From the NCBI GenBank assembly GCA_019358895.1, contig JAHHIG010000001.1:186001-250000 (forward strand): a stretch of DNA of 64,000 nucleotides, given 5' to 3'. Within the stretch, counting starts at the first letter, position 1. The number at the start of each line of letters is the position of its first letter. Of this stretch, positions 1 through 64,000 are shown piece after piece. Origin of the DNA: Tildeniella nuda ZEHNDER 1965/U140 (GTDB lineage Bacteria > Cyanobacteriota > Cyanobacteriia > Leptolyngbyales > Leptolyngbyaceae). A model generated the notes under the pieces. That model was not told the DNA's origin, did no database searches, and was given only the letters and a program-made list of their open reading frames with translations. Position numbers and translations under genes: made by a program.

Positions 1-701
1 ACACCGAAGCCAACCAACAAAACGCCGCTGGCTGGCGTAATCCAACCTGACCAGCGACGGAGTTCCAGCAGTTTTTTAATCGAAGCTGTAAACGTTCCCG
101 CCAGCACTAGCGGAGCCGCATACCCGATCGTATATGAAAGCAGCAATGCACTGCCCAAAACCGGATCTTTCGTTGCTGAAATCCACGCCAGGATGCTTGC
201 CAGGACGGGGGTACTGCACGGCGATGCGACCAGCCCAAACGTTAGCCCGATCAAATAGGCACGAACACCGGGCGGTAAGTCCTTAGAAATCCATTCCAAA
301 CCACCGAAGGACGGCAGGCGAAAGGGCAAGGCTTCTAGCAGGTTCAGCCCCATGAGAATGGCGATCGCACTGACCACGATCGGCAACCCCAGCCCAATTT
401 GCCCATAAATTTTGCCCACCACTGCTGCCACAATGCCTAACCCTGCCAGCGTGGTCGCCAATCCCAGCGCAAACCAGGTGGATTGTGCCGCCGCCTGTAC
501 CCGCGTTTGAGTTTCGTAGCCGCCAATGTAGCCGATCGTAATGGGCAGCATCGACAACATACAGGGCGTAAGGCTCGTCAGCAGCCCAGCCAGAAAAATG
601 ATGCCCACACTGGCTGGCGTAAGATGAGCCAGTTGCTCAGACACCAGGCTATTGGCAAAGCGTTCTAACCAGTAAAGCTGGGTTTGCAGCGTTTCGATCA
701 T
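1..701 (-). CDS. ccdA: Cytochrome c biogenesis protein CcdA, 3' end cut by window edge
   Basis: This is an integral membrane thiol-disulfide transporter that passes electrons from cytoplasmic thioredoxin across the membrane, so that apocytochrome haem-binding cysteines stay reduced (system II cytochrome c maturation in cyanobacteria). Reading the minus strand from ATG at 699-701 gives an open frame of 233 codons that runs off the window start. The two family motifs are visible: LTPCMLSMLPITIGYIGGY with Cys47 and ASPCSTPVL with Cys162, the redox pair. Hydrophobic stretches repeat along the whole frame as expected for six membrane helices. CcdA of this family is about 245 residues, so only around ten residues are missing. 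A CcsB/Ccs1 partner often lies next to it but would be outside the window. The identification is firm. Confidence 0.9.
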   Translation of the reverse strand, partial: MIETLQTQLYWLERFANSLVSEQLAHLTPASVGIIFLAGLLTSLTPCMLSMLPITIGYIGGYETQTRVQAAAQSTWFALGLATTLAGLGIVAAVVGKIYGQIGLGLPIVVSAIAILMGLNLLEALPFRLPSFGGLEWISKDLPPGVRAYLIGLTFGLVASPCSTPVLASILAWISATKDPVLGSALLLSYTIGYAAPLVLAGTFTASIKKLLELRRWSGWITPASGVLLVGFG

Positions 702-779
702 TCTGTGTCCAATGTCTTGTTCTGAAGAAGTAGCGCTGTCTTTATCTTACTGGAGGTAGGAGAAGCAGGGGTGGTGGTG

Positions 780-884
780 GAAGCAAGGGAGGCAGAGGGG
801 GAAGCAAGGGAGGCAGAGGGGGAAGCAAGGGAGGCAGAGGTGGAAGCAAGGGAGGCAGAGGGGGAAGCAAGGGAGGCAGAGGGG
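780..884. repeat. 21-bp G-rich tandem repeat, five copies
   Basis: Five head-to-tail copies start at 780, 801, 822, 843 and 864. The unit contains AAGCAAGGGAGGCAGAGG and differs between copies at one or two bases. All frames are open by chance because the unit is a multiple of three, which produces spurious overlapping reading frames. The same vocabulary (GGAGGCAGAGGGCAG) recurs at 9031-9062, 24187-24260 and inside ileS at about 59440-59482. It is an interspersed low-complexity repeat, not a gene. Confidence 0.9.
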
Positions 885-895
885 GTAGAGAAAAA

Positions 896-1005
896 GGCGT
901 TGCTGAATCCTGGGATGAAACACCCTGCTTCTTCCCAAGGAGAAGGGCTGGGGATGTAGCTCGCTTCCCGCAAGGTGGAAAATCATACTTGCATTCAGCA
1001 ACGCC
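896..1005. mobile_element. MITE with 13-bp perfect terminal inverted repeats (type A)
   Basis: The left end GGCGTTGCTGAAT (896-908) and right end ATTCAGCAACGCC (993-1005) are perfect inverted complements enclosing about 84 bp without coding capacity. The inside keeps a short inverted core (CTTCTCCTT/AAGGAGAAGG type). A second copy with nearly the same ends lies at 40049-40196. I found no clear target duplication at this copy. It is probably mobilised in trans by a full-length IS elsewhere in the genome. Confidence 0.8.
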
Positions 1006-1100
1006 GGAAATAGATGGGAAGAGGTATTTTTTTAGGTTCGCTTCTAGAAGCTGTATGCTTTCCTCAAATCAGGTAGACAGAAGCAGCCCAACCAATGCTC

Positions 1101-1175
1101 ATAGCTGACCGCTGACCGCTGATAGCTGACCGCTGACCGCTGATAGCTGACCGCTGACCGCTAATAGCTGACCGC
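1101..1175. repeat. STRR-type heptamer repeat (GACCGCT)
   Basis: The phrase AGCTGACCGCTGACCGCT is repeated with small changes, separated by GAT or AAT, directly downstream of the hom stop. The heptamer GACCGCT (as TGACCGC) recurs at 9119-9185 and 26676-26702. Short tandemly repeated repetitive sequences of this kind are known from filamentous cyanobacteria. Confidence 0.85.
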
Positions 1176-1177
1176 CC

Positions 1178-2506
1178 TCACAAAACCCTCAGCGTACTGG
1201 CAATACTGCTAACAGACTCCATCACCCGGATCTCGTCCAGCGCGGTGCGAAAGTTGCCTTCGCGAACGTGATGGGTGACCACGACAATTTCTGCCAGGTC
1301 ATCGCGTAAGCCTGTTTGCACGATCGATTCCAGACTCACGTTATGGTTGCCAAAGCAGGTGCCCAGCTTGCCAATGACACCAGGAGAATCACGTGTGAGA
1401 AAGCGAGTGTAGAAGCGGCTGACAAGCTCTTCGATGGGGACGATCGTGCAATAAGTCTGGTGCGAACAGGCAAGTAAAGGATCAAGTAAGGGCGTGCCAG
1501 TCGATCGTACTGCCCCGCCTCGCTGCACCTTCAGAATGGCAGCGATGTTGAGGATATCTGCCACGATCGCGCTAGCAGTGGGACCAGCCCCCGCACCAGG
1601 ACCAAAAAACATCACCTGACCGATCGGTTCGCCTTCGATCAGGATGGCGTTGTTCACATCATTCACGCTGGCAAGGGGATGACTTTTGGGTACCAGCGTC
1701 GGATGCACTCTAATCTGTAGCTGCTCTGGAGCCTCGGTAAGAGTTTGTGCGTTTCGCTTCGCAACCGCCAGTAGCTTAATGACAAAGCCTAGCTTGTCGG
1801 CATAGGCAATATCCGCCGCACTTACTTGCCGAATGCCTTCGCAGTAAACGTCTGGCAGCTTAATCCGCCCACCAAACGCTAGCGATGCCAGAATGGCAAT
1901 TTTATCTGCCGCATCTAGACCATCCACATCAGCGGTCGGATCAGCTTCGGCATAGCCCAGCCGTTGGGCATCTGCCAGAATGTCGGCAAAGTCGCCACCC
2001 TCGGTCTGCATCCGCGTCAGGATGTAGTTCGTTGTGCCATTGATAATGCCTGTCACTGTCAAAATGCGGTTTGCACAGAGGGATTGCTTCAGCGGCTCAA
2101 TCACTGGAATGCCACCACCGACCGCCGCTTCCAGCAGCACATACACTCCAGCTTCTTCAGCAGCGGTGAAGATCTCGGCTCCGTAGCGCGCGATCGCCGC
2201 TTTATTCGCTGTCACCACGTGTTTTCCATGGGCAATGGCTTTGAGAATGAGCGATCGCGCTGGCTCCAGCCCACCAATCACTTCCACCACAATATCCACG
2301 TCTGGATCGGTGACGATCGACTCCAAATCAGTCGTAATGAGGCTCGTTGGTAAATCGACGGAACGAGGCTTGTCGGGCGATCGGACTCCCACCCGATACA
2401 GCTCCAACTCCTGCACCAAAGGATGCCGCTGGGCTGGATTCAGCAAGATTTGCACCGTTCCTGTTCCCACTGTCCCCAGACCCAACAGACCAATTTTGAA
2501 CGCCAC
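1178..2506 (-). CDS. hom: Homoserine dehydrogenase
   Basis: This enzyme reduces aspartate 4-semialdehyde to homoserine with NAD(P)H, the branch point from lysine synthesis towards threonine and methionine. The 442-residue product starts with a Rossmann nucleotide site (GLLGLGTVGTGTV, residues 6-18). The substrate-binding/catalytic core follows (TANKAAIARYG; VGGGIPVIEPLKQ; GIINGTTNYILT; YAEADPTADVDGLDAADK). The C-terminus from about residue 355 is an ACT domain (DSPGVIGKLGTCFGNHNVSLESIVQ), the usual site of threonine feedback inhibition. Length matches the roughly 430-residue bacterial form and it is monofunctional, with no aspartokinase domain. It is transcribed alone; a repeat region lies beyond its stop. 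The identification is secure. Confidence 0.97.
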   Translation of the reverse strand: MAFKIGLLGLGTVGTGTVQILLNPAQRHPLVQELELYRVGVRSPDKPRSVDLPTSLITTDLESIVTDPDVDIVVEVIGGLEPARSLILKAIAHGKHVVTANKAAIARYGAEIFTAAEEAGVYVLLEAAVGGGIPVIEPLKQSLCANRILTVTGIINGTTNYILTRMQTEGGDFADILADAQRLGYAEADPTADVDGLDAADKIAILASLAFGGRIKLPDVYCEGIRQVSAADIAYADKLGFVIKLLAVAKRNAQTLTEAPEQLQIRVHPTLVPKSHPLASVNDVNNAILIEGEPIGQVMFFGPGAGAGPTASAIVADILNIAAILKVQRGGAVRSTGTPLLDPLLACSHQTYCTIVPIEELVSRFYTRFLTRDSPGVIGKLGTCFGNHNVSLESIVQTGLRDDLAEIVVVTHHVREGNFRTALDEIRVMESVSSIASTLRVL

Positions 2507-2689
2507 AGCCTCAATCCACTATGCGAGAGTTCACCCAACCATTGTAGGAGCGGGTGAGTCAACTGAGGCGGTAGAAAAGTAAGGGCGTAAGGAAGACTAT
2601 ACAGCCAGAGTTTGATGCGTTACGCTGCGCTAATACATCCTACAGAATTCGATCTTATTTAATTCTCATTCCTAAGAGGCTGTTTGAAG

Positions 2690-2846
2690 AGCGTCTGGCG
2701 TTAAAACCGCGACCACGTAAACAAAGTCCGCCGCCGCGGACTACCGAAACGCGAGGGCTTTATCACCTGCGGCGGCAGGTTTTGTCTGTGTAGCCGCGAC
2801 TTCAGTCGCCAAGGCTACAAATGTACGGACTTTTAAAACGTTCTCT
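2690..2846. repeat. Interspersed cyanobacterial repeat with inverted G+C-rich segments
   Basis: The stretch contains AAAGTCCGCCGCCGCGG with ACTACCGAAACGCGAGGGC, then CCTGCGGCGGCAGGTTTTG (itself a CCTGC-CGGCG-GCAGG hairpin) and GCGACTTCAGTCGC, another small palindrome. The wording resembles repeats scattered in many cyanobacterial genomes, from my general knowledge. It has no coding potential. Confidence 0.6.
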
Positions 2847-2920
2847 AAGGGGGCAGGGCTGATCTATCAGCAGGAGAAAATAGAGAATAGATAAGGTTGT
2901 TTCTCAGCATCAGTGGTCGC

Positions 2921-3022
2921 ATGAGCCTCATTGAGCACCTGCAAACGATTCGGGATTTCCGGACGCAACCTGAGTACCCGTTGTGGGCAGGGCTGATCTA
3001 CAGCCTCCAGTCGAGACGATGA
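2921..3022 (+). pseudogene. Transposase N-terminal remnant (ISAs1-like)
   Basis: ATG at 2921 opens a 33-codon frame beginning MSLIEHLQTIRDFRTQPEY. This looks like the start of cyanobacterial ISAs1-family transposases, where about 350 further residues with a DDE catalytic triad would follow. Here homology stops after PLW. The break coincides with the second copy of a 16-bp direct repeat (2985-3000; first copy 2851-2866). I infer that recombination between, or insertion at, this repeat removed the rest. Family assignment is from memory of the N-terminal motif and is moderate. Confidence 0.5.
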
Positions 3023-3611
3023 GGAACGATTCCCGTTGCTATGGGTCATGCAAAAATCCTTGTCCGCTGAACAAGTCCGCTGTTACGTGAGTCTGAAGTT
3101 CAAAGCTCAGTCCGGTAGAGCCGTCATTGTTAGTGTTCCCAAGATTCATAGTGCAGCCCTAAAGGAATTCGATGAGGTGAATGGTTTGGCATTATTCCAA
3201 GCGGTTTTGATCTCTATATCCAGTGGAATAATGTCAAACCATCGATCGATAGGGTACTCAGAAAATTGAGACCTTCTAGAGTACGGCTCGTTCAATCTCC
3301 GTATTTTGCTCCTCGACAGAGCGAATCAGGCTGATTAAGCTAGTGACTTACCTACTCTCCTTTTGTAAGTTACGGCTCTTCCGGATCGGGGGTTTGCTTT
3401 TGCCTTTTTATACTCGTTGCCCAACCACCCATCTAGCACCCACCTTAATCTCAAATTCTCAAAGTTTTAGCCTTATTCTACAATTAAAGCAAACTATGCT
3501 CACATCTTGCTGTATCAACGTTTTGATTTTGGTTTTGTTGGCTGTGGCTACATTTGGGCGCATTAAGCAAGCCAGCATTGCCATAAGTAGATGCACTCCT
3601 GATGAATGAAC

Positions 3612-3634
3612 CGCCCGATCGCTGGCATCGGGCG
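3612..3634. terminator. Hairpin CGCCCGAT/ATCGGGCG
   Basis: A perfect 8-bp stem (3612-3619 with 3627-3634) has a 7-nt loop and is followed by TTCTCG rather than a clean T-run. It may end a transcript coming from the left or be one more dispersed palindrome. No recognised gene ends directly before it. Confidence 0.4.
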
Positions 3635-3885
3635 TTCTCGTATAGAAAGATGCAAACCACTGCACTCAAAATTAACCTTGCCACCGTCAAACCTGGCAGG
3701 TCATAGCTGCTGTTTTAGCGTTCTGCTTCTTGCCACATCAGTGTCGTGATTCTGTCATCCAGGCAGCAGAGCCTTGATTCCACGATCCGGGTAGCGAGAG
3801 ATGAGCATCTAAAGAATGAAGTAACCAAGTGGTAGCATACTAGGCGTTATGGGCAATCTACGAAGTAGCAGTAGCGAAGGTTGCC

Positions 3886-5412
3886 ATGCTGGCAAGAGTT
3901 TGGAGTGCATCACTGGTTGGCATTGATGCAGTGAAGGTTGGGGTTGAGGTCGACATTGCAGGTGGGTTACCCGGCATTGTCGTGGTGGGTCTGCCGTCTC
4001 AGGAAGTGCAGGAATCTAAAGAGCGGGTGAGAGCAGCGCTGAAGAATGCGGGCTATGCCTTCCCGATGCGGAAGATTGTGGTGAATCTGACTCCAGCCGA
4101 TCTGCGGAAGGAAGGTCCTAGCTTTGACTTGCCCATCAGCGTCGGCGTACTGGCAGCCTCTGAACAGGTGAAGACTGATCTGCTGGATGACTACCTGTTT
4201 CTCGGTGAAGTGTCGCTGGATGGCAGTTTGCGCCCTGTGGCGGGAGTGTTAGCGATCGCCGCCGCTGCCAGCCGTTTGGGGATCTCTGGTTTAGTGGTGC
4301 CTGCCGATAACGCCCGTGAAGCCGCTGTCGTCAAAGGCTTGTCTGTGTTCGGGTTCAAGCATTTGTCAGATGTTGGCAACTTTCTCTGCGCCTCAGAGCA
4401 ATATGCACCAACTCAGGTGGATGGTCTAGAGGAATTGGAGCAAGCACAGTTCACTGGACCTGACCTCAAGGATGTAAAAGGACAGGCACATGCCCGTCGT
4501 GCCCTTGAAATTGCCGCAGCGGGTGGACATAATCTCATTTTTGTGGGACCTCCGGGAAGTGGCAAAACCATGCTTGCCCGTCGGCTGCCGGGGATTCTGC
4601 CGCCCTTGACCTTTGACGAAGCGCTGGAAGTGACCCAAATTCATTCCGTCGCTGGCTTGCTCAAAAATAAAGGCTCATTGGTAGCAACCCGTCCCTTTCG
4701 CAGTCCTCATCATTCAGCTTCGGGACCGTCGCTCGTGGGTGGCGGCAGTTTTCCCAGACCGGGCGAAATTTCGCTATCGCACCGAGGCGTACTTTTTTTG
4801 GATGAATTGACAGAATTCAAGCGGGATGTGCTGGAGTTTCTGCGTCAACCGTTGGAGGATGGCTACGTCAGTATTTCTCGCACGCGCCAATCGGTATCGT
4901 TCCCAGCGCAGTTTACCCTCGTTGCCAGCGCCAATCCCTGTCCCTGCGGTTACTTTGCCGATACTGTGCAGCCCTGCACCTGTACGCCTAGAGCCAGAGA
5001 ACAATATTGGGCGCGCCTATCAGGTCCGTTGATGGATCGGATCGATTTGCAAGTAGCGGTCAATCGCCTGAAGCCTGAAGAAATTACCCAACAGCCGAAG
5101 GGGGAGGAATCAGCATCAGTGCGCGATCGCGTCCAGGCTGCCCGCAACCATTCCCATACTCGCTTTAAAGACACTCCTCTACGCTGCAACGCCGAGATGC
5201 AAAGCCGTCATCTGAAGCAATGGTGTGTGCTCGATGATGCAACGCGTAACCTGCTTGAAGCGGCGATTCGGAAGTTAGGACTGTCTGTCAGGGCAAGCGA
5301 TCGCATTCTCAAAGTAGCGAGGACGATCGCGGATCTGTCGAATGATGCCAACCTGCAAACTCAGCACGTCGCTGAGGCGATTCAGTATCGCACAATAGAT
5401 AGGATGCAGTAG
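3886..5412 (+). CDS. comM: ComM/YifB-family AAA+ ATPase (magnesium chelatase-like)
   Basis: This is a hexameric AAA+ protein of the YifB/ComM family; ComM promotes branch migration during natural transformation. The 508-residue product has the family's N-terminal domain (residues 1-170: GLPGIVVVGLPSQEVQESKE; NLTPADLRKEGPSFDLPI). The ATPase module follows, with Walker A GPPGSGKTMLARRLPGILPP near residue 225 and Walker B/Mg-chelatase motif GVLFLDELTEF near residue 305. The cysteine cluster ANPCPCGYFADTVQPCTCTP is near residue 350, and sensor and C-terminal domains complete it. Length is normal. It is followed after only 4 nt by a broken HicB gene. A role in DNA uptake is inferred from family knowledge, since cyanobacteria include naturally transformable strains. 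Confidence 0.93.
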   Translation: MLARVWSASLVGIDAVKVGVEVDIAGGLPGIVVVGLPSQEVQESKERVRAALKNAGYAFPMRKIVVNLTPADLRKEGPSFDLPISVGVLAASEQVKTDLLDDYLFLGEVSLDGSLRPVAGVLAIAAAASRLGISGLVVPADNAREAAVVKGLSVFGFKHLSDVGNFLCASEQYAPTQVDGLEELEQAQFTGPDLKDVKGQAHARRALEIAAAGGHNLIFVGPPGSGKTMLARRLPGILPPLTFDEALEVTQIHSVAGLLKNKGSLVATRPFRSPHHSASGPSLVGGGSFPRPGEISLSHRGVLFLDELTEFKRDVLEFLRQPLEDGYVSISRTRQSVSFPAQFTLVASANPCPCGYFADTVQPCTCTPRAREQYWARLSGPLMDRIDLQVAVNRLKPEEITQQPKGEESASVRDRVQAARNHSHTRFKDTPLRCNAEMQSRHLKQWCVLDDATRNLLEAAIRKLGLSVRASDRILKVARTIADLSNDANLQTQHVAEAIQYRTIDRMQ

Positions 5413-5416
5413 AGGT

Positions 5417-5637
5417 ATGAACATGAGCAAAGAGTTCAATGTGATTATCGAGCGCGACTCCGAGGGCTATTTTGTTGCCTCTGTGCCGAGCCTTCCAGGT
5501 TGCCATACGCAAGCAAAATCCTAGACGAACTGATGGAACGCATTCGAGAAGCGATCGAGCATTGCTTAGATGTTGAGGGCAATCTAACAGAACCCCTAGA
5601 TTTTGTGGGTATGCAACGCATTTCAGTTGAAGTATGA
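5417..5637 (+). pseudogene. HicB-family antitoxin, frameshifted
   Basis: The first frame reads MNMSKEFNVIIERDSEGYFVASVPSLPGCHTQAKS and then hits TAG at about 5522. Moving one base restores the family's continuation (DELMERIREAIEHCLDVEGN ... FVGMQRISVEV) to a stop at 5635-5637. Together these give a full 70-residue HicB fold (partial RNase H-like domain that would bind a HicA mRNA interferase). One base is missing around 5521. No HicA gene follows: the next 140 bases have no open frame of that type, so this was an orphan antitoxin-like gene before it broke. An AGAGG ribosome site precedes ATG 5417. A sequencing error is an alternative to true decay. Confidence 0.8.
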
Positions 5638-5818
5638 CAGATATTACGTGACTGCCAGTTGACACGTGAGGCATTCAAAACGCTCTTGTGACACCTGACG
5701 ATCGCATCCTTTCCAGATGCTAAATACTTGGTGTGCAAACTCCAGTTAGCTCGGTAGGGACATGGGGAAGTCTGTATGAATGAGCACATTGCTCTTTCAC
5801 TCCTCCAGAGGTTTCCCG

Positions 5819-7324
5819 ATGCCAACCAAGAACTTTCGTCACGTCCGCAAAACCAGTGTCGTGAAAACGCCCGATGGTGGGCGGATTAAACTAGGTAGCT
5901 ATCGTCCCGATAAAAAAAATCCTCACGACAAGAAGTATAAATCCAGTCGATCGACCGTCGATCTGCCGTCGCAAGTCGATTTACGTCCCTATATGACCCC
6001 GGTAGAAAATCAGGGCAACTCCAATAGCTGTACGGCTAATGCAATGGCAGGCGCTTACGAATATCTGGCAAAGCGCATCAAAGGGTCTGCACACGATGTC
6101 AGCCGCCTGTTTATCTACTACAACGCTCGTGATTTGGATGGAGCGATCGACTCCGATGAAGGCACCTATCTTCGCAGTTGTATCAAAGTGCTAAAAAAAT
6201 ATGGCACCTGTGCTGAAACGACCTGGCCCTTTGACCTACAGCGCATCTTTGAACCACCCCACGAAAGCGCTTACAGCGAAGCCACCAACTTTTTGATTGA
6301 AGATGCCTATCGGGTGGATATCGACCTCAACGCCATGCGGCAATGTTTGGCAGATGGGTACCCGTTTACCTTTGGGCTAGATCTCTTCTCGTCGTTTCAA
6401 AAGGCTGGCTCAAAGGGCTTGGTGCCGATGCCCGATCCAGAAACTGAACAGCATGATGGCGGACATGCCATGCTCTGCGTGGGCTATTCCGATGAAGACA
6501 AAGTGTTTATCGTCCGCAACTCTTGGGGTGAAGGCTGGGGCGATCGCGGCTACTGCTACATCCCCTACGACTATATGACCAACCCCGACTTAAACGGCGA
6601 CCTGTGGGCAATTCGCCACGTGGCGGATGCTGATATTGACCTGAGCCAAGACATTCAAGGTGAGCAGGCTTCGCTGTTTAGTGGCGCAACTGCCGCGATC
6701 GCCCACGCGATGCAAAGGGCTGGCAGCACCGTAGAAGACGAGTACACCGTTGAGTATGCAGAACAAACTGTTTACGTTGATGGACACTACATTGCTACTT
6801 CTATCTACGAAGGATTAGACGCGCTGTATTATGCCGACTACGAAGACGAATACGACGACTCCACGTTAACAGAAACCTCTGAAGAAACCGAGTACAGCTA
6901 CGAGGAACCCTCTGAAGAGACATCGGAAGAAACGGCGTATAGCGACGAAGAGTCTGAAGAATCTGAGGAATCTGAGGAAACAGAAGAAATAGAAGAAACA
7001 GAAGACAGCTACGAAGAGTCTGAAGCGGAAGAATCTGAAGACGACGAGGAAGCTGAAGACGACGAGGAATCGGAGGAAACAGAAGACAGCTACGAAGAAG
7101 ACTCTGAAGGAGAGTCTGAGGAAGAGGATGCCGAGGAAGAGGACTCTGAAGAAGAAGAGGAATCTGAAGAAGAGTCTGAGGAAATCGAGGGCAGCTACGA
7201 AGAGGATTCTGAAGAGGCGGACTCTGAAGAAGACAGCGAAGAGGCGTATGAGGAGGCTGAAGACGCTGAAGCTGGCGATGAGGAGGCGTATGAAGACGCT
7301 GGTGGCGAAAGCGAAGAGGAATAA
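5819..7324 (+). CDS. Papain-family (C1A) cysteine protease with long acidic C-terminal tail
   Basis: The catalytic part (residues 60-290 counted from an upstream in-frame ATG at 5780) carries the C1A set: Gln78 in ENQGNSNSC, nucleophile Cys84, His229 in GGHAMLCVGY and Asn247 in RNSWGEGWG. From about residue 350 to the end, some 165 residues are almost only Glu, Ser, Asp, Thr and Tyr in SEE/TEE/SYEE repeats. No signal peptide is evident, which suggests a cytoplasmic enzyme. I prefer ATG 5819 (MPTKNFRHVRK), preceded by AGAGG, over ATG 5780. The start segment is basic and the tail strongly acidic, so intramolecular contact or calcium binding is possible but not shown. A MITE follows the stop at once. 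The protease call is firm; its substrate is unknown. Confidence 0.9.
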   Translation: MPTKNFRHVRKTSVVKTPDGGRIKLGSYRPDKKNPHDKKYKSSRSTVDLPSQVDLRPYMTPVENQGNSNSCTANAMAGAYEYLAKRIKGSAHDVSRLFIYYNARDLDGAIDSDEGTYLRSCIKVLKKYGTCAETTWPFDLQRIFEPPHESAYSEATNFLIEDAYRVDIDLNAMRQCLADGYPFTFGLDLFSSFQKAGSKGLVPMPDPETEQHDGGHAMLCVGYSDEDKVFIVRNSWGEGWGDRGYCYIPYDYMTNPDLNGDLWAIRHVADADIDLSQDIQGEQASLFSGATAAIAHAMQRAGSTVEDEYTVEYAEQTVYVDGHYIATSIYEGLDALYYADYEDEYDDSTLTETSEETEYSYEEPSEETSEETAYSDEESEESEESEETEEIEETEDSYEESEAEESEDDEEAEDDEESEETEDSYEEDSEGESEEEDAEEEDSEEEEESEEESEEIEGSYEEDSEEADSEEDSEEAYEEAEDAEAGDEEAYEDAGGESEEE

Positions 7325-7328
7325 GTAA

Positions 7329-7488
7329 TACCAAATCAAATTGCAAACGCTACAGATCCTTTGCCCTCATCCCCAATCCTTCTCCCCAAGGAGAAAGGCG
7401 CTAAATTCGAAGTCCCTCTCCCAGAGGGCTAGGGATTGAGGGTGAGGGCGACTCGATTGATCTGTAGTGCCTATTTTGGGATTTGGTA
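7329..7488. mobile_element. MITE with TACCAAATC ends (type B) and palindromic core
   Basis: Outer inverted repeats TACCAAATC (7329-7337) and GATTTGGTA (7480-7488) are followed inward by CTACAGATC and GATCTGTAG. The centre is an imperfect palindrome reading CCCTCATCCCCAATCCTTCT on one arm and GGATTGAGGGTGAGGG on the other. The same core occurs in the type A element at 40049-40196, but between different ends. It has no coding capacity and lies 4 bases behind the protease stop. Confidence 0.8.
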
Positions 7489-7497
7489 TAACCTACA

Positions 7498-7530
7498 AGA
7501 TCTCCGACTTCTTAAAGAAGTCGGAGATCT
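7498..7530. repeat. 16-bp stem hairpin, REP-like or bidirectional terminator
   Basis: AGATCTCCGACTTCTT (7498-7513) is followed, after one base, by its exact complement (7515-7530). A sister hairpin (AGATCCCCGACTTCTT) sits at 54111-54143. Both lie between convergent genes, here the protease and queC, so they may end transcription in both directions while belonging to a dispersed repeat family. Confidence 0.75.
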
Positions 7531-7543
7531 CAAGGATTAACGC

Positions 7544-8242
7544 TCAAAGAGACTGGCTGTAAAGCGATCGCCCGATCGCCGTTGCCAAATCAGCACACCC
7601 GGCTTCAATCAAGGCACGATCGCGAATGCGACACGAATCACACAAACCACACGGTTCTGCGTCGCCCTGGTAGCACGACCAGGTTTGGGCGATCGGCACT
7701 CCCAATTGCACCGCCCGGCGTACAATGTCTACCTTGCTATCCAGCACTAACGGCGCGACCAGCTTCGGCGCGTTGCCTTCCAGTCCCGCTTTAGAAGACA
7801 GTGTGGCAAGGTGTTGGTACGCCTCTAAATAGTCGGGTCGGCAATCGGGATAACCAGAGTAGTCCACCGCATTGATACCCAGATAGATGGCGACTGCGTT
7901 TTTGGCTTCTGCTAGTGAAAGGGCGATCGCAATAAAAACAATGTTGCGTCCCGGCACGTAGGTGATGGGAATCACATCAGGCTGCACCCCATCCAATGGC
8001 ATGGGAACCGCTGCATCAGTGAGCGAAGAACCGCCCCACTGCGCCAAATTGACAGCCATCATGAAGTGTTGCCGAATGCCTAAATGGGTGGCAACTTGTT
8101 TAGCGGCAACCAGTTCGCGAACATGGCGTTGCCCATAGCTGAGGGAAAGGGCAATAACGGTATACCCATCGACGATCGCCTGCGCTGCTACTGTTGCAGA
8201 GTCGAGTCCGCCTGAAAGTAACACAATAGCGATCGGCTTCAT
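7544..8242 (-). CDS. queC: 7-cyano-7-deazaguanine synthase QueC
   Basis: QueC converts 7-carboxy-7-deazaguanine and ammonia to preQ0 with ATP, a step of queuosine and other deazapurine synthesis. The 232-residue product begins with the PP-loop ATP site ([16 protein letters not shown], residues 7-22) and ends with the zinc-binding cysteine cluster [19 protein letters not shown]. Internal motifs ([41 protein letters not shown]) are standard. Length is normal. No other queuosine genes (queD, queE, queF) are in the window, so the pathway is scattered or the product serves tRNA queuosine only. The identification is secure. Confidence 0.96.
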
Positions 8243-8301
8243 ACCACCTCATCGTGAAATTGGATCGACTAAGTAACCGACAATCGCTACTACAAACTGC
8301 T

Positions 8302-8661
8302 TTAAGGACTGTTCTCTAAATCCATGACGGTTTTGCTGCGAAGCATTCCTGCGATCGCGACAGCTTCGTCTGCGGTGAACTCCAGACCAGCTTGAAAACC
8401 AATCAGCGTTTTAGTTCTGATCATCACTTTTCCCCACGCTCCACGCTCATTAAAGCGCCGCTCTTCGCAGATAATCCAATCGTCATGCCCTCGATAGTTT
8501 TGATTTGCCAGGGTTTGTACGGCAAACTCTAGTTCTGGCGTAATTTTGCATTCATGATTCATTAACGGCTCAAAGCCATCCCGCCATTTTTCCTCTGCTC
8601 TACGTTGCTCTTCTTCAGCCTGACGGCGCATTCGATCGAGCGGATCTTCCACAGTACACAC
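8302..8661 (-). CDS. Hypothetical protein, 119 aa
   Basis: I do not recognise a named family. The product starts with a charged helix rich in Arg, Glu and Gln (DRMRRQAEEEQRRAEEKWRDG, about residues 9-29). A compact mixed region follows with WIICEERRFNERGAWGKVMIRTK and FTADEAVAIAGMLRSK. It lies 15 nt behind the coiled-coil gene at 8677-8976 on the same strand, so the two are probably co-transcribed. Typical codon use and CGATCG sites mark it as resident. No membrane segment or signal peptide is visible. Confidence 0.65.
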   Translation of the reverse strand: MCTVEDPLDRMRRQAEEEQRRAEEKWRDGFEPLMNHECKITPELEFAVQTLANQNYRGHDDWIICEERRFNERGAWGKVMIRTKTLIGFQAGLEFTADEAVAIAGMLRSKTVMDLENSP

Positions 8662-8676
8662 TCCTAAGTGATCGCC

Positions 8677-8976
8677 CTAACCCTTTGCTTCCAGCAATTG
8701 TTCCACAATGCGAGACAGTCGAGCCACGCCTTCAGCCTGCTGCTGGCTAATTTTAGACTGCTCTCTCACCGTCTCTTTAATTTCTGCCATGTCAGCTCTA
8801 AATTCAGTCATCCCATCCGTGAGGTGACCAATCTGAACGCTCTGCGCTTTTATGGCATCTTTAATTTCTGCCATGTCGGCTCTAAATTCAGTGGTGCTCT
8901 CAGTCAACCTGCCGATCTGCTCGGTGATGCTTTCGAGGCGGTGGTCAACGGTGTCGAGGCGTTGTTCTGTTGTCAT
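8677..8976 (-). CDS. Small coiled-coil protein with internal repeat
   Basis: The 99-residue product is predicted helical throughout, with heptad-like spacing. A segment of about 30 residues is repeated: IGRLTESTTEFRADMAEIKD near residues 21-40 and IGHLTDGMTEFRADMAEIKE near residues 49-68. The duplication is also visible in the DNA at 8768-8815 and 8857-8898. Such short coiled-coil proteins are common in cyanobacteria next to Uma2 or other small genes, but function is unknown. It would form the first gene of a two-gene unit with 8302-8661. Confidence 0.65.
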   Translation of the reverse strand: MTTEQRLDTVDHRLESITEQIGRLTESTTEFRADMAEIKDAIKAQSVQIGHLTDGMTEFRADMAEIKETVREQSKISQQQAEGVARLSRIVEQLLEAKG

Positions 8977-9030
8977 GGCAGGCTCAGGTTTGGCGATCGC
9001 TCGCAGCCTGATTTATTCTACAGGAATTGC

Positions 9031-9185
<155 letters not shown>

Positions 9186-9270
9186 ACTCAAATTTGCCAC
9201 TCAAGAGCTATGGCTGAGGCTCTTCGTCATGCGACAGTAGGAACGCACAGAGAAGGGCTGAACGTGAGCT

Positions 9271-10875
9271 ATGACCTTGTTCAATAAACCATCGGGTGGG
9301 TTTGCCTCCTGGTTCAAGATTGGTCTAATAGGGCTGCTGGTGCTGTCTTTGGCGTTACGCTTTTGGGGCTTGGGGCGGTTTAACAGTCTGGTCTTTGACG
9401 AGGTTTACTATGTCAAATTTGCCCACGACTATCTGACTCAAACGCCACTCTTTGATGGACATCCGCCGCTGAGCAAATATTTGATTGCGATCGGCATTTG
9501 GCTAGGCAATCAGTTGCCGATCGGTCACGATACGGTGAACAAACTCGCAGGTGCCGAATACACGACATGGAGCTACCGCTGGCTGAATGCGCTGACGGGT
9601 GCCTTCATTCCTCTGGTTGTGGCGGGCATTGCCTATCAGTTGAGCCATCGCCGTAGCTATGCCTTCCTTGCCGGACTGTTTGCGGCGCTGGATGGCTTGT
9701 TTTTAGTCGAGTCACGCTACGCGCTCAATAACGTTTACCTGGTCATCTTCGGGTTACTGGGGTTGTGGTGTTTTTTGCTGGCTTTGGAGGCGCGATCGCT
9801 CTGGCGTAGCATTTATTTGATTGGTTCAGGCATCTTCTTTGGCGCTTCCGCCTCGATCAAGTGGAATGGACTCTGGTTTCTTTTTGGTGCCTATGGGTTG
9901 TGGGTCGTCGCTTGGCTGCTCCGCTGGCTTCAAGCTCGATTCCCAACTAATGCTGAGTTGGCTTTAATGAATTCTGCAACCGGGTTGGGACAAGTCCCAA
10001 CTAATGCTGAGTTGGCTTTAATGAATTCTGCAACCGGGTTGGGACAAGCGAAGGAAAGCCGCAGCCCACTACAAAACTTGACGCGGTTAGCGCCCTGGCA
10101 AATTGCGTTGAATCTAGGCGTTGTGCCAGCGGTGTTCTATCGCCTGATCTGGATTCCTCACTTGAAGTTCAATACGACAGCTAGCTTTTGGGCACTGCAA
10201 CAACAAATCTTGAACTATCACGAGCGGGTGCCAGATGGTCCTAAAGTGCATCCCTACTGCTCTGACTGGTATAGCTGGATTTTAATGCTGCGCCCGGTGG
10301 CGTACTACTACAAAGTCGAGTCACAGGGAGGTCCGCTGTTATCTACCGATCCGGCTGTAAAGGCTGGTAGCACGGTGATTTACGATGTGCACGCGATCGG
10401 CAACCCCATTCTTTGGTGGCTATCAACTCTGGCGATCGTGCTGGTGTTTGCTGTCTTGGCGCAACAGCTTTTGCGGTGGTTAACGATGCAATCTGCTGTA
10501 GCAGGATCTGCTGTAGCAGGACGGTCTGATGGCGGACAGCCATACGACGATCGTCCCCACGCGCTAAATACATCTGAAATCTGGTTGGCACTTTTTCTAG
10601 GCGTAAATTATGCTGCCAACTTGCTGCCCTGGGTACGGGTGACACGCTGCACGTTTTTGTATCACTACATGGGTGCGTCGGTGTTTGCTTCAATGGCGAT
10701 CGCCTGGTTGGTCGATCGCTGGCTTCATAGCAGCAAGCCCAACCTGCGAACGTTCGGGGTTGTCATCATTGTGCTGATTGTCCTGGCGTTCATCTTCTGG
10801 CTACCCATTTACTTAGGGTTGCCCCTTTCATCATGGGAGTTTCAAGGACGAATGTGGCTACGATCGTGGGTGTGA
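9271..10875 (+). CDS. PMT-type (GT39-like) phospholipid-dependent mannosyltransferase
   Basis: This is a polytopic membrane glycosyltransferase resembling protein O-mannosyltransferases, which take sugar from a polyprenyl phosphate. The 534-residue product opens with a membrane helix. It then carries the acidic motif region FDEVYYVKFAHDYLTQTP and HPPLSKYLIAIGIWLGNQLP (residues 40-80), the conserved catalytic Asp/Glu and HPP signature of this family. About eleven hydrophobic segments follow, and the C-terminal part (PWVRVTRCTFLYHYMGASVF) is typical. Two tandem repeats interrupt it in frame: an 18-residue unit twice near residues 224-260 and a 5-residue unit twice near 408-417. Both fall in loops between helices. 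Start ATG 9271 follows a repeat tract. A role in protein or cell-surface glycosylation is inferred. Confidence 0.88.
   Translation: MTLFNKPSGGFASWFKIGLIGLLVLSLALRFWGLGRFNSLVFDEVYYVKFAHDYLTQTPLFDGHPPLSKYLIAIGIWLGNQLPIGHDTVNKLAGAEYTTWSYRWLNALTGAFIPLVVAGIAYQLSHRRSYAFLAGLFAALDGLFLVESRYALNNVYLVIFGLLGLWCFLLALEARSLWRSIYLIGSGIFFGASASIKWNGLWFLFGAYGLWVVAWLLRWLQARFPTNAELALMNSATGLGQVPTNAELALMNSATGLGQAKESRSPLQNLTRLAPWQIALNLGVVPAVFYRLIWIPHLKFNTTASFWALQQQILNYHERVPDGPKVHPYCSDWYSWILMLRPVAYYYKVESQGGPLLSTDPAVKAGSTVIYDVHAIGNPILWWLSTLAIVLVFAVLAQQLLRWLTMQSAVAGSAVAGRSDGGQPYDDRPHALNTSEIWLALFLGVNYAANLLPWVRVTRCTFLYHYMGASVFASMAIAWLVDRWLHSSKPNLRTFGVVIIVLIVLAFIFWLPIYLGLPLSSWEFQGRMWLRSWV
9941..10048 (+). repeat. 54-bp direct repeat, two copies, inside the PMT gene
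   Basis: Copies at 9941-9994 and 9995-10048 appear identical base for base over 54 nt. Each unit starts TCCCAAC and carries GTTGGGA near its 3' end, a 7-bp inverted pair, so the unit itself looks like a small mobile palindromic element. The length, a multiple of three without stops, keeps the gene open and adds 36 residues (PTNAELALMNSATGLGQ twice). Confidence 0.9.
10491..10520 (+). repeat. 15-bp tandem repeat in the PMT gene
   Basis: ATCTGCTGTAGCAGG occurs twice head to tail, encoding SAVAG twice. Each unit contains the near-palindrome CTGCTGTAGCAG. The following bases (GACGGTCTGATGGCGGAC) also look like intergenic repeat sequence, so a slightly longer insert in this loop is likely. Confidence 0.75.
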
Positions 10876-10924
10876 AGCAACAGTCGTGAAACACAACAGG
10901 CGATCGACTGCATCACGCGTCTGG

Positions 10925-12502
10925 TTAAGCAATCATGATCGATTCAAAATCCTGCAATTTGGTCGCCTCTAGCACATAGCTTTGACCATAGATGCGAGGG
11001 AGTTTTCCGGTTGTTGTCAGCACCTGTCTGACTTCGGCGTTGGTGATGCTTGCCAGGGCGCGATCGCTTGCCAGCGCAATCCCAGCCGCAATGCCTACGC
11101 CATGCCCCACTGCTGTATTGAACTCTACAATTCTGCCTGCTGCACAGGCGTAGCCATCAAAGCCCGACGCTGGGCTAACGACTGCCAGATTGGGCACCGC
11201 TTGAAGCAACGCATGACGAATGCCAATGTTAAACAGCGGCGGATGGTGAAACGAAATGCTGCTCATACCTTTTGCCAGTGCTTTGTTGCCCAATCCCGTA
11301 ATGCCACCCCGCACATCCAGGTAATAGCCAAAGGTGCCGATCGCGCTGCTTTCCGGTACACCCCCAAACAGCATCTGAGCACCGCTCAAGGGGTCTACTG
11401 CGCCTTGAACATTACCAGCATGACGGATATAAAGCTCTGATGCTGCCTTCACCGCTGTCGCGCCAAAGCTTTTCAGCCACTGGGTCACAAAGCCGATTTC
11501 CTCCAGCATCGCAGGCGTAGGTTTGGCAGCACCCCGCGCCAGCGCCTCCGCTTGAGCACCCGTCACATAAAACATGAGCGCATTCCAGGAAAGGCGACCA
11601 CCTGGCAGTATGGCGATGTTTGCCTGATCCAGCAACACGCCACTAGCAGCCAAAAACATTTTCTTGCCACGAAAGGCGTGATACGTCACAGATAAGGCTC
11701 GACTGCGGATATCGATGTGGTCTTGCCCCACGTACATCGTGCGAAGATTGCCCTTCTCATCCACAAAGCTTTTGCGGATCTGGTCGATCAGCATGGGATC
11801 AGAGCCAGCCGCGATCGCAAGATAACGTTGTGCCTCCGCATCGTTGCGATTAGTGAACCGTTTGAGGTAGTTCAACTCAATCTCTTTGAGACGCTGAACG
11901 CTCAAGCCCTGGCTTTCAAACACCAGCGTCACAGGCAATTCTGATTCTGGCAAGTCAAACGTAGCAAAGCCCTGTAGCTTCTTCACGCCAGCCATTTGAG
12001 CCAGCTCGGCATTGACGCTAGAGTCGATAAACTGCTTGCCCAGAAACGTATTGCCCGTTGCAAGTTGAATGCCTTTCAGGTTCTTACCGTCTTTGAGCAC
12101 CGACTGAATTTGTACGCGGCTAATAATGTCAGCACCGATCTCACTCAACATGGCACGCAGCGCCGCATCGGCTTTGCGCGGATCAAGCCCAATTTGCAAC
12201 ACGCCCGATCGCTGCAAAAACTCTTGATAGATTGCAGACGGGGCACCAAAGGTCGGCAATCCGTAAGCTTGACGAATGTCAGCTGATAGTGTGCAGCGAT
12301 CGAGGTACGCCAAGCCTCCGCGCACCAGATGTCCGCCAACGCCCTCCTGAGAATTGCCCTTGAACATCAGTAGCGATCGCGGTGCTTTACCTGTGCGGCG
12401 ACGATATTCTCTGGCAGCACTGACTAGCGCCAGTACACCGGGCACTTCATCACCAAAGCCAATCACATCATAGGAGCGGGGCGGTTGTGTAGCGGCTGTC
12501 AT
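10925..12502 (-). CDS. FAD-dependent oxidoreductase
   Basis: The 525-residue product belongs to the FAD_oxidored-type flavoproteins. The N-terminal dinucleotide site is YDVIGFGDEVPGVLALVSAA (residues 10-29), where the usual GxGxxG is altered to GFGDEVPG. Later segments (GNSQEGVGGHLVRGGLAYLD; FIDSSVNAELAQMAGV; VSPASGFDGYACAAGRIVEFNTAVGHGVGIAAGIALASDR) fit flavin binding and the C-terminal FAD-closing motif. Length is usual for the family. The substrate cannot be told from sequence. It is convergent with the PMT gene and stands alone. The leader before ATG 12502 is short; a palindrome at 12654-12686 lies upstream. Confidence 0.8.
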   Translation of the reverse strand: MTAATQPPRSYDVIGFGDEVPGVLALVSAAREYRRRTGKAPRSLLMFKGNSQEGVGGHLVRGGLAYLDRCTLSADIRQAYGLPTFGAPSAIYQEFLQRSGVLQIGLDPRKADAALRAMLSEIGADIISRVQIQSVLKDGKNLKGIQLATGNTFLGKQFIDSSVNAELAQMAGVKKLQGFATFDLPESELPVTLVFESQGLSVQRLKEIELNYLKRFTNRNDAEAQRYLAIAAGSDPMLIDQIRKSFVDEKGNLRTMYVGQDHIDIRSRALSVTYHAFRGKKMFLAASGVLLDQANIAILPGGRLSWNALMFYVTGAQAEALARGAAKPTPAMLEEIGFVTQWLKSFGATAVKAASELYIRHAGNVQGAVDPLSGAQMLFGGVPESSAIGTFGYYLDVRGGITGLGNKALAKGMSSISFHHPPLFNIGIRHALLQAVPNLAVVSPASGFDGYACAAGRIVEFNTAVGHGVGIAAGIALASDRALASITNAEVRQVLTTTGKLPRIYGQSYVLEATKLQDFESIMIA

Positions 12503-12653
12503 AGTCTTGCCAGAAGAGACGATACTTTAGGACACAAAGAATAACCGATGTCTTTCGGAAAGCGCTGAATTCGCTTCCTTTTTTTTCGCTAGTTATGCTT
12601 CACATATAGCAGTCCTAAATCATTTGTGAGCAAGACTTAATCATTTAGCGGTC

Positions 12654-12686
12654 AGCCGTCAGCGATCAGCTTTTTTACTGACGGCT
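12654..12686. repeat. Hairpin AGCCGTCAG/CTGACGGCT
   Basis: A 9-bp perfect stem (12654-12662, 12678-12686) encloses AGCGATCAGC and a T6 run. It lies in the 300-base gap between the divergent FAD oxidoreductase and Uma2 genes, so it is unlikely to be a gene's terminator. It resembles the dispersed CAGCGATCAG-type repeats of cyanobacteria. Confidence 0.55.
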
Positions 12687-12803
12687 GATCGCTCGTACCA
12701 GTGTGATCCTCATCATTCAAATAGGATCGCTATAGAAGTTAGATACAATGCCGTTGAAACCACTCTATTACAATGGCTGTAAGACAAGCCAAGAGAGATT
12801 GTT

Positions 12804-13382
12804 ATGACGAAAGCGGCGATCGGGCAACGACTCACCTTTGAGGCATACCTGAACCACGACGATGGTACAGACACTCACTATGAACTGGTCGCAGGAGAAC
12901 TGGCTGAGATGCCTCCAGAAAGTCGTTTGAATTCGCAGATCTCGTTTTTTCTGGCGCTTGAATTAGCGAAACTTATACCCAGCGATCACATTTGCCATAA
13001 AGATACCGAAATTGAAGTCACTGGCGTACAGGCACAAGTCCGGCTCCCTGACCTAATGGTGCTATCAGAAGAGCTAGCGGTAATGTTAGGCGATCGACGC
13101 GGAACCATCACACGCGAGATGCCGCCGCCTGTGCTAGTGGTTGAAGTGGTGTCTCCTGGCAAAGCAAATGAAGAACGAGACTACCGCTACAAACGCTCTG
13201 AATATGCCGCTAGAGGAATCTCTGAGTACTGGATTGTTGACCCACAGCAAGCGAAAGTAAGCGTTCTCACACTGGTTGCTGGATTTTATGAAGCAGAAGA
13301 GTATACGGGTGCAGCGATCGTTCAGTCCCAATTTGAAGCACTCGTGTTAACGGCTGACCAAGTGTTGCGATCGCACAAATAA
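12804..13382 (+). CDS. Uma2 family endonuclease-like protein (DUF820)
   Basis: The 192-residue product has the Uma2/DUF820 restriction-like fold very abundant in cyanobacteria. The PD-(D/E)XK pattern is intact: LPDLMVL, then VLVVEVVSPGKANEERDYRYK with acidic and lysine residues, then SEYAARGISEYWIVDPQQ. The N-terminal part (LTFEAYLNHDDGTDTHYELVAGELAEMPP) is standard. Biological role of these proteins is not established; transposon-derived and regulatory roles have been suggested. AGAGAG precedes ATG 12804. It is a single-gene unit. A second paralogue lies at 55123-55686. Confidence 0.9.
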   Translation: MTKAAIGQRLTFEAYLNHDDGTDTHYELVAGELAEMPPESRLNSQISFFLALELAKLIPSDHICHKDTEIEVTGVQAQVRLPDLMVLSEELAVMLGDRRGTITREMPPPVLVVEVVSPGKANEERDYRYKRSEYAARGISEYWIVDPQQAKVSVLTLVAGFYEAEEYTGAAIVQSQFEALVLTADQVLRSHK

Positions 13383-13457
13383 GTTTGTCCTGCACGACGC
13401 TGCCGTAGGGCAAACATGGTCCAGTTTTTGTTCAAAATGAAACCGCTTTATCGTTCA

Positions 13458-15653
13458 TTACCAATGGCTGACGATGCTGCCCAACGCTGCGATGTCGAGA
13501 TGGTCAACTGCAAAGGCTCGACGCAGTAAATCGGTAGGTATGAACTCGTCGTATTTTTGCAGTTTGGGTGCTTCGTCCTCGCCTAGTAAATCGTCTGCAC
13601 TCATGCGACGATCGCCCAGAGATTTAATTTCGTGATACAGGCTAACGGTGCTGCACTTGCCCATATTGACAACGAGAAAGTAGGGCGATCGTCCTGAAAC
13701 GCCTTTAATTTTCAGTGCTTCTCGACAAGGGAGACGGAGGAAGCGTTCTAACGTGCGGACTGCGATCGTGCCTGCCCAGGGCAGAATACAGCAAGCGTTG
13801 CCTTCTAGGGGAAAGAGGTAGCTACTCTCTAAGCCTTCTTTTTGAGCGAGTTTACGAGCAGTGGCTAGTCGCGCTTTGGCACCGGGTTGGAGATAAGGGT
13901 ATGCAGTCTCTTCTAGTAGTGCCTGTCGCATTCGCTGAAGGACGCGGGTATGAATGTTGCCGCTGCTGCCGCGCCAGGAAACAGTAGAGGTGCCGATCGC
14001 GGGTTTGACCTGAAGCACCTTTCGACGGTTATTGACTTCGGTCACTTCCCAGATGCGTCCAGCCAGCGAGAGGCGATCGCCCACGGCAGGCGGCACAACC
14101 ACAGTCCCAAGCGCTACTCCGTCGCTCCAAACCGCGTATTCTTCGCTGTCGGGAAAAATGGCGTAGAACTTAAAGTTTTTCACAATGCGTTCTGCCGTCA
14201 TCCCTACAATGAGTCCGTTTTCCTTGGTGCGCTGAATGTGGTCTAGCTCGATCCAGTGGCGCAAGACCTGGCGAAAATCGTCTTGGGAGATGGCGCGAAA
14301 CGGCGGCAGTGTGAGGATGTGCTGTGCGAGGGCAGCGGGAGACAGTTCGCCTAGAGCAACCAGCGTACTCATGGTTTGCTGATAAAGCAGGCTAAACGGA
14401 TAGTGCAAGGGGGCGATCGGCTCGATCCACTTTTCTTCTAGATAGAGCTGAATGACTGCAATGCACTGGAGCAACTGCCAGGGAATCAGCTCTGGGAGCG
14501 ATTCGCCGCCTGTGGGTCGGTCTTCAGCACAGACAAACCGCATATCGGCTGGAGTGCCTCGCCGACCCGATCGCCCTAACCGTTGCAGAAAGCTGGCGAC
14601 CGATGGCGGTGCTTCGAGCTGAATCACGCGATCGAGTTGCCCCAAATCGATGCCCATCTCAAACGTGACGGTTGCTGCCGTTACCGTTGGACTGGTCGAG
14701 TCGCGCATCGCGTTTTCGGCGGCTTCCCGAAGCGGGGCGGCAATGCTGCCGTGGTGAACGTGATAAATGTCGGGAAACCCTTTGGCAGCAGCAATTTGCC
14801 GCAGTGAGGCAATGACAGTCTCTGTTTCAGACCGTCCGTTGGCAAAGATCAGGCACTTGCGAGACTGGCTCTGGTCGAACAAATGGCGCTGGTAGGGGCT
14901 GAAGGCTTTGTCCCGTATGTCGCCTCTTGCCCGCACGACAAGGCTGGAGGTGTAGAAGTGCTCTAGCGCCAGTTGAATGGTACGCGATGCTGCTGGCAGG
15001 TGGGGCGTTGTCACGGTACGGTTTGTCCCCGATCGCAACCAGTCTTCTGCCATGCCATAGTCGCCCAGCGTGGCTGATAGCCCAATGCGTCGCGGCTGGT
15101 TTTGCGTTAACTGAGCAAGCCTGGACAACTGACACAGAATCTGAGCACCGCGATCGGAGCCGATAAAGGCATGAATTTCGTCAATAATGACAAAGCGGAG
15201 GTCTCCAAATAGCCGATCGAGTTCGGTGTGTTTATTGATTAGCAGGCTTTCCAACGATTCGGGCGTGATTTGGAGAATGCCTTTGGGCTGCTTGAGTAAC
15301 TGGTTTTTGCGGCTTTGCACTACATCGCCATGCCATGCCCAAACGGGAATATCGGCTTGCTTGAGCAGGTCTGAAAGGCGATCGAATTGATCATTAATGA
15401 GCGCTTTAATCGGACCAATGTAGAGTGCGCCGACGCTGGTTGGCGGTTGCTCGTACAAGAGGGTCAGCACTGGCAGAAAGGCGGCTTCGGTTTTGCCCGA
15501 TGCAGTCCCCGCCGCAATGAGTAGGTGCGTGTCGGTTTCAAAGATTACGCGACAGGCTTCTATCTGCACCGGACGTAAATCTGCCCAGCCTTGGCTATAA
15601 ATGTATTCCTGGATAAAGGGAGCGAGACGGTAATAAGGAGCGGTCATATTCAC
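13458..15653 (-). CDS. Lhr-like DEAD/DEAH-box ATP-dependent helicase (BrxHI-like)
   Basis: This superfamily 2 helicase of 731 residues has Walker A AAGTASGKTEAAF (Lys54), Walker B DEIHAFIGSDRGAQ, motif III GLSATLGD and motif VI FLQRLGRSGRRG. They lie in the order and spacing of Lhr-type enzymes. A C-terminal region of about 330 residues follows the helicase core (WEVTEVNNRRKVLQVKPA). The family includes BrxHI of BREX systems and the helicase partner of DUF2791 ATPases in Ter-type stress loci. A DUF2791/BrxD-like ATPase lies 0.9 kb upstream on the same strand, supporting such a pairing. Start ATG 15653; MTAPYY at codon 3 is an alternative. DNA substrate and role are inferred. Confidence 0.88.
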   Translation of the reverse strand: MNMTAPYYRLAPFIQEYIYSQGWADLRPVQIEACRVIFETDTHLLIAAGTASGKTEAAFLPVLTLLYEQPPTSVGALYIGPIKALINDQFDRLSDLLKQADIPVWAWHGDVVQSRKNQLLKQPKGILQITPESLESLLINKHTELDRLFGDLRFVIIDEIHAFIGSDRGAQILCQLSRLAQLTQNQPRRIGLSATLGDYGMAEDWLRSGTNRTVTTPHLPAASRTIQLALEHFYTSSLVVRARGDIRDKAFSPYQRHLFDQSQSRKCLIFANGRSETETVIASLRQIAAAKGFPDIYHVHHGSIAAPLREAAENAMRDSTSPTVTAATVTFEMGIDLGQLDRVIQLEAPPSVASFLQRLGRSGRRGTPADMRFVCAEDRPTGGESLPELIPWQLLQCIAVIQLYLEEKWIEPIAPLHYPFSLLYQQTMSTLVALGELSPAALAQHILTLPPFRAISQDDFRQVLRHWIELDHIQRTKENGLIVGMTAERIVKNFKFYAIFPDSEEYAVWSDGVALGTVVVPPAVGDRLSLAGRIWEVTEVNNRRKVLQVKPAIGTSTVSWRGSSGNIHTRVLQRMRQALLEETAYPYLQPGAKARLATARKLAQKEGLESSYLFPLEGNACCILPWAGTIAVRTLERFLRLPCREALKIKGVSGRSPYFLVVNMGKCSTVSLYHEIKSLGDRRMSADDLLGEDEAPKLQKYDEFIPTDLLRRAFAVDHLDIAALGSIVSHW

Positions 15654-16054
15654 TGCAAACGGTTTCTGAAATCGTTAAGTTTGTGTTGTGAAACACAGGT
15701 TTAAACCGCGATCGCGGTGTGTCAAACCACGAAAATAATCGTTATATTCACCCACTAGAAGCCTGACTTCTAGCGTTTACGTTTCTCGCCTATTTCAGGT
15801 TTAATTAAAATTAGCATCTGCTTTAAGAAAGATTTTGCTCACGATGTAAGCTGTATAACATCACTCTTGATGTATATTAGTCTCCTGCCAATAGAGTTAG
15901 CCTTTTAAGGCAAAATGACATCAAAAGACTAATTTTTCTAGTTCCCACAAAATTTGGGTTGAGTGAGCGGTATACTCTACATTGAGTGTGCTTTTGGCAG
16001 TAGCAATCACTGCTTGCTAAACCGTTGTTCTTAGGTTTTTAGGAGAGTCGAATT
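15654..16054. promoter_or_regulatory. Divergent promoter region, helicase and glsB
   Basis: This 400-base gap is AT-rich relative to flanking genes. It contains the hairpin CTAGAAG/CTTCTAG (15755-15761 with 15767-15773). A strong ribosome site AGGAGAG (16041-16047) lies before glsB. I cannot place start sites with confidence. Confidence 0.5.
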
Positions 16055-16324
16055 ATGAACATTATTGCGTGGATCGTTTTAGGCTTGATTGCAGGTGCGA
16101 TCGCAAAGGCTATCTATCCTGGTACTCAGGGTGGTGGTCTTCTTGCAACGCTCGTTTTAGGCGTTGTGGGTGCCTTCATTGGTGGTACGTTGTTTACCTT
16201 GCTGACGACAGGAACGTTTGCTCTTGCTGCTCCAGGTTTCAGCATTGGCGGCATCGTTGTGGCAATCATCGGCGCGATCGTGGCTATCTTCCTGTGGGGC
16301 TTGATCACCCGCCGGGCTGCTTAG
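16055..16324 (+). CDS. GlsB/YeaQ/YmgE family stress-response membrane protein
   Basis: The 89-residue, almost wholly hydrophobic product has the family's three membrane helices: MNIIAWIVLGLIAGAIAKAI (1-20), a central GGLLATLVLGVVGAFIGGTLF (27-47) and FSIGGIVVAIIGAIVAIFLW (about 64-83). Glycine-rich packing is typical of transglycosylase-associated proteins, general-stress membrane proteins of unknown mechanism. A clear AGGAGAG site fixes ATG 16055. It is the only plus-strand gene between the Lhr-like helicase and the BrxD-like ATPase, so it interrupts that pair. Functional connection with them is not shown. Confidence 0.92.
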   Translation: MNIIAWIVLGLIAGAIAKAIYPGTQGGGLLATLVLGVVGAFIGGTLFTLLTTGTFALAAPGFSIGGIVVAIIGAIVAIFLWGLITRRAA

Positions 16325-16553
16325 ACAACTGTGTAGCGAAATGCGTAGGGGCGAAGCGTCTAGCGATCAGGTTCTGGCTTCTAAGGCAGAGCTGTAGCTC
16401 ATGACTTTGTCCCTATAGCTTATGGCTGTACTCGACTATTTTGCTTCATTTCGAAGTTTGGATCAGCGAAGACGGCAATCGTTACGATAGTGGGCTGTTG
16501 CAGCAGGCACGATGTCTGCGCAACGCTCTCACCGTTTTTAGTTTGACCCACTC

Positions 16554-17900
16554 TCACACTGTAAACTCAGCGAATTCATTGGTTTCATCGATCGACTCGT
16601 CTTTGTGCGCCTTCGATGGTTGAAAAGTCGAGCCTTGCGTGACTTGGTTAAGCGTCATTTTAGGATTCTGCTGCAAAACGCTTAATACACCCATAAAATC
16701 GCGCACTACTTCGCCAGGGGTTAATAGCGCTTCTGCACCTACACGGCTGGTAACTGCCCCTAAAAAGTCTTGAAGCTCCCGTTGGGTCAGGCGTGGCTTG
16801 CTGTTGTGATGAGTCGCATGAATGTCCAATAGGCGCTGTAGTAGCCCCAAAATATCCTCCTTGGTGAGCGGTTCCAGCCAGATGGCAGGTCCCGAAACAT
16901 CTTCCGCGCCAACGGTGACAAAGCGGCTTTTGGCGGTGCGACGTTGCCACGCAGGATCGCTATAAAGCCCACGCCGTGGGTCTTCTAATAACTGGGGCGT
17001 ACCGCCGATTATGGTACCTAGGTGGCTAACTCTACCTTGCATGGCATCGTTGAATATTGCCAGCAATTTGTCGTAATTATTTTGACGGGCGATCGTCGTA
17101 TTGATTTTATAAAGGTGAATCGCTTCGTCCAGGAAGATGAGCAAGCCTTTGTAGCCAATGTCAGCGACGAAGCGCGCAAAGAGTTTGATGTAGTCGTACC
17201 AGGTTTCATCGTCGATAATCACCCGTACACCGAGTGCTGCGCGCGCTTCCGTTTTAGTCGCAAATTCACCTCGCAACCAGCGTAATGCGGCTGTTTTCTT
17301 ACTGTCATCATCCGTGCGATAGCCAGACCAGTAAGTAATGATGACGTTGGCAAACTCAAAACCGTTAACCAGATCGGCGACCTCTTTCACGACTTCACGA
17401 ATTTTGGCTTCTACCTGACTGTCAAAACCATCGTCATTTGGTTTTTTTCCGGTTTCTTGGGCAACCTGAGTCTGGATGCCTGCAATCCAACGCTCCAAAA
17501 TGATGGTGAGTGCGCCGCCATCAGGACGGCTCTTTGTTGCCAGGTTGTGCATCAATTCACGATAGGTGGCAACGCTAGAACCATTGCTGCCTGCCAGACG
17601 ACGTTCCGGCGTGAGGTCAGCATCAGCGACGACAAAGCCTTGTTCCATGGCATAGTTACGCAGCAACTGTAGGGTAAAGCTTTTACCCGCCCCGTACCGA
17701 CCGACGACAAACCGAAACGCACTCCCCCCCTCGGCAATAGTATCCAGGTCTTGCATGAGAGCTAAGACTTCTCGTTCACGCCCAACGGCGATATGTTCCA
17801 GCCCGACGCGCGGCACAACGCCTGCACTGAGGGCATTGATGAGCGCTGTCGAGACTCGTTTAGAAAGTTTGGGCAGAGACATGGGCGTTTCTTCGTTCAC
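16554..17900 (-). CDS. BrxD-like ATP-binding protein (DUF2791 P-loop family)
   Basis: The 448-residue product is a P-loop ATPase with Walker A VVGRYGAGKSFTL (Lys73) and Walker B GLLIFLDEAIHLYKI near residue 240. The DUF2791/BrxD framework is clear: LINALSAGVVPRVGLEHIAVGRERE at the start; FIGGTPQ-like IIGGTPQLLEDPRRGLYSDPAWQRR; and a C-terminus closing with EFAEF. BrxD occurs in BREX types 2 and 6-like systems. Close relatives pair with an Lhr-like helicase and TerB-domain proteins in stress or defence loci. Here the helicase is downstream on the same strand, but no pglZ, methylase or TerB gene is in view. ATG at 17882 (MSLPKLSKRV) is an alternative start. Role in defence is inferred from family context only. 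Confidence 0.82.
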   Translation of the reverse strand: MNEETPMSLPKLSKRVSTALINALSAGVVPRVGLEHIAVGREREVLALMQDLDTIAEGGSAFRFVVGRYGAGKSFTLQLLRNYAMEQGFVVADADLTPERRLAGSNGSSVATYRELMHNLATKSRPDGGALTIILERWIAGIQTQVAQETGKKPNDDGFDSQVEAKIREVVKEVADLVNGFEFANVIITYWSGYRTDDDSKKTAALRWLRGEFATKTEARAALGVRVIIDDETWYDYIKLFARFVADIGYKGLLIFLDEAIHLYKINTTIARQNNYDKLLAIFNDAMQGRVSHLGTIIGGTPQLLEDPRRGLYSDPAWQRRTAKSRFVTVGAEDVSGPAIWLEPLTKEDILGLLQRLLDIHATHHNSKPRLTQRELQDFLGAVTSRVGAEALLTPGEVVRDFMGVLSVLQQNPKMTLNQVTQGSTFQPSKAHKDESIDETNEFAEFTV

Positions 17901-18278
17901 TCAGTGCCAGGTTCATTTGTACCAGGACGATCGCTTATTCATCATAGTAAGACCTGCAAGGCAATACTCTGCGCCTAGTTTGCCTGATTCATTGAGGCAG
18001 TTTGATCAGAAGTTGAAGCTGGAGAGGTAAATCTATGTGGTAATTTCACGGAGTCCTGTACTTAATTTTACTAAGAGCTTGCTACGATCGAAGCAAATCG
18101 ATCATCTTGCAGGTGCCGCGCTCATCGTAGACTAACTGATTCTAACGGCTCATTAGTTTATGCTTCCTGGCTAATCATCTGATCGTCTGTCAGACGCTCT
18201 GACGTTTAGGGTCTATATGCGTTGCCTCTCTACTAATCGAAATGATCGCGTTGCGATGTATCGAGATGATCGCGCTGT
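17901..18278. promoter_or_regulatory. Divergent spacer before BrxD-like gene and histidine kinase
   Basis: No gene is visible in this 378-base spacer. Near the kinase start a short direct repeat CGAAATGATCGCG/CGAGATGATCGCG (about 18239 and 18261) occurs just upstream of the TTG codon, and might be regulatory or chance enrichment of HIP1-like words. Confidence 0.35.
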
Positions 18279-20402
18279 TTGTCGAGTCTGACCCGCTCCG
18301 ATCGCCACAGATTGGTTGAGAAAGCCATGCATCAGTATTCAAATGAATTTGAACAAGCTAATACACCGATGGCGACGATCAGTACGAACGCTGAGTGCCT
18401 GGTGCCAGAAGTGCCGCCAGACGTATCGCCAGAGACCACTGCTGCCTGGGCGACTCCATCTGTACCAGACGCGTCGAAAGCGGCAATACAGCAGTTAGTG
18501 ATGGAGCTGCAAAGTGAACGATGCCTGAATCGCCTGGGTCAGCGGCTGAATGCCTGCGTTTCGGAGTATCTTGCAGCTGTCGATCGAGACGCTACAGTGA
18601 GTCACGTTTCAGTGCCGCCAGCGCAAATTTTGGCAGAGGAATTAAGTCTGGGTCTGAATCAAAGTTGCGCCGTTGTCCTGCCAAGCATAGAGGCTGTGAG
18701 CGATCGTGGTGAACCGACTGCGCACTCGCTCGAATCAGTCTTTACGGTTTACGTGATCGCCTCAGGACACGCCAAACCTGCACCAGGAGAGTCGTGTCTT
18801 GCCTCGGCGATGCCTTTAATGCCGTTTACTTTGGGGCAATCGTTAAGCGATCGTGATTTGCAGTGCTGGCGAACCCAATTCCCTGCCTGTGCCTGGCAGA
18901 TACATAACGGTCAGGTTATTTTGGGCTGGCTGTTGCTGAGTCCGATTGCGGCTGATTTCCAGCCAGACACGCTGAATGTGCTGGATCCACTCGCCTCCTT
19001 AAAGGCTCGTCTCATTGAGCAAAGTCTCGATCGGTACCTTGCAGCCCTGTGCCAGGTTGAGCAAATTCAAGCGCAAGCACAGCAACGAGAAGCGTTAGCC
19101 GCTCACAATCACGAACTGCAACAAGCAAACCACCTGAAGAGCGAATTTTTGGCAAACACGAGCCATGAGATCCGCACGCCTCTTAGCTCGATTCTGGGCT
19201 TTACGCACCTGATGCGTGAACAGGGCTTCAACCCCAGCAGCCTGAAGCATCAGGAGTACCTCAACATCATTTTAAGCAGTGGTCAGCATTTGTTAGCGCT
19301 GATTAACGACATTTTAGATCTCTCAAAAATTGAGGCAAATCAGCTTGATCTGCACTGGGAAATCGTTGCCATTAAGTCGGTCTGCCAAACCGCGATCGCC
19401 CTGGTGAAAGAAAAAGCAAACGATAAAGGGCTGTCACTGACGCTAGAGATTGCGCCCCAGGTGGATACACTTGTTGCCGATCCGCTACGGCTAAAGCAAA
19501 TGCTGTTCAATTTGCTGTCGAATGCGCTCAAATTTACGCGCCAGGGTAGCGTGGGGCTACAGGTTACAGTAGCCGATGATCTTCATTTCACCGTGTGGGA
19601 CACGGGTACAGGCATCTCAGAAGACCAGCAGCAGTTGCTTTTTCGCCCTTACTCACAGATTGCGAATGCTGCCGCTAAGCGTGACGAGGGCACAGGCTTA
19701 GGGTTAGCGCTCACGCAAAAACTGGCAGAGCTTCATGGTGGTCGGGTTGAGATCCATTCTCAGTTGGGTCAGGGTTCACGCTTTACGATCGTGCTGCCCC
19801 TGATACCAATCACTGAGAACGACGCTGAGGTAAACGTCAAGGCTGGTGAGCTTGAAGCAGTTGAGACGGTTCAAGCAGCACCGTATGTCGGCGAAACGCT
19901 TCCTGCTCGTGACCATCCCCGCTCAATGACTCAAACAACTAAGTCTGCACGTTTGCCAGCTAATCCGCACGTCCGCTCGGCATCTGACAAACAGCCTCCT
20001 CTACCTACCGTTAATATACCGACGCGCTCGAACCATCTTTTGCTAGTGGAAGACAACACCTACAACGCCAAACTGATGCTGACGTATCTCAGCAAGTTGG
20101 GGTACGAAGTTACCTGGGTGAAGGATGGCATTGAGATGCGGCAGGCGTTGGCGCGGGCATTGCCAGCCTTAATACTGATGGATATTCATCTACCCGGTGA
20201 AGACGGGATAGCGCTGACGCATCAGCTTAAAGCAGACGATCGCTATTGCTCTATTCCCATCATTGCGCAAACGGCAATGGCGATGTCGGGCGATCGTGAC
20301 CTGTGCTTGGAGGCTGGAACGGTCGCATACATTTCTAAACCGATCGACTTAAAGCTGCTGGCGCAGCTCATTGCTCAGTACGTTAAGGGTATCAAAGAGT
20401 AG
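18279..20402 (+). CDS. Hybrid sensor histidine kinase/response regulator
   Basis: The 707-residue product has an unassigned N-terminal half (residues 1-255) that resembles a divergent GAF-like sensor of cyanobacterial kinases. A short coiled coil follows (about 260-285), then HisKA with His296 in NTSHEIRTPLSSILGF. The HATPase domain has N box LLSNALKF and G boxes DTGTGIS and GTGLGLAL. After a linker of about 85 residues comes a REC domain with phospho-acceptor Asp635 in LILMDIHLPGEDG. No membrane segment is seen, so it senses an internal signal. TTG 18279 is the furthest start; ATG 18327 (MHQYSNEF) is an alternative. No partner regulator is adjacent. Its stop overlaps the convergent glycosidase-like gene by 11 bases. 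Confidence 0.9.
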   Translation: MSSLTRSDRHRLVEKAMHQYSNEFEQANTPMATISTNAECLVPEVPPDVSPETTAAWATPSVPDASKAAIQQLVMELQSERCLNRLGQRLNACVSEYLAAVDRDATVSHVSVPPAQILAEELSLGLNQSCAVVLPSIEAVSDRGEPTAHSLESVFTVYVIASGHAKPAPGESCLASAMPLMPFTLGQSLSDRDLQCWRTQFPACAWQIHNGQVILGWLLLSPIAADFQPDTLNVLDPLASLKARLIEQSLDRYLAALCQVEQIQAQAQQREALAAHNHELQQANHLKSEFLANTSHEIRTPLSSILGFTHLMREQGFNPSSLKHQEYLNIILSSGQHLLALINDILDLSKIEANQLDLHWEIVAIKSVCQTAIALVKEKANDKGLSLTLEIAPQVDTLVADPLRLKQMLFNLLSNALKFTRQGSVGLQVTVADDLHFTVWDTGTGISEDQQQLLFRPYSQIANAAAKRDEGTGLGLALTQKLAELHGGRVEIHSQLGQGSRFTIVLPLIPITENDAEVNVKAGELEAVETVQAAPYVGETLPARDHPRSMTQTTKSARLPANPHVRSASDKQPPLPTVNIPTRSNHLLLVEDNTYNAKLMLTYLSKLGYEVTWVKDGIEMRQALARALPALILMDIHLPGEDGIALTHQLKADDRYCSIPIIAQTAMAMSGDRDLCLEAGTVAYISKPIDLKLLAQLIAQYVKGIKE

Positions 20403-22302
20403 AAGTGGGAAGAGCGGCTGTGGTGGCTGGTGTTGAGAGTTTTACAACCAGGGGGGCATCTGTAACGCTGAGCGTCAGCTGAGTGGGTGACGTATAGGCT
20501 GTGATCGGGGCGATCGATTGATTGGGTGCATACGTGGTTGCCTGCCCCAACGCGGTGTTGAAGTTTAACGTCACAGTTTGACCAACGGTTTGATCCGTGC
20601 TGGGAACTTCAAGCCAAAGGACAAGGTAAAAGTCGCCGTTTCTCTTTTCCAGCAGCGTGTGATGAACGTTTTGGGTTGTGCCACCGATGGAGTAGTTGAG
20701 TGCCCCTAATGGAGTTGGCGTGACGATCGCTGCTGTCGTCGTGCTGGTTGCCGTTGTTGCAGGCTGTGGATCATTGAGTAAGCCAATCAAGTTTTTCAGT
20801 GCTGTATACGCAGGCTTGGGTGTGCCATCGCTGCGGATCAGTCCATAGTTGTTTTCGCTGTTGTTTGGGTCAGCTTTCTGATCAATCAGCTCATACGAGA
20901 AGGTGCGGGGAACGCCTTGATTGAAGCTTTCTAAAAAGAGCCGGGGAATATACTTACCCTGTACGGCTTCTGTGACGGGTCGATCGGATGCTGCGCTACC
21001 AGTCGAGTAGCCAACCTCAGTGGCAATTAATGGCTTGGTGCCAAAAGCCTGCGATCGCAGCGCATAGTCTTTCGCAAGGCTACCGTCACCCGGATTCTTG
21101 GGGTTGTTGTAGGGGTGGAAACTGCCGTAGTCTACCCACTGGCTCAGGTCGCCGATCGCGCTGCTAGAGGTGGAATAGACAAAGGATGGACCAATGATGG
21201 GAATGCTTGCGGTCGCGGGATCTGACTTGAGCGCTATGTAAACATCTCGTGTAAAGTCGCGCAGGTAGCTGATCCAACCGTTCCCTGTGACGGGTTGACC
21301 GTTACGGCTGTAGCTAAACAGGTTGTAGAAGAGGTCGAATTCATTCAGGATTTCTACGGCTTCTACTCCAGCCGAGACGAGTTTGACGAAGTTAGCGACG
21401 GTGTAACCAGGGGGTTTGGTGTCGTAAGAGGCATCGGGACCAATACCAATGTTAGGGTCAAGTACCAACGTAGACTTGATGCCTAGACTACCCAACTCAT
21501 TGATGCGCTGAATCCAGGTTGGGTCGCTACCACCATCGCGAATATGACGTACGCCCAAGTCGAGCAAGGTTTGCTTGATGAATGGATAGTTGCCATACGC
21601 TGTGTCGTAGTAGCGGATATGAGTGTTGATGCCGATCGAATCTACAAACGAGTTAGCGCTTTTGGCTGGTTCACCTGTGGCAAACGCAAGGGTGCTGATG
21701 CCCTGAAACAACTGACTGGCTGGAATAATTTCTTTAGCCTGAGTGGGGCTAGACCATAACAACTGCGATGTGGCACCGCCTGTGCTGTCGTAATACTCCA
21801 GCTTGATGTCATACGACTGACCGGCAACAAGGGCGATCGAGCCGCTGTTTTCAATCACATCGTGATCAGTCCAGTTATTGATGAGCAGTTGCCCGTTAAC
21901 CCATAGCCTAATCCCATCATCCGATCGGGTGTAGAACGTGTAGGTTTCAGAGGTTTTAGCCTGCACCTGTCCCGTCCAGCGAACCGCAAAATTGTCTGCT
22001 GGCACGATCCAATTGGGGGCATTGGTGCCCCACACAAAATTCACGGTCGGGTCAATTTGCGACCATTTGAGATTCGTGAAATCTTTGCCCTGGTAGTACT
22101 GCGCCCGCAGCCCAGACTGGTTAGTGGCAGTAGCGATCGGTGCGGCTGAAGCGCTTGGAGGGATGCTACTAGAGGCAAGGGCGTTACTAGCCGTTAAGCT
22201 GCCCGTTTGAGTAGTCAGGGCGGAAGTAGCAACTGCATTGGTGCTGATATTTGTACTCAGATCAGAGCTGCTCGTTGCAACTGCGACGTTTGAATCTGAC
22301 AC
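20392..22302 (-). CDS. PA14-domain protein with TIM-barrel glycoside hydrolase module
   Basis: The 636-residue product has a Ser/Thr/Ala-rich start (1-60) lacking a clear signal peptide. A PA14 carbohydrate-binding domain follows at about 65-200 (GLRAQYYQGKDFTNLKW; FYTRSDDGIRLWVNGQLLINNW). Then comes a (beta/alpha)8 clan-A-like hydrolase with putative acid/base Glu321 in VEILNEFD and nucleophile Glu429 in IATEVGYS. A C-terminal beta domain follows. The exact GH family is uncertain (GH39 or GH5-like). Position next to the exopolysaccharide locus suggests it trims or remodels surface polysaccharide. The missing signal peptide could mean a type I secretion route, which would agree with the Ser/Thr-rich ends. 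Confidence 0.78.
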   Translation of the reverse strand: MSDSNVAVATSSSDLSTNISTNAVATSALTTQTGSLTASNALASSSIPPSASAAPIATATNQSGLRAQYYQGKDFTNLKWSQIDPTVNFVWGTNAPNWIVPADNFAVRWTGQVQAKTSETYTFYTRSDDGIRLWVNGQLLINNWTDHDVIENSGSIALVAGQSYDIKLEYYDSTGGATSQLLWSSPTQAKEIIPASQLFQGISTLAFATGEPAKSANSFVDSIGINTHIRYYDTAYGNYPFIKQTLLDLGVRHIRDGGSDPTWIQRINELGSLGIKSTLVLDPNIGIGPDASYDTKPPGYTVANFVKLVSAGVEAVEILNEFDLFYNLFSYSRNGQPVTGNGWISYLRDFTRDVYIALKSDPATASIPIIGPSFVYSTSSSAIGDLSQWVDYGSFHPYNNPKNPGDGSLAKDYALRSQAFGTKPLIATEVGYSTGSAASDRPVTEAVQGKYIPRLFLESFNQGVPRTFSYELIDQKADPNNSENNYGLIRSDGTPKPAYTALKNLIGLLNDPQPATTATSTTTAAIVTPTPLGALNYSIGGTTQNVHHTLLEKRNGDFYLVLWLEVPSTDQTVGQTVTLNFNTALGQATTYAPNQSIAPITAYTSPTQLTLSVTDAPLVVKLSTPATTAALPTSTL

Positions 22303-23073
22303 TGGTAGTTTCCCTAATAAACGAACTTTGCGTTAATGAGCCTCAGAAATCAGTAGCCTGCCGAGCCAATACTCAGAACTGCCACTTGCCTTGAGTGCTA
22401 CTACGGAACGAGCTGTTTGTCGGGAACACACGCATTTGATTTATAAAGACATCGGCAAAGGGACGCTGACCAACAATAGCAATGTAAAGCGTTAAAAGCG
22501 TTAACTGGAATACATGTCTACGACAGAGCCACGATCTGCAACAGCCGCGATTAATATCTACCATGAGTTTTCATAAATCTCAACCCCTGAGTCAAATTTA
22601 CTAAACTGTAGTAGTTGCTTCGTTGTCTAAACGGAGCTGTTTTATGTGTAGATAACGACGGTTGCGGTTGCAAAACGTCATGGATTTGATGATCTTTTCT
22701 GATGCGAGAACGGGTGAAACATGAAACCTTCTAATGACAGTTGAGAGCGCTGAAAGCTAGCAGCCGCAACCCTTTCGAGTCAACTGAGAGCAGAATTTAG
22801 TGTGATTTAGTCACTAAACGTTCGACTGACTAAGCGACTTGCTTTACTTCCTCCTCAATGAAAATTCCTGATCGTTGTCTTCATAGAAACTTTAAGTAAG
22901 CTTTAAATTCTGGCTGCTATTCAGGTTGCCCTTTTCTATCAACAAGCAACAGCTTGACTGAAAATCTTTAGATGGTTGGGTTATCCTCTGATCGCATGGA
23001 GTGAGATCCGTTCAGTTGGGATGATTGGCGCGATCGTACTGCCACTACTATAGAGGTACCTTCACAAGCGCTA
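22303..23073. other. 770-base gap, divergent promoters
   Basis: No gene is supported here; a 63-codon minus-strand frame (22373-22564) lacks any recognisable family and has atypical composition. The sequence is AT-richer than the genes on either side and should contain promoters for the PA14/GH gene (minus) and the radical SAM gene (plus). Confidence 0.5.
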
Positions 23074-24186
23074 TTGATTGTGCCTACAACCATTTCTGAG
23101 CCATTATCTTCTTCAGGATCGACCTCACTTCATACCGTTCCTGATGCTCCTACGCGTTTATGGATGCCTGAGCGCGTTTTGTTTACGCCTTCAGCGTTGG
23201 AGCTACCTTGGGGACAGCAGATTTTATCACGGGTACAGGCGCTCGATCTGCCTGTGGAAGCGTTGCCACGCGATCGCTTGACAGGTTTACGGGGTGAGGA
23301 TGACCGCGAGACGTATGCGATCGCCAAGCGTACCCTTGCGGTGGTGGTCGCCCCACCCAGCCATTTTAAGCTCAGCCCCATTCCACCGTCCGCCGACTGG
23401 CAGTTTCATCTGGCAGAAGGCTGTCCGGCTCACTGTCAGTATTGTTATCTGGCAGGCAGTTTGCAAGGTCCACCTGTGATTCGGGCGTATGCGAATCTGC
23501 CGCAAATTCTAGAGAATCTAGCAGCGTATGAACGTCCCGGTCAGGTGACATCGTATGAGGTTAGTTGCTACACCGATCCGCTCGGCATCGAGCACCTCAC
23601 AGGTAGCCTTGCTGAATGCATTCGCTACTTTGGTACTCGTCCCGACGCGCATCTCCGTTGGGTGTCAAAGTTTGATGGGGTCGATCGCCTGCTTGACTTA
23701 CCACATAATGGGCGCACACGCTGCCGGGTGAGTGTGAATGCTGCTCCGATCGCCCAGCGGCTTGAGGGCGGGACGGCATCGGTTGCTAAGCGTTTGCAAG
23801 CACTGCGACGATTGGCATTACCACGATCGCAGGGTGGTGGTGGCTACCCGATTGGACTGGTGATCGCGCCCATTATGCCGATCGACGCTTGGCAGACTCA
23901 TTACAGTGAGCTGTTTGATGCGATCGAGGCGGCGATCGACTTTGATTGCGATCTTACCGTTGAGCTGATCTCCCATCGCTTTACCCCCGGTTCTAAAGAT
24001 GTGTTGCTGAGCTGGTATCCCAAGACGACACTTGATTTGGATGAATCGACTCGCAGCGTGAAGCGCAACAAGTTCGGCGGCACGAAATATGTTTATCCTG
24101 CCGAGATGATGAAAACGCTGCGCCGCTTCTTTGAGCAAGAAATTGCCCGACGCTTTCCGCAGGCGAAGATTCTTTATTGGACGTAG
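23074..24186 (+). CDS. Spore photoproduct lyase family radical SAM protein
   Basis: The 370-residue product carries the SPL-type radical SAM cluster site CPAHCQYC (Cys117, Cys121, Cys124; CxxxCxxC). It lies in the family context HLAEGCPAHCQYCYLAGSLQG. True SPL repairs spore photoproduct thymine dimers in UV-damaged endospore DNA using S-adenosylmethionine. Cyanobacteria do not sporulate, yet homologues are common, so repair of similar lesions in dormant or dried cells is one reading. The SPL motifs ELISHRFTPGSKDVLLSWYP and NKFGGTKYVYP are present. The start is uncertain: TTG 23074 or GTG 23080. It is a single gene, followed by repeats. The family call is firm, the reaction inferred. Confidence 0.87.
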   Translation: MIVPTTISEPLSSSGSTSLHTVPDAPTRLWMPERVLFTPSALELPWGQQILSRVQALDLPVEALPRDRLTGLRGEDDRETYAIAKRTLAVVVAPPSHFKLSPIPPSADWQFHLAEGCPAHCQYCYLAGSLQGPPVIRAYANLPQILENLAAYERPGQVTSYEVSCYTDPLGIEHLTGSLAECIRYFGTRPDAHLRWVSKFDGVDRLLDLPHNGRTRCRVSVNAAPIAQRLEGGTASVAKRLQALRRLALPRSQGGGGYPIGLVIAPIMPIDAWQTHYSELFDAIEAAIDFDCDLTVELISHRFTPGSKDVLLSWYPKTTLDLDESTRSVKRNKFGGTKYVYPAEMMKTLRRFFEQEIARRFPQAKILYWT

Positions 24187-24260
24187 GAGGGCAGAGGGCA
24201 GGAGGCAGAGGGCAGAGGGCAGGAGGCAGAGGGCAGAGGAAGCAGAGGTAGCAAGGGGGG
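24187..24260. repeat. Low-complexity GGAGGCAGAGGGCAG repeats
   Basis: Irregular copies of AGGAGGCAGAGGGCAG follow the radical SAM stop directly. The reverse complement of this text is what appears in frame inside ileS (about 59440-59482). A second small repeat (AACTCCAAACTCCAAA) follows at 24279-24299. Confidence 0.85.
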
Positions 24261-24325
24261 GCAGGGGAAGCAGCCTTAACTCCAAACTCCAAACTCCAAA
24301 GCTTCCACTGCCTCCTTTGCTCCCC

Positions 24326-25381
24326 CTACGTCACTAATTCGGCGTATACCGCCTGTGTTTCGTCATAGACTCGCGTAACCTTGAGCCAATCGAGATTCTG
24401 GTGCGATCGCCTTTTCCACTCCTTTAACAACTCAGGATCACGCAGCAGGGGTGCGATCGCGTCTGCCAATGCTGTAGGCTCTGCCGCTGGCACCAGTAAC
24501 CCAGCCTTGCCACCATCTAGCGCTTCGGGAATGCCATCCACGTTGCTGGCGACGATCGCGCACCCTGCTTCCCGTGCTTCTGAAAGTACCAGTCCAAAGG
24601 GTTCTTGACGGGATGCGAGGACAAAAATGTCGGTGGCGGTTAGATAGCGCTTCGGTTCTGCCTGATAGCCTTCAAAGTGAATACGATCGACAATGGCTGT
24701 CTTTTGTGCCTGTGCTTCAAACTCAGCGCGATCGGGACCATTCCCAATCAAATAGAGATGCACATTAGGAAACTCGGTTGCCAGTGATTCAAACGCCGTA
24801 ATCAAGTCTGCAATGCCCTTGCGGTGATACATGCCAGCAAGGGTGGCGATCGCAGGACGCTGAAGTACGACAGGCGGCAACTCCGATAGCTGTTCACGCG
24901 GACTGCCCAAGGTGCCGTTGCAAACCACGCGCAGCTTTGACTGAGGAATGCCTCGCTGTGCCATTGAGTTAGCAACGGATTGACTGACAGCAAGTACGCG
25001 ATCGGCTAACCCCATCAAAATGGCGCTGCGCTGAAATTCGTTGTGGACAGTAGACACCAGCCCATACGGTGAGCGTCCCCGGAGTGCCCACGCCAGTACC
25101 ATGCCTGTCATCATGTGAGCGTGAACAATGTCTGGCTGCATGGTTTGCACCAGCGATCGATACTGTCTCGCAGCCCGGAGCAAATTGAGCGGTTGGCGAC
25201 GTTGATCCAGAGTCACATGCGTCACGCCGTAACGGGTCAACAGGCGATCGTACTCCCCTCCCCCAGACGCAACGACTACGGTATGTCCGGCTTCTGCCTG
25301 CAAGCACGCCAAATCAACCGCCACGTTCACAATGCCGTTGCCAATTTCTTGAATGTGGTTGAGGAGGTGCAGAATTCGCAT
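24326..25381 (-). CDS. Glycosyltransferase family 4 protein
   Basis: This retaining GT-B enzyme of 351 residues probably adds one sugar to the exopolysaccharide repeat unit on the cytoplasmic face. The acceptor-side start MRILHLLNHIQEIGNGIVNVAV is typical. The sugar-nucleotide domain shows the E(X7)E motif in SRQEPFGLVLSEAREAGCAIVAS, followed by DGIPEALDGGKAGLLVP. Donor and acceptor sugars cannot be read from sequence. It is the last gene of the left half of the polysaccharide locus, five bases behind the next GT4 gene, so the two are surely co-transcribed. Confidence 0.9.
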   Translation of the reverse strand: MRILHLLNHIQEIGNGIVNVAVDLACLQAEAGHTVVVASGGGEYDRLLTRYGVTHVTLDQRRQPLNLLRAARQYRSLVQTMQPDIVHAHMMTGMVLAWALRGRSPYGLVSTVHNEFQRSAILMGLADRVLAVSQSVANSMAQRGIPQSKLRVVCNGTLGSPREQLSELPPVVLQRPAIATLAGMYHRKGIADLITAFESLATEFPNVHLYLIGNGPDRAEFEAQAQKTAIVDRIHFEGYQAEPKRYLTATDIFVLASRQEPFGLVLSEAREAGCAIVASNVDGIPEALDGGKAGLLVPAAEPTALADAIAPLLRDPELLKEWKRRSHQNLDWLKVTRVYDETQAVYAELVT

Positions 25382-25386
25382 GATGG

Positions 25387-26535
25387 TTAGCTGACCCGAA
25401 GCGCCTTTTGGGGCGTTAGATTTGCCAACATATCGATATATTGATCAACGACGCGATCAACCGAAAACTCCTGGGCGCGTTGGCGGAGAATCTCAGGGGC
25501 GATCGGCGCTTGCAAGGTCGCTAAAATGCCGTCTGCCAGTGCTGCTGGATCATTCACAGGCACCAGCTTGCCATATTTGCCGCCATCCAGAATCTCAGCG
25601 GGTCCACTGGGGCAATCGGTGGAGACGATCGCGGTGCCTGCTGCCATTGCCTCGGCAACCACATTGCCAAAGCCTTCAAAAATTGAGGACAAGGCAAAGA
25701 CATTAGCTTGAGCCATATAGGCATAGGGATTTTCTGCAAAGCCTGGTAGTGCTACATCGTCTTGCAAGCCCAACTCGCGGATCTGTGCCTCTAGCTTTGC
25801 TCGATCTTCACCTTCGCCTAAAATCATCAACCGTGCCGATCGCTGTTGGCGCACGATCGCAAATGCCTCTACCAAAGTGGGAAAGTCCTTCTGGCTGACC
25901 AAACGCCCTACGCCCAGAATGACAGGCGGTTCTCCGGTTGCAAACCAGGGATGATTCACAGGCTGCTGCATTTTTTCCAATACCGCTGGCGTAACAACGG
26001 GATTATAAATGACCCGAATCGTGTCCGCTGGAATGCCCGTAATCTGCGCCACATCATCTGCTACGCCTCTAGAAGCCGCAACGATCGCATCTGCCCACGG
26101 ATAAAACAGGCGCACCAATTTGGGTCTGATACGCCCGATCGTGTTGGGCTGATGATCACGAAATTGCTGCGATAGGTTCGTTTGCACACACATCACAATG
26201 CGAGTGGATGATCCTGCCAACCGTCGTGCCCACGTTGCAGAGCTGAGAATATCCAACGCCGAAAACAGTACGGACGGCTGCTCCTGTTGCAAATAGCGAC
26301 GTAATGCCAGTGTCTTCGATACCAACAGCGGCGATCGTGCCTTCAAGTCCACAATCCGAATCGAAGGCGGCACTGTGTCCAGGTAGGCTCCTTTCGTTTC
26401 TGCCAGCACCAAATCGACTTTAAAACCACGTGCTGCTAGACCTTCTGCCAGGTGCAGCATAGCTCGTTCGGCACCACCGCCTTCAAGGGCAGGGAGGAAG
26501 ACGCTAAGAGTGGTGGATTGAGGAGTGGAGGGCAT
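25387..26535 (-). CDS. Glycosyltransferase family 4 protein
   Basis: This GT-B enzyme carries VFLPALEGGGAERAMLHLAEGLA at the start and ALSSIFEGFGNVVAEAMAAG (E(X7)E) plus CPSGPAEILDGGKYGKLVP in the C-terminal domain. The frame is open upstream to an ATG at 26739, but those 68 extra residues (HPLTPHPLTPHTSLP and similar) are translated repeats, not GT sequence. I therefore place the start at ATG 26535 (MPSTPQSTTLSVFLP), giving about 383 residues, normal for the family. Only a weak ribosome site precedes either choice. It sits in an operon with its neighbours. Confidence 0.88.
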   Translation of the reverse strand: MPSTPQSTTLSVFLPALEGGGAERAMLHLAEGLAARGFKVDLVLAETKGAYLDTVPPSIRIVDLKARSPLLVSKTLALRRYLQQEQPSVLFSALDILSSATWARRLAGSSTRIVMCVQTNLSQQFRDHQPNTIGRIRPKLVRLFYPWADAIVAASRGVADDVAQITGIPADTIRVIYNPVVTPAVLEKMQQPVNHPWFATGEPPVILGVGRLVSQKDFPTLVEAFAIVRQQRSARLMILGEGEDRAKLEAQIRELGLQDDVALPGFAENPYAYMAQANVFALSSIFEGFGNVVAEAMAAGTAIVSTDCPSGPAEILDGGKYGKLVPVNDPAALADGILATLQAPIAPEILRQRAQEFSVDRVVDQYIDMLANLTPQKALRVS

Positions 26536-26725
26536 GGGAGGTGAGGTGAGTGGAAGATAGAGGAGGTTTGAGTTGTTTTTTCCTGACTTCTGGCTTCTGC
26601 TTCTTCGCGGAAGTGAGGTGTGAGGAGTGAGGGGGTGAGGAGTGAGGGGGTGAGGAGTGATTTCGAGTTGATCCTGACCGCTGACCGCTGACCGCTGACC
26701 GCTCCCTTCTGCCTTCTGCCTTCTT
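26536..26725. repeat. Repeat tract between two GT genes
   Basis: The tract contains GTGAGGAGTGAGGGG three times (26618-26656), the GACCGCT heptamer four times (26676-26702) and TTCTGCCTTC twice (26706-26725). It opens the preceding gene's frame on the minus strand, giving a false N-terminal extension. Similar words lie at 1101-1175 and 9116-9185. Confidence 0.85.
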
Positions 26726-29101
26726 TTAACAACTAACAACTACTTGCAGCAGTTGATCAATCTGTTGGCGAATTTGCTTTAAATCAAAGCGATCGATCGC
26801 TTCAACTTGGGCGGCTTTGGCGATCGCCTGTGTTGCCGCTGGGTTTGCTTGGCAATGGGCGATCGCAGCAGCGAGTGCTTTTACGTCTCCAGGTGGTACA
26901 AGCCAGCCAGTGACACTGGATTCTATCAGTTCCACAGCGCCACCAGAGGCAGAGGCAATCACGGGTCGCCCACAGAGCATCGCTTCTGCAATGACGCGCC
27001 CAAACGGTTCAGGTGCAGTGGAGGTGTGAGCCACTAGATTGCAGGCTTGCATTAACGGCACCACATCAGAGCGGAAGCCTAGAAAATGGACTCGATCGCG
27101 CAGTCCCAGTTTTTCTACTTGCGCCTTGAGAGTTTGCACGTAGTCTTGTTCACCAAACAGAGCATCGCCGACAAAGAGAACTGCAACATCTTCAGGACAG
27201 TGAACGAGCGCTTCCAGCAAAATATGCTGTCCTTTCCAGGGCGACAGGCGACTGAAATGACCCACGACAAAGCGATCGACCAATCCCATCTGTTGCCGTA
27301 ACTGGGTCGCATTCGTGTTTACTTTGTATAAGTTTGGCTCGAAACCGTTGTAGACGACAGCCGCTAGATCTGCCTGCCCACCAGCGCTGATGAAGGCATC
27401 GAGGCTTGCCTTTGATGTCGCAATGACCTGACTGGCACAGCGGTTGGCTAACGTGACAGCAAGACGACGATTGGTAGGGCTGAAGTGGTCGATCGACAAA
27501 ATATCGTGCAAATGGTAAACCAGCGGACGACGGCTCAACACGCTTGCCAGTGCCCCAACGACTAACGCCTTCTGAGTATTGGCATAAATTAGGTCATAGT
27601 TGCGGCTCAGACGCGCCACCTGTAGCGCTAATGGCAGCAGTTGACCGAGGCTTTGCAACCCTTGCACTAAGCCGCTTTCTTTACGTACCCGCATTGGCTT
27701 CGTTGCTAATACTTGTACTGGCACCCCACGTTTTTTTAGCGTTGCTTGAAAGGGACCATCTGTGAAGAGGCAAACCAGACAACGATCGCGATACGGCTGC
27801 ACAATATCTAGAAGACACAACTCTGCGCCTGCCAGTTCGCCACTTTGATCAAGAAAAAGAATCTTCATTGCTCTGGTTGCAGAGGTTGAATTGAGAGGTT
27901 TTGTAGCAATTGCTTGTGGGTTCACAACTGTACGCCTTAAACCATTAGCCATAGGCACTTCGATCCACGCATAGGTTAAATATCCCACGCCTAATGTGGT
28001 TGCCAGTAACAAACTGATCGTAGCTGTATACCCAATACTGCTGATGAGATTAGTTGCAACGATTAGCTTCAAAAAAACTGATAAACAAAGGTAGTGTGTC
28101 AAATAAATTGAATAAGAGGCATCACCTAAAGAAGTAAATAGCCGTGCTAGTGATGACCTCGTTTGATGGCACGATCGCTGTACGTCGAACGAAGCCGAAC
28201 CCAGGACAATGAGCATTGATGGTAAACCGTAGGCAAAAACGGGGTTTAGTATGAGCGATCGCTGAGCCTGAGCAATACCAAATAATAAGAATAGTGACGT
28301 TCCTAAAAATAGAAAACCCGTTTTTTGTGTGTTGAAGCGATTTTTGCGAATCAGATCAGCAGCCAGACAGCCAAACAGAAACTCGAAATTGTGAGCACTA
28401 AAAACAAACTTAAACAGAAAGTAATTATCTAAGTTGAAGCTATCTGAAAGGCTACTCAAAAGGACAGCTATTGTACCGATAAACCATCCCAGCAGTAGGT
28501 AACTAAACCGTCTGAGCGGTAGTACTATTGCAAGTGCGAACAAGCCATAAAAGAGCATCTCATGGCTTAACGACCAGCCTACAATTAAGATTGGAAAATG
28601 CTGCTGTGGTACCAACAGTAACGATTTAATAATGACGGCTAAATCACGTTCATAGCCGTAACCAAGCTGAGGCTCTAAAAAATAGATGGGCAGTATTGCT
28701 AATGTGATTAGCCAGTAGAGCGGATAAATCCGAATCAGACGTTTGAGGATGAACGGCTTGAGGCGATCGCGTTTTCCCACATCTGCCTGATGCACAAAGA
28801 AAATAATGAAACCACTCAGCACAAAGAAAAAGTCAACTCCAGCGCCACCAAACGCAAACAAATTGCCTAAAAATGGTTGACCAAGCTTTTCTTGACTGAG
28901 CTGGGTGGCGTGAAACAGCAGCACTAGCAGCGCAGCGATGCCTCGACAGATTTGAATGCCTTCTAAGCGCGGCTTAACGGTTTTCTGTACAGCATCCGAA
29001 GGCAGTGCACGATCGCCGTTCATTCGCTGCGTCGCAGTCATTGCTCCATCATTTACAAACGGTTTCACGAGCCAATACACCTCATACCCTGCCATCAACA
29101 C
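26726..29101 (-). CDS. Fusion of acyltransferase 3 membrane protein and GT4 glycosyltransferase
   Basis: The 791-residue product joins two enzymes. Residues about 45-390 are an acyltransferase-3 (OafA/NodX type) module that starts GIQICRGIAALLVLLFHATQLS, carries FFFVLSGFIIFF and has about ten membrane helices. It would O-acetylate or acylate a sugar. Residues 412-791 are a soluble GT4 enzyme (MKILFLDQSGELAGAELCLL; PEPFGRVIAEAMLCGRPVIASASGG). A methionine at residue 412 (ATG 27866-27868 on the minus strand) sits exactly at the usual GT start. The pieces may therefore once have been two genes, or may be expressed separately as well. The frame is continuous. It is second or third in the operon. 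Confidence 0.85.
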   Translation of the reverse strand: MLMAGYEVYWLVKPFVNDGAMTATQRMNGDRALPSDAVQKTVKPRLEGIQICRGIAALLVLLFHATQLSQEKLGQPFLGNLFAFGGAGVDFFFVLSGFIIFFVHQADVGKRDRLKPFILKRLIRIYPLYWLITLAILPIYFLEPQLGYGYERDLAVIIKSLLLVPQQHFPILIVGWSLSHEMLFYGLFALAIVLPLRRFSYLLLGWFIGTIAVLLSSLSDSFNLDNYFLFKFVFSAHNFEFLFGCLAADLIRKNRFNTQKTGFLFLGTSLFLLFGIAQAQRSLILNPVFAYGLPSMLIVLGSASFDVQRSCHQTRSSLARLFTSLGDASYSIYLTHYLCLSVFLKLIVATNLISSIGYTATISLLLATTLGVGYLTYAWIEVPMANGLRRTVVNPQAIATKPLNSTSATRAMKILFLDQSGELAGAELCLLDIVQPYRDRCLVCLFTDGPFQATLKKRGVPVQVLATKPMRVRKESGLVQGLQSLGQLLPLALQVARLSRNYDLIYANTQKALVVGALASVLSRRPLVYHLHDILSIDHFSPTNRRLAVTLANRCASQVIATSKASLDAFISAGGQADLAAVVYNGFEPNLYKVNTNATQLRQQMGLVDRFVVGHFSRLSPWKGQHILLEALVHCPEDVAVLFVGDALFGEQDYVQTLKAQVEKLGLRDRVHFLGFRSDVVPLMQACNLVAHTSTAPEPFGRVIAEAMLCGRPVIASASGGAVELIESSVTGWLVPPGDVKALAAAIAHCQANPAATQAIAKAAQVEAIDRFDLKQIRQQIDQLLQVVVSC

Positions 29102-29122
29102 ATTGCCCTCAACACACTGCCA

Positions 29123-30541
29123 TCACGCGCTTTCAGCTTCGAGCGCCAACAGATGTTGATAGCGGTAAAAGCGTTGGGCTGCCAGTGCGATGCCTGCAAA
29201 ACTCCACATCACCACACCTGATAGTGCCAGCGTTGAACTACCCAACCCGATTTGGGCAAACACCCCCAGGCTGATAGCGCGTGATGCACTCATAAACGCG
29301 TCCGATCGTCCCTCTGTTCCCCGAAACAGGCTGAAAAAAAGGAGAATCATGCCGCCCAAATACGGTATAGTGCCGAACCAGCCCAAGTTAAATAAGATGG
29401 ATAAAATGCCGCTGTCATTGCTGCCCAGGCTATCGTTTGCCAGCACAAAACCCAGTCCGTTACCCGGAACTTCTGCCAATGCATCGCCCAGAATTTGACC
29501 GTAGCCTTCAAGTCGCTGGTTGTAGCTCACGTCGTTCTGCGTGTTGGAAAAGGTTTGCAGACGTGCCGCGATCGCCCCTGAAAATGGCTGCATATTCACC
29601 AACGGAATGACACAAATTGCCATCACCAGAATCGTCACAATTAACCGCATTTGCAAGCGCGGCTTCAGCGATGGAATGTACATTACCACGCCTACAGCCC
29701 AGCCCAACCAGGACGATCGCACCAGCGACAGCAAGAACGACAGGTAGCCCACTCCCACCGCTGCAAACCGGAGCGTACTCTGACTGCTAAACAGCAACAG
29801 CAGTCCTGCCATCATGACGGTGGCGAACGGACCTGGTGAATTCATGGTGCTGAAGACGCGCATTCCCAATGGTTCAGGAGTGCCAAAGGCGATCGCCTTA
29901 GAATTGATCAGCCAAAAGCGATCCCACTCCGGTGCGACAAGATACTGCATCACCCCGTATGCGCCAGATACCAGTACACCCCACAAAAACACGCGTTCTA
30001 AATTCTGGCGGTATGCAGGGTAGCTCCGCCAGTTAACGAACAGATGAAAGCCAAACAGAATGGGTGCTAACCAGTTCAACAACGGGACTACAACGGCTGT
30101 CGGTGGATACTTAATCAGCCCCACTAGCAAGCCGTAGAGCACTCCTGCTGCCGACAAAATAAACGGCAAGCCATCCTGCCGCAGGTAGCGAGGCAGATAC
30201 TTTACAAACGTCAGCGCCGTCAGCATCATCACCAGAAACGGTGCCAGCAGCACAGGGCTGGGGTCAACCCATCCGCTCTGAAAATCGATTAAGCGACGCA
30301 CAAACGGAGACAAAAACGCGAGCCACCAGGCAAAACCCACGTAGAGTACCGGATAGCGCCGGAACAAAAACAAGCCAACCAGCAATGCTCCCGCTGGATA
30401 CGCCAACCGCAACAAGCCACCTGCACGTGCAAGGATACAGAGCAGCGAGAAGAATACCAACCCCAACATGGCAGTCCATGCCAATGTTGGCTGTAGACCA
30501 AACTGGGGACGAGGGGTGGGAGTAGCAGCGTCGGGTTGCAT
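29123..30541 (-). CDS. O-antigen ligase/polymerase-like membrane protein
   Basis: The 472-residue product has about twelve hydrophobic helices and a long external loop (residues about 320-375) before the last helices. That is the pattern of Wzy polymerases and WaaL ligases. Within the loop, NQRLEGYGQILGDALAEVPGNGLGFVL is characteristic of this superfamily. In this locus it would polymerise or ligate the flipped repeat unit. Sequence alone does not separate polymerase from ligase. It is 21 bases upstream of the acyltransferase-GT4 fusion in the same operon. Confidence 0.82.
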   Translation of the reverse strand: MQPDAATPTPRPQFGLQPTLAWTAMLGLVFFSLLCILARAGGLLRLAYPAGALLVGLFLFRRYPVLYVGFAWWLAFLSPFVRRLIDFQSGWVDPSPVLLAPFLVMMLTALTFVKYLPRYLRQDGLPFILSAAGVLYGLLVGLIKYPPTAVVVPLLNWLAPILFGFHLFVNWRSYPAYRQNLERVFLWGVLVSGAYGVMQYLVAPEWDRFWLINSKAIAFGTPEPLGMRVFSTMNSPGPFATVMMAGLLLLFSSQSTLRFAAVGVGYLSFLLSLVRSSWLGWAVGVVMYIPSLKPRLQMRLIVTILVMAICVIPLVNMQPFSGAIAARLQTFSNTQNDVSYNQRLEGYGQILGDALAEVPGNGLGFVLANDSLGSNDSGILSILFNLGWFGTIPYLGGMILLFFSLFRGTEGRSDAFMSASRAISLGVFAQIGLGSSTLALSGVVMWSFAGIALAAQRFYRYQHLLALEAESA

Positions 30542-30704
30542 GGGAAAGGCTGAAAGAGTTGTTGGTTGTTAGTTGTTGGTTGTTAGAAAAAGGCAAAAGA
30601 AGTGAGAGAAGTAGGGGAGAGCAATGAAGGGAGTCAGTGATCGGGAAAGGCTCATGCACTAACAGCTAATAACCAAAAACTAAAAACTGGTTTAACTCAA
30701 AACT

Positions 30705-31523
30705 CTACTCCCTCCCCGATCGCCCCTCCTTCCAATCAATCTCATACAATTTGACTTCCTTCAAAAAGATATAGAAACTCCATAACCCAGAGAGGGTAAA
30801 ACCAGCCATGCCCTGACGAAACATGCCGTACCAGAGATACTGCTGCACGAATTTTGCGGATGGTTTGAACAGCAGTCGCAGCAAGCTAAACCGAGTGCCA
30901 TTGCGATGAGCCTGCTGTGCATCCAGATCAGTGTAACGGTTGAAGCGAACCACTAAATCGCTGATGTCGCGGAAGCCGTAGTGCCAGATCACGCCGGGTA
31001 ATTTCACAACGGGAGCATCCTTCACATCCGGTCCTTCGTGTACCAAAACGTCCTTAATCCGAAAAACGGTTTTGTTGTAGAGGCGAGTGTGATACTCCGG
31101 TCGCGTATCGAGCCATTTGTCCCAAAAATCGCCGATGCGAACGGCAGAAAAGGCATTGGCTGCGATCGTGTTTGCCTGTTTCCATTCCAGCAACGCGGTT
31201 GCTAGGCGATCGTCAATCACCTCATCCGCATCAATAAAGAGAATCCAATCATGCTGTGCCTTGTCAGCGCCAAAATTACGCTGGTTCGAGTAGCCCGACC
31301 AGGGATTGTGATACACCTGACAGCCCAGATCGTGAGCGATTTGCACGGTGGCATCTTCACTGCCGCTATCAACCACCACAATTTCGTCAGCAAATGACTG
31401 GCACGATCGGATGGCATTGGCAATGCATTCTTCTTCGTTCTTAGCAATGATGACGATCGAAAGCTGTCTCGACTGCATGGCATCGACTGGATTGAACAAG
31501 GGCTTCTGGCTCAACTGCATCAT
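30705..31523 (-). CDS. Glycosyltransferase family 2 (WaaE/KdtX-like)
   Basis: This inverting GT-A enzyme of 272 residues resembles LPS core beta-1,4-glucosyltransferases. It shows the N-terminal motif LSIVIIAKNEEECIANAIRSC, nucleotide-binding VVVDSGSEDATVQIA and the DXD-like IDADEV at residue 97. The C-terminal region FSAVRIGDFWDKWLDTRPEYHTRLY and VHEGPDV is typical of the WaaE subgroup. Start could be ATG 31523 or ATG 31478 (MQSRQLSIVII). It is the first gene of the left operon and is divergent from the metacaspase-like gene. Donor sugar is unknown. Confidence 0.9.
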   Translation of the reverse strand: MMQLSQKPLFNPVDAMQSRQLSIVIIAKNEEECIANAIRSCQSFADEIVVVDSGSEDATVQIAHDLGCQVYHNPWSGYSNQRNFGADKAQHDWILFIDADEVIDDRLATALLEWKQANTIAANAFSAVRIGDFWDKWLDTRPEYHTRLYNKTVFRIKDVLVHEGPDVKDAPVVKLPGVIWHYGFRDISDLVVRFNRYTDLDAQQAHRNGTRFSLLRLLFKPSAKFVQQYLWYGMFRQGMAGFTLSGLWSFYIFLKEVKLYEIDWKEGRSGRE

Positions 31524-31651
31524 GGCATCTTCATCGAAATGTAGAACACTAATGGGAACTTGAATTTCAAAGAATACCCGTCTTCTCAGTTGTATCCCTT
31601 AAAATCGAGCTGGCACCGTTTCTTGCAACGCAAGACGTTTAATCCTAACTT

Positions 31652-32164
31652 ATGTCGAAACTTGCACTGCTGATTGAGGTTAGTGAATACGAAGCTGGAT
31701 TACCTCCCTTGCCTGGTGCTCAGAGAGATGTTAGGGCAATGAAGCGCGTTTTACAAAATCCTCATAGGGGCAATTTCGATGCTGTAAGCTTGCTCTCAAA
31801 TCCCAGCCCAACGGCAATGCAACTGGCAATTGAGACGTTGTTTCTCGAAGATCGCCGTAAAGAAGATTTGATTTTGCTTTACATTTCTAGTCACGGTGTC
31901 CGCGATGATGATGGCTGCCTTCACCTCGCAACGCGCACAACCCAACTGCGGCAATCCGGGCAAATCTTCACAGCTACTGCTGTTCCTGCCAGTTTCATTC
32001 AGTCTTGCATGAGTCGTAGTCGATCGCGTCGTCAGGTGCTGATCCTGGACTGCTGTTTCAGCGGCGCGTTTGCAGAAGGTATGCAGGCGAAAAGCTTAGA
32101 GCAGCCGATCGCACTACTCAACCAACGGTCAACCGGAATCAAATCATGGGCATCCGCTTGCTGA
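31652..32164 (+). pseudogene. Truncated caspase-like (metacaspase, C14) protein
   Basis: The 170-codon frame is the p20-like catalytic part of cyanobacterial caspase-family proteins. It runs from MSKLALLIEVSEYEAGLPPLPGA with catalytic His in ISSHGVRDDDG (about residue 90) to nucleophile Cys in LILDCCFSGAFAEGM (about residue 134). After the catalytic Cys the normal continuation (LGGEGRAVLTSS type) is replaced by about 20 unrelated residues and a stop. Regulatory C-terminal domains, usually several hundred residues, are absent. It thus looks 3'-truncated, although both catalytic residues remain. It keeps CGATCG sites, so the gene itself seems resident, unlike the AT-rich genes to its right. Confidence 0.8.
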
Positions 32165-32209
32165 TTGTTGTGGTTAAGGTGAATTGTGCCAAAAGCTTTG
32201 TCGCCAAGA

Positions 32210-32237
32210 GCGATCACACATCAACCTGTGTGATCGC
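32210..32237. terminator. Bidirectional hairpin terminator
   Basis: GCGATCACACA (32210-32220) and TGTGTGATCGC (32227-32237) form an 11-bp perfect stem with a six-base loop. It lies between the convergent caspase fragment and the hypothetical gene at 32263-32625. T-rich bases follow on both sides only weakly. Confidence 0.6.
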
Positions 32238-32262
32238 CCTCTTCCATGTGCAGGCGATCGGC

Positions 32263-32625
32263 TTAACTGGCAACTTTCTCGCTTGCTTTACGCACGGGTC
32301 GCTTCCGCTGGCTTTTGCGAACGCCTCCTGCCATTTCATATTCAGCGCTGTCTTTGCCATACTCAAAGGCAACACCCAGCAACATTTTCTCCGACAATGC
32401 CATTAACGTCTTTTCGGCTTCTAGCATGGCGGCACGGTCTGCATCTAACAGCGATAGCGTTGTGTTGTAGTCAGCAACCCGTTGGCGAGTGGTTTCAATC
32501 AGTTCAGTGAATGCCTCAACGGTTAGCCCTTTGCCTAAATCCAGCGCTGGATTGATGGACTTTAAACCTGCAATCCGACGCTCGGCTTTATCGACACTGG
32601 CAGAACTGCGCTTTAAGCGTGCCAT
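32263..32625 (-). CDS. Conserved hypothetical protein, 120 aa
   Basis: I know no function for this protein. It begins MARLKRSSASVDKAERRIAGLKSINP, has a helical middle (FTELIETTRQRVADYNTTLSLLDADRAAMLEAEKTLMALSEKML) and a basic tail ending RKSQRKRPVRKASEKVAS. Small basic proteins of this type occur in cyanobacteria. The tail suggests nucleic acid contact, which is a guess. The gene is resident in composition and convergent with the caspase fragment. The start region is preceded by a short AT-rich leader. Confidence 0.7.
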   Translation of the reverse strand: MARLKRSSASVDKAERRIAGLKSINPALDLGKGLTVEAFTELIETTRQRVADYNTTLSLLDADRAAMLEAEKTLMALSEKMLLGVAFEYGKDSAEYEMAGGVRKSQRKRPVRKASEKVAS

Positions 32626-33225
32626 AAATAGTCCTCATTATGGGTAAGGTAGATAACGCCAGAATGCCCACCAGCAAACCACAGCGAACATATTTATCGC
32701 CAGAATAATTACGGATTTTTGATCGCTTGAGGCTCTAATGTGTCCGTAAATCTATTGATTAATCGCTTTTGGGTTGCTGAAATGGACGATCGCATACCCA
32801 AGATCAAGGAACACAAACCTGAAACTAAAGAACACAAACCTGAAAGCAAGAAACGCTGACTTAAATTAAGCAATACTTATACAAATTCAAGAAACGCAAA
32901 CCAGAAAGCAACAAACGCTTATCGAAGATCGAGAAATGGGTACAGGTTGCAAGGGTTTTTAACGTGCGATTGCTCAATTTAGTTATATGGGGAAGCGATC
33001 AGGCTTGTAGTTCCTAAAAGGTGATAAGGCTAAGTAAAGATCTCACTGCACCAAAAGATAATCTAAAGCTTTCAGCTTTACCCTTCGCGAAAGGTTAACA
33101 TGCAGATAAGTCGCAGTTCAATCATCTAACTAGGAATTTAGACTGTGAGTTTCCAGCCTCATCATCCAACGAGGATCTTAGGCTGGAAGGATCTGTTCAA
33201 CCATCCAACCCAATAAGAGAGAACC
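32626..33225. other. 600-base AT-rich gap with small repeats
   Basis: It holds a 25-codon lysine-rich frame (32782-32859; KEHKPE repeated twice, from a 17-bp DNA repeat at 32808 and 32829) and a tandem structured repeat (33111-33190). The promoter of the DUF4833 gene must lie here too. No larger gene is visible. Confidence 0.45.
33111..33190 (+). repeat. Two diverged tandem repeats, each able to form a hairpin
   Basis: The segments TCGCAGTTCAATCATC...GACTG (33111-33146) and TCCAGCCTCATCATC...AGGCTGG (33152-33186) align along their length. Each is flanked by complementary ends, CAGT/ACTG in the first and CCAGCCT/AGGCTGG in the second, so the stems differ but pairing is kept. A third, shorter copy (TTCAACCATCCAAC) follows at 33196. 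They lie in the leader of the DUF4833 gene. Confidence 0.45.
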
Positions 33226-33792
33226 ATGCTTAGATGCAGCATTAGATATTCGGTATTTTGGTTGACGACATCGGTGGTACTTTCTATTGCCTCATCTTCT
33301 GTAGCAAAAGATGTCTCCAGCCTTTTTTATGTATCTAAAAGTGACAATCGCAACCAGGCACACTATGGTGTTCAGCTAAATCAAAAGTGTTTGCCAACTA
33401 ATTCTCGACCAGTCTACGCTTACTGGCGCATGGCTAATGGGAAAACTGAAGAACTCCTGTCAATCGAGGAACCTGCTTATGGCATAGCAAGTCAGTCAGT
33501 TTCGGGAAATAACACTAATCTTATTTTGAATGGTTTTCAGAACAGAGGCATTCAAAGGATGATTGCACTAACCGCCTCTGGGTCTAATGGAAGATGTCAA
33601 GCTAAAGCCTACACCAATATTAATGGAGTTCGTAAAGAGTTGTCCTACATCCACATTGATTTAGCTGATGTCAGGAGAAATCCTTTTGGCGGAGGCACAA
33701 TAGGAGGAAGAGTGGTGAGATTAACACTTATTAGTTCAGATGGAACTCAAGAAGCAATTCCATGTAGCTCAAATTGCAGGTTCGGCATTTAG
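33226..33792 (+). CDS. DUF4833-like secreted protein
   Basis: The 188-residue product has an N-terminal signal-like segment (residues 1-27, hydrophobic VFWLTTSVVLSIASSSVA). The DUF4833 pattern follows: LFYVSKSDNRNQAHYGVQLN, PVYAYWRMANGKTEELLSIEEPAYGIASQ, GNNTNLILNGFQNRGIQRMIAL. Function is unknown; the fold is beta-rich and probably periplasmic. It lies upstream of the Trypco1-trypsin operon in the same AT-rich, CGATCG-free stretch, so it probably travelled with it. An AGAGAG site precedes ATG 33226. Family assignment comes from motif memory. Confidence 0.7.
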   Translation: MLRCSIRYSVFWLTTSVVLSIASSSVAKDVSSLFYVSKSDNRNQAHYGVQLNQKCLPTNSRPVYAYWRMANGKTEELLSIEEPAYGIASQSVSGNNTNLILNGFQNRGIQRMIALTASGSNGRCQAKAYTNINGVRKELSYIHIDLADVRRNPFGGGTIGGRVVRLTLISSDGTQEAIPCSSNCRFGI

Positions 33793-33873
33793 CGAAAATC
33801 TTGGTTAAGGGATATGTTGTGACTCAGTAGTCTGAGTAGTCGTAGTAAACCTGTAAAAGTCTAGTAAAAGAGT

Positions 33874-34197
33874 ATGGCAACCAAATTAATCGAGTTAGAG
33901 AATGACATTTTGGTAGAGGTAGAAGTACCAGAAGATCAAGCCAGACAAATTTCTAGTCACTTTGCTGACCAAGTTAGCTCAACCGTTGATAAAATCAAGC
34001 CAGTCTTAGTTAAAATTTGTCGTCCTATTGCCGAAGTTTGGAGGGAAGTTAATCAGGAAATGCAAATTGAGAAAGCAGAAATAGAAATTAACTTTGGGTT
34101 TGAAGGAGAGGGCAACATCTACATAACGAAAGCAAAAGCGAATGCTAACTTAGTTGTAAAACTTGTGTTGACCCCAAAGGAGAGCTTAAATAAGTGA
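33874..34197 (+). CDS. Trypco1 (CU044_2847 family, trypsin co-occurring domain) protein
   Basis: The 107-residue product matches the small CU044_2847/Trypco1 domain: strand pattern LIELENDILVEVEVPEDQA, a helix (DKIKPVLVKICRPIAEVWREVNQ), then AEIEINFGFEGEGNIYITKAKANANLVVKLVL. These domains co-occur with trypsin-like proteases in predicted conflict systems described by comparative genomics. They are thought to regulate or target the protease. Its TGA overlaps the next gene's GTG (GTGA), so translation is coupled and the two act together. It lacks CGATCG sites and is AT-rich, suggesting acquisition. The family call is good; role inferred. Confidence 0.85.
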   Translation: MATKLIELENDILVEVEVPEDQARQISSHFADQVSSTVDKIKPVLVKICRPIAEVWREVNQEMQIEKAEIEINFGFEGEGNIYITKAKANANLVVKLVLTPKESLNK

Positions 34198-35930
34198 GCA
34201 CAAGCTTAGATGATTCAATTGTTTTAATAACTAGCGGAGACACTAGAAAACAAGGAGTTACTGGTACAGGCTTTGTTATTCATCAGGATGGGCTTAGAAC
34301 CTATGTATTAACTTGTTCCCACGTAGTAAGGGATGTAGGTGGCTCAGAAAATGTGATGGCTGACGGTCTAGCTGCTGAGATAATTGCTCAGGGCGACGAG
34401 CAGGATTTTGATTTAACTGTCTTGCAAGTTGAAGGCTTGTCAGACCGACCGACATTAAAGTTGAGCCAGTTCTGTCAGGAAGGACAGTTCTTCGTTGTTA
34501 TTGGTTTCTACTTGTATGGCAGAAATAACCCTAGAATGAAGCAAATTACGGGAGTTATAGGACAACAAAGCGAAATAAGATCTCTAAAGTTAAGAAGTAG
34601 TGTTGATGCTTGGGAACTTGGTCTCGACGAGGAAAATTATCTACGCCCCGGCTATAGTGGAGCACCAGTGATTGAGCAATTAAGTAACCGTGTCATGGCT
34701 GTCGTAACTCACCAGGAAGGTCAAAGCGATAGGAGTGAAAAAGGAGCGGCAGTTTCTATAAATGCCTTGAGAGAAGTTTGGGTAGATATGCCAAGTGAAC
34801 TGCTTCTTGATGAACCAGAGACTGCGCATTTAGAGAGCGAACCAAGTTTTAATGCCAGAGGGGAGGAAGAGTTTTCAGCAACATATGTGTGGAAGATAAT
34901 TTGGATTGCGTTTGTTTTATTTATCATCTGCATAATCTCCCTTGCTTTTTCCTATCATTTTTCCTCTAGTCGAGCTTGGCAGGACAGATTTAATCTTCCG
35001 TGGGCTGATGGTTTGATTATTGAAGCTGCTCGTAGCATCATTTATCTGGCTTGTACAAGCTATTTAATTAGTGTGGTTTTCCAAACAGAATCTCTTGAAG
35101 TTCTCGGACTATCTAGGACTTTAAGTAACTATAGTAGAATTGTGTATTTAATAAGAATTTTTATAATTGCAGTTACTATTTTGAATGTTACTGTTCTAGT
35201 AGATTACCATCTCCATTCTGGGCCGGAGGGTCTGGCAAATGATCCAGAAAACACTCTCAAAGATGAAGTTACTCTAAAGGACACCAAGGGTTTTGAGGTT
35301 TATAAGTTACCCTATCTGTGCTATTTGCCTTATTCTTTTGTCAACTTTATCATTGTTGCTGGTTTAACTATCTCAGTCAGCCTTTATGCAGCAGTAAAGG
35401 ATCTTGTTAGTTTAAATGATTGCCGGAGAGCACTCAAACGTGAGCTTAAGAAGTTTGTCGAACAATCTCCGAATTCTCGAAGAAACCAGAAATATTGCAA
35501 AGAGATTGAGCGAGAATTTAAGCGATTCTGCGAAGATTTTATCGACAAGATTGGTCGATACACAAACTTATTTTTGTGTTTAGCTATTGTCGTTTCATTT
35601 GAACATTCAATTGGAAAACATAACCTTATGCCTGAAGCTCAAGCCTTGACGGGATTGGGCTATTTGATATTTGCATCTGTATTCTTACTTATACTCTTTG
35701 GATTTTTACATTACGACAACGCTTTTCGAGAAGCTGCCCGCTCATTGTTCGATATAAGGTGCGATGATCTTGATCTTTTTGAAAGTCAAAATGGCTTCAT
35801 CGATTTTTTGAAAAGAGTTTTTCGTAACTATTTTGGTCTTTATGTAGGAATTCTAGTTATTACTTTAGCTCTTGTTTTTTCTGGTATATCTCCAATTATT
35901 GGAAATGCCTTGCAAGGTTTGACGAGATAA
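34194..35930 (+). CDS. Trypsin-like serine protease with about seven membrane segments
   Basis: The 578-residue product has an N-terminal S1/HtrA-like protease (residues 1-200). Its intact triad is His43 in LTCSHVV, Asp73 in DFDLTVLQ and Ser155 in RPGYSGAPV. A membrane half follows with hydrophobic helices near residues 232-257, 283-303, 318-338, 382-404, 460-476, 486-505 and 548-570. A charged loop at about 415-450 is rich in Lys, Arg and Glu. No signal peptide precedes the protease, so it probably faces the cytoplasm and the rest anchors it. GTG 34194 overlaps the Trypco1 stop. This is a Trypco1-associated effector candidate, able to cut host proteins when triggered; its substrate and trigger are unknown. 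Confidence 0.85.
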   Translation: MSTSLDDSIVLITSGDTRKQGVTGTGFVIHQDGLRTYVLTCSHVVRDVGGSENVMADGLAAEIIAQGDEQDFDLTVLQVEGLSDRPTLKLSQFCQEGQFFVVIGFYLYGRNNPRMKQITGVIGQQSEIRSLKLRSSVDAWELGLDEENYLRPGYSGAPVIEQLSNRVMAVVTHQEGQSDRSEKGAAVSINALREVWVDMPSELLLDEPETAHLESEPSFNARGEEEFSATYVWKIIWIAFVLFIICIISLAFSYHFSSSRAWQDRFNLPWADGLIIEAARSIIYLACTSYLISVVFQTESLEVLGLSRTLSNYSRIVYLIRIFIIAVTILNVTVLVDYHLHSGPEGLANDPENTLKDEVTLKDTKGFEVYKLPYLCYLPYSFVNFIIVAGLTISVSLYAAVKDLVSLNDCRRALKRELKKFVEQSPNSRRNQKYCKEIEREFKRFCEDFIDKIGRYTNLFLCLAIVVSFEHSIGKHNLMPEAQALTGLGYLIFASVFLLILFGFLHYDNAFREAARSLFDIRCDDLDLFESQNGFIDFLKRVFRNYFGLYVGILVITLALVFSGISPIIGNALQGLTR

Positions 35931-36068
35931 CGATCGCTGATCTTGTAGATTAGGTTGACTCAGGAAACCCAACAACTTTTTGTTTGCTCACCTCCGTTGC
36001 TTCAGCGATCGCTAACCACATTGCTCAAGGTTAAACTATAGAGACAACGTGGAAACGAGGTCAAGCCG

Positions 36069-36281
36069 ATGGCTGTTCGACGACCCCGCTACGGAAAGGA
36101 AGAATTTGCTCGACGTCGGTGATGAGATTTATGAAACTTAGGTGCGTCCTCAAGTCGAAGCAGGTAATCACGGCAAGATCGTGGCGATTTGCTAGCGCAA
36201 CACTGCGTGAACGATCTCGAAACCGGAGCTTTTGAAGTCGATGCGAGTGAGATTGCTGCCTACGATCGCTTTGCATTGTGA
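36069..36281 (+). pseudogene. Decayed small cyanobacterial protein gene
   Basis: ATG 36069 starts AVRRPRYGKEEFAR, then fragments RRGDEIYET, VRPQVEAGNHGKIVAI, FEVDASEIAAYDRFAL appear in different frames with a stop (TAG) replacing a Gln codon. They recall a conserved small cyanobacterial protein that I recognise as a motif but not by name. Several lesions are present, so it is not a sequencing slip. It sits between the trypsin gene and the right half of the polysaccharide locus, on the resident side of the composition change. Confidence 0.65.
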
Positions 36282-36286
36282 TCTTT

Positions 36287-37357
36287 TTAGCGGCTAATAG
36301 CGGTTAGGAGCTGAGACGCAATATCCCTTACTGTATTCATCTGATTGTGAGGGTTATACCATTGATGGGCTGCCTTTGCGATCGCTTGTAATTGTTCGAT
36401 CGCCAAGTTTTGCGTTTGCAGTCCAGCGAACAAAAAATGCTCGTTCGCTTGCAGTCCATCCAGTAAGGGGGATGTATCTTGCGTGACGATCGGTACCAGT
36501 CCATGAGCGCAATAAGTCGCAAAAACGCCTGATTTCGCCAGACGACTATTGTCAGTTGAATAAACAATGCCTGCAAACGATTCAGATAGTAATTGGCTAA
36601 TGACATTGGCAGGTTGCTCACCTTTTTGTATAAAAGGAATACCCGCAATTTCAGACTGCCCCAATGATAAAGAGAGACCCACATCACAGATTGCTTCAAT
36701 GCCCAGAAGCCGACAGCTATTGATGAGCATTGACTGCGATCGTTGATATATTCTGGCACGTCGTCCTCGTGTGCCAAAGACGATCAAACGCTTTTGTCGT
36801 TGCGTTAGCGGTGTTGTTTTCGCTAGCTCACCGATGTTAGAAAAAACAGGTAGATTGGTTATAGGTGACTGCAAACGGTTCGCTAAAACTGTTTTGGTAG
36901 CGGCGTTATTGGTGACGATCAGCTGAGCTAGTTTCGCAAGCTTCCAGGCAACGTGCTGCTGCCAGGGGAAGAGATAAAACGTTTTCTTCAATAAATAGAA
37001 CGATGGGAATTCGTGAAATACTATAATCAATGGTAGCGATCGCTCTCTTTGCATTGCTTCCAGCGCTTTCACCAACCAAAAAGGTGCGCCGTACGTAGGA
37101 TCGTAAGGATAGTCTGAATAGTGCAAGACAACGGCTTGAATCTGTGCTGGAATCGCCTCAACAAACGCTTGTGGGCTATCAACCGACAAGGGAATACTGG
37201 GAAAACAATCGTCGCTTTCTGCTTCATTTTCTGACTGAAACGTCATGAAGTGAGTGTGGATATTGTGTTGCAATAGTCCCTTTGCCAACGTAAACGCATA
37301 ATCGCCAATCCCGTCGATCGCAGGTGGCAGTTTGGGACATAGTTGCAGAATTTCCAT
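36287..37357 (-). CDS. Glycosyltransferase (GT4-like) of the polysaccharide locus
   Basis: The product from ATG 37357 (MEILQLCPKLPPAIDGIGDYAF) is about 356 residues with a GT-B outline. The N-terminal domain shows IDGIGDYAFTLAKGLLQ and a later C-terminal donor domain has KSGVFATYCAHGLVPIV. The usual E(X7)E motif is degenerate here, so activity is less certain than for the neighbours. An upstream ATG at 37375 gives six extra residues. It is the last gene of the right-hand operon, next to the acquired region. Confidence 0.72.
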   Translation of the reverse strand: MEILQLCPKLPPAIDGIGDYAFTLAKGLLQHNIHTHFMTFQSENEAESDDCFPSIPLSVDSPQAFVEAIPAQIQAVVLHYSDYPYDPTYGAPFWLVKALEAMQRERSLPLIIVFHEFPSFYLLKKTFYLFPWQQHVAWKLAKLAQLIVTNNAATKTVLANRLQSPITNLPVFSNIGELAKTTPLTQRQKRLIVFGTRGRRARIYQRSQSMLINSCRLLGIEAICDVGLSLSLGQSEIAGIPFIQKGEQPANVISQLLSESFAGIVYSTDNSRLAKSGVFATYCAHGLVPIVTQDTSPLLDGLQANEHFLFAGLQTQNLAIEQLQAIAKAAHQWYNPHNQMNTVRDIASQLLTAISR

Positions 37358-37383
37358 AGCTTCACGCGAGTACATGAAATTGC

Positions 37384-38673
37384 TTAATTGAGGTTTGTAG
37401 AAAGTAGCGTCTGTTTTTCTTTGAGTCCTAAACCATGTTGCATTGAGCGCCGAATGAAATGCACAATATTAGCGCGATCATACTGTTTAACAGCAGTCAT
37501 CCGTGCAGAGGCACCCAGGCGATCGCACAAGTCATCGTTTTGTAAGAGCTTCAAGCAGGCGGCAGCAAAGGCTTGTGGCTCGTCGCGCTGCAAAAAATCC
37601 TGACCATCCTTAAAGACCAGTCCTTCTGCACCGATGCGAGTCGACACCATTGGCTTGCCGTAAGCAGCGGCTTCTACCAGCTTTACTCGCGTACCGCCGC
37701 CCGACAGAATGGGACAGCAGACTACCCGCGATCGGCGGTACAGCGCCTCCAAATCATCTACAAAGCCTGTAAATTCTACCCCTGCAATACCGCTGCCGTA
37801 ACTGCGAATGTTCTCAGGCTGCTTGCCAGCAATAATCAAACGAGCCTCTGGCATCTGCTGACGGATGAGTGGGAACACGTTCTCAATCAAAAAATTAGCC
37901 GCGTTGATGTTGGGGTAATAGTGATAGGCACCAAGTAGCAAGAGCGTTGGCTCAGCAGTGAGTGGCTGTGGCTGTGGCAGAGTGACCGCATTCGGAATCG
38001 AAATCACATCGGCTAGACCTTGATTGGTCAAATACTCCTGATCCTGTTGTGAACAGACGTAGGTTTGCCGTGCTAACCGGATTGCCTGCCGCTCGCCCCA
38101 CCAAAGCACTGGCAGTTGCAGGTAATAGAGAGACGTAATCAGTCGCGTGGGCGGTTGCCGAATGTCTCGCAGAAAGGCGATGTGTTCGATATCATCCAGG
38201 TCAAAGAAAATGGGTGGTAGCGACTGGCGCGTCAGCAGCGCGGGACATATCGATCGCAGCCGATGGATAAATATGGCATCAGGCTGACGATTCAAACAGT
38301 CTTCAAACGCCTGAACTTGCTCTGGTTGGCTGGTGCGAACCAGATCGCGCTGTTGAAAGAAGTTCAGCATTCCCGGTGCCTGCTGTTGCCATTTAGATAG
38401 CGGCTTTGCATGTACGAACTCTGGGCACAAGAAGAGGTTAATGGGTATGTTCCAGTGATCTGAGAATGCCTTTTCAGTTGCGGCGATCGCGCTTGGGGAC
38501 GTGTCTGTTTCAGGCGAGACGTAAAACAACATATCCAACTGTGCGCTTGCGGCAGGCTTCTGTTGAAGCAGCGACTTTAACGCTTCCAGAAACATTGCCA
38601 TCCGTTTATAAGTGCCCTGCACATCAAGCCGCAGGTCACTGGGAAAGTGAGTCGACACAAAGAGTATTCGCAT
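37384..38673 (-). CDS. Glycosyltransferase family 4 protein
   Basis: The GT-B enzyme begins MRILFVSTHFPSDLRLDVQGTYKR at ATG 38673; an upstream ATG at 38712 adds 13 poorly conserved residues. The C-terminal domain has LLLGAYHYYPNINAANFL, VEFTGFVDDLEALYRRSRVVCCPILSGGGTRVKLVEAAAYG and a GxGxxVK-type donor loop. Length (429) is normal. It probably adds one residue to the repeat unit; donor unknown. It lies 26 bases upstream of the next GT gene in the operon. Confidence 0.88.
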   Translation of the reverse strand: MRILFVSTHFPSDLRLDVQGTYKRMAMFLEALKSLLQQKPAASAQLDMLFYVSPETDTSPSAIAATEKAFSDHWNIPINLFLCPEFVHAKPLSKWQQQAPGMLNFFQQRDLVRTSQPEQVQAFEDCLNRQPDAIFIHRLRSICPALLTRQSLPPIFFDLDDIEHIAFLRDIRQPPTRLITSLYYLQLPVLWWGERQAIRLARQTYVCSQQDQEYLTNQGLADVISIPNAVTLPQPQPLTAEPTLLLLGAYHYYPNINAANFLIENVFPLIRQQMPEARLIIAGKQPENIRSYGSGIAGVEFTGFVDDLEALYRRSRVVCCPILSGGGTRVKLVEAAAYGKPMVSTRIGAEGLVFKDGQDFLQRDEPQAFAAACLKLLQNDDLCDRLGASARMTAVKQYDRANIVHFIRRSMQHGLGLKEKQTLLSTNLN

Positions 38674-38798
38674 GGGCAAAGAATCAGGCAGATGAACAAG
38701 ACGATCGCACAATTAACGCTAATGGTAGGCTACGTTCGCTATGAATGACTCAATCATTGAACTCACGTTTTTGCGTCTAACCAACGAGTGAATGTTGC

Positions 38799-39824
38799 TT
38801 AGGCGGTGATCGATCGAAATTGGGAGCGCCATCGTTCAATCGCAGCAGTATCAATAGTGATTCTAGTGACGAAGGGCGCTTTGATCCATGCTTCTATCGA
38901 TTGAAAGTCATGGCGATCGGCTGATGGTAATCCTGTTGCTCGCGCAATTTCGGTAGCGCGGTGGTCAATTTTGAGAATAAGTGAGCGTCGTTTCGCTAAA
39001 AGACAGCGAATACCACCGTGCAATCTGGTGCCAATATAGTCCAATGATGGTTCCATCGTAAGCAAATCTTCTAAGGCTATTAGCGATCGATCGAGTAAGG
39101 TAACAGGAAGACTGAAGCTTTTCACATAGTCAAGATCCCCTGCTCCTTGAGGCCAAAAAAAAACGGTCTTATAATGTTTGATTGCAAGCTTCAACAGATT
39201 GCGATCGAGTTCACCATTGCGGGCATAATCTGTTAGCATTAGGAGCACATTTTCTGCCTTCGTCTGTGGAATATCGTCAGGCTTTAAGTTAGCCAGCGTC
39301 CACATTGTCGGGCAACCTGTATTCACTACATTCCAGAAGCCCATTGAGCGTAGCTTTAACTCTGTGTAGGGGTCTCTAACGGAGTGAAGTCTGCTTGATG
39401 ACAGCGCCAGATGCAGTAGAGCTAGAGTATAAAAGTTGGGTCTACCCTGATACTGCCACCAGCTTACACCCATCAAAATGACCCGCTTTTGTAGACGCAG
39501 CGCATCTCGAAAAAAGATCTTCCATTGGTTATAGTGATTCATGCGTGACGACAATAAGTTTGTGCCACCAACCAAAATAACGGAACTTGCTTGAATAAGC
39601 TGGAAGTGTTCTTCTTCTAATGGCACATGGGTAGAAATATTAACGATGTGTTGTTCGCCAAAAAGATGTGTGATCTCGCGTAAGACAGCTTGCTGAATAA
39701 TCAGATCGCCCAAATTAGCACTGAGCGTTTTATGGTGATCTGCAATGCCTGGATCGAGTAAGCAAACTTTGACTGGGTGCACGCTCTCAAGGCTTTTGGG
39801 GTCGGCGCGAAAAAGGTTATGCAT
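38799..39824 (-). CDS. Polysaccharide pyruvyl transferase family protein
   Basis: This family transfers pyruvate from phosphoenolpyruvate to sugars as a ketal, giving acidic polysaccharide. The 341-residue product shows NLGDLIIQQAVLREI near the N-terminus, ILVGGTNLLSS, SVRDPYTELKLRSMGFWNVVNTGCPTMWTL and the C-terminal TRLHGGIRCLLAKRRSLIL, all typical of the family. Length is usual. It implies pyruvylated, negatively charged exopolysaccharide. It lies in the right-hand operon between two GT4 genes. Confidence 0.88.
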   Translation of the reverse strand: MHNLFRADPKSLESVHPVKVCLLDPGIADHHKTLSANLGDLIIQQAVLREITHLFGEQHIVNISTHVPLEEEHFQLIQASSVILVGGTNLLSSRMNHYNQWKIFFRDALRLQKRVILMGVSWWQYQGRPNFYTLALLHLALSSSRLHSVRDPYTELKLRSMGFWNVVNTGCPTMWTLANLKPDDIPQTKAENVLLMLTDYARNGELDRNLLKLAIKHYKTVFFWPQGAGDLDYVKSFSLPVTLLDRSLIALEDLLTMEPSLDYIGTRLHGGIRCLLAKRRSLILKIDHRATEIARATGLPSADRHDFQSIEAWIKAPFVTRITIDTAAIERWRSQFRSITA

Positions 39825-40048
39825 GGATAGTAGTGCTTAGAATTGATCAGCGGATGAATTTAAGCACTATGTAAACATGAATTTTAGTGGCTAGTTGTTA
39901 GCTAATATCACTTTAGAAACGATTAAATGGTCAGCCAACTATTGCTGAACGTGCTCAAAGCTCAATTTAAATCGCTAAGCCAAGAAACTCAATTTTCAAA
40001 CGACTGGTTGAGTGGTTTGGAGTCTATTCTGCGATGACTGCTTTTCTG
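39825..40048. other. AT-rich intergenic DNA left of the MITE
   Basis: No gene is seen. The minus-strand frame here (QKSSHRRIDSKPLNQSFEN then stop) fits the tail that the adjacent GT4 gene would have had before the MITE landed. Confidence 0.5.
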
Positions 40049-40196
40049 GACGTTGCTGAATGGCGGGATGAATTACCCTCATCCCCAACCCTTCTCCCCA
40101 GGGAGAAGGGAGCCAGAACTCTTGTTCCCTCTCCTTTTGGGAGAGGGCTAGGGTGAGGGTGGATTGGATAGCTTCATCCCAGGATTCAGCAATGCC
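40049..40196. mobile_element. Type A MITE inserted in the 3' end of a GT4 gene, flanked by 8-bp direct repeat
   Basis: The element has ends CGTTGCTGAAT (40051-40061) and ATTCAGCAATGCC (40184-40196) matching the 896-1005 MITE. Its core is CCCTCATCCCCAACCCTTCT facing GGGTGAGGG, as in the type B element. CTTTTCTG occurs directly on both sides (40041-40048 and 40197-40204), as expected of a target duplication. The right arm supplies the last codons and stop of the neighbouring GT4 gene. Confidence 0.85.
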
Positions 40197-41362
40197 CTTT
40201 TCTGCATCGTTAAGGGAAGTGTTTGCAACAGACCCAAGGTTTGATCAATCATCATTGCTTGGTCAAACTTTTGCACCTGCTGCTGTGCCTGCTGTGCCAT
40301 TCGCTGCATTTGGTCGGGGTGTTGTAGCGCCCAACGGATTGAATGCAGCAATTCGTCGCTCTCTCCTGCACGGCACAGCAGCCCATGCACCTGGTGTGCC
40401 ATTACCTCAGGAATACTGCTGGCATTGGTGGTGACGATCGACAAACCATAAGCCATCGCTTCTAGTAGCGCAAAGGGATGCCCTTCAAACCGAGTGGGAA
40501 ACACGAATAAATCGGCGGCTTGCAGCAAACGGGGCAGATCGGAGCGGTGCCCAAGCAACAGCACCTTGTCGGCGATCGCGGCTGCTTGCAGGCGATCGTG
40601 CAATTCCTGCCGCTGTTCGCCCTCTCCAGCCCACACGAAGCGAATATCAGGATAGTCCTCAAGTAACGTTGGTATGACGGCAAGTAGGTTGGTATACCCT
40701 TTTTGCGGGACCAGCCGACTCGCAGTTAACAGTACCTTGCTACTTGCAGAGATGCCTAATTCCTGGCGTACCGCTTGGCGTAGAGTGGCTCGTGTTGTGG
40801 GGTCAACTAGTGTCGGCAATTGGATGCCGTTGTAGATGTAACGTAAGGCGCTGACAGGCATCTGGAACAAATCGGCAAGCAAATCGCAGTTTGCCCTGGA
40901 GTTGGTGAGCCATTGCTGCTGTCTGGTGCGCACCCAGGCATAAGCACGCAGGCGCGATCGGCTTAGCGGAATTTTCTCCGGTGGAATCAGATGGAACATC
41001 ACAGCGGTTGGGATCTGCAACTGTCCGCAGGCGAGCAGGCTACCCAAGCAGTGGTCTGCCCAGGGTAGGTTGATGAGCACCACATCTGGTTTGAGGGTGA
41101 GTAGCAGCGATCGCGTGCGTTTGAAGCGTAAAAAAGCGTCACCCATTGCCTGGATGCCTCGGCTGAGCGGCTCGGTAATCTCCAAACGGTGGTAGAAGAC
41201 TTGATTAGCCGCAAGTGCCTGCCGCAGCGAGACGTTTTCTTCGCTTTGAGGAAACGCAGCGTGAGTGTCCCATCCTGCCTGGGCAGCAGCCGTCGCGATC
41301 GTGAGTGCATACGCTTCTGCTCCCCCACAAACAGTGGCTGATGCAATGATTAAGAGTCTCAT
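40148..41362 (-). CDS. Glycosyltransferase family 4 protein with MITE-derived C-terminus
   Basis: The GT-B enzyme begins MRLLIIASATVCGGAEAYALTIA at ATG 41362, overlapping the upstream GT2 stop as ATGA. The donor domain shows RLVPQKGYTNLLAVIP, FPTRFEGHPFALLEAMAYG (E(X7)E) and SSIPEVMAHQVHGLLC. The last 16 residues (RALLNPGMKLSNPPSP) are translated from the MITE, which also provides the stop. Removing the MITE and one copy of the 8-bp repeat would restore a tail ending RIDSKPLNQSFEN. The catalytic domains are complete, so it is probably still active. Confidence 0.9.
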   Translation of the reverse strand: MRLLIIASATVCGGAEAYALTIATAAAQAGWDTHAAFPQSEENVSLRQALAANQVFYHRLEITEPLSRGIQAMGDAFLRFKRTRSLLLTLKPDVVLINLPWADHCLGSLLACGQLQIPTAVMFHLIPPEKIPLSRSRLRAYAWVRTRQQQWLTNSRANCDLLADLFQMPVSALRYIYNGIQLPTLVDPTTRATLRQAVRQELGISASSKVLLTASRLVPQKGYTNLLAVIPTLLEDYPDIRFVWAGEGEQRQELHDRLQAAAIADKVLLLGHRSDLPRLLQAADLFVFPTRFEGHPFALLEAMAYGLSIVTTNASSIPEVMAHQVHGLLCRAGESDELLHSIRWALQHPDQMQRMAQQAQQQVQKFDQAMMIDQTLGLLQTLPLTMQKRALLNPGMKLSNPPSP

Positions 41363-42285
41363 GATCCTGCCTCTTTGGGTGCCGCTGCCCTTGCCCACTG
41401 CCGCTTCCACTGCTTAGAGAAGGGCTTCCACAGTGCTGCTGGTAGGCTGGGGCGGAGATAGCCAACTGTCCAAAACAGGCGATACAGGGGCGATCGCAGT
41501 AGCCATTGACGATCTTTGTGCTGTTGCAGAATGAACTGCCAATCTGCCAGAACAGACTGCTGCCAGCTTTTCCAGGCATCACGCAAACCCATATCGTAGC
41601 CATACAGAACCTGTAGCGCCAGCGTTTCTCGATAGGTGCGCTTGTAAACCTGACGCAGCGGTTCGTTGTGGGAATGATAGACCGCCGCCTCTGGCGCGTA
41701 GATGATTTTTTCGCCCAGCGCGAGTATTGCCCATGCCCATGCCACGTCTTCGCATCCAGACAGCGTTTCGTCGAACGGTCGTTTTTCCCAGCACTGACGG
41801 CGAATGGCAGCGTTGGCGTTGGAAAATGCTCGATCGCCCGGTTCATTAGGGTTAGTTTGTTCTCGCGGCTCATCGCTATAAAAGCTGCGGTAATCCCGCT
41901 CCACAGGAGGATACGCGTCAGCATGTGGCGCTTGCTTGCCGTAAACTCCCGCAACATGAGGATCAGCAAAGGGCTGTATCAGATGCTGTAACCAATTGCG
42001 ATCACAGGGAAACGCATGAGCACTTAGCGCAACCACAATGTCTGCTTGCGTAGCAGCAAAGCCAATGTTGAGCGATCGTCCAAAGGTGAAGTCTTCAGGA
42101 CGCATTGTAATTAGTTTGACAGCGGAATATTGCTCCACCAGTGCGATCGTGCCATCCGTCGAGCCTGAATCCACAACGATAATTTCATCTGGTATCAACA
42201 CTTGATCCATCACAAGATCAAGCGTCTTGACAATATCTTTGGCTTCATTTTTCGTCCGAATTAAAACGCTAATTTTGGGATTCAT
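41359..42285 (-). CDS. Glycosyltransferase family 2 (rhamnosyltransferase-like)
   Basis: This GT-A enzyme of 308 residues has ISVLIRTKNEAKDIVKTLDLV, IIVVDSGSTDGTIALVE and a family region HAFPCDRNWLQHLIQPFADPHVAGVYGKQ. The latter is shared with rhamnosyltransferases. ETLSGCEDVAWAWAILALGEKIIY carries the catalytic ED motif. The stop overlaps the next GT4 start as ATGA, showing translational coupling. Donor sugar is unproven. It lies in the right-hand polysaccharide operon. Confidence 0.9.
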   Translation of the reverse strand: MNPKISVLIRTKNEAKDIVKTLDLVMDQVLIPDEIIVVDSGSTDGTIALVEQYSAVKLITMRPEDFTFGRSLNIGFAATQADIVVALSAHAFPCDRNWLQHLIQPFADPHVAGVYGKQAPHADAYPPVERDYRSFYSDEPREQTNPNEPGDRAFSNANAAIRRQCWEKRPFDETLSGCEDVAWAWAILALGEKIIYAPEAAVYHSHNEPLRQVYKRTYRETLALQVLYGYDMGLRDAWKSWQQSVLADWQFILQQHKDRQWLLRSPLYRLFWTVGYLRPSLPAALWKPFSKQWKRQWARAAAPKEAGS

Positions 42286-42344
42286 AAAAAGCTCGAATGC
42301 GTGTAGAGCACTGTGAATAAGGCGAAAATAAGCTGAACCAGCGG

Positions 42345-43175
42345 TTATCTTGCTTCTGGCGAAAGCTTGAATAGTTTTGTTTTGATGGCATCTGGTAACG
42401 CTTGCGGTCGCTTAAGAAAGTAGGTTACTGTTGCCCAACGATCGCGTAAAGATAGCTGCATTTGCTGTAATAACGGTAGGTCTTTGCGATAGCGCTTAAG
42501 CAAAAGGGAAACTCGTTGGTTCATGTGTCCCTTTTGCATATCATTTACTGTTTTAGTTCCTTCCAGGCGGCGGTAGTTGCCCCACGTTTGATCGACATAA
42601 ACAACGGTTGCTGACTGTACGGCTTTCAAAATAAAGTCTAAATCCATTGAATAATGATCATCAAGCAAGTAGTAGCCAATTTTTTGGTGCAGCGATGTGT
42701 GATAGAAATAGGCAGCAGGATTACAGGGATAGGGATGCATATTGACTCCCATAACTAAGTCGAATAGCTCTAACTTGCTTGGTTTATTGACTTCAACAAG
42801 TCTGCCAGCATCATCCCAAATGTTGCAGTTACCTACTAAGAGCGTGGGTTCTGGTAAGGTCTGAAAGCGATCGACCACCTTATTTAGAACGTTGGGTTCG
42901 TAGGCATCATCGACGTTAAGCACACCCATAACCGTTCCTCTTGCCATGGCAATACCCTTATTCATCGCGTCTGATTGCCCCCTGTCGGGTTCTGAACGCC
43001 AGCGGATATGAGGATAGCGATCGGCGTACTGTCGAATAATTTGTACCGTTCGATCAGCCGAATTGCCATCAATAATAATGTGTTCAAGGTCAGCACAATG
43101 CTGCTCCACAACAGCTTCAATGCAGGCAGCGATAAACCGTTCACTGTTATAAACTGGGGTAATAATACTTAACAT
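42345..43175 (-). CDS. Glycosyltransferase family 2 protein
   Basis: The 276-residue GT-A enzyme starts MLSIITPVYNSERFIAACIEAV. It has HIIIDGNSADRTVQIIRQYAD, SEPDRGQSDAMNKGIAMARG and the metal-binding VLNVDDAYEPN. This subgroup often sits in exopolysaccharide loci. It lies 13 bases behind the 43189-44142 gene, so both are co-transcribed and probably act in successive steps. Confidence 0.9.
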   Translation of the reverse strand: MLSIITPVYNSERFIAACIEAVVEQHCADLEHIIIDGNSADRTVQIIRQYADRYPHIRWRSEPDRGQSDAMNKGIAMARGTVMGVLNVDDAYEPNVLNKVVDRFQTLPEPTLLVGNCNIWDDAGRLVEVNKPSKLELFDLVMGVNMHPYPCNPAAYFYHTSLHQKIGYYLLDDHYSMDLDFILKAVQSATVVYVDQTWGNYRRLEGTKTVNDMQKGHMNQRVSLLLKRYRKDLPLLQQMQLSLRDRWATVTYFLKRPQALPDAIKTKLFKLSPEAR

Positions 43176-43188
43176 CTTTTCATCGATA

Positions 43189-44142
43189 TTAGAGTTCTAC
43201 ATACGTATTGAAGATGGTGGCGATGCCAGCAGCAAGACGCACTCTGCGACCTAAATAATGCTGCTTTGAAAGGACTGATCCGACGTGACGCAGCAGCATT
43301 TTATCCTCTGCTTGTGCAGCATTTTTAAGCATGTGCTGAGCATAGTTAGACATACGATCGCGAAAGTACCTTTCTACATCTCCACCTAAACTGGCATAGT
43401 TGAGAATCGTTCGTTCAATCGCTTCTAGCTGCTGCCAGAAATCGGCTTTTCGCCATGTTTTATACTGATAATTTTGGTCGTGCTGGTTGTAGTACAAAAT
43501 CTCAGGGTTTTCAATGACTAATGAGGGATAATGAGCACAAATCCGTGCAAAGTATTCTAGATCGCAGGAGTAGGAGAATTGTTCATTGAAGGTGCCGATC
43601 GTCTCAACGATTGAACGATGCAGCGTGACTCCAGACGGTGTAGTGGTTGTGTTCAGCACTGCCCAGGTGCCTGGTTCTGCCAAGCGGTAGCGAAACGAAT
43701 GATCAAGGTGTGCATCCAGCGATCGGTGGGCAATGAGCGCTGGTTCACCGACTAACGTGCAGGCGCGTCGAATCGTCTGTAATGCCTTCGGTGAAACGCT
43801 ATCATCGTCATGAATGACACAGATCCAGTCCTGCGAGGCAGCAGTCAGGCAGCGATTCCAGGTTTTTACCATGCCGCAGTTGGAAGGATTGGACACCAGC
43901 TTTACTTCAGGAAAGCCATGCAGTACCTCAACGGTGCTGTCGTGTGACCCATCATTCACAACCAAAAGCTCATCGCCTGGGAGCAGTTGGGGCATGAGCT
44001 GTTTAACCAGTGCGGTCACTGACTGAGAGCGGTTGTAGGTCGGAATGGCGATCGTCAGTGGTGGTAAGGCTCCAGAGACGCTGCTACCAGCCTGACTGGG
44101 TGAAACCTTCACTGAGCTTAAGTTTGTATCGCTTGTATGCAC
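43189..44142 (-). CDS. Glycosyltransferase family 2 protein
   Basis: The 317-residue product has a variable start (MHTSDTNLSSVKVSPSQAG) and then LTIAIPTYNRSQSVTALVKQLM, ELLVVNDGSHDSTVEVLHGF, SNCGMVKTWNRCLTAAS and the DDD motif CVIHDDDSV. The C-terminal portion is helical. Function is addition of a sugar to the repeat unit, by family. A true start at a later methionine cannot be found in the first 30 residues. Confidence 0.88.
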   Translation of the reverse strand: MHTSDTNLSSVKVSPSQAGSSVSGALPPLTIAIPTYNRSQSVTALVKQLMPQLLPGDELLVVNDGSHDSTVEVLHGFPEVKLVSNPSNCGMVKTWNRCLTAASQDWICVIHDDDSVSPKALQTIRRACTLVGEPALIAHRSLDAHLDHSFRYRLAEPGTWAVLNTTTTPSGVTLHRSIVETIGTFNEQFSYSCDLEYFARICAHYPSLVIENPEILYYNQHDQNYQYKTWRKADFWQQLEAIERTILNYASLGGDVERYFRDRMSNYAQHMLKNAAQAEDKMLLRHVGSVLSKQHYLGRRVRLAAGIATIFNTYVEL

Positions 44143-44283
44143 AGTCTCTCCTACAAATTGGGGGCAGGGTGAGGGGCTAGAGAAGGGATAACGGATAAAG
44201 TATGAAGGATAAAAAGTTCTGAGTTCAGCCTTTAGCCTTCAAATTCCTGACTTCGACTTCTTATCTCCTTTAATACTTAATAA

Positions 44284-45339
44284 CTAATAACCATGTACTT
44301 GATGCAGCGTCTTCGCCAGAGTGTCTGTAAAGGTGTCTAGGTTGTATTTCTCTTCGCATAAGCGGCGACCTCGATCGCCCATTGACGATGCTTCCTCTGG
44401 GTGTGCTAGAAGATAGGCGATCGCCTGTTGCCAACCTTGTACATCGCCAGGTTCTACCCAAAAGCCAATGCCCTCTTTTTCGATGTCTAAATCAATCTGT
44501 TTGTTTCGTGTCATGATGACTGGTTTTCCCACTGCCATTGCGTCTAGTAGGCTGGTAAGACCCGCTAAATTATGGGTTTTTGTGAGTGGAATAGCGATCG
44601 CAAAAGCATGGCGATAAGCAGTTAAAATTTCTTGGTACGAAACGGCATTGTGTGCTGAATTGCTGGCATGAATGGTAATGCGATCGGGTAGATTGATCAG
44701 GGTCGGCGCTGTGGTTGCAGAACAGTAAAGATTGAGTGTGCAGTCAATACTAAGACAGGCTCTAACCAAGGTGTCGTGGTCACGTTCGGTTTTACCAGCA
44801 CTCACGATTACGGGCAGATTAGCAGTAGGGACTATATCTTGCAAGGCTGCATCATAAAATGGTAAGTCTGCTCCCCACGCAATGAAGTCCATCTTTTTGT
44901 AGATAGCGGACTCTTGTACAAACGGTTCCATTACTTTTTTGCTGAGGCAAAGTAACCGATCGTGACCGTTGAGAAAAAGTGAATCTTTGGGTGGGTTGGT
45001 GAAGGGATGATGAATGAGGGCGACCAGCGGTTTGTGAAAGAGTTTGAGCGATCGTAATAACGCTAGCAAGAACGTATTGGTCTGACAGGCAGAATAAACA
45101 ATGTCATAGTCGGTATGGCGAAATAGAATACGAAGCTGTTGATCAAGATAATCGCCTAAACCGATTCTGCGTCCAATTTTATTTAACAAACCGGACGCTT
45201 GATGGGGCACTATTTCAACTTCAATACCATGCTTCTCCAAATGTGTTGCGCCCCAAAGATGCTGTCCAGGATACTCGCCGTTTTGCCAAAGTTCCCAGGC
45301 ATGATCCATTGGATAATTGTTGAGCAGCAGCACTTTCAT
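44284..45339 (-). CDS. Glycosyltransferase family 4 protein
   Basis: The 351-residue GT-B product opens MKVLLLNNYPMDHAWELWQNGEYPGQHLWGATHLEKHGIEVEI. The donor domain has IPLTKTHNLAGLTSLLDAMAVGKPVIMT, an altered E(X7)E region in which the first Glu is replaced (KTHNLAGL). FWVEPGDVQGWQQAIAYLLAHPEEA follows. Loss of the first Glu occurs in subgroups that remain active. It lies 62 bases behind the ABC exporter in the operon. Confidence 0.86.
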   Translation of the reverse strand: MKVLLLNNYPMDHAWELWQNGEYPGQHLWGATHLEKHGIEVEIVPHQASGLLNKIGRRIGLGDYLDQQLRILFRHTDYDIVYSACQTNTFLLALLRSLKLFHKPLVALIHHPFTNPPKDSLFLNGHDRLLCLSKKVMEPFVQESAIYKKMDFIAWGADLPFYDAALQDIVPTANLPVIVSAGKTERDHDTLVRACLSIDCTLNLYCSATTAPTLINLPDRITIHASNSAHNAVSYQEILTAYRHAFAIAIPLTKTHNLAGLTSLLDAMAVGKPVIMTRNKQIDLDIEKEGIGFWVEPGDVQGWQQAIAYLLAHPEEASSMGDRGRRLCEEKYNLDTFTDTLAKTLHQVHGY

Positions 45340-45401
45340 GGACGCTGATGTGAGGTGTAAAACGTTGAACGGTTGATCAATTGCAAGCTTCGCTAATAGA
45401 A

Positions 45402-47297
45402 CTATTCGGCAGTAGCTCCTACGATCGTCGCCGTATCATCCCGATCGCCCACTTCATACTGCATTTGGTGATAGTTCCAGAGCTTGCCGCGCTGGTCAAG
45501 CAGCGCCTGATATGACCCTTCTTCAACCACGCGTCCTTGCTCCATCACCACCACTTTGTCAGCGCGAATGATGGTCGAGAGACGGTGAGCGATCGCAATC
45601 ACAGTACGCCCTTCAGCCAACTTTTCGAGCGATGCCTGAATGAGCCGTTCGGAAATCGAATCCAGGGCGCTGGTCGCTTCATCTAGAATGAGGATATCAG
45701 GATCGCGGAGAATGGCACGCGCGATCGCGATTCGCTGCCGCTGTCCCCCTGAAAGCCGTACTCCACGATCGCCCAGGCGCGTATCAAACCCCTCTGGCAT
45801 TTCCTGGATGAACTCCAGAGCGTTGGCTAATTTAGCCACTTCAATAATCTCTGACTCTGTGGCTCCTTCACTGCCATAGGCAATGTTGTCGCGTACGTTC
45901 GTGTTGAAGATAAAGGTGTCCTGGCTGACGATCGCAAAACGTCGCCGTAGGGAATTGATTTGAAACTCCCGAATATCTACCCCATCGATGAGAATGCTGC
46001 CGCATGTTGGATCATAGAAGCGGGGAATCAAATCAACCAGCGTTGTTTTGCCTGCCCCTGACGCACCCACCAGCGCCGTCATTTCGCCCTGCTTGATCGT
46101 CAAATTGATTGCATTGAGAACTGGCTGCTGTGGGTCATAGCCAAAGTCAACCGACTCAAACGCGATCGCGCTACGTAGTCCCGCAAACTGCCGCTGTCCA
46201 TCCTTTAGGTAAGGCTTGTTGTGAGTTGTGAGTAGTTCCCGGATGTTATTGAGTGATCCCCAATAGCTGCTCATGGCTGCTCGACTACCGTTAATTTCGT
46301 GCAGCGCGGGCACCAGACGAAACAGAATGAAAAGAAACGTCAGCAGTGATGCGGTTTGCATAATACCGTTGCTAACAAAGACAGTCAGCGCCAGAATAAT
46401 CATGCCAACTAAGACGGTGGTTGCCAAACCTTCTGCTAGAGGGCGCACCAGCGCAAATCCCCGCGTAGCTTTCATCGACGCAGCCACCACATCAGCACTG
46501 GCTTGATAGAACCGTCTGCGCTCAAAGTCTTGGGTGGCAAACGCCTGCACAGTGCGAATACCGTTGATAAACTCCATCGCCACAGACGTAAACCGTCCGT
46601 TAGAAATCGATACGCCAGAACTAGCGAGGCGTATCCGCGCAATCAGGCTGTTCAACGCTACTGCCAGGAGTCCAAACAGCGCTAACGAGACAATCGATAG
46701 CTGCCACGAGAGCCGGAACATGAGGAACACATAAACGCCCAGCGTCAGACTCCGGATTAAAATGAATGAAAGTAACCCAAAGGCAGATTGCAGTCTGCCA
46801 ATTTCACTGGTGAGCGTGTTGAGCAATTCTCCAGAGTGGGTTTTGGAGAAATAACTGAGGCTCAATGCCTGCAACTGCTCGAAGATTTGTTTCCGCAGGC
46901 GATCGACCAGTTTTTGCTGAGTCAAATCGGTGTAAATCTGCGTCAAATAGTTAAACGTCGATCGAATCCAGGTTGCTGCCAAAATCAGCGCTGAGACGCG
47001 ATAGAGGCGATTGAGTGAGGGTTCGTTAATACCCAAAATCCCTTGATCAAACCAGCCCACTCCTGTCTGAAAGGGTGGCGCAGAAGGATTTACCAGGCTT
47101 TGCAGAAACGCCAGCAGAAAGCCAAAGCTAAACCCTTCAAAAAAGGCAGCCCCAACCGCGCACAGAACCGCTGCTACTGCTATCAAGGGAAAGTGCTTAA
47201 ACTCTCGCAGAATGGTGTAGTTTTCTTGCCAGAAGCTAGTCGCTTTCAGCGCGCTTTTAAGCGATCGTCGGAGCGGTGCAGGAAGTCTTAGCAGCAT
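45402..47297 (-). CDS. ABC transporter, fused permease and ATPase (MsbA-like)
   Basis: The 631-residue half-transporter has six membrane helices (residues about 35-350) followed by the ATPase. The ATPase carries Walker A VGASGAGKTTLVDL, Q loop, signature RLSGGQRQRIAIARAIL, Walker B ILILDEATSALD and the H loop AIAHRLST. Homodimers of this type export lipid-linked sugars, lipids or peptides. Its place among GT genes suggests it flips a lipid-linked glycan, replacing a Wzx flippase, which is not seen here. Substrate is inferred. Confidence 0.93.
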   Translation of the reverse strand: MLLRLPAPLRRSLKSALKATSFWQENYTILREFKHFPLIAVAAVLCAVGAAFFEGFSFGFLLAFLQSLVNPSAPPFQTGVGWFDQGILGINEPSLNRLYRVSALILAATWIRSTFNYLTQIYTDLTQQKLVDRLRKQIFEQLQALSLSYFSKTHSGELLNTLTSEIGRLQSAFGLLSFILIRSLTLGVYVFLMFRLSWQLSIVSLALFGLLAVALNSLIARIRLASSGVSISNGRFTSVAMEFINGIRTVQAFATQDFERRRFYQASADVVAASMKATRGFALVRPLAEGLATTVLVGMIILALTVFVSNGIMQTASLLTFLFILFRLVPALHEINGSRAAMSSYWGSLNNIRELLTTHNKPYLKDGQRQFAGLRSAIAFESVDFGYDPQQPVLNAINLTIKQGEMTALVGASGAGKTTLVDLIPRFYDPTCGSILIDGVDIREFQINSLRRRFAIVSQDTFIFNTNVRDNIAYGSEGATESEIIEVAKLANALEFIQEMPEGFDTRLGDRGVRLSGGQRQRIAIARAILRDPDILILDEATSALDSISERLIQASLEKLAEGRTVIAIAHRLSTIIRADKVVVMEQGRVVEEGSYQALLDQRGKLWNYHQMQYEVGDRDDTATIVGATAE

Positions 47298-47373
47298 GAA
47301 TCGTTGGTAGAAAGGGTGCCGTAGCTCTTATTGTCAATGCAAGCTGTAGCGTCAGCAAGCGCTCTCGCTTGAG

Positions 47374-48288
47374 CTAGAAGGCACCAAACCCTGAAAGTAC
47401 CTTGGGCACTGTCAGCAGGAGAATTTTGAAGTCTTGACGAAGCGACCAATTGCCCAGGTAGCGTAAGTCAACTCGGTTCACTGCGTCCAAATCGCGGAGG
47501 TGCGATCGACCCGTTACCTGCCAGATGCCCGTGATGCCGGGTAGCGCATTCAGCCGTTGCCTCACACACGGACTCAGCCGTACCGCATCGTAGAGTGCCC
47601 AGGGGCGTGGACCGACTAAGCTCATCTCGCCACGCAGCACGTTCAGCAGTTGGGGTAGCTCATCCAGGCTATATTTCCGCATCCAGCGACCGATCGGTGT
47701 CACGCGAGGATCGTTTTCGCACTTATGCAAGCCTGCCTGCTGCCCCATCACCTGATGGTGGTAGAGTTCTGCGCCAGTCACCATCGTGCGGAATTTGAGA
47801 ATCCGAAACAGCTTGCCCCGCTCACCGACGCGCCACTGGCTAAAGAAGATGGGACCCGGCGACTGGAGGAGCATTAAAAAGCTTAGCCCCAGAATCAGGG
47901 GACCGACCACTAGCATGAGTAGGGCAGCAGCGCTCCAATCGACCAGTCGCTTTAGCCACCATCTCAAGCGATTTTGCTTTTTGGGTAGGGCAGCAATACT
48001 GGGTACGCTCAGGTAGGCGGGTTTGTTGACTTTGGCGCAGGCATCTGCCCAGAGCGCCAATCCAGCTTCGCCAATGTCAGGGGTTAGCTTGACCAGATGA
48101 ACGGGCGATCGCTCCAAGCAATCTGCCAGCATTTGTTCGCTTTCTAACGCAGACAGCGGTGGCGTTGTTTGCGTGGGTGATAGCGTGAGTAAGAGCTGCT
48201 TTTGTCGCCAGGTAAGCGTGTAATGGGACGCGCGATCGCGCGAAGTTTTTCCTACAGCGGCTTGGTTTGAAAGGGAAAGGGTAGACAT
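47374..48288 (-). CDS. Priming sugar transferase (HepC/WcaJ-like)
   Basis: This enzyme transfers a sugar-1-phosphate to undecaprenyl phosphate, the first step of repeat-unit synthesis. The 304-residue product has a soluble N-terminal part, one reentrant/membrane helix ([21 protein letters not shown], near residue 123) and the bacterial sugar transferase core: [63 protein letters not shown]. The arrangement resembles HepC, needed for the heterocyst envelope polysaccharide in Nostoc. Whether this organism makes heterocysts is not known. The family call is certain. Confidence 0.93.
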
Positions 48289-48400
48289 AAGCGTGGGGGT
48301 CTTGAAAGGGTAGATTTGCCGTTTAACTTAGCCGTTGGGTTGCCCGATGCAGCAAGCGCTTAGTGTCAATCTACAGGGTGTTCATCTACGGGATGTCTAT

Positions 48401-50620
48401 CTACAGGGTGGCTAATTGTCCTTTGCGCTCATATTTGCGTTCATAGGAAAAGTAGCGATTTGCCGTCAGGTCAGACCCGTTAGCAATCACGCCGATGACA
48501 TTCAGCTTGCTCAGCAGTGCGGTTGCTTGTACCAGTTCGGCACGCGTCACGTGACCGATGCGCCCTACCAGCACCATGCTGCTGCAAAACGATGCTGTCA
48601 GCAGTGCATCGACAATGCCTAAAACCGGGGGCGCATCAATGATGATGAGATCGTAGGCTTGCTCCAGAGCCTGCATCAAGTCACCCATGCGTTCAGCGCT
48701 CAAAAGTTGGGCAGGATCAGCGGGCATTGGTCCAGAGGTGAGAATCGACAGGGGAATGTCCGTATAGTGGTGTAACGGTTGAAGATCGCCGTGAGACCGG
48801 AACGGTGTTTGCCGCGTGAGTAAGGTTGACAGCCCGTAATCGTTAGGCAGGTCAAGCTGTTGGTGCAAACTAGGGCGACGCAGATCGGCATCCACTAACA
48901 GCACTCGTTGATGCAGACGTGCCGCGCTAATGGCTAAACCGAGGGCGATCGTCGATTTACCTTCGCCTGCCAACGCCGAGGTGACAACCAGGGAACGCAA
49001 TCCAGCCGCACTCGGCAGCAACTGGATATTCTTGTAAATCAAGTCTAGGGATTCACGAAAGGGCTGCCAGTGGACGACCTGCATCATCGGTGGGGCTGGA
49101 GCGCCTGCTTCACGGAAGGGTACCAGTGCGGCTAAACCCTCCTCGTAAGATAAGGCTGGCACCATGCCTAAGAGCGGTAGGGCGACCTGCTTTAAGTCGT
49201 CTGGGGTATGCACTGCATCGTCCATCGTGTCGCGGATAAAGGCAGCTACACTGCCCAGCATCAAGCCAGCCACAGCTCCGAGCAGAATGTTCTGTTTCAG
49301 GTTAGGACCAATTTGCTTACCTAGCTTGGGTTCCTCAACCACCTGCCAGTCAAAGCCGCCGCGAGCGATTTCCAGGGCAATATCTTGCCGTGCTTTCAGC
49401 AGTTGTTGGAGCGTGTTGCGTCCAATCTGCACGTTGGGCTGGAGACGACCGTATTCTGCTAATAAGCTGGGGAAGCGTCGGAGCTGTTGCTGGAGCGATC
49501 GCTCTGCTTCATTTAAACTTTGGGCACGACCCTGTAAGGCAACCAGGTTGACCTGAGCATCGACCAGTGAACTTGCCAGCGTAAGATCGGTCGCGCTCAA
49601 CTGCCCAACGCTAAGACCAGAATCCCCCTGGATATCGACCTGTGCGGCATTGCTGCCCAGAATTCGCCGTACCTCAGTAGCCAGCAGATCGCGTTGGCGC
49701 TGCCGCTGGTCGAGTGCCTGCTGCACATACGGACTGGCTGCTTTGAATCGCAAGCGCTGCTGCGCGATCGCCAGTTCGCTCTTTTGAATTTCATTCAGCA
49801 AGCTTTGATACCGCGACGATTGGCTCAACCGCGCGGCGATGAGTGCCTGCTGTGGTGAAAGCGCCAATTGTTGTTGCAGCGTTTGGTAGCGACCCTGCAC
49901 TTCTCGCATTTGCGCCTGGTTACTCTGCTGCTCTTTCTGAAGATTGCTGAGAGCATCAATCAAGGCGCGTGATTGCACCTCTGGGTCAACCAGATTTTGA
50001 CTTTTGCGAAAGCGCTCCATGGCATCTTCGGCGCGATCGACCTGCTTTTCTACTAGCGGGAGCTGCTCATTGACAAACGCTAAGCCGCGCGTCAGCCGCA
50101 GCGTTTGCTGCTCCCGGTTGTAGTCCTTATAAACCTGCTGAATCGCCATCAGCACTTTCTGCGTTTTCTCAGGATCATCGCTGGTATAAACCGCCTGAAA
50201 AATTTTGGTTTTTACCTTATCTTCTTCAACTTGCGTCAAAATTAGCGCTTTCTGAAGTTCTGCTGCCTCTAGTTTGGGATACTCTGCCTGTAGTAAAACA
50301 ACGGCTTTTTGCAGCAATTGAGAACTACGCATCTGAGTGAGCTGTGTCGAGTAATCAACTTCCACATTACTGTCAGCAAACTGATTTTCTGATCCGGCTC
50401 CAGCATCTTTTTTGCTTTGATAGTTCGACTCTACCAAAAGCTGCATTGAGCTTTGGTAGATCGGTTTTTTCAAAAGTGTATAGATCGTAACTGCGACTAA
50501 GACACTTAGAGAAATACCCAGGAGCCAGAATCGACGGCGAAATAATGCCTCTACAAGCTGCCCATAACCTGGATCAGTTTCAGCCGTATGAACAAGATTA
50601 CCTACCGTCACAACGACCAC
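48401..50620 (-). CDS. Polysaccharide co-polymerase/tyrosine autokinase (Wzc-like BY-kinase)
   Basis: The 739-residue product has a Wzz-type N-terminal domain. A first membrane helix (RFWLLGISLSVLVAVTIYTLL, about 30-50), a long periplasmic coiled-coil part and a second helix (ILLGAVAGLMLGSVAAF) precede the cytoplasmic tyrosine kinase. The kinase has Walker A SALAGEGKSTIALGLA (Lys555), Walker A' LLVDADLRRPSLH and Walker B LIIIDAPPV. The tail YFSYERKYERKGQ holds the tyrosine cluster for autophosphorylation. It controls chain length and export together with the Wza-like protein at 52538-54103, which is divergently transcribed across a shared promoter region. Confidence 0.95.
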   Translation of the reverse strand: MVVVTVGNLVHTAETDPGYGQLVEALFRRRFWLLGISLSVLVAVTIYTLLKKPIYQSSMQLLVESNYQSKKDAGAGSENQFADSNVEVDYSTQLTQMRSSQLLQKAVVLLQAEYPKLEAAELQKALILTQVEEDKVKTKIFQAVYTSDDPEKTQKVLMAIQQVYKDYNREQQTLRLTRGLAFVNEQLPLVEKQVDRAEDAMERFRKSQNLVDPEVQSRALIDALSNLQKEQQSNQAQMREVQGRYQTLQQQLALSPQQALIAARLSQSSRYQSLLNEIQKSELAIAQQRLRFKAASPYVQQALDQRQRQRDLLATEVRRILGSNAAQVDIQGDSGLSVGQLSATDLTLASSLVDAQVNLVALQGRAQSLNEAERSLQQQLRRFPSLLAEYGRLQPNVQIGRNTLQQLLKARQDIALEIARGGFDWQVVEEPKLGKQIGPNLKQNILLGAVAGLMLGSVAAFIRDTMDDAVHTPDDLKQVALPLLGMVPALSYEEGLAALVPFREAGAPAPPMMQVVHWQPFRESLDLIYKNIQLLPSAAGLRSLVVTSALAGEGKSTIALGLAISAARLHQRVLLVDADLRRPSLHQQLDLPNDYGLSTLLTRQTPFRSHGDLQPLHHYTDIPLSILTSGPMPADPAQLLSAERMGDLMQALEQAYDLIIIDAPPVLGIVDALLTASFCSSMVLVGRIGHVTRAELVQATALLSKLNVIGVIANGSDLTANRYFSYERKYERKGQLATL

Positions 50621-50662
50621 CCTTAAACATAAAAAATCAGCTAAGTTGATGCACCGACTCTG

Positions 50663-51739
50663 TCAAATTGCCCCGATAACGTGTTCGACTTGTCCAAAAA
50701 AAGCGTCTTCAGAAAAATGCTGGAGTGCATGTTCCCGAATGTTGCGATAATTCCACCTGATAGACTTGGCAGCAAGCAATGCAGACTGGATGGCTTCGGG
50801 TGTTTGACGGTTAAATAAAACACCGGTTTTGCCAGGAATTTGCGTATCTAAAACGCCACCTGCTCCATAGGCAATGACTGGCGTACCGCTGACGTTTGCT
50901 TCAACGGGTACAAGCCCATAGTCTTCCAAAGCTGCCACAATCACGGCGCGTGCTTTTGACATTAATTGAGTGCGATCGGCATCGCTAACGTGCCCTAAAA
51001 AGCGAATGTTCGGCATGGCATGTGCTTCTAACCGTGACCGTTCAGGACCATCACCTGTCACTAAAAGCGGTAATCCCAACCAGTTAAACGCTTCAATAAT
51101 GATGTCTGTCCGTTTATAGCTGATTAGCCGAGCAGAGGTCAGATAAAAATCGTCTTTCTGATTTGAGAACACAAATTTGCTGCTGTCGATCGGATAGTTA
51201 ATGACGATCGCGGGCTTACCGTACACTGTTTGAATGCGTTTTGCGACAATGCTTGAGTTTGCAATGTAAAGATCCGGCTCTTGAGAGTAGTTTAGATCCA
51301 CTTTTCGCATTTGCTGAAAGATCTTTTCCAGCAATGGGTAGATCTTTCTAAACGTGGTGTATTCCCGTAGATAATTGCGTGTATCCCAGAGAAAGCGAGT
51401 GACGTTATGGCAAAAGCAAATGTGCCGTGCATCGGGTCGCTTACGGACGGCTTTAGCAAAACTGCTGCTGCTGCTGATGATTAGATCATAGTCTTGCAAA
51501 TCGAGCGATCGAAAGGCTGGAAAATACAACGGCGCTAACAGCCTAAAATACTTGCTGGCTCCTGGAATCTGCTGTAGCGCAGTCGTATGGACAACGCGAT
51601 TATGAAGCTCGATCGTGCGCTCTGAGTCATACAGCGATGTAAAGATGTCAGCATCGGGATAGTGCTTGCAAAGCAGTTCAAAAACACGCTCTGCGCCCCC
51701 TCGTTGGGTTAGATAGTCATGCACCAAGGCAATTTTCAT
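50663..51739 (-). CDS. Glycosyltransferase family 4 (WbaZ-like)
   Basis: The 358-residue product begins MKIALVHDYLTQRGGAERVFELL, a signature of the WbaZ mannosyltransferase subgroup. It continues with HICFCHNVTRFLWDTRNYL, VTGDGPERSRLEAHAMPNIRFLGHVSDADRTQLMSKARAVIVAALEDYGLVPVEANVSG. It is the first gene of the right-hand minus operon, 42 bases before the Wzc-type kinase. Mannose transfer is suggested by similarity only. Confidence 0.9.
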   Translation of the reverse strand: MKIALVHDYLTQRGGAERVFELLCKHYPDADIFTSLYDSERTIELHNRVVHTTALQQIPGASKYFRLLAPLYFPAFRSLDLQDYDLIISSSSSFAKAVRKRPDARHICFCHNVTRFLWDTRNYLREYTTFRKIYPLLEKIFQQMRKVDLNYSQEPDLYIANSSIVAKRIQTVYGKPAIVINYPIDSSKFVFSNQKDDFYLTSARLISYKRTDIIIEAFNWLGLPLLVTGDGPERSRLEAHAMPNIRFLGHVSDADRTQLMSKARAVIVAALEDYGLVPVEANVSGTPVIAYGAGGVLDTQIPGKTGVLFNRQTPEAIQSALLAAKSIRWNYRNIREHALQHFSEDAFFGQVEHVIGAI

Positions 51740-52537
51740 AGCAAAATAGTGACGCTATAGTTGTGAACCTGGACATCCAAACGCTGGCTCCAGTAAAACG
51801 CTCAAGAGCATTTACGACAAGCGACTTTAGATGTAGTGTTCAAAGCTCCCTTAATGACTAAAGGGTGATAAGTTGAGGCTTGAATCAGGGAACGTAGAGA
51901 CTTGTTGAATGTACTCGATTGGGGGCGATCGGGCACTAATATTTCACGGCTCATCCACTTACAGGGAACCACCCGTTGAGAACAGCCTGCATCGCTAAGG
52001 TATCGATTTACGCAGGCAAGCCTCAGTAAGGTGACGTATCGTTCCCAATCGACTTTTGCATACGTTCATGTACCAAACTTAACAAAGCGTAGAGAGCGCG
52101 TAAAAGTAAAACATCTCTCGAAAGGCTTAGATTGTCAAACCATCTCAGAGAAATATAGCTGTTTTTGTCATACTACTCTAGTAAAAGTAACGACGCTTTG
52201 CGGTTCGATTCAATACTAAAAAACGAAAATAGCAAAGCGCTTTCTTAGCGACAACTACGTTTTTAAATTGTCTCAAGTGATATTTTATACGCTACTGCGT
52301 AAAGTACGCACTATTTTGTAGCTCTATTTAAAGAGCTTTAAGCACTGCCTGGAAGAGATCGGGGCTGCAAGTAAAGTCTTAGATAGTGCTAATATCCTAC
52401 GTAGGAAAAACATTAGAGTGCTAAAGCTAACAAGAGAGATTCCTAAGTATCACTTTTGACAAAGCGATTTCCGGAATAGTTGTCGTTGTCTTTTTTGAGC
52501 ATGATCGCTTCAACGCGCTTTAATAGCATGGGAACTT
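51740..52537. promoter_or_regulatory. Divergent control region of the polysaccharide locus
   Basis: An 800-base AT-rich gap separates the large minus operon from the plus-strand export gene. It holds the 12-bp palindrome TCCTACGTAGGA (52395-52406). A short direct-repeat-rich stretch occurs near 51838-51870. Promoters for both directions are expected here. The 62-codon frame at 52031-52219 is not supported as a gene. Confidence 0.5.
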
Positions 52538-54103
52538 TTGATGCACTTCTACGTCATCGCAATCATGTTCTACCCTCTCAGCAACCGTCGCGTGGTTTTG
52601 GTACGACCGCTCTGGCTTTTGCAGCAGTTGAGCAGTGCGAGCGTTCGGTGCGTTCCCATTACTGCACTTGCACTGCTGCTTTTGCCATTGGCTGGAATGG
52701 CTCAGGTCGTCGATCGAACATCCGTTCCCTCAGTAATCCCCTCAGCCAACCCTACGCCTGATCCCTCATTGACTCAGACTGAGGATGGTTATTTGTTAGG
52801 CGCTGGCGATCGCGTCCGCATCGATTTTTTCAACGTACCCGAATACAGTGGGGAATACTTGGTATTACCCAATGGAGCGGTGAATCTGCCGCAAGTAGGT
52901 GCGGTCTCTGTGCAGGGTCGAACGCTCAAGCAGGCATCGACCGCGATCGCGGCGAAGTACGAACCCTATTTGACGCGCCCAATCGTGACCATTGGTCTTC
53001 TGGCAGCACGACCGCTAAGATTGGCGATCGCGGGTGAAGTCAATCGACCGGGAACCTACAACGTGCAGGCTGTTTCGGCTACCTCAGATACAGGTGTTCC
53101 CAGCGTGACGCGTTTGATCCAGCTTGCTGGCGGCATCACACAGGCGGCAGATGTGCGACAGGTTGAAGTGCGTCGCCCACGCCCTTACAACGGTGGCGCA
53201 GATGCCCTCATCAAGGTTGACCTCTGGCAACTCTTAAAAGCAGGCAACTTACGGCAGGATTTGCGGTTGCAAGATGGCGACAGTATTTTTATCCCTTCTG
53301 CTACAAATACTAATTTAGAGGAAGCGCAACGACTGGCAGCAGCGACGTTTGCAGCCCCCAGCGATCGTCCGCTACGCATTGCCGTGGTTGGTGAGGTGAA
53401 TCGTCCTGGACCCTACATTCTGACTCCCGACCAAACCAATCCAACGAACCAGACAAACGGTTCCCCTGTTAACCCGCTGTCTACCAACGCTAATTTGAAG
53501 GTTCCCACGGTGACGCGGGCAATTCAAACGGCAGGCGGTATTACCCAAGCAGCCGATATTCGGCGCGTTGAGATTCGGCGTACCACACAGGCGGGTCCAA
53601 TGCAAACCATCAACGTTGACTTCTGGAGTTTGCTGCAAGCTGGCGATTTGCGTCAAGATTTGCCATTGCAGGAAGGCGATACGATCGTCATTCCCACCGC
53701 AACGGCTCTGGACAATACGGAAGCAACGAAAATCGCGGCTGCCAGCTTTGCACCCGATCGCATCACGGTCAATGTTGTTGGTGAAGTAGTGCGACCGGGT
53801 CCAGTGCAGGTACCGCCGAATACGCCGCTAAACCAGGCAGTGCTGGCAGCAGGCGGTTTTAACAATCGTGCTAAAAAAGGTGAGGTGACGTTTATCCGGC
53901 TGAACCCGAACGGAACCGTGGCACGACGCGACGTTGACGTTGACTTTGCTCAGGGCTTGAACGATAAGAGCAATCCCGCAATGCGAAACAATGACACGAT
54001 CGTCGTGCGGCGATCGGGTCTTGCGGCTGTAACGGATACGTTAGGGTCTGTGCTATCGCCCATTGGCGGCGTATTCAGCATCATTAATCTTTTGGGCTTT
54101 TAA
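52538..54103 (+). CDS. SLBB/Wza-type polysaccharide export protein
   Basis: The product (521 residues from ATG 52538) has a late signal-like segment (CVPITALALLLLPLAGMAQ, about 38-56) that may mean a downstream start. A Poly_export domain follows (GYLLGAGDRVRIDFFNVPEYSGEYLVLPNGAVNLPQVG, about 85-122). Three SLBB domains come next, each introduced by IAGEVNRPGTYN, VVGEVNRPGPYI or VVGEVVRPGPV. The first two SLBB units are long and alike (GGITQAADVRQVEVRRP; GGITQAADIRRVEIRRT), an internal duplication. A C-terminal hydrophobic end closes it. It would form the outer-membrane export channel working with the Wzc-like kinase. Confidence 0.92.
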   Translation: MMHFYVIAIMFYPLSNRRVVLVRPLWLLQQLSSASVRCVPITALALLLLPLAGMAQVVDRTSVPSVIPSANPTPDPSLTQTEDGYLLGAGDRVRIDFFNVPEYSGEYLVLPNGAVNLPQVGAVSVQGRTLKQASTAIAAKYEPYLTRPIVTIGLLAARPLRLAIAGEVNRPGTYNVQAVSATSDTGVPSVTRLIQLAGGITQAADVRQVEVRRPRPYNGGADALIKVDLWQLLKAGNLRQDLRLQDGDSIFIPSATNTNLEEAQRLAAATFAAPSDRPLRIAVVGEVNRPGPYILTPDQTNPTNQTNGSPVNPLSTNANLKVPTVTRAIQTAGGITQAADIRRVEIRRTTQAGPMQTINVDFWSLLQAGDLRQDLPLQEGDTIVIPTATALDNTEATKIAAASFAPDRITVNVVGEVVRPGPVQVPPNTPLNQAVLAAGGFNNRAKKGEVTFIRLNPNGTVARRDVDVDFAQGLNDKSNPAMRNNDTIVVRRSGLAAVTDTLGSVLSPIGGVFSIINLLGF

Positions 54104-54110
54104 CCTGTTC

Positions 54111-54143
54111 AGATCCCCGACTTCTTTAAGAAATCGGGGATCT
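54111..54143. repeat. 16-bp stem hairpin, sister of the one at 7498
   Basis: AGATCCCCGACTTCTT (54111-54126) pairs with AAGAAATCGGGGATCT (54128-54143), with one mismatch. It lies between two convergent genes and may act as a terminator for both. The second occurrence at 7498-7530 marks a dispersed repeat family. Confidence 0.75.
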
Positions 54144-54147
54144 GAAG

Positions 54148-54993
54148 CTAGCTACCGGGTGGGTGTTCTAGCGCGATCGCGCCCAGTACTCCGGTACGAA
54201 AATCATTCAACAACTGACGTGCGGTGCGTTCCACATCACCTTGATGACGGTGCGTTGCCAGTTCATGGAGGTAGCTTTCGCCAGTGAGCGATTGAGCATC
54301 CAGGCTGTAACGCGATCGCAGTGCCGACTCCACTTCTAGATCTTTAAGCAAATCCACCAGTGAGGCGGCAACCCGCTGATTATCGTAAGCCGCTTCACCA
54401 ATGTCATCGCAAATTGCCAGCTTAAGTGCGGCATCCTGATCAGTGAGTCGTGATGGCAGCACACCAGGCGCATCTAGCAGTTCGATTTGATCGGAAATCC
54501 TGACCCACCGCAATTGCTTGGTGATGCCTGCACGACGGGCGCTATCCACTACACGACGATTCAGCAAACGGTTAATGAGCGCTGATTTGCCGACGTTTGG
54601 GAAGCCGATGACGACAGCACGAACAGGACGGGGCAACATGCCTCGATCGCGCCGACGCTGGTTCATTTGTGTGCCTGCAATTTGCGCTGCCTGTAACACG
54701 GTTTCAATGCCTTTCCCATGTTGGGCATCGGTAAAGTAGGGTTCTTCGCCCTGCGATCGAAACCACTCGATCCACTGCTGCCGCGCCTGAGCCGGGATCA
54801 TATCAATACGGTTCATTACCAGCACGCGCCCTTTCGTGCCTAACCACTGCTGCACTTGGGGATGCTCCGTTGAAAGCGGAATCCGCGCATCGCGCACTTC
54901 CAGCACAACATCAACCCGCTTAAGCTGCTCCATCAGCGCTTTTTCGGCTTTCGCAATGTGACCGGGATACCACTGAATCGGAGGCGTTGTCAT
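54148..54993 (-). CDS. rbgA: Ribosome biogenesis GTPase RbgA/YlqF
   Basis: RbgA is a circularly permuted GTPase needed for late assembly of the 50S subunit. The 281-residue product has the permuted motif order: G4 MNRID near residue 54 first, then G1 GFPNVGKSALINRLL near residue 125 and G3 DAPGVLPSR near residue 170. The N-terminus IQWYPGHIAKAEKAL is the family hallmark. Length matches the family. It is transcribed alone. Confidence 0.95.
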   Translation of the reverse strand: MTTPPIQWYPGHIAKAEKALMEQLKRVDVVLEVRDARIPLSTEHPQVQQWLGTKGRVLVMNRIDMIPAQARQQWIEWFRSQGEEPYFTDAQHGKGIETVLQAAQIAGTQMNQRRRDRGMLPRPVRAVVIGFPNVGKSALINRLLNRRVVDSARRAGITKQLRWVRISDQIELLDAPGVLPSRLTDQDAALKLAICDDIGEAAYDNQRVAASLVDLLKDLEVESALRSRYSLDAQSLTGESYLHELATHRHQGDVERTARQLLNDFRTGVLGAIALEHPPGS

Positions 54994-55122
54994 GAGAAGT
55001 ACAGCACAAACGTTGAGGAAGGAATTACATTCGCTCTAGCGATCGTAGCTGACTGAGAAGGTTTTCTTTGCCGAAGACGTAGACATTGCTGGTGGGATTC
55101 GCACTAACCTTAACGCTGGCAT

Positions 55123-55686
55123 TCAGCTTTGAAACTGCACATCCTCATACAACAGCGCGATCGGGCATCGAAACGTAATGCTCGCTAGCTCAAGCTCATC
55201 ACCATCTAAATAGTGCGTCAACTCCCACTTATCTGCTGCATTCAGTCGAAAACACTCAACGCTAATGCGATCGGCATCGACCAGAACATATTCTTGCAGC
55301 GTTTTGATGGTGCGGTAGTGAGCAAATTTCCCACCTCGATCGTACGCTTCGGTTGCTGGTGAAAGCACTTCGACAATAAGGCAAGGATGCTCGATGAATT
55401 GAGTCGCTGGACGATCGCGCTCATCACAGCTTACCGAGAGATCGGGGTAGTGAAAGGGTCCATTCCCTGTGATGCCAACCTTGACATCAGAATTAAAGAC
55501 GCGGCAACCACTACCGCGAAGATGAGGTTTCAGTGCTGTTGCCAGGTTTAACGCAATGGTGCCATGAGAAATTGTGCCGCCTGTCATGGCGAAGACATCG
55601 CCGTTGACGTACTCGTAGCGGAGTTCTTGCTCTTGCTCCCAATTCAGGTATGCCTGCGGTGTCAACTTCTGAAAGTGTGCAACCAT
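55123..55686 (-). CDS. Uma2 family endonuclease-like protein (DUF820)
   Basis: This is a second Uma2 paralogue, about 187 residues from ATG 55686 (MVAHFQKLTPQAYLNWEQ); an upstream ATG at 55722 would overlap the stress protein gene and adds no conserved sequence. The core motifs FHYPDLSVSCDERD, CLIVEVLSPATEAYDRGGKFAHYR and LQEYVLVDADRISVE fit the nuclease-like fold. It lies 11 bases downstream of the universal stress protein gene, so the pair is probably co-transcribed. Function is unknown. Confidence 0.88.
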   Translation of the reverse strand: MVAHFQKLTPQAYLNWEQEQELRYEYVNGDVFAMTGGTISHGTIALNLATALKPHLRGSGCRVFNSDVKVGITGNGPFHYPDLSVSCDERDRPATQFIEHPCLIVEVLSPATEAYDRGGKFAHYRTIKTLQEYVLVDADRISVECFRLNAADKWELTHYLDGDELELASITFRCPIALLYEDVQFQS

Positions 55687-55697
55687 CGCTCCCTCAT

Positions 55698-56102
55698 CTA
55701 CGGCACAATCAGCACAGGGCAAGGCGACAGATTGATCACGCGATTGGTCACGCTATCGGATACGCCTTCATCAGTCAGCCCTAAGCCACGACAGCCCATG
55801 ACGATCAAATCGGCATCTACTTCGTCGGCAACGTCACAGATGGTGAAAGCGGGTTTGCCTTCACGCTCGATCGCGTCTGCCTCAATACCCTGCTGCGAAA
55901 AAAGAGACTTAGCACTAAGCAACAGTTCAGCGATCGCCTCTGGTGAAGTCATCGCGTCAGCCGTACCATCCTCGGTGGGCGGTTCCACAACCGAGAGCAG
56001 GATCAGGCGGCTTTGATGGATTTTGACAACGCCAGCAACGGTTTCAGCCGCTTGTTGGGATTCGCGGCTACGGTCGATCGGAAAAAGCACAGTCTTAAAC
56101 AT
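55698..56102 (-). CDS. Universal stress protein (UspA family)
   Basis: The product from ATG 56102 (MFKTVLFPIDRSRESQQAAETVAGV) is about 134 residues; an upstream ATG at 56123 gives seven extra. The C-terminal nucleotide loop is VMGCRGLGLTDEGVSDSVTNRVINLSPCPVLIVP, with the GxxG-9x-G(S/T) pattern only partly kept, so ATP binding is uncertain. It is divergent from pgk with a shared short promoter interval (56103-56170). Confidence 0.9.
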   Translation of the reverse strand: MFKTVLFPIDRSRESQQAAETVAGVVKIHQSRLILLSVVEPPTEDGTADAMTSPEAIAELLLSAKSLFSQQGIEADAIEREGKPAFTICDVADEVDADLIVMGCRGLGLTDEGVSDSVTNRVINLSPCPVLIVP

Positions 56103-56170
56103 AGTTAGCATTACCGAGGACACACACTTCGGTACAATAGGTAAAAAGACTCATTTAGGAGATTTTTGCG

Positions 56171-57391
56171 GTGCCGAAGAAGACTTTAGCCAGTTTATCA
56201 TCCTCTGATTTGTCCAGTAAGCGCGTCCTCGTGCGGGTAGATTTTAACGTTCCTTTAGATGATCAGGGCAACATTACCGACGATACGCGCATCCGTGCTG
56301 CTTTACCGACGATTCAAGCTTTAACATCCAAAGGTGCAAAAGTCATCTTGGCAAGCCACTTTGGTCGTCCCAAAGGTGACGATTATGCGGCTCGTGTTTC
56401 CGATAAATTTCGTCTGACACCCGTTGCTAAGCGCTTATCTGAATTGCTGGGTAAGCCTGTAGTCAAAACGGATGACTCGATCGGTGCTGATGTGGCTGCT
56501 AAAGTCGGTGGGCTGAGCAATGGCGATGTACTGCTGCTCGAAAACGTTCGCTTCCATCCGGGTGAAGAAAAGAACGATCCCGACTTTGCTAAGCAACTGG
56601 CATCGGTGGCTGATTTGTATGTGAACGATGCCTTTGGTACGGCACATCGCGCCCACGCTTCCACGGAAGGTGTCACTCACTACCTCAGACCATCGGTGGC
56701 AGGCTTGTTGATTGAGAAAGAACTGCAATTTTTACAGGACGCGATCGAAAACCCTCAGCGTCCCCTTGCGGCGATCGTCGGTGGCTCCAAAGTTTCCAGT
56801 AAGATCACCGTCATCGAAACTCTGCTCGATAAAGTAGACAAGCTGCTGATCGGTGGCGGCATGATCTTCACCTTCTACAAAGCGCGTGGTCTCAACGTCG
56901 GTAAATCTCTGGTAGAAGAAGACAAATTGGAACTGGCAAAAGCGCTCGAAGCAAAGGCTAAAGCCAAAGGCGTTGATCTGCTCTTGCCGACCGATGTGGT
57001 GATCGCTGACAATTTTGCTGCCGATGCGAACGCTCAAACCGTCAGCGTCGAAAACATTCCCGATGGCTGGATGGGCTTGGATATTGGTCCCGATTCCGTC
57101 AAGGTTTTTCAAGAGGCTCTTTCCACCTGCAAATCTGTCATTTGGAACGGACCAATGGGTGTGTTTGAGTTCGACAAGTTTGCAGTGGGCACAGAGGCGA
57201 TCGCGCGTACCCTCGCAGACCTCACCAAAACGGGTACCACAACGATTATCGGGGGCGGAGACTCGGTCGCAGCCGTCGAAAAAGTCGGTGTTGCCGAGCA
57301 AATGAGCCACATTTCAACGGGCGGTGGTGCCAGCCTGGAACTGCTCGAAGGCAAAGAATTACCTGGTATTGCGGCGCTGGATGATGCCTAA
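56171..57391 (+). CDS. pgk: Phosphoglycerate kinase
   Basis: PGK transfers phosphate between 1,3-bisphosphoglycerate and ADP, and serves both glycolysis and the Calvin cycle in a phototroph. The 406-residue product has the substrate-binding start [68 protein letters not shown] and the C-terminal nucleotide site [13 protein letters not shown]. Start is GTG 56171, preceded by TTAGGAG. Length is normal. It stands alone with its promoter shared with the stress protein gene. Confidence 0.98.
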
Positions 57392-57403
57392 TCGGTGACC
57401 GAC

Positions 57404-57430
57404 CGAAAGGGGCGATCGTGCCGTCTTTCG
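57404..57430 (+). terminator. Hairpin after pgk
   Basis: CGAAAG (57404-57409) and CTTTCG (57425-57430) form a short stem with a G+C-rich loop, 12 bases past the pgk stop. There is no clean T-run, so termination strength is doubtful. Confidence 0.4.
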
Positions 57431-57704
57431 CTTCTAGCGGTACAGCGTTCCAACAACTATTTTCTACTGATCAGCCCTCATACCGATCGCTCCTTCTTTT
57501 GAGAGGAGTGCAGGGATGAGGGTTTCTTTTGTTAAGGTTGACGCAAAAGCCGGGTCTCTTCGGAGGAATGTGCTGTTTGAGCATTCAGGTAGCGTTCCGA
57601 AACTGGTTGCTGGAGTCCAAACTCCACCTTAAAGTAGACTGCTTGATTTTAGAGGACTATCTCTTGATAGAGAAGTCGTTACAAGCTTTGGGTTACTCTT
57701 TGCG

Positions 57705-57718
57705 ATGAATGCATTCAT
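57705..57718. promoter_or_regulatory. 14-bp perfect palindrome upstream of ferredoxin
   Basis: ATGAATGCATTCAT occurs in the 450-base gap before the ferredoxin gene, about 125 bases ahead of its start. It could be an operator for a dimeric regulator. The gap holds nothing else I recognise apart from the hairpin after pgk. Confidence 0.35.
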
Positions 57719-57843
57719 TGTGCACTCACCGCACCAAGCTGGCTTCCTTTCATGTTGTTACATTCGCCTGTTTGCTGACCGATTCGGCAATCGATTAAAC
57801 GTCCCTTTTTCTCACCCAAAACGTTAGTTAGAAGGTTTACGCT

Positions 57844-58146
57844 ATGGCGACAGCTTACAAGATCAAACTTACGAACGAGGCAGAAGGTATTGATCAAACT
57901 GTAGACGTTCCAGATGATGCGTACATTCTTGAAACGGCTGAAAACGAAGGCATGGAGCTACCTTTTTCATGTCGTCAAGGGGTGTGTTCCACATGCACTG
58001 GAAAGCTGGTGGAAGGCTCGGTTGACCAATCAGAGCAGTCCTACCTTAGTGAAGATCAGATCGCTGCTGGTTATGTATTGATTTGTGTCTCACATCCTAC
58101 GTCTGACTGCACCATTGAGACGCACAAAGAGGAAGAACTCGTCTAG
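57844..58146 (+). CDS. Plant-type [2Fe-2S] ferredoxin
   Basis: This small soluble electron carrier takes electrons from photosystem I to ferredoxin-NADP reductase, nitrogen and sulphur assimilation or thioredoxin reductase. The 100-residue product has all four cluster ligands: Cys43, Cys48, Cys51 in CRQGVCSTC and Cys81 in [22 protein letters not shown]. The protein is acidic, as expected. Length is typical of the PetF family, although cyanobacteria have several paralogues and I cannot say which this is. An AGAAGG-type site precedes ATG 57844. It is a single-gene unit ended by a strong hairpin. Confidence 0.95.
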
Positions 58147-58165
58147 GCAGGCTAGTTAGTTACAA

Positions 58166-58187
58166 AGGGGGTGTTCGATCGCCCCCT
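58166..58187 (+). terminator. Terminator between ferredoxin and ileS
   Basis: AGGGGG (58166-58171) pairs with CCCCCT (58182-58187) around a ten-base loop. It serves the ferredoxin transcript and overlaps the last base of the convergent ileS gene. The following AAAA is on the wrong strand for a plus-strand T-run, so it may act in both directions weakly. Confidence 0.5.
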
Positions 58188-61168
58188 CAAAACGTTCCTT
58201 CTAACGCTGGAATGCAGCGCTCACACAATAACGGATGGTCTGCCGATTCGCCAACGTGGGTGGAGTAGTTCCAGCAGCGATCGCACTTTTTGCCATCTGC
58301 ATCTACCACGCCAATTTGGAGCGCATTCGTTTGAGCGCTATATTTCAAGCCATCTAAACTTTCTGGAGAATCCAACAGTTCGACTTGAGAGGTGAGGAAC
58401 AGGTAGCGCAACTCATCTACACCATTACCGCTCAAGCTAGCGGCAGGATTGAGCGCTTGCAGGGTTTGCTTAAGTTGAGCATCTGTGGTGTACAGCAGCA
58501 GTTTGGCTTCTAGAGAAGAGCCGATCGCTTTGTCAGTGCGGGCTTTTTCCAGCACTTTGTTGACCTCATCGCGGCTCTGGGCGAGGGTTTGCCATTTTGT
58601 CGCCAGCTCTGGTGCGCGCCATTGATCCTCCAGCGTGACCCATCCTGCCTGGAAGACAGATTTGTGGGGCGTGGAGTAGGGCAGCGCTTGCCAGATGTCT
58701 TCTGCCATGTGGGAAAGGACAGGCGCGATCGCTTTTGCCAGATTTTCGAGGGCGATCGCCAGCACGGTTTGGCAACTGCGACGACGAGGCGAATCGACTG
58801 CGCTGATGTAGAGCCGATCCTTGGCGCTGTCGAGATAGAAGTTGGAGAGATCCACGACGCAGAAATTCAGCACTGTTTGGAAGAAGCGGAAGAATTGGAA
58901 GCTATCAAAGGCATCCGTCACTTCGCTGAAAACTTCGGTGATGCGATGGAGCAGGTAGCGATCGAGTTCCGGCAGTTGGTCATAGGGAACCGCATGTTTC
59001 GCTGGATCAAAATCATGCAGGTTTCCCAGCAAAAAACGCGCCGTGTTGCGGATCTTGCGGTACACATCTGCCATCTGCTTCAACACAGTTTTGCCCAGCC
59101 GCATATCTGAGGAGTAATCCACAGACGACACCCACAGTCGCAGCACATCGGCACCATAGGGCGGTTCTTCCTTCTGGTTTTTGCCGCCGTTGATCACAAT
59201 CATCGGATCAACCACGTTACCAAGAGACTTACTCATCTTGTAACCCTGCTCATCCAGCACAAAGCCGTGAGTCAGAACGGTCTTATAAGGTGCACACCCG
59301 TTCACTGCCACACTGGTCAGCAAACTCGATTGGAACCAACCGCGATGTTGGTCGGAACCTTCCAGGTACAGATCGGCGGGGTAGAAAAGGTGAGAGGGTT
59401 GTAGCTTGCTTCCGCTTTGCGGTAGAGAGAGGGGTGTAGCCTCCTGCCCTCTGCCTTCTGCCTCCTGCCCTCTGCCTTCTAGGACTGCTGCCCAAGAGGA
59501 GCCGGAGTCGAACCACACGTCCATCGTATCGGTGCCTTTGCGATAGCTGTGTCCGTTGTTGCGATACGCTTCAGGCAATAGTTCCTCGACGGGTAACTCC
59601 CACCAGGCATCGGAACCTTTCTCGGCAACGATCGCCTGCACAAACGCGATCGTGTCCTGATTAAGCAACGGCTCTCCAGTGGCTTCGTCGTAGAACACAG
59701 GGATGGGTACACCCCAACTGCGCTGACGGGAGATACACCAGTCTGATCGCTCTGCCACCATTGGTGTGATGCGGTTTTCGCCCTGGGCAGGAATCCAGCG
59801 CACGTCGGCGATCGCGTCTAAGGCACGATCGCGGAACCCTTCAACGGAGGCAAACCACTGTTCGGTGGCTCGAAAGATAGTTGGTTTTTTGGTGCGCCAG
59901 TCGTAAGGATATTTGTGGACGTAGGGTTCTTCTTTCAGCAAGGATTGTGCCTCTCGGAGCGCATCAATTACCGCTGTATTGCCGTCACCTAAAACGTTCA
60001 AACCAGCAAACTGTCCCGCTTCTTCAGTGAAGTTGCCGTCATCATCCACCGGCGCCAGGATGGGCAAGCCGTAACGTTGTCCTACCAGGTAGTCATCCTG
60101 ACCGTGACCGGGAGCCGTGTGGACTAACCCTGTACCTGCTTCTGTCGTGACGTAATCGCCACCGATCACGATTTCGCTGCGACGGTCAAAGAGAGGATGC
60201 TGATAGGTTGTGTGCTCCAGCGTTTTACCGACTAATGTTGCCTGTACGGTCAGCGTGGTGCCCAGCACTTCGGAGAGGCGATCGACCAGATCTTTCGCCA
60301 CGATGAGATACTTGAACCGACCCGGCGCGTTTTCTCCCACTTCTACCACGGCATAGATCAGCTCTGGGTTGACGCTGACGGCTAAGTTGGCAGGAATCGT
60401 CCAGGGAGTCGTCGTCCAGATCGCAACGCCCAATTCGCCCGTACCCATAAAGGAATCGAGCGCCATCATCAAGGCTGGCGATAGCTGTTTGACTTCAAAG
60501 GCGGCGTAAAGGCTGCGCGAGGTATGCCCTTCGGGATACTCCAGTTCTGCCTCTGCCAGTGCCGTCTTAGAACTGGGACTCCAGTAGACAGGCTTCAAAC
60601 CGCGATAGATGTAGCCTTTCAGCACCATCTGACCAAACACACCGATCTGAGCCGCTTCATACTCCGGCTTCAGGGTCAGGTAGGGATGCTCCCAATCGCC
60701 CCAGACACCGTAGCGCTTGCAGTCTTGACGCTGCTGGTCAATGGTTTTAAGGGCAAACTCTTTCGCTTTTTGCCGCAGTTTCAACGGTGTGAGCGCTTTA
60801 CGCTCGTCGGCTTTCAGGGTTTGCAGCACTTTTAGCTCGATCGGCAACCCGTGGCAATCCCATCCCGGCACGTAGCGCACCTTCCGTCCTCGCAGCAGGT
60901 GGTACTTGTTGATGACATCTTTCAACACTTTGTTGAGGGCGTGCCCCATGTGCAGCGAACCGTTGGCATAGGGCGGACCGTCGTGCAGCACAAACACGTC
61001 GCCTGGGTTTTCCTGCGAGAGATGCTCATAGAGCTTTTCTGCTTCCCAAAATGCCTGTAGCTCCGGCTCTCGTTTGACGGCGTTGGCACGCATATCAAAG
61101 TTGGTTTTGGGAAGATTAACAGTGTCTTTGTAGGAGCCGGGTTCTGTCACAGTCATGGAGTTGGGCAC
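58187..61168 (-). CDS. ileS: Isoleucyl-tRNA synthetase with repeat-derived insert
   Basis: IleRS charges tRNA-Ile. The 993-residue product has class I motifs PYANGSLHMGHALNK (HIGH), GYKMSKSLGN (KMSKS), the editing domain (TTPWTIPANLAVSVNP), and a C-terminal zinc ribbon KCDRCWNYS...LCERC. Between GSSWAAVL and YPADLYLEGSDQHRGWF, about 30 residues (EGRGQEAEGRGQEATPLSLPQSGSK and neighbours) are translated from the GGAGGCAGAGGGCAG-type repeat and adjoining sequence. This connective segment normally has only a short stretch there. The frame stays open, so the insert is tolerated or removable, and the enzyme is essential. Only this one ileS is in view. Confidence 0.95.
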   Translation of the reverse strand: MPNSMTVTEPGSYKDTVNLPKTNFDMRANAVKREPELQAFWEAEKLYEHLSQENPGDVFVLHDGPPYANGSLHMGHALNKVLKDVINKYHLLRGRKVRYVPGWDCHGLPIELKVLQTLKADERKALTPLKLRQKAKEFALKTIDQQRQDCKRYGVWGDWEHPYLTLKPEYEAAQIGVFGQMVLKGYIYRGLKPVYWSPSSKTALAEAELEYPEGHTSRSLYAAFEVKQLSPALMMALDSFMGTGELGVAIWTTTPWTIPANLAVSVNPELIYAVVEVGENAPGRFKYLIVAKDLVDRLSEVLGTTLTVQATLVGKTLEHTTYQHPLFDRRSEIVIGGDYVTTEAGTGLVHTAPGHGQDDYLVGQRYGLPILAPVDDDGNFTEEAGQFAGLNVLGDGNTAVIDALREAQSLLKEEPYVHKYPYDWRTKKPTIFRATEQWFASVEGFRDRALDAIADVRWIPAQGENRITPMVAERSDWCISRQRSWGVPIPVFYDEATGEPLLNQDTIAFVQAIVAEKGSDAWWELPVEELLPEAYRNNGHSYRKGTDTMDVWFDSGSSWAAVLEGRGQEAEGRGQEATPLSLPQSGSKLQPSHLFYPADLYLEGSDQHRGWFQSSLLTSVAVNGCAPYKTVLTHGFVLDEQGYKMSKSLGNVVDPMIVINGGKNQKEEPPYGADVLRLWVSSVDYSSDMRLGKTVLKQMADVYRKIRNTARFLLGNLHDFDPAKHAVPYDQLPELDRYLLHRITEVFSEVTDAFDSFQFFRFFQTVLNFCVVDLSNFYLDSAKDRLYISAVDSPRRRSCQTVLAIALENLAKAIAPVLSHMAEDIWQALPYSTPHKSVFQAGWVTLEDQWRAPELATKWQTLAQSRDEVNKVLEKARTDKAIGSSLEAKLLLYTTDAQLKQTLQALNPAASLSGNGVDELRYLFLTSQVELLDSPESLDGLKYSAQTNALQIGVVDADGKKCDRCWNYSTHVGESADHPLLCERCIPALEGTF
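59386..59482 (-). repeat. Interspersed repeat inserted in ileS
   Basis: CTCCTGCCCTCTGCCTTCTG occurs twice in tandem (about 59440-59480), the reverse complement of the tracts at 24187-24260. About 45 further bases towards 59386 look foreign to ileS too. The total stays a multiple of three without stops. Confidence 0.85.
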
Positions 61169-61477
61169 TAAGGGTTAGGGAGCGATGCACGAAACTTAAG
61201 GAATCAACGATCGGCTTCGTTGAGCCAAAGCTATTTGTAGTATATGTGTAGTATAACAGTGACTCATTGTGAGCCGCTACTTCACCGTCTTAAGCTAAAG
61301 CTTACTATCGTTGGCAAATGATCTGAAGCCTCAAGTTTAGCGAATCACGGTATTACAGACTCAAACTCACCGCAGAGCAAAATTCATTCACGAGATAGAG
61401 ACGAGGCAACTCTGAATTTGAGACGCTAATGGAGCGCTGATGTTTTGGTTAGCGATTCGTTCTTGATAGGAAAGCGT

Positions 61478-62359
61478 ATGGTTGGCATCAATGAAATTAA
61501 AACGGTTGGATTGCTGGGTTTACTGAGTGGAATTTTTGTCCTTGCTGGGTACTATCTCGTCGGTGATGAATCGGGTCTGCTGCTGGGGCTAGGCATTGCG
61601 GCGATCACTAGCTTTGGTTCCTGGTTCTATTCAGACAAAGCCGCCTTAGCCGCCTATCAAGCGCAACCGATCGCCCGTGAACAGTCTCCCGAACTCTACG
61701 ATATGGTGGCTCGTCTCAGCGATCGCGCTGGCATTCCCATGCCCAAGCTCTTTGTGGTGCCGACCAAATCTCCCAATGCATTTGCCACAGGGCGCGACCC
61801 TCAACACGCCGCGATCGCGGTGACAGAAGGCATTACTGAATTGCTAAATCGTGAGGAGCTAGAAGGGGTCATCGCTCACGAACTCACCCATGTCAAAAAC
61901 CGCGATACATTGACTCAGGCAGTTGCTGGCACGGTTGCCGGAGCTATTACCTACCTGGGACGGTTGCTAAGTTTGGGGGCGCTGTATGGACCCGTCACCC
62001 GTGACGATCGTCGGGGCGCAAATCCCTTTGGGCTATTGTTTCTCATCGTTCTGGCTCCCCTGTCTGCGATGTTGATTCAGCTTGCCATTTCTCGGACACG
62101 TGAATTTTCGGCTGATCAGGGTTCTGCCACCATTACAGGCAACCCGATCGCGCTGGCTCATGCCCTTGAAAAACTGGAAGCCGTCGGTCATGAAATTCCC
62201 ATGCACGGCAACCCAGCGATGTCGCCGCTGCTGATTGTGAATCCACTGTCAGCGCAAGGACTACAGGCACTCTTTCGGACTCACCCGACGACAGAAGAAC
62301 GCATTCGACGCTTAACCGAGTTGGCACAGCAGCAGCCTGTTGATCCAGCGTTTGCTTGA
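61478..62359 (+). CDS. M48 family zinc metalloprotease (HtpX-like)
   Basis: HtpX-type proteases degrade misfolded inner-membrane proteins. The product from ATG 61478 (MVGINEIKTVGLLGLLSGIFVLAGYYLVG) is about 293 residues with two N-terminal helices. The active site is HELTHVKN (His134, Glu135, His138), followed by two further hydrophobic stretches (about 140-165 and 187-210), with the third zinc ligand in SRTREFSADQGSA. TTG 61445 is a longer but less likely start; AGGAAAG precedes 61478. It is single and divergent from ileS. Confidence 0.94.
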   Translation: MVGINEIKTVGLLGLLSGIFVLAGYYLVGDESGLLLGLGIAAITSFGSWFYSDKAALAAYQAQPIAREQSPELYDMVARLSDRAGIPMPKLFVVPTKSPNAFATGRDPQHAAIAVTEGITELLNREELEGVIAHELTHVKNRDTLTQAVAGTVAGAITYLGRLLSLGALYGPVTRDDRRGANPFGLLFLIVLAPLSAMLIQLAISRTREFSADQGSATITGNPIALAHALEKLEAVGHEIPMHGNPAMSPLLIVNPLSAQGLQALFRTHPTTEERIRRLTELAQQQPVDPAFA

Positions 62360-62463
62360 GATGCTTAGGTTTGCTGACGGCGGCTCATGCGCGGCAAAAA
62401 CTGGTTAGAGAGGTCATCTACGCTGCTTACAGCGGCTTTCTTTCACTTGAGCAGACCACAAAT

Positions 62464-62490
62464 AGTAGGGTGGGCAATGTCTACCCTACT
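62464..62490. repeat. Palindromic repeat AGTAGGGT/ACCCTACT
   Basis: An 8-bp stem (62464-62471 with 62483-62490) surrounds GGGCAATGTCT. The text GTAGGGTGGGCAATG...CCCTAC is a known kind of dispersed palindrome in cyanobacteria, from general memory. It may also end htpX-like transcripts. The rest of the 62360-62791 gap shows nothing recognisable. Confidence 0.6.
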
Positions 62491-62791
62491 ACTGTATAGA
62501 ACTCTTTAACGTTGAAACCCTTTGGCAAGAGGTGAACCAAACCGATCGCTCCTTGAGTTAAACTCAGCCACCTCACGAAACGCCGAGAAAAACGCGTTCG
62601 CAGGCAACTGAGGTGCTGGTAACCTGTCTCGTAAAGCAACCCGGTTTCTGCGTCAGCCCTGACATTTCCTGACCTTTAATAAATTTCGTATCGTCTGGTG
62701 TGAAATCACAGGTATTTAGCATCACACCTGCTTAGGATGATCTCAGTAATTAAACGTTTCCTGAGCCACTGTTGCTTCCTAATCAAACACT

Positions 62792-62998
62792 ATGACCCAG
62801 CTTGAATTGACGCAGTGCCTGCATTTGGCTAAAACGCTAGATTTAATTGTGTCGAGCCGCATGATTAATGGGGTCTTGTATGTCTACAATGCCGCTGGGC
62901 AAAAAAGACCGTGGGATAGCTTCGTGTCTGACTATCCGTTAGAACGGCTGCGAGCCATGATCGATCGGATGCAGATACGTCCTAAAGCAGCTAGCTAG
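62792..62998 (+). CDS. Small conserved hypothetical protein, 68 aa
   Basis: I do not recognise the family. The product ([22 protein letters not shown], then [38 protein letters not shown]) has the look of a small folded alpha-beta protein. Its stop overlaps the convergent pheS stop by a few bases, and codon use matches neighbours, which supports reality. No membrane segment or signal is present. Confidence 0.65.
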
Positions 62999-63996
62999 AA
63001 TTGTTGCAAAAAGCGCAAATCGCTGGTGTAGAGGCGGCGAATGTCATCAATTTGGTGCAGCACCATTGCCAGACGTTCAACGCCCATACCAGCCGCAAAG
63101 CCTGTATAAACTTCAGGGTCATAACCAACGGCTTTTAAGACATTGGGGTCTACCATACCGCAGCCCATAATCTCTAGCCAGCGTCCTTTCCATTGCACAT
63201 CCACCTCGGCGGATGGCTCTGTAAACGGAAAGAAGCTGGGACGAAAGCGGATCGGCACTTCGCCAAACAGTTGCTCTAAAAATACTTTGATGGTGCCCTT
63301 TAAGTCAGTGAAGGTCAGCCCTTCATCGACTGCCAGGATCTCAACCTGGTGAAAGACCGCAGAATGGGTTGCATCCACCGTATCGCGTCGATAGCAGCGC
63401 CCCGGCATCACAATCCGCACAGGTGGATCGTTGGTTTCCATGTAGCGAATCTGTACAGAAGACGTGTGCGTTCGCATGATGTTGCCATCGGGCAAATACA
63501 GCGTGTCCTGCATGTCGCGCGCGGGATGATCGGGCAAAAAGTTCAACGCCTCAAAGTTGTAATAGTCCGTCTCCATTTCTGGACCTTCGGCGATGGTGTA
63601 GCCCAAACCGACAAAGATGTCATTGACGCGATCCATCATGCCGTTGATTGGGTGAATGCGCCCCTGGGGACGATACACACCGGACATGGTAATATCCAGG
63701 GTTTCCGCCTCAAGCTGTGCTTGAATCTGGGCAGTTTGCAAGGTGGTACGACGACGATCGAGATCGTTCTGAATTGCCTCTTTCACCTCATTTGCCAATG
63801 CCCCAATGCGGGGGCGATCGCTGGCATCAAGCTTGCCCATCCCACCTAGCACTTGAGGAATCGGTCCTTTCTTGCCCAAATACTTCACCCGAAGCTGCTC
63901 CAGTTGCTCCAGCGAGTCCGTCGCTGCCAGAGCCTGTTGTGCTTCCTGCCGAATGGATTCTAATTGTGCTGCAAGTTCTTGAAGCTGAACAGTCAT
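62995..63996 (-). CDS. pheS: Phenylalanyl-tRNA synthetase alpha subunit
   Basis: PheS is the catalytic subunit of the (alpha-beta)2 enzyme. The 333-residue product has an N-terminal coiled coil (1-85) and the class II core: [80 protein letters not shown] and [22 protein letters not shown]. It starts at ATG 63996, four bases from the window edge. pheT is not adjacent in this window on the downstream side, as is common in cyanobacteria, where the two are unlinked. Confidence 0.97.
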
Positions 63997-64000
63997 ACTG

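Follow-up and report, generated by a model that had tools for sequence, protein, structure and literature searches.

How a short tandem repeat of the kind scattered between genes can come to lie within an essential enzyme is the question raised by the ileS gene of the cyanobacterium Tildeniella nuda. In the window, i.e. the whole 64,000-nucleotide stretch of DNA that was analysed, ileS occupies positions 58187–61168 of the reverse strand as one open frame for an isoleucyl-tRNA synthetase (IleRS) of 993 aa, which scores 983 bits against a curated cut-off of 621.4 in a profile search with NCBIfam TIGR00392. That frame runs across an insert of 96 nt (59384–59479, reverse strand), delimited by comparison with relatives, which corresponds to residues 564–595 and encodes the 32-residue peptide EGRGQEAEGRGQEATPLSLPQSGSKLQPSHLF between GSSWAAVL and YPADLYLEG. 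A second ileS was not found in the genome, the other seven matches being pieces of distant frames that are at most 36 % identical; the view that the gene remains open and must function, put forward in the initial annotation, thus holds for what is apparently a single-copy essential gene. In IleRS from relatives, the loop is mostly 7 residues long. The span from VWFDSGSS to LEGSDQHRGW measures 61 aa here vs 36 aa in most loci compared, which gives a net gain of 25 residues (32 where 7 are usual). The insert stands in place of a short inter-motif loop and enters no motif. At 96 nt within an open frame, it has neither a splicing domain nor the size of an intein or intron family, and no separate Pfam or NCBIfam domain was reported at its position by profile search.

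The reading that we favour, at a probability of roughly 0.77, is that the insert is a composite heptamer cluster in a permissive loop of IleRS, where it is translated and tolerated and where its content turns over. An AlphaFold2 model built on 75 sequences (mean pLDDT 85.1; an earlier run with 18 sequences and a mean of 51.3 was set aside) has solved IleRS structures as its nearest folds, keeps the predicted fold around the insert intact, and contains only one long stretch with a pLDDT below 50, namely residues 567–591. The model is a confident one outside this stretch. The loop is mostly hydrophilic and probably disordered, and it would be translated along with IleRS and stay disordered in the cell; our best reading is that it is tolerated rather than useful.

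Rather than the single repeat first described, the insert is a composite of two arms and a nested module. The left arm (59439–59480, reverse strand) consists of six heptamers of the (RRGGCAG)n family, equal to two identical 21-nt units, which TRF calls as a period-7 array of 6.0 copies and which encode EGRGQEAEGRGQEA. The right arm (59384–59438, reverse strand), seen directly in the sequence to be pyrimidine-rich on the coding strand, is by eye the reverse complement of GAGGGGTGAG-like sequence and encodes TPLSLPQSGSKLQPSHLF. Nested within the right arm is the 24-nt module GTAGCTTGCTTCCGCTTTGCGGTA (59401–59424, forward strand), a dispersed element located by a genome match search. At ≤3 mismatches, it has 14 copies in this genome, none in a reversed control and 8–15 copies in each of five congeners, and 12 of the 14 copies have a GRGGTGAG-type heptamer no more than 25 nt away on one side or both. 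The inverted repeat of the insert is weak, with 15-nt arms that are 73 % complementary. Near-matches to GGAGGCAGAGGGCAG number 17 in the window (shuffled mean 1.74, shuffled largest 6), and the 29-mer heptamer pattern has 493 matches in the genome vs none in the reversed control (≤3 mismatches, overlapping matches counted); the shuffled window and the reversed control rule out a chance origin. As a short (about 20–25 nt) unit present at many sites, the module can be likened, by size and copy number, to the small dispersed repeats (SDR) of cyanobacteria (Elhai et al. 2008). SDR are very short modules thought to be mobile, and SDR5 is reported to insert precisely in HIP1 (PMC4390886), whereas the module described here sits among GRGGTGAG-type heptamers.

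Similar clusters, without an assigned strand, occur elsewhere in the window: a GGCAG array followed by an AACTCCA array between ORFs (24187–24302, from TRF and ORF positions), successive GGCAG, GGCTAAA and GCTGACC heptamer arrays (9033–9190), and an AGTGAGG-type arm followed by GACCGCT and CTTCTGC heptamers (26612–26725). A further copy lies at 788–886. The window copies considered for intergenic status were those at 24187, 9035 and 26702, and the copies at 9035 and 26702 have no long open frames on both sides. The earlier statement that the repeat is otherwise intergenic is compatible with these copies but fails genome-wide. A sample of 864 kb (14 % of the genome), chosen irrespective of repeat content, contained 99 heptamer clusters, of which 17, in nine genes, are in frame and flanked on either side by coding sequence of a single open frame. 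Coding flanks were called by a simple hexamer score, and clusters less than 400 nt from a chunk end were left out, as also in the sample of G019 below. At stricter coding thresholds, 16 and 12 of the 17 are left. A dispersed repeat has indeed passed into ileS, but ileS is no lone case, and this genome is best read as holding some tens of in-frame heptamer clusters. Additionally, a sample selected for GGCAG repeats contained 17 genes with in-frame clusters, among them ligA, uvrA, cimA and metH, and one profile match spans the array in IleRS (PF00133), a methyltransferase, GH116, NurA, CimA (TIGR00977), PrmC (TIGR03534), FAD_oxidored and GH57. The assembly is a draft of 38 contigs, which might suggest an artefact; such an origin is nonetheless extremely unlikely, since the separate assemblies of congeners have inserts at the same site, the single-contig chromosome of G019 has in-frame arrays too, and the frames are open.

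At the loosest criterion, 13 further clusters in the 864 kb are flanked by coding sequence on one strand, but the two flanks share no open frame. The stop of the upstream frame falls before the array in 12 of them and at the first base of the array in the other, so none looks broken by its array, and no gene broken by a heptamer array was found in the 864 kb. One cluster (C1:254436) in 400 kb of G019 has coding flanks but no open frame. A candidate in-gene antisense array (L025) was rejected, the array being judged to lie upstream of a gene; the sequence that follows it is presumably purS-like.

Period-7 arrays number 138 in the 864 kb and each of periods 4–6 and 8–13 accounts for 0–12, while the 104 arrays of period 14 are a harmonic of period 7. 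Such a genome-wide excess would be expected if no mobility were involved and weakly constrained loops gained heptamer arrays by local polymerase slippage, with in-loop heptamers resembling the dispersed kind through a slippage bias common to the whole genome; slippage is, moreover, a proposal for heptanucleotides cited in PMC4679880. We nevertheless consider this account unlikely, given that a few heptamer families account for many arrays in the 864 kb, that adjacent arrays favour a purine-then-pyrimidine order (14 RY vs 2 YR pairs), and that a non-tandem 24-nt module accompanies the arrays. In-gene clusters did not differ from others in longest perfect run (p = 0.77) or in length (p = 0.72); being no more degenerate or shorter, they give no sign of extra protection against slippage.

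Because seven is not a multiple of three, all three frames of a heptamer array encode the same cyclic seven-residue peptide, and a stop-free hydrophilic array should therefore do no harm whichever frame it is in, provided that its total length is a multiple of three. In the repeat-selected sample, where both strands of the GGCAG arrays are stop-free, the hydrophilic strand is the one read in all 17 genes, and all seven arrays in the 864 kb with two stop-free strands (in four genes) use the more hydrophilic one. All 21 in-gene arrays in the 864 kb are stop-free, a result mostly forced by the in-frame criterion; when stops are ignored, only 11 of the 21 have a sense peptide that is more hydrophilic than its antisense counterpart, and one peptide, ILYPLSF in GH116, is hydrophobic. 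These observations bear on the notion that the inserts are missing from the mature protein or mRNA, as an intron, intein or ribosome bypass element would be. The interruption of conserved domains, and the occurrence of bypass elements of similar size in yeast mitochondria, speak for removal; however, 96 nt is too short for an intein, and neither the strand choice of GGCAG arrays nor the lack of array-broken genes in the 864 kb would be needed if the segments were excised, making this a barely credible explanation. In the favoured reading of a translated and tolerated cluster, selection may act as a filter, purging versions that break the frame, contain stops or, for GGCAG, are hydrophobic.

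The same sites are in use in related genomes. Among 36 family genomes read, nine have the ileS loop occupied by differing sequence, called as period-7 arrays in six of the eight scanned. Carriers of an ileS insert include Leptolyngbya sp. FACHB-321. Since the loop is filled in sister genomes by other sequences, mostly heptamer arrays, use of the site extends beyond the copy described here. The loops of this genome (G000) and G005 carry the GGCAG heptamer family, although G005 is without the 24-nt module there and its flanking array is also different; those of G023 and G056 are different again. By eye, G004, G006, G010 and G019 have in common the architecture SxEF..VLS..L..NSKLKxQNSKLK, with a further stretch inside it in G006, and G002 has the common E(L/V)PD(N/H)S core. 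A TTCGCG-type module of the G006 insert, with one copy in G006, does not qualify as a repeat at the threshold used. The loop of congener G001 is repeat-free, and no tract of wider recombination was found behind it (identity to G004 of 0.90 and 0.91 in adjoining 40-codon windows); G001 and G004 are grouped by the tree yet differ in insert presence, and the insert distribution as a whole conflicts with the gene tree, needing six changes. A longer IleRS loop (+4 to +23 residues) occurs in 47 genomes, 33 of which are members of families f2 and f23, in whose loops no heptamers were seen by eye.

The common architecture and core, as well as the single position of the insert in all carriers, are what would be expected if one old hairpin-like element had inserted in a common ancestor and then decayed, been patched by slippage and been lost in places, with no renewed insertion. 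This simple history is on balance doubtful: G000 and G005 have the GGCAG family while G023 and G056 have another sequence, the G000 module is one copy of a dispersed family that has a heptamer context of its own, and presence differs between tree-grouped G001 and G004 with no wider recombination tract. The tree conflict, together with the architecture common to G010, G019, G004 and G006, may nonetheless mean that some of the apparent turnover reflects an old insert that was lost in places or exchanged in short tracts. Beyond ileS, the same sites in LigA, CimA, MetH and PrmC carry other repeat peptides in congeners or other genera (mostly by eye), and a FAD oxidoreductase gene has the same flanking sequence with a different repeat in G000 and in single-contig G019. 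A supposed LigA match in G019 (locus L355) was discarded as a false match of a loose pattern. Persistence of sites across genera would suit a functional cluster, whether its role is that of a useful loop with flexibility or that of a regulatory structure (G-quadruplex or hairpin) in RNA or DNA. So would the quadruplexes formed in vitro by G-rich heptamers akin to the Nostoc ones (PMC4692102). Function of this kind is improbable, however, because repeat identity at the ileS site varies, G001 manages without a repeat, and the ileS loop of G046, another genome of the family, is of standard form, with no repeat peptides in the UvrA, MetH and PrmC spacers read.

Several known systems are comparable. 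Rickettsia palindromic elements (RPE) are dispersed repeats that occur as in-frame insertions in many protein genes of unrelated kinds, metabolic genes often among them (PMC10969869). As with RPE, in-frame insertion has here reached several unrelated genes (nine in the 864 kb, 17 in the selected sample); unlike RPE, which are about 150 bp with a conserved peptide, the inserts are 7-nt tandem arrays of several families per cluster, their peptides differ between sites and species, and the 96-nt insert falls outside RPE proper. The outcome thus resembles that of RPE by analogy, while the element is different. Tandem heptanucleotides are known from cyanobacteria, with a report on Calothrix PCC 7601 cited and Nostoc studied in the accessible part of PMC4692102, where they are described as over-represented in non-coding DNA, with 7–11 % intragenic in two Xanthomonas. 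Our arrays are like these in having a tandem 7-nt unit and many dispersed arrays, and differ from the accounts in that text by their insertion in core proteins (PMC4692102). TAACTGA heptamer repeats occur in Beggiatoaceae and some cyanobacteria, and their placement in genes is thought to be restricted by the stop codons that one orientation contains; in that genome they are mostly just 5′ of putative start codons, and inserts in essential genes are absent from the account as available (PMC4679880). The open-access literature searched, as far as its text was available, yielded no report of core cyanobacterial proteins that carry heptamer inserts.

Together, a purine-rich arm followed by a pyrimidine-rich arm with its nested 24-nt module would have lodged in the IleRS loop and be translated with the enzyme as a hydrophilic loop. 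Heptamers would be suited to such coding insertion by their frame-independent cyclic peptide, and loops may remain occupied over time while the repeat family inside them swaps, with recombination, slippage or renewed insertion among dispersed copies as the likely sources of turnover. To our knowledge, the main precedent for selfish repeats lying in frame in many proteins of a single genome is Rickettsia, a parasite whose genome is small. In a cyanobacterial lineage whose genome measures 6 Mb, simple heptamers appear to do likewise: they occupy tens of genes, and the sites are found again from genus to genus. The frame-independence of the peptides offers a plain, testable reason for their tolerance in proteins. 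For annotators and structure predictors, there is a warning that such loops are repeat-derived; for enzymology, these inserts are a natural experiment that can show how an essential enzyme accommodates foreign peptide. A bolder extension, which we hold only tentatively and with the odds somewhat against it, is that these loops are fixed ‘repeat niches’, kept filled by selfish heptamer clusters exchanged between intergenic and intragenic sites via recombination. If true, such niches would exist in dozens of core proteins, IleRS, LigA, CimA, MetH and PrmC among them, and one repeat ecology would be rewriting the same disordered loops of many essential proteins side by side, at a faster pace than that of the proteins' own evolution.

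The ileS gene of Tildeniella nuda ZEHNDER 1965/U140 lies on the minus strand at window positions 58187-61168 and encodes a protein of 993 aa, the closest named record among the genomes compared being that of Leptolyngbya sp. FACHB-321 (L068), with 90 % identity. The initial annotation placed an intergenic repeat in frame within this essential gene, where it added about 30 residues, and the insertion itself is borne out: between GSSWAAVL and YPADLYLEG, an open frame runs through EGRGQEAEGRGQEATPLSLPQSGSKLQPSHLF (window 59384-59479, residues 564-595), giving 32 residues where the loop has 7 in most other loci read. The span from VWFDSGSS to LEGSDQHRGW is accordingly 61 aa, versus 36 aa in most other loci, and in alignment with the solved IleRS of Priestia megaterium, the extra residues correspond to a gap of 25 positions separating AVLEERE from DLQRPADLYLEGSDQ. 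No second ileS was found in a search of the 6.08-Mb draft genome, whose contig C9 contains the window. In an AlphaFold2 model made with 75 aligned relatives (mean pLDDT 85.1, pTM 0.81), pLDDT falls below 50 at residues 1-5, 647-650 and 567-591, the last being the only long stretch, with a helix (551-571) on one side and a strand (598-603) on the other. The best fold matches are the IleRS of P. megaterium and 1qu2, and the signature motifs are in place (HIGH-type HMGH at residue 73, KMSKS at 644). The prediction is thus of an intact enzyme from which the loop bulges out as a disordered segment.

The left part of the insert consists, on the coding strand, of six RRGGCAG-family heptamers forming two identical 21-nt units, while the right part is pyrimidine-rich on the coding strand and has nested within it a 24-nt module on the opposite strand (window 59401-59424). 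With up to 3 mismatches allowed, this module is present in 14 copies in the source genome and in 8-15 copies in each of five congeners, the reversed control yielding 0 copies. Of the 14 source-genome copies, 12 have a GRGGTGAG-type heptamer no more than 25 nt away on one side or both, and 8 have one on each side, the values for random positions being 1.3 % (left side) and 0.03 % (both sides). Additionally, a called period-7 array lies within 150 nt of 8/14 copies versus 70/2000 random positions. In the congener G005, the left arm of the ileS insert is of the same kind, and the pyrimidine arm lacks the module.

Among 36 family genomes read, the IleRS loop is at least 13 residues longer in nine: the source genome (G000), its congeners G002, G004, G005 and G006, and G010, G019, G023 and G056. 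Period-7 arrays were called within the loop in six of the eight scanned (G000, G002, G004, G006, G010 and G019), and none was called in the scan of the G005 and G023 loops. The heptamer units at this site differ, including GGCAGRR, CTCAAAA or CTCAAAC, CTCTCCT-like and, as judged by eye, GACGAAG-like units. On a tree of 46 IleRS built with the loop excluded, a minimum of six changes is required to account for the long inserts (10 rows), and G001, which groups with G004, is without one. The loop of G014 (L054) holds an in-frame palindrome, GGGGCGAATGGCCATTCGCCCC, which is at least 22 nt long and adds 4 residues; therefore, a quite different repeat class also uses the site. Of 388 genomes of the class, scanned by an exact-flank DNA match that misses genomes with other flank letters, 47 had loops longer by 4-23 residues and 3 had loops longer by 24-43 residues. 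Since families f2 and f23, in whose loops no heptamers were seen by eye, account for 33 of those 47, the IleRS loop appears to be generally variable. In the more distant family f11, L146 and G097:C274:45021 have loops 18 residues longer with a repeated CCCGACCCAG motif that is not a heptamer. In the long-loop rows, the insert mostly follows SSWAAVL or WAGVL, whereas with standard loops the final position of that motif is A, V or L; as an uncounted impression, loop length possibly co-varies with that last pre-loop residue. In Calothrix sp. CSU_2_0 (L135), the ileS match spans 3.7 kb with an open frame of ordinary length, reflecting either similar sequence downstream or match extension. In G013:C310:19715-22593, ileS is apparently split: 356 nt separate two matched pieces, the second of which contains a TAG, and the locus represents a pseudogene, a frameshift or an assembly error.

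The description of the repeat family as otherwise intergenic did not hold for the source genome, as in-frame clusters lie in 17 genes of one sample and 9 genes of another. The first, chosen by GGCAG pattern from the listed best matches, comprises 72 distinct arrays, 20 of which are flanked on each side by 70 or more open codons. One of these (L025), the only array in the opposite orientation, was rejected as seemingly located upstream of a gene that we take to be purS-like. The remaining 19 arrays fall in 17 genes, including uvrA, ligA, cimA, metH, a pyridoxal decarboxylase gene, nurA, histidine kinase genes and ileS; the ORF at L215 had no Pfam match. The second sample, taken irrespective of repeats, covers 864 kb or 14 % of the genome (C9:1-180000, C9:186001-470000 and C11:1-400000) and contains 138 period-7 arrays versus 0-12 for periods 4-6 and 8-13. 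When coding flanks were judged by simple gene scoring, 17 of the 99 clusters away from chunk ends were in frame with both flanks coding, in 9 genes; 38 had one coding flank, 43 were other, and 1 had both flanks coding but was not open, a class first held to a stricter threshold and recounted at equal thresholds. At cut-offs of 0.05, 0.10 and 0.15, there were 17, 16 and 12 in-frame clusters, and 13, 11 and 8 clusters with same-strand coding flanks but no common frame. The 13 might be taken for broken genes; however, the upstream frame stops before the array in 12 and at its first base in 1, and so they are not genes broken by arrays. All 13 lie between co-directional genes, the upstream frame ending from 40 nt before the array to 1 nt inside it, such that these clusters tend to start right after the upstream stop codon. 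Hence, no array-broken genes were found beside the 9 intact ones in the 864 kb, a count that would not include genes whose disruption is old and whose sequence has since decayed. If insertion were indifferent to frame, two thirds of gene insertions would be disruptive, giving a rough figure of (1/3)^9 = 5e-5. Scaling to the whole genome suggests some 60 genes with in-frame clusters. Some genes carry several, with four separate clusters in a GH116 gene (C9:268548-271478) and six in a WD40 protein gene (L297:6547-11208), where a copy of the 24-nt module is also in frame. Other repeats in the window include long tandem repeats at 6947-7308 (GAAGAATCTGAAGAAGACGAG-like units of 81, 18 and 12-15 nt), which apparently encode a stretch rich in Asp and Glu; a 54-nt unit duplicated in tandem at 9941-10048 (2.0 copies, 100 % identical); and a 21-nt repeat, GGAAGCAAGGGAGGCAGAGGG, at 779-890 (5.1 copies), which looks like a heptamer-derived higher-order repeat and has GTAGCTCGCTTCC-type sequence some 70 nt beyond it.

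All three frames of GGCAGAG yield the cyclic peptide GRGQRAE and, because 7 mod 3 = 1, peptide quality is independent of insertion phase; the sole length requirement for an array within a gene would be a total that is a multiple of three. In 17/17 genes of the GGCAG sample, the GGCAG strand is read, giving EGRGQKA-like hydrophilic peptides, and the LPSAFCL strand is read in 0/17, both strands being stop-free. Among the 21 in-gene arrays of the 864 kb, the sense heptamer is stop-free in all, which largely follows from the selection criterion, and the antisense heptamer contains a stop in 14. In each of the other 7 (in four genes), the sense strand gives the more hydrophilic peptide; with stops ignored, this is true of 11/21, and one GH116 array codes the hydrophobic ILYPLSF. 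Because the 21/21 is mostly built in and hydrophilicity reaches only 11/21, the 17/17 is the better evidence for choice at the peptide level. Neighbouring array pairs, pooled from genes and spacers, were purine-then-pyrimidine in 14, the reverse in 2 and other in 24 (sign test, p = 0.004, adjacent pairs not being fully independent).

For other core genes, the spacer between two conserved motifs was measured, and its repeat character was judged by eye. The LigA spacer has 33-86 residues in six of the seven genus genomes (G000, G001, G002, G003, G005 and G006), and alignment gaps imply that G004 has a spacer as short as the one in G003 and that G046 has one of about 14 residues. That of CimA has 46-65 residues in four genomes read and is implied to be much shorter in G003. 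Changing repeat-like peptides occupy the spacers of MetH (75-87 residues, five genomes read) and PrmC (19-28 residues, six read), and the UvrA spacer (41-55 residues, seven read) has a conserved non-repeat core with flanking heptamer peptides in some species only. In other genera, repeat-type peptides occur at the same sites in MetH and CimA of G010 and G021 and in MetH of G019 and G053, and none was seen in the MetH, UvrA and PrmC spacers read from G046 and G028. The MetH spacers of the latter two have 66-69 residues, and thus this linker is long even without repeats. In 400 kb of the single-contig G019 chromosome, there are 23 period-7 arrays; of the 19 clusters counted, 3 lie in frame and 1 other has coding flanks but no open frame. 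By its flanks, one in-frame cluster occupies the same place as the FAD oxidoreductase cluster of the source genome, with a different heptamer. A 400-kb sample of G046 has 4 period-7 arrays, 0 of them in genes.

In the largely open-access literature, we found no account of changing heptamer clusters recurring at fixed loops of core enzymes. Rickettsia palindromic elements are repeats lying in frame in many proteins (PMC10969869); the repeats considered here are alike in that outcome but are not members of that class by size, palindromy or conserved peptide. Rather, they are of the same kind as the heptameric tandem arrays of cyanobacteria and Xanthomonas, for which the parts of the reports available give intragenic copies as a minority and do not follow them as protein inserts (PMC4692102, PMC4679880). 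From the open reading frame, the single gene copy and the rules governing frame and strand, we infer that the IleRS insert is translated and harmless.
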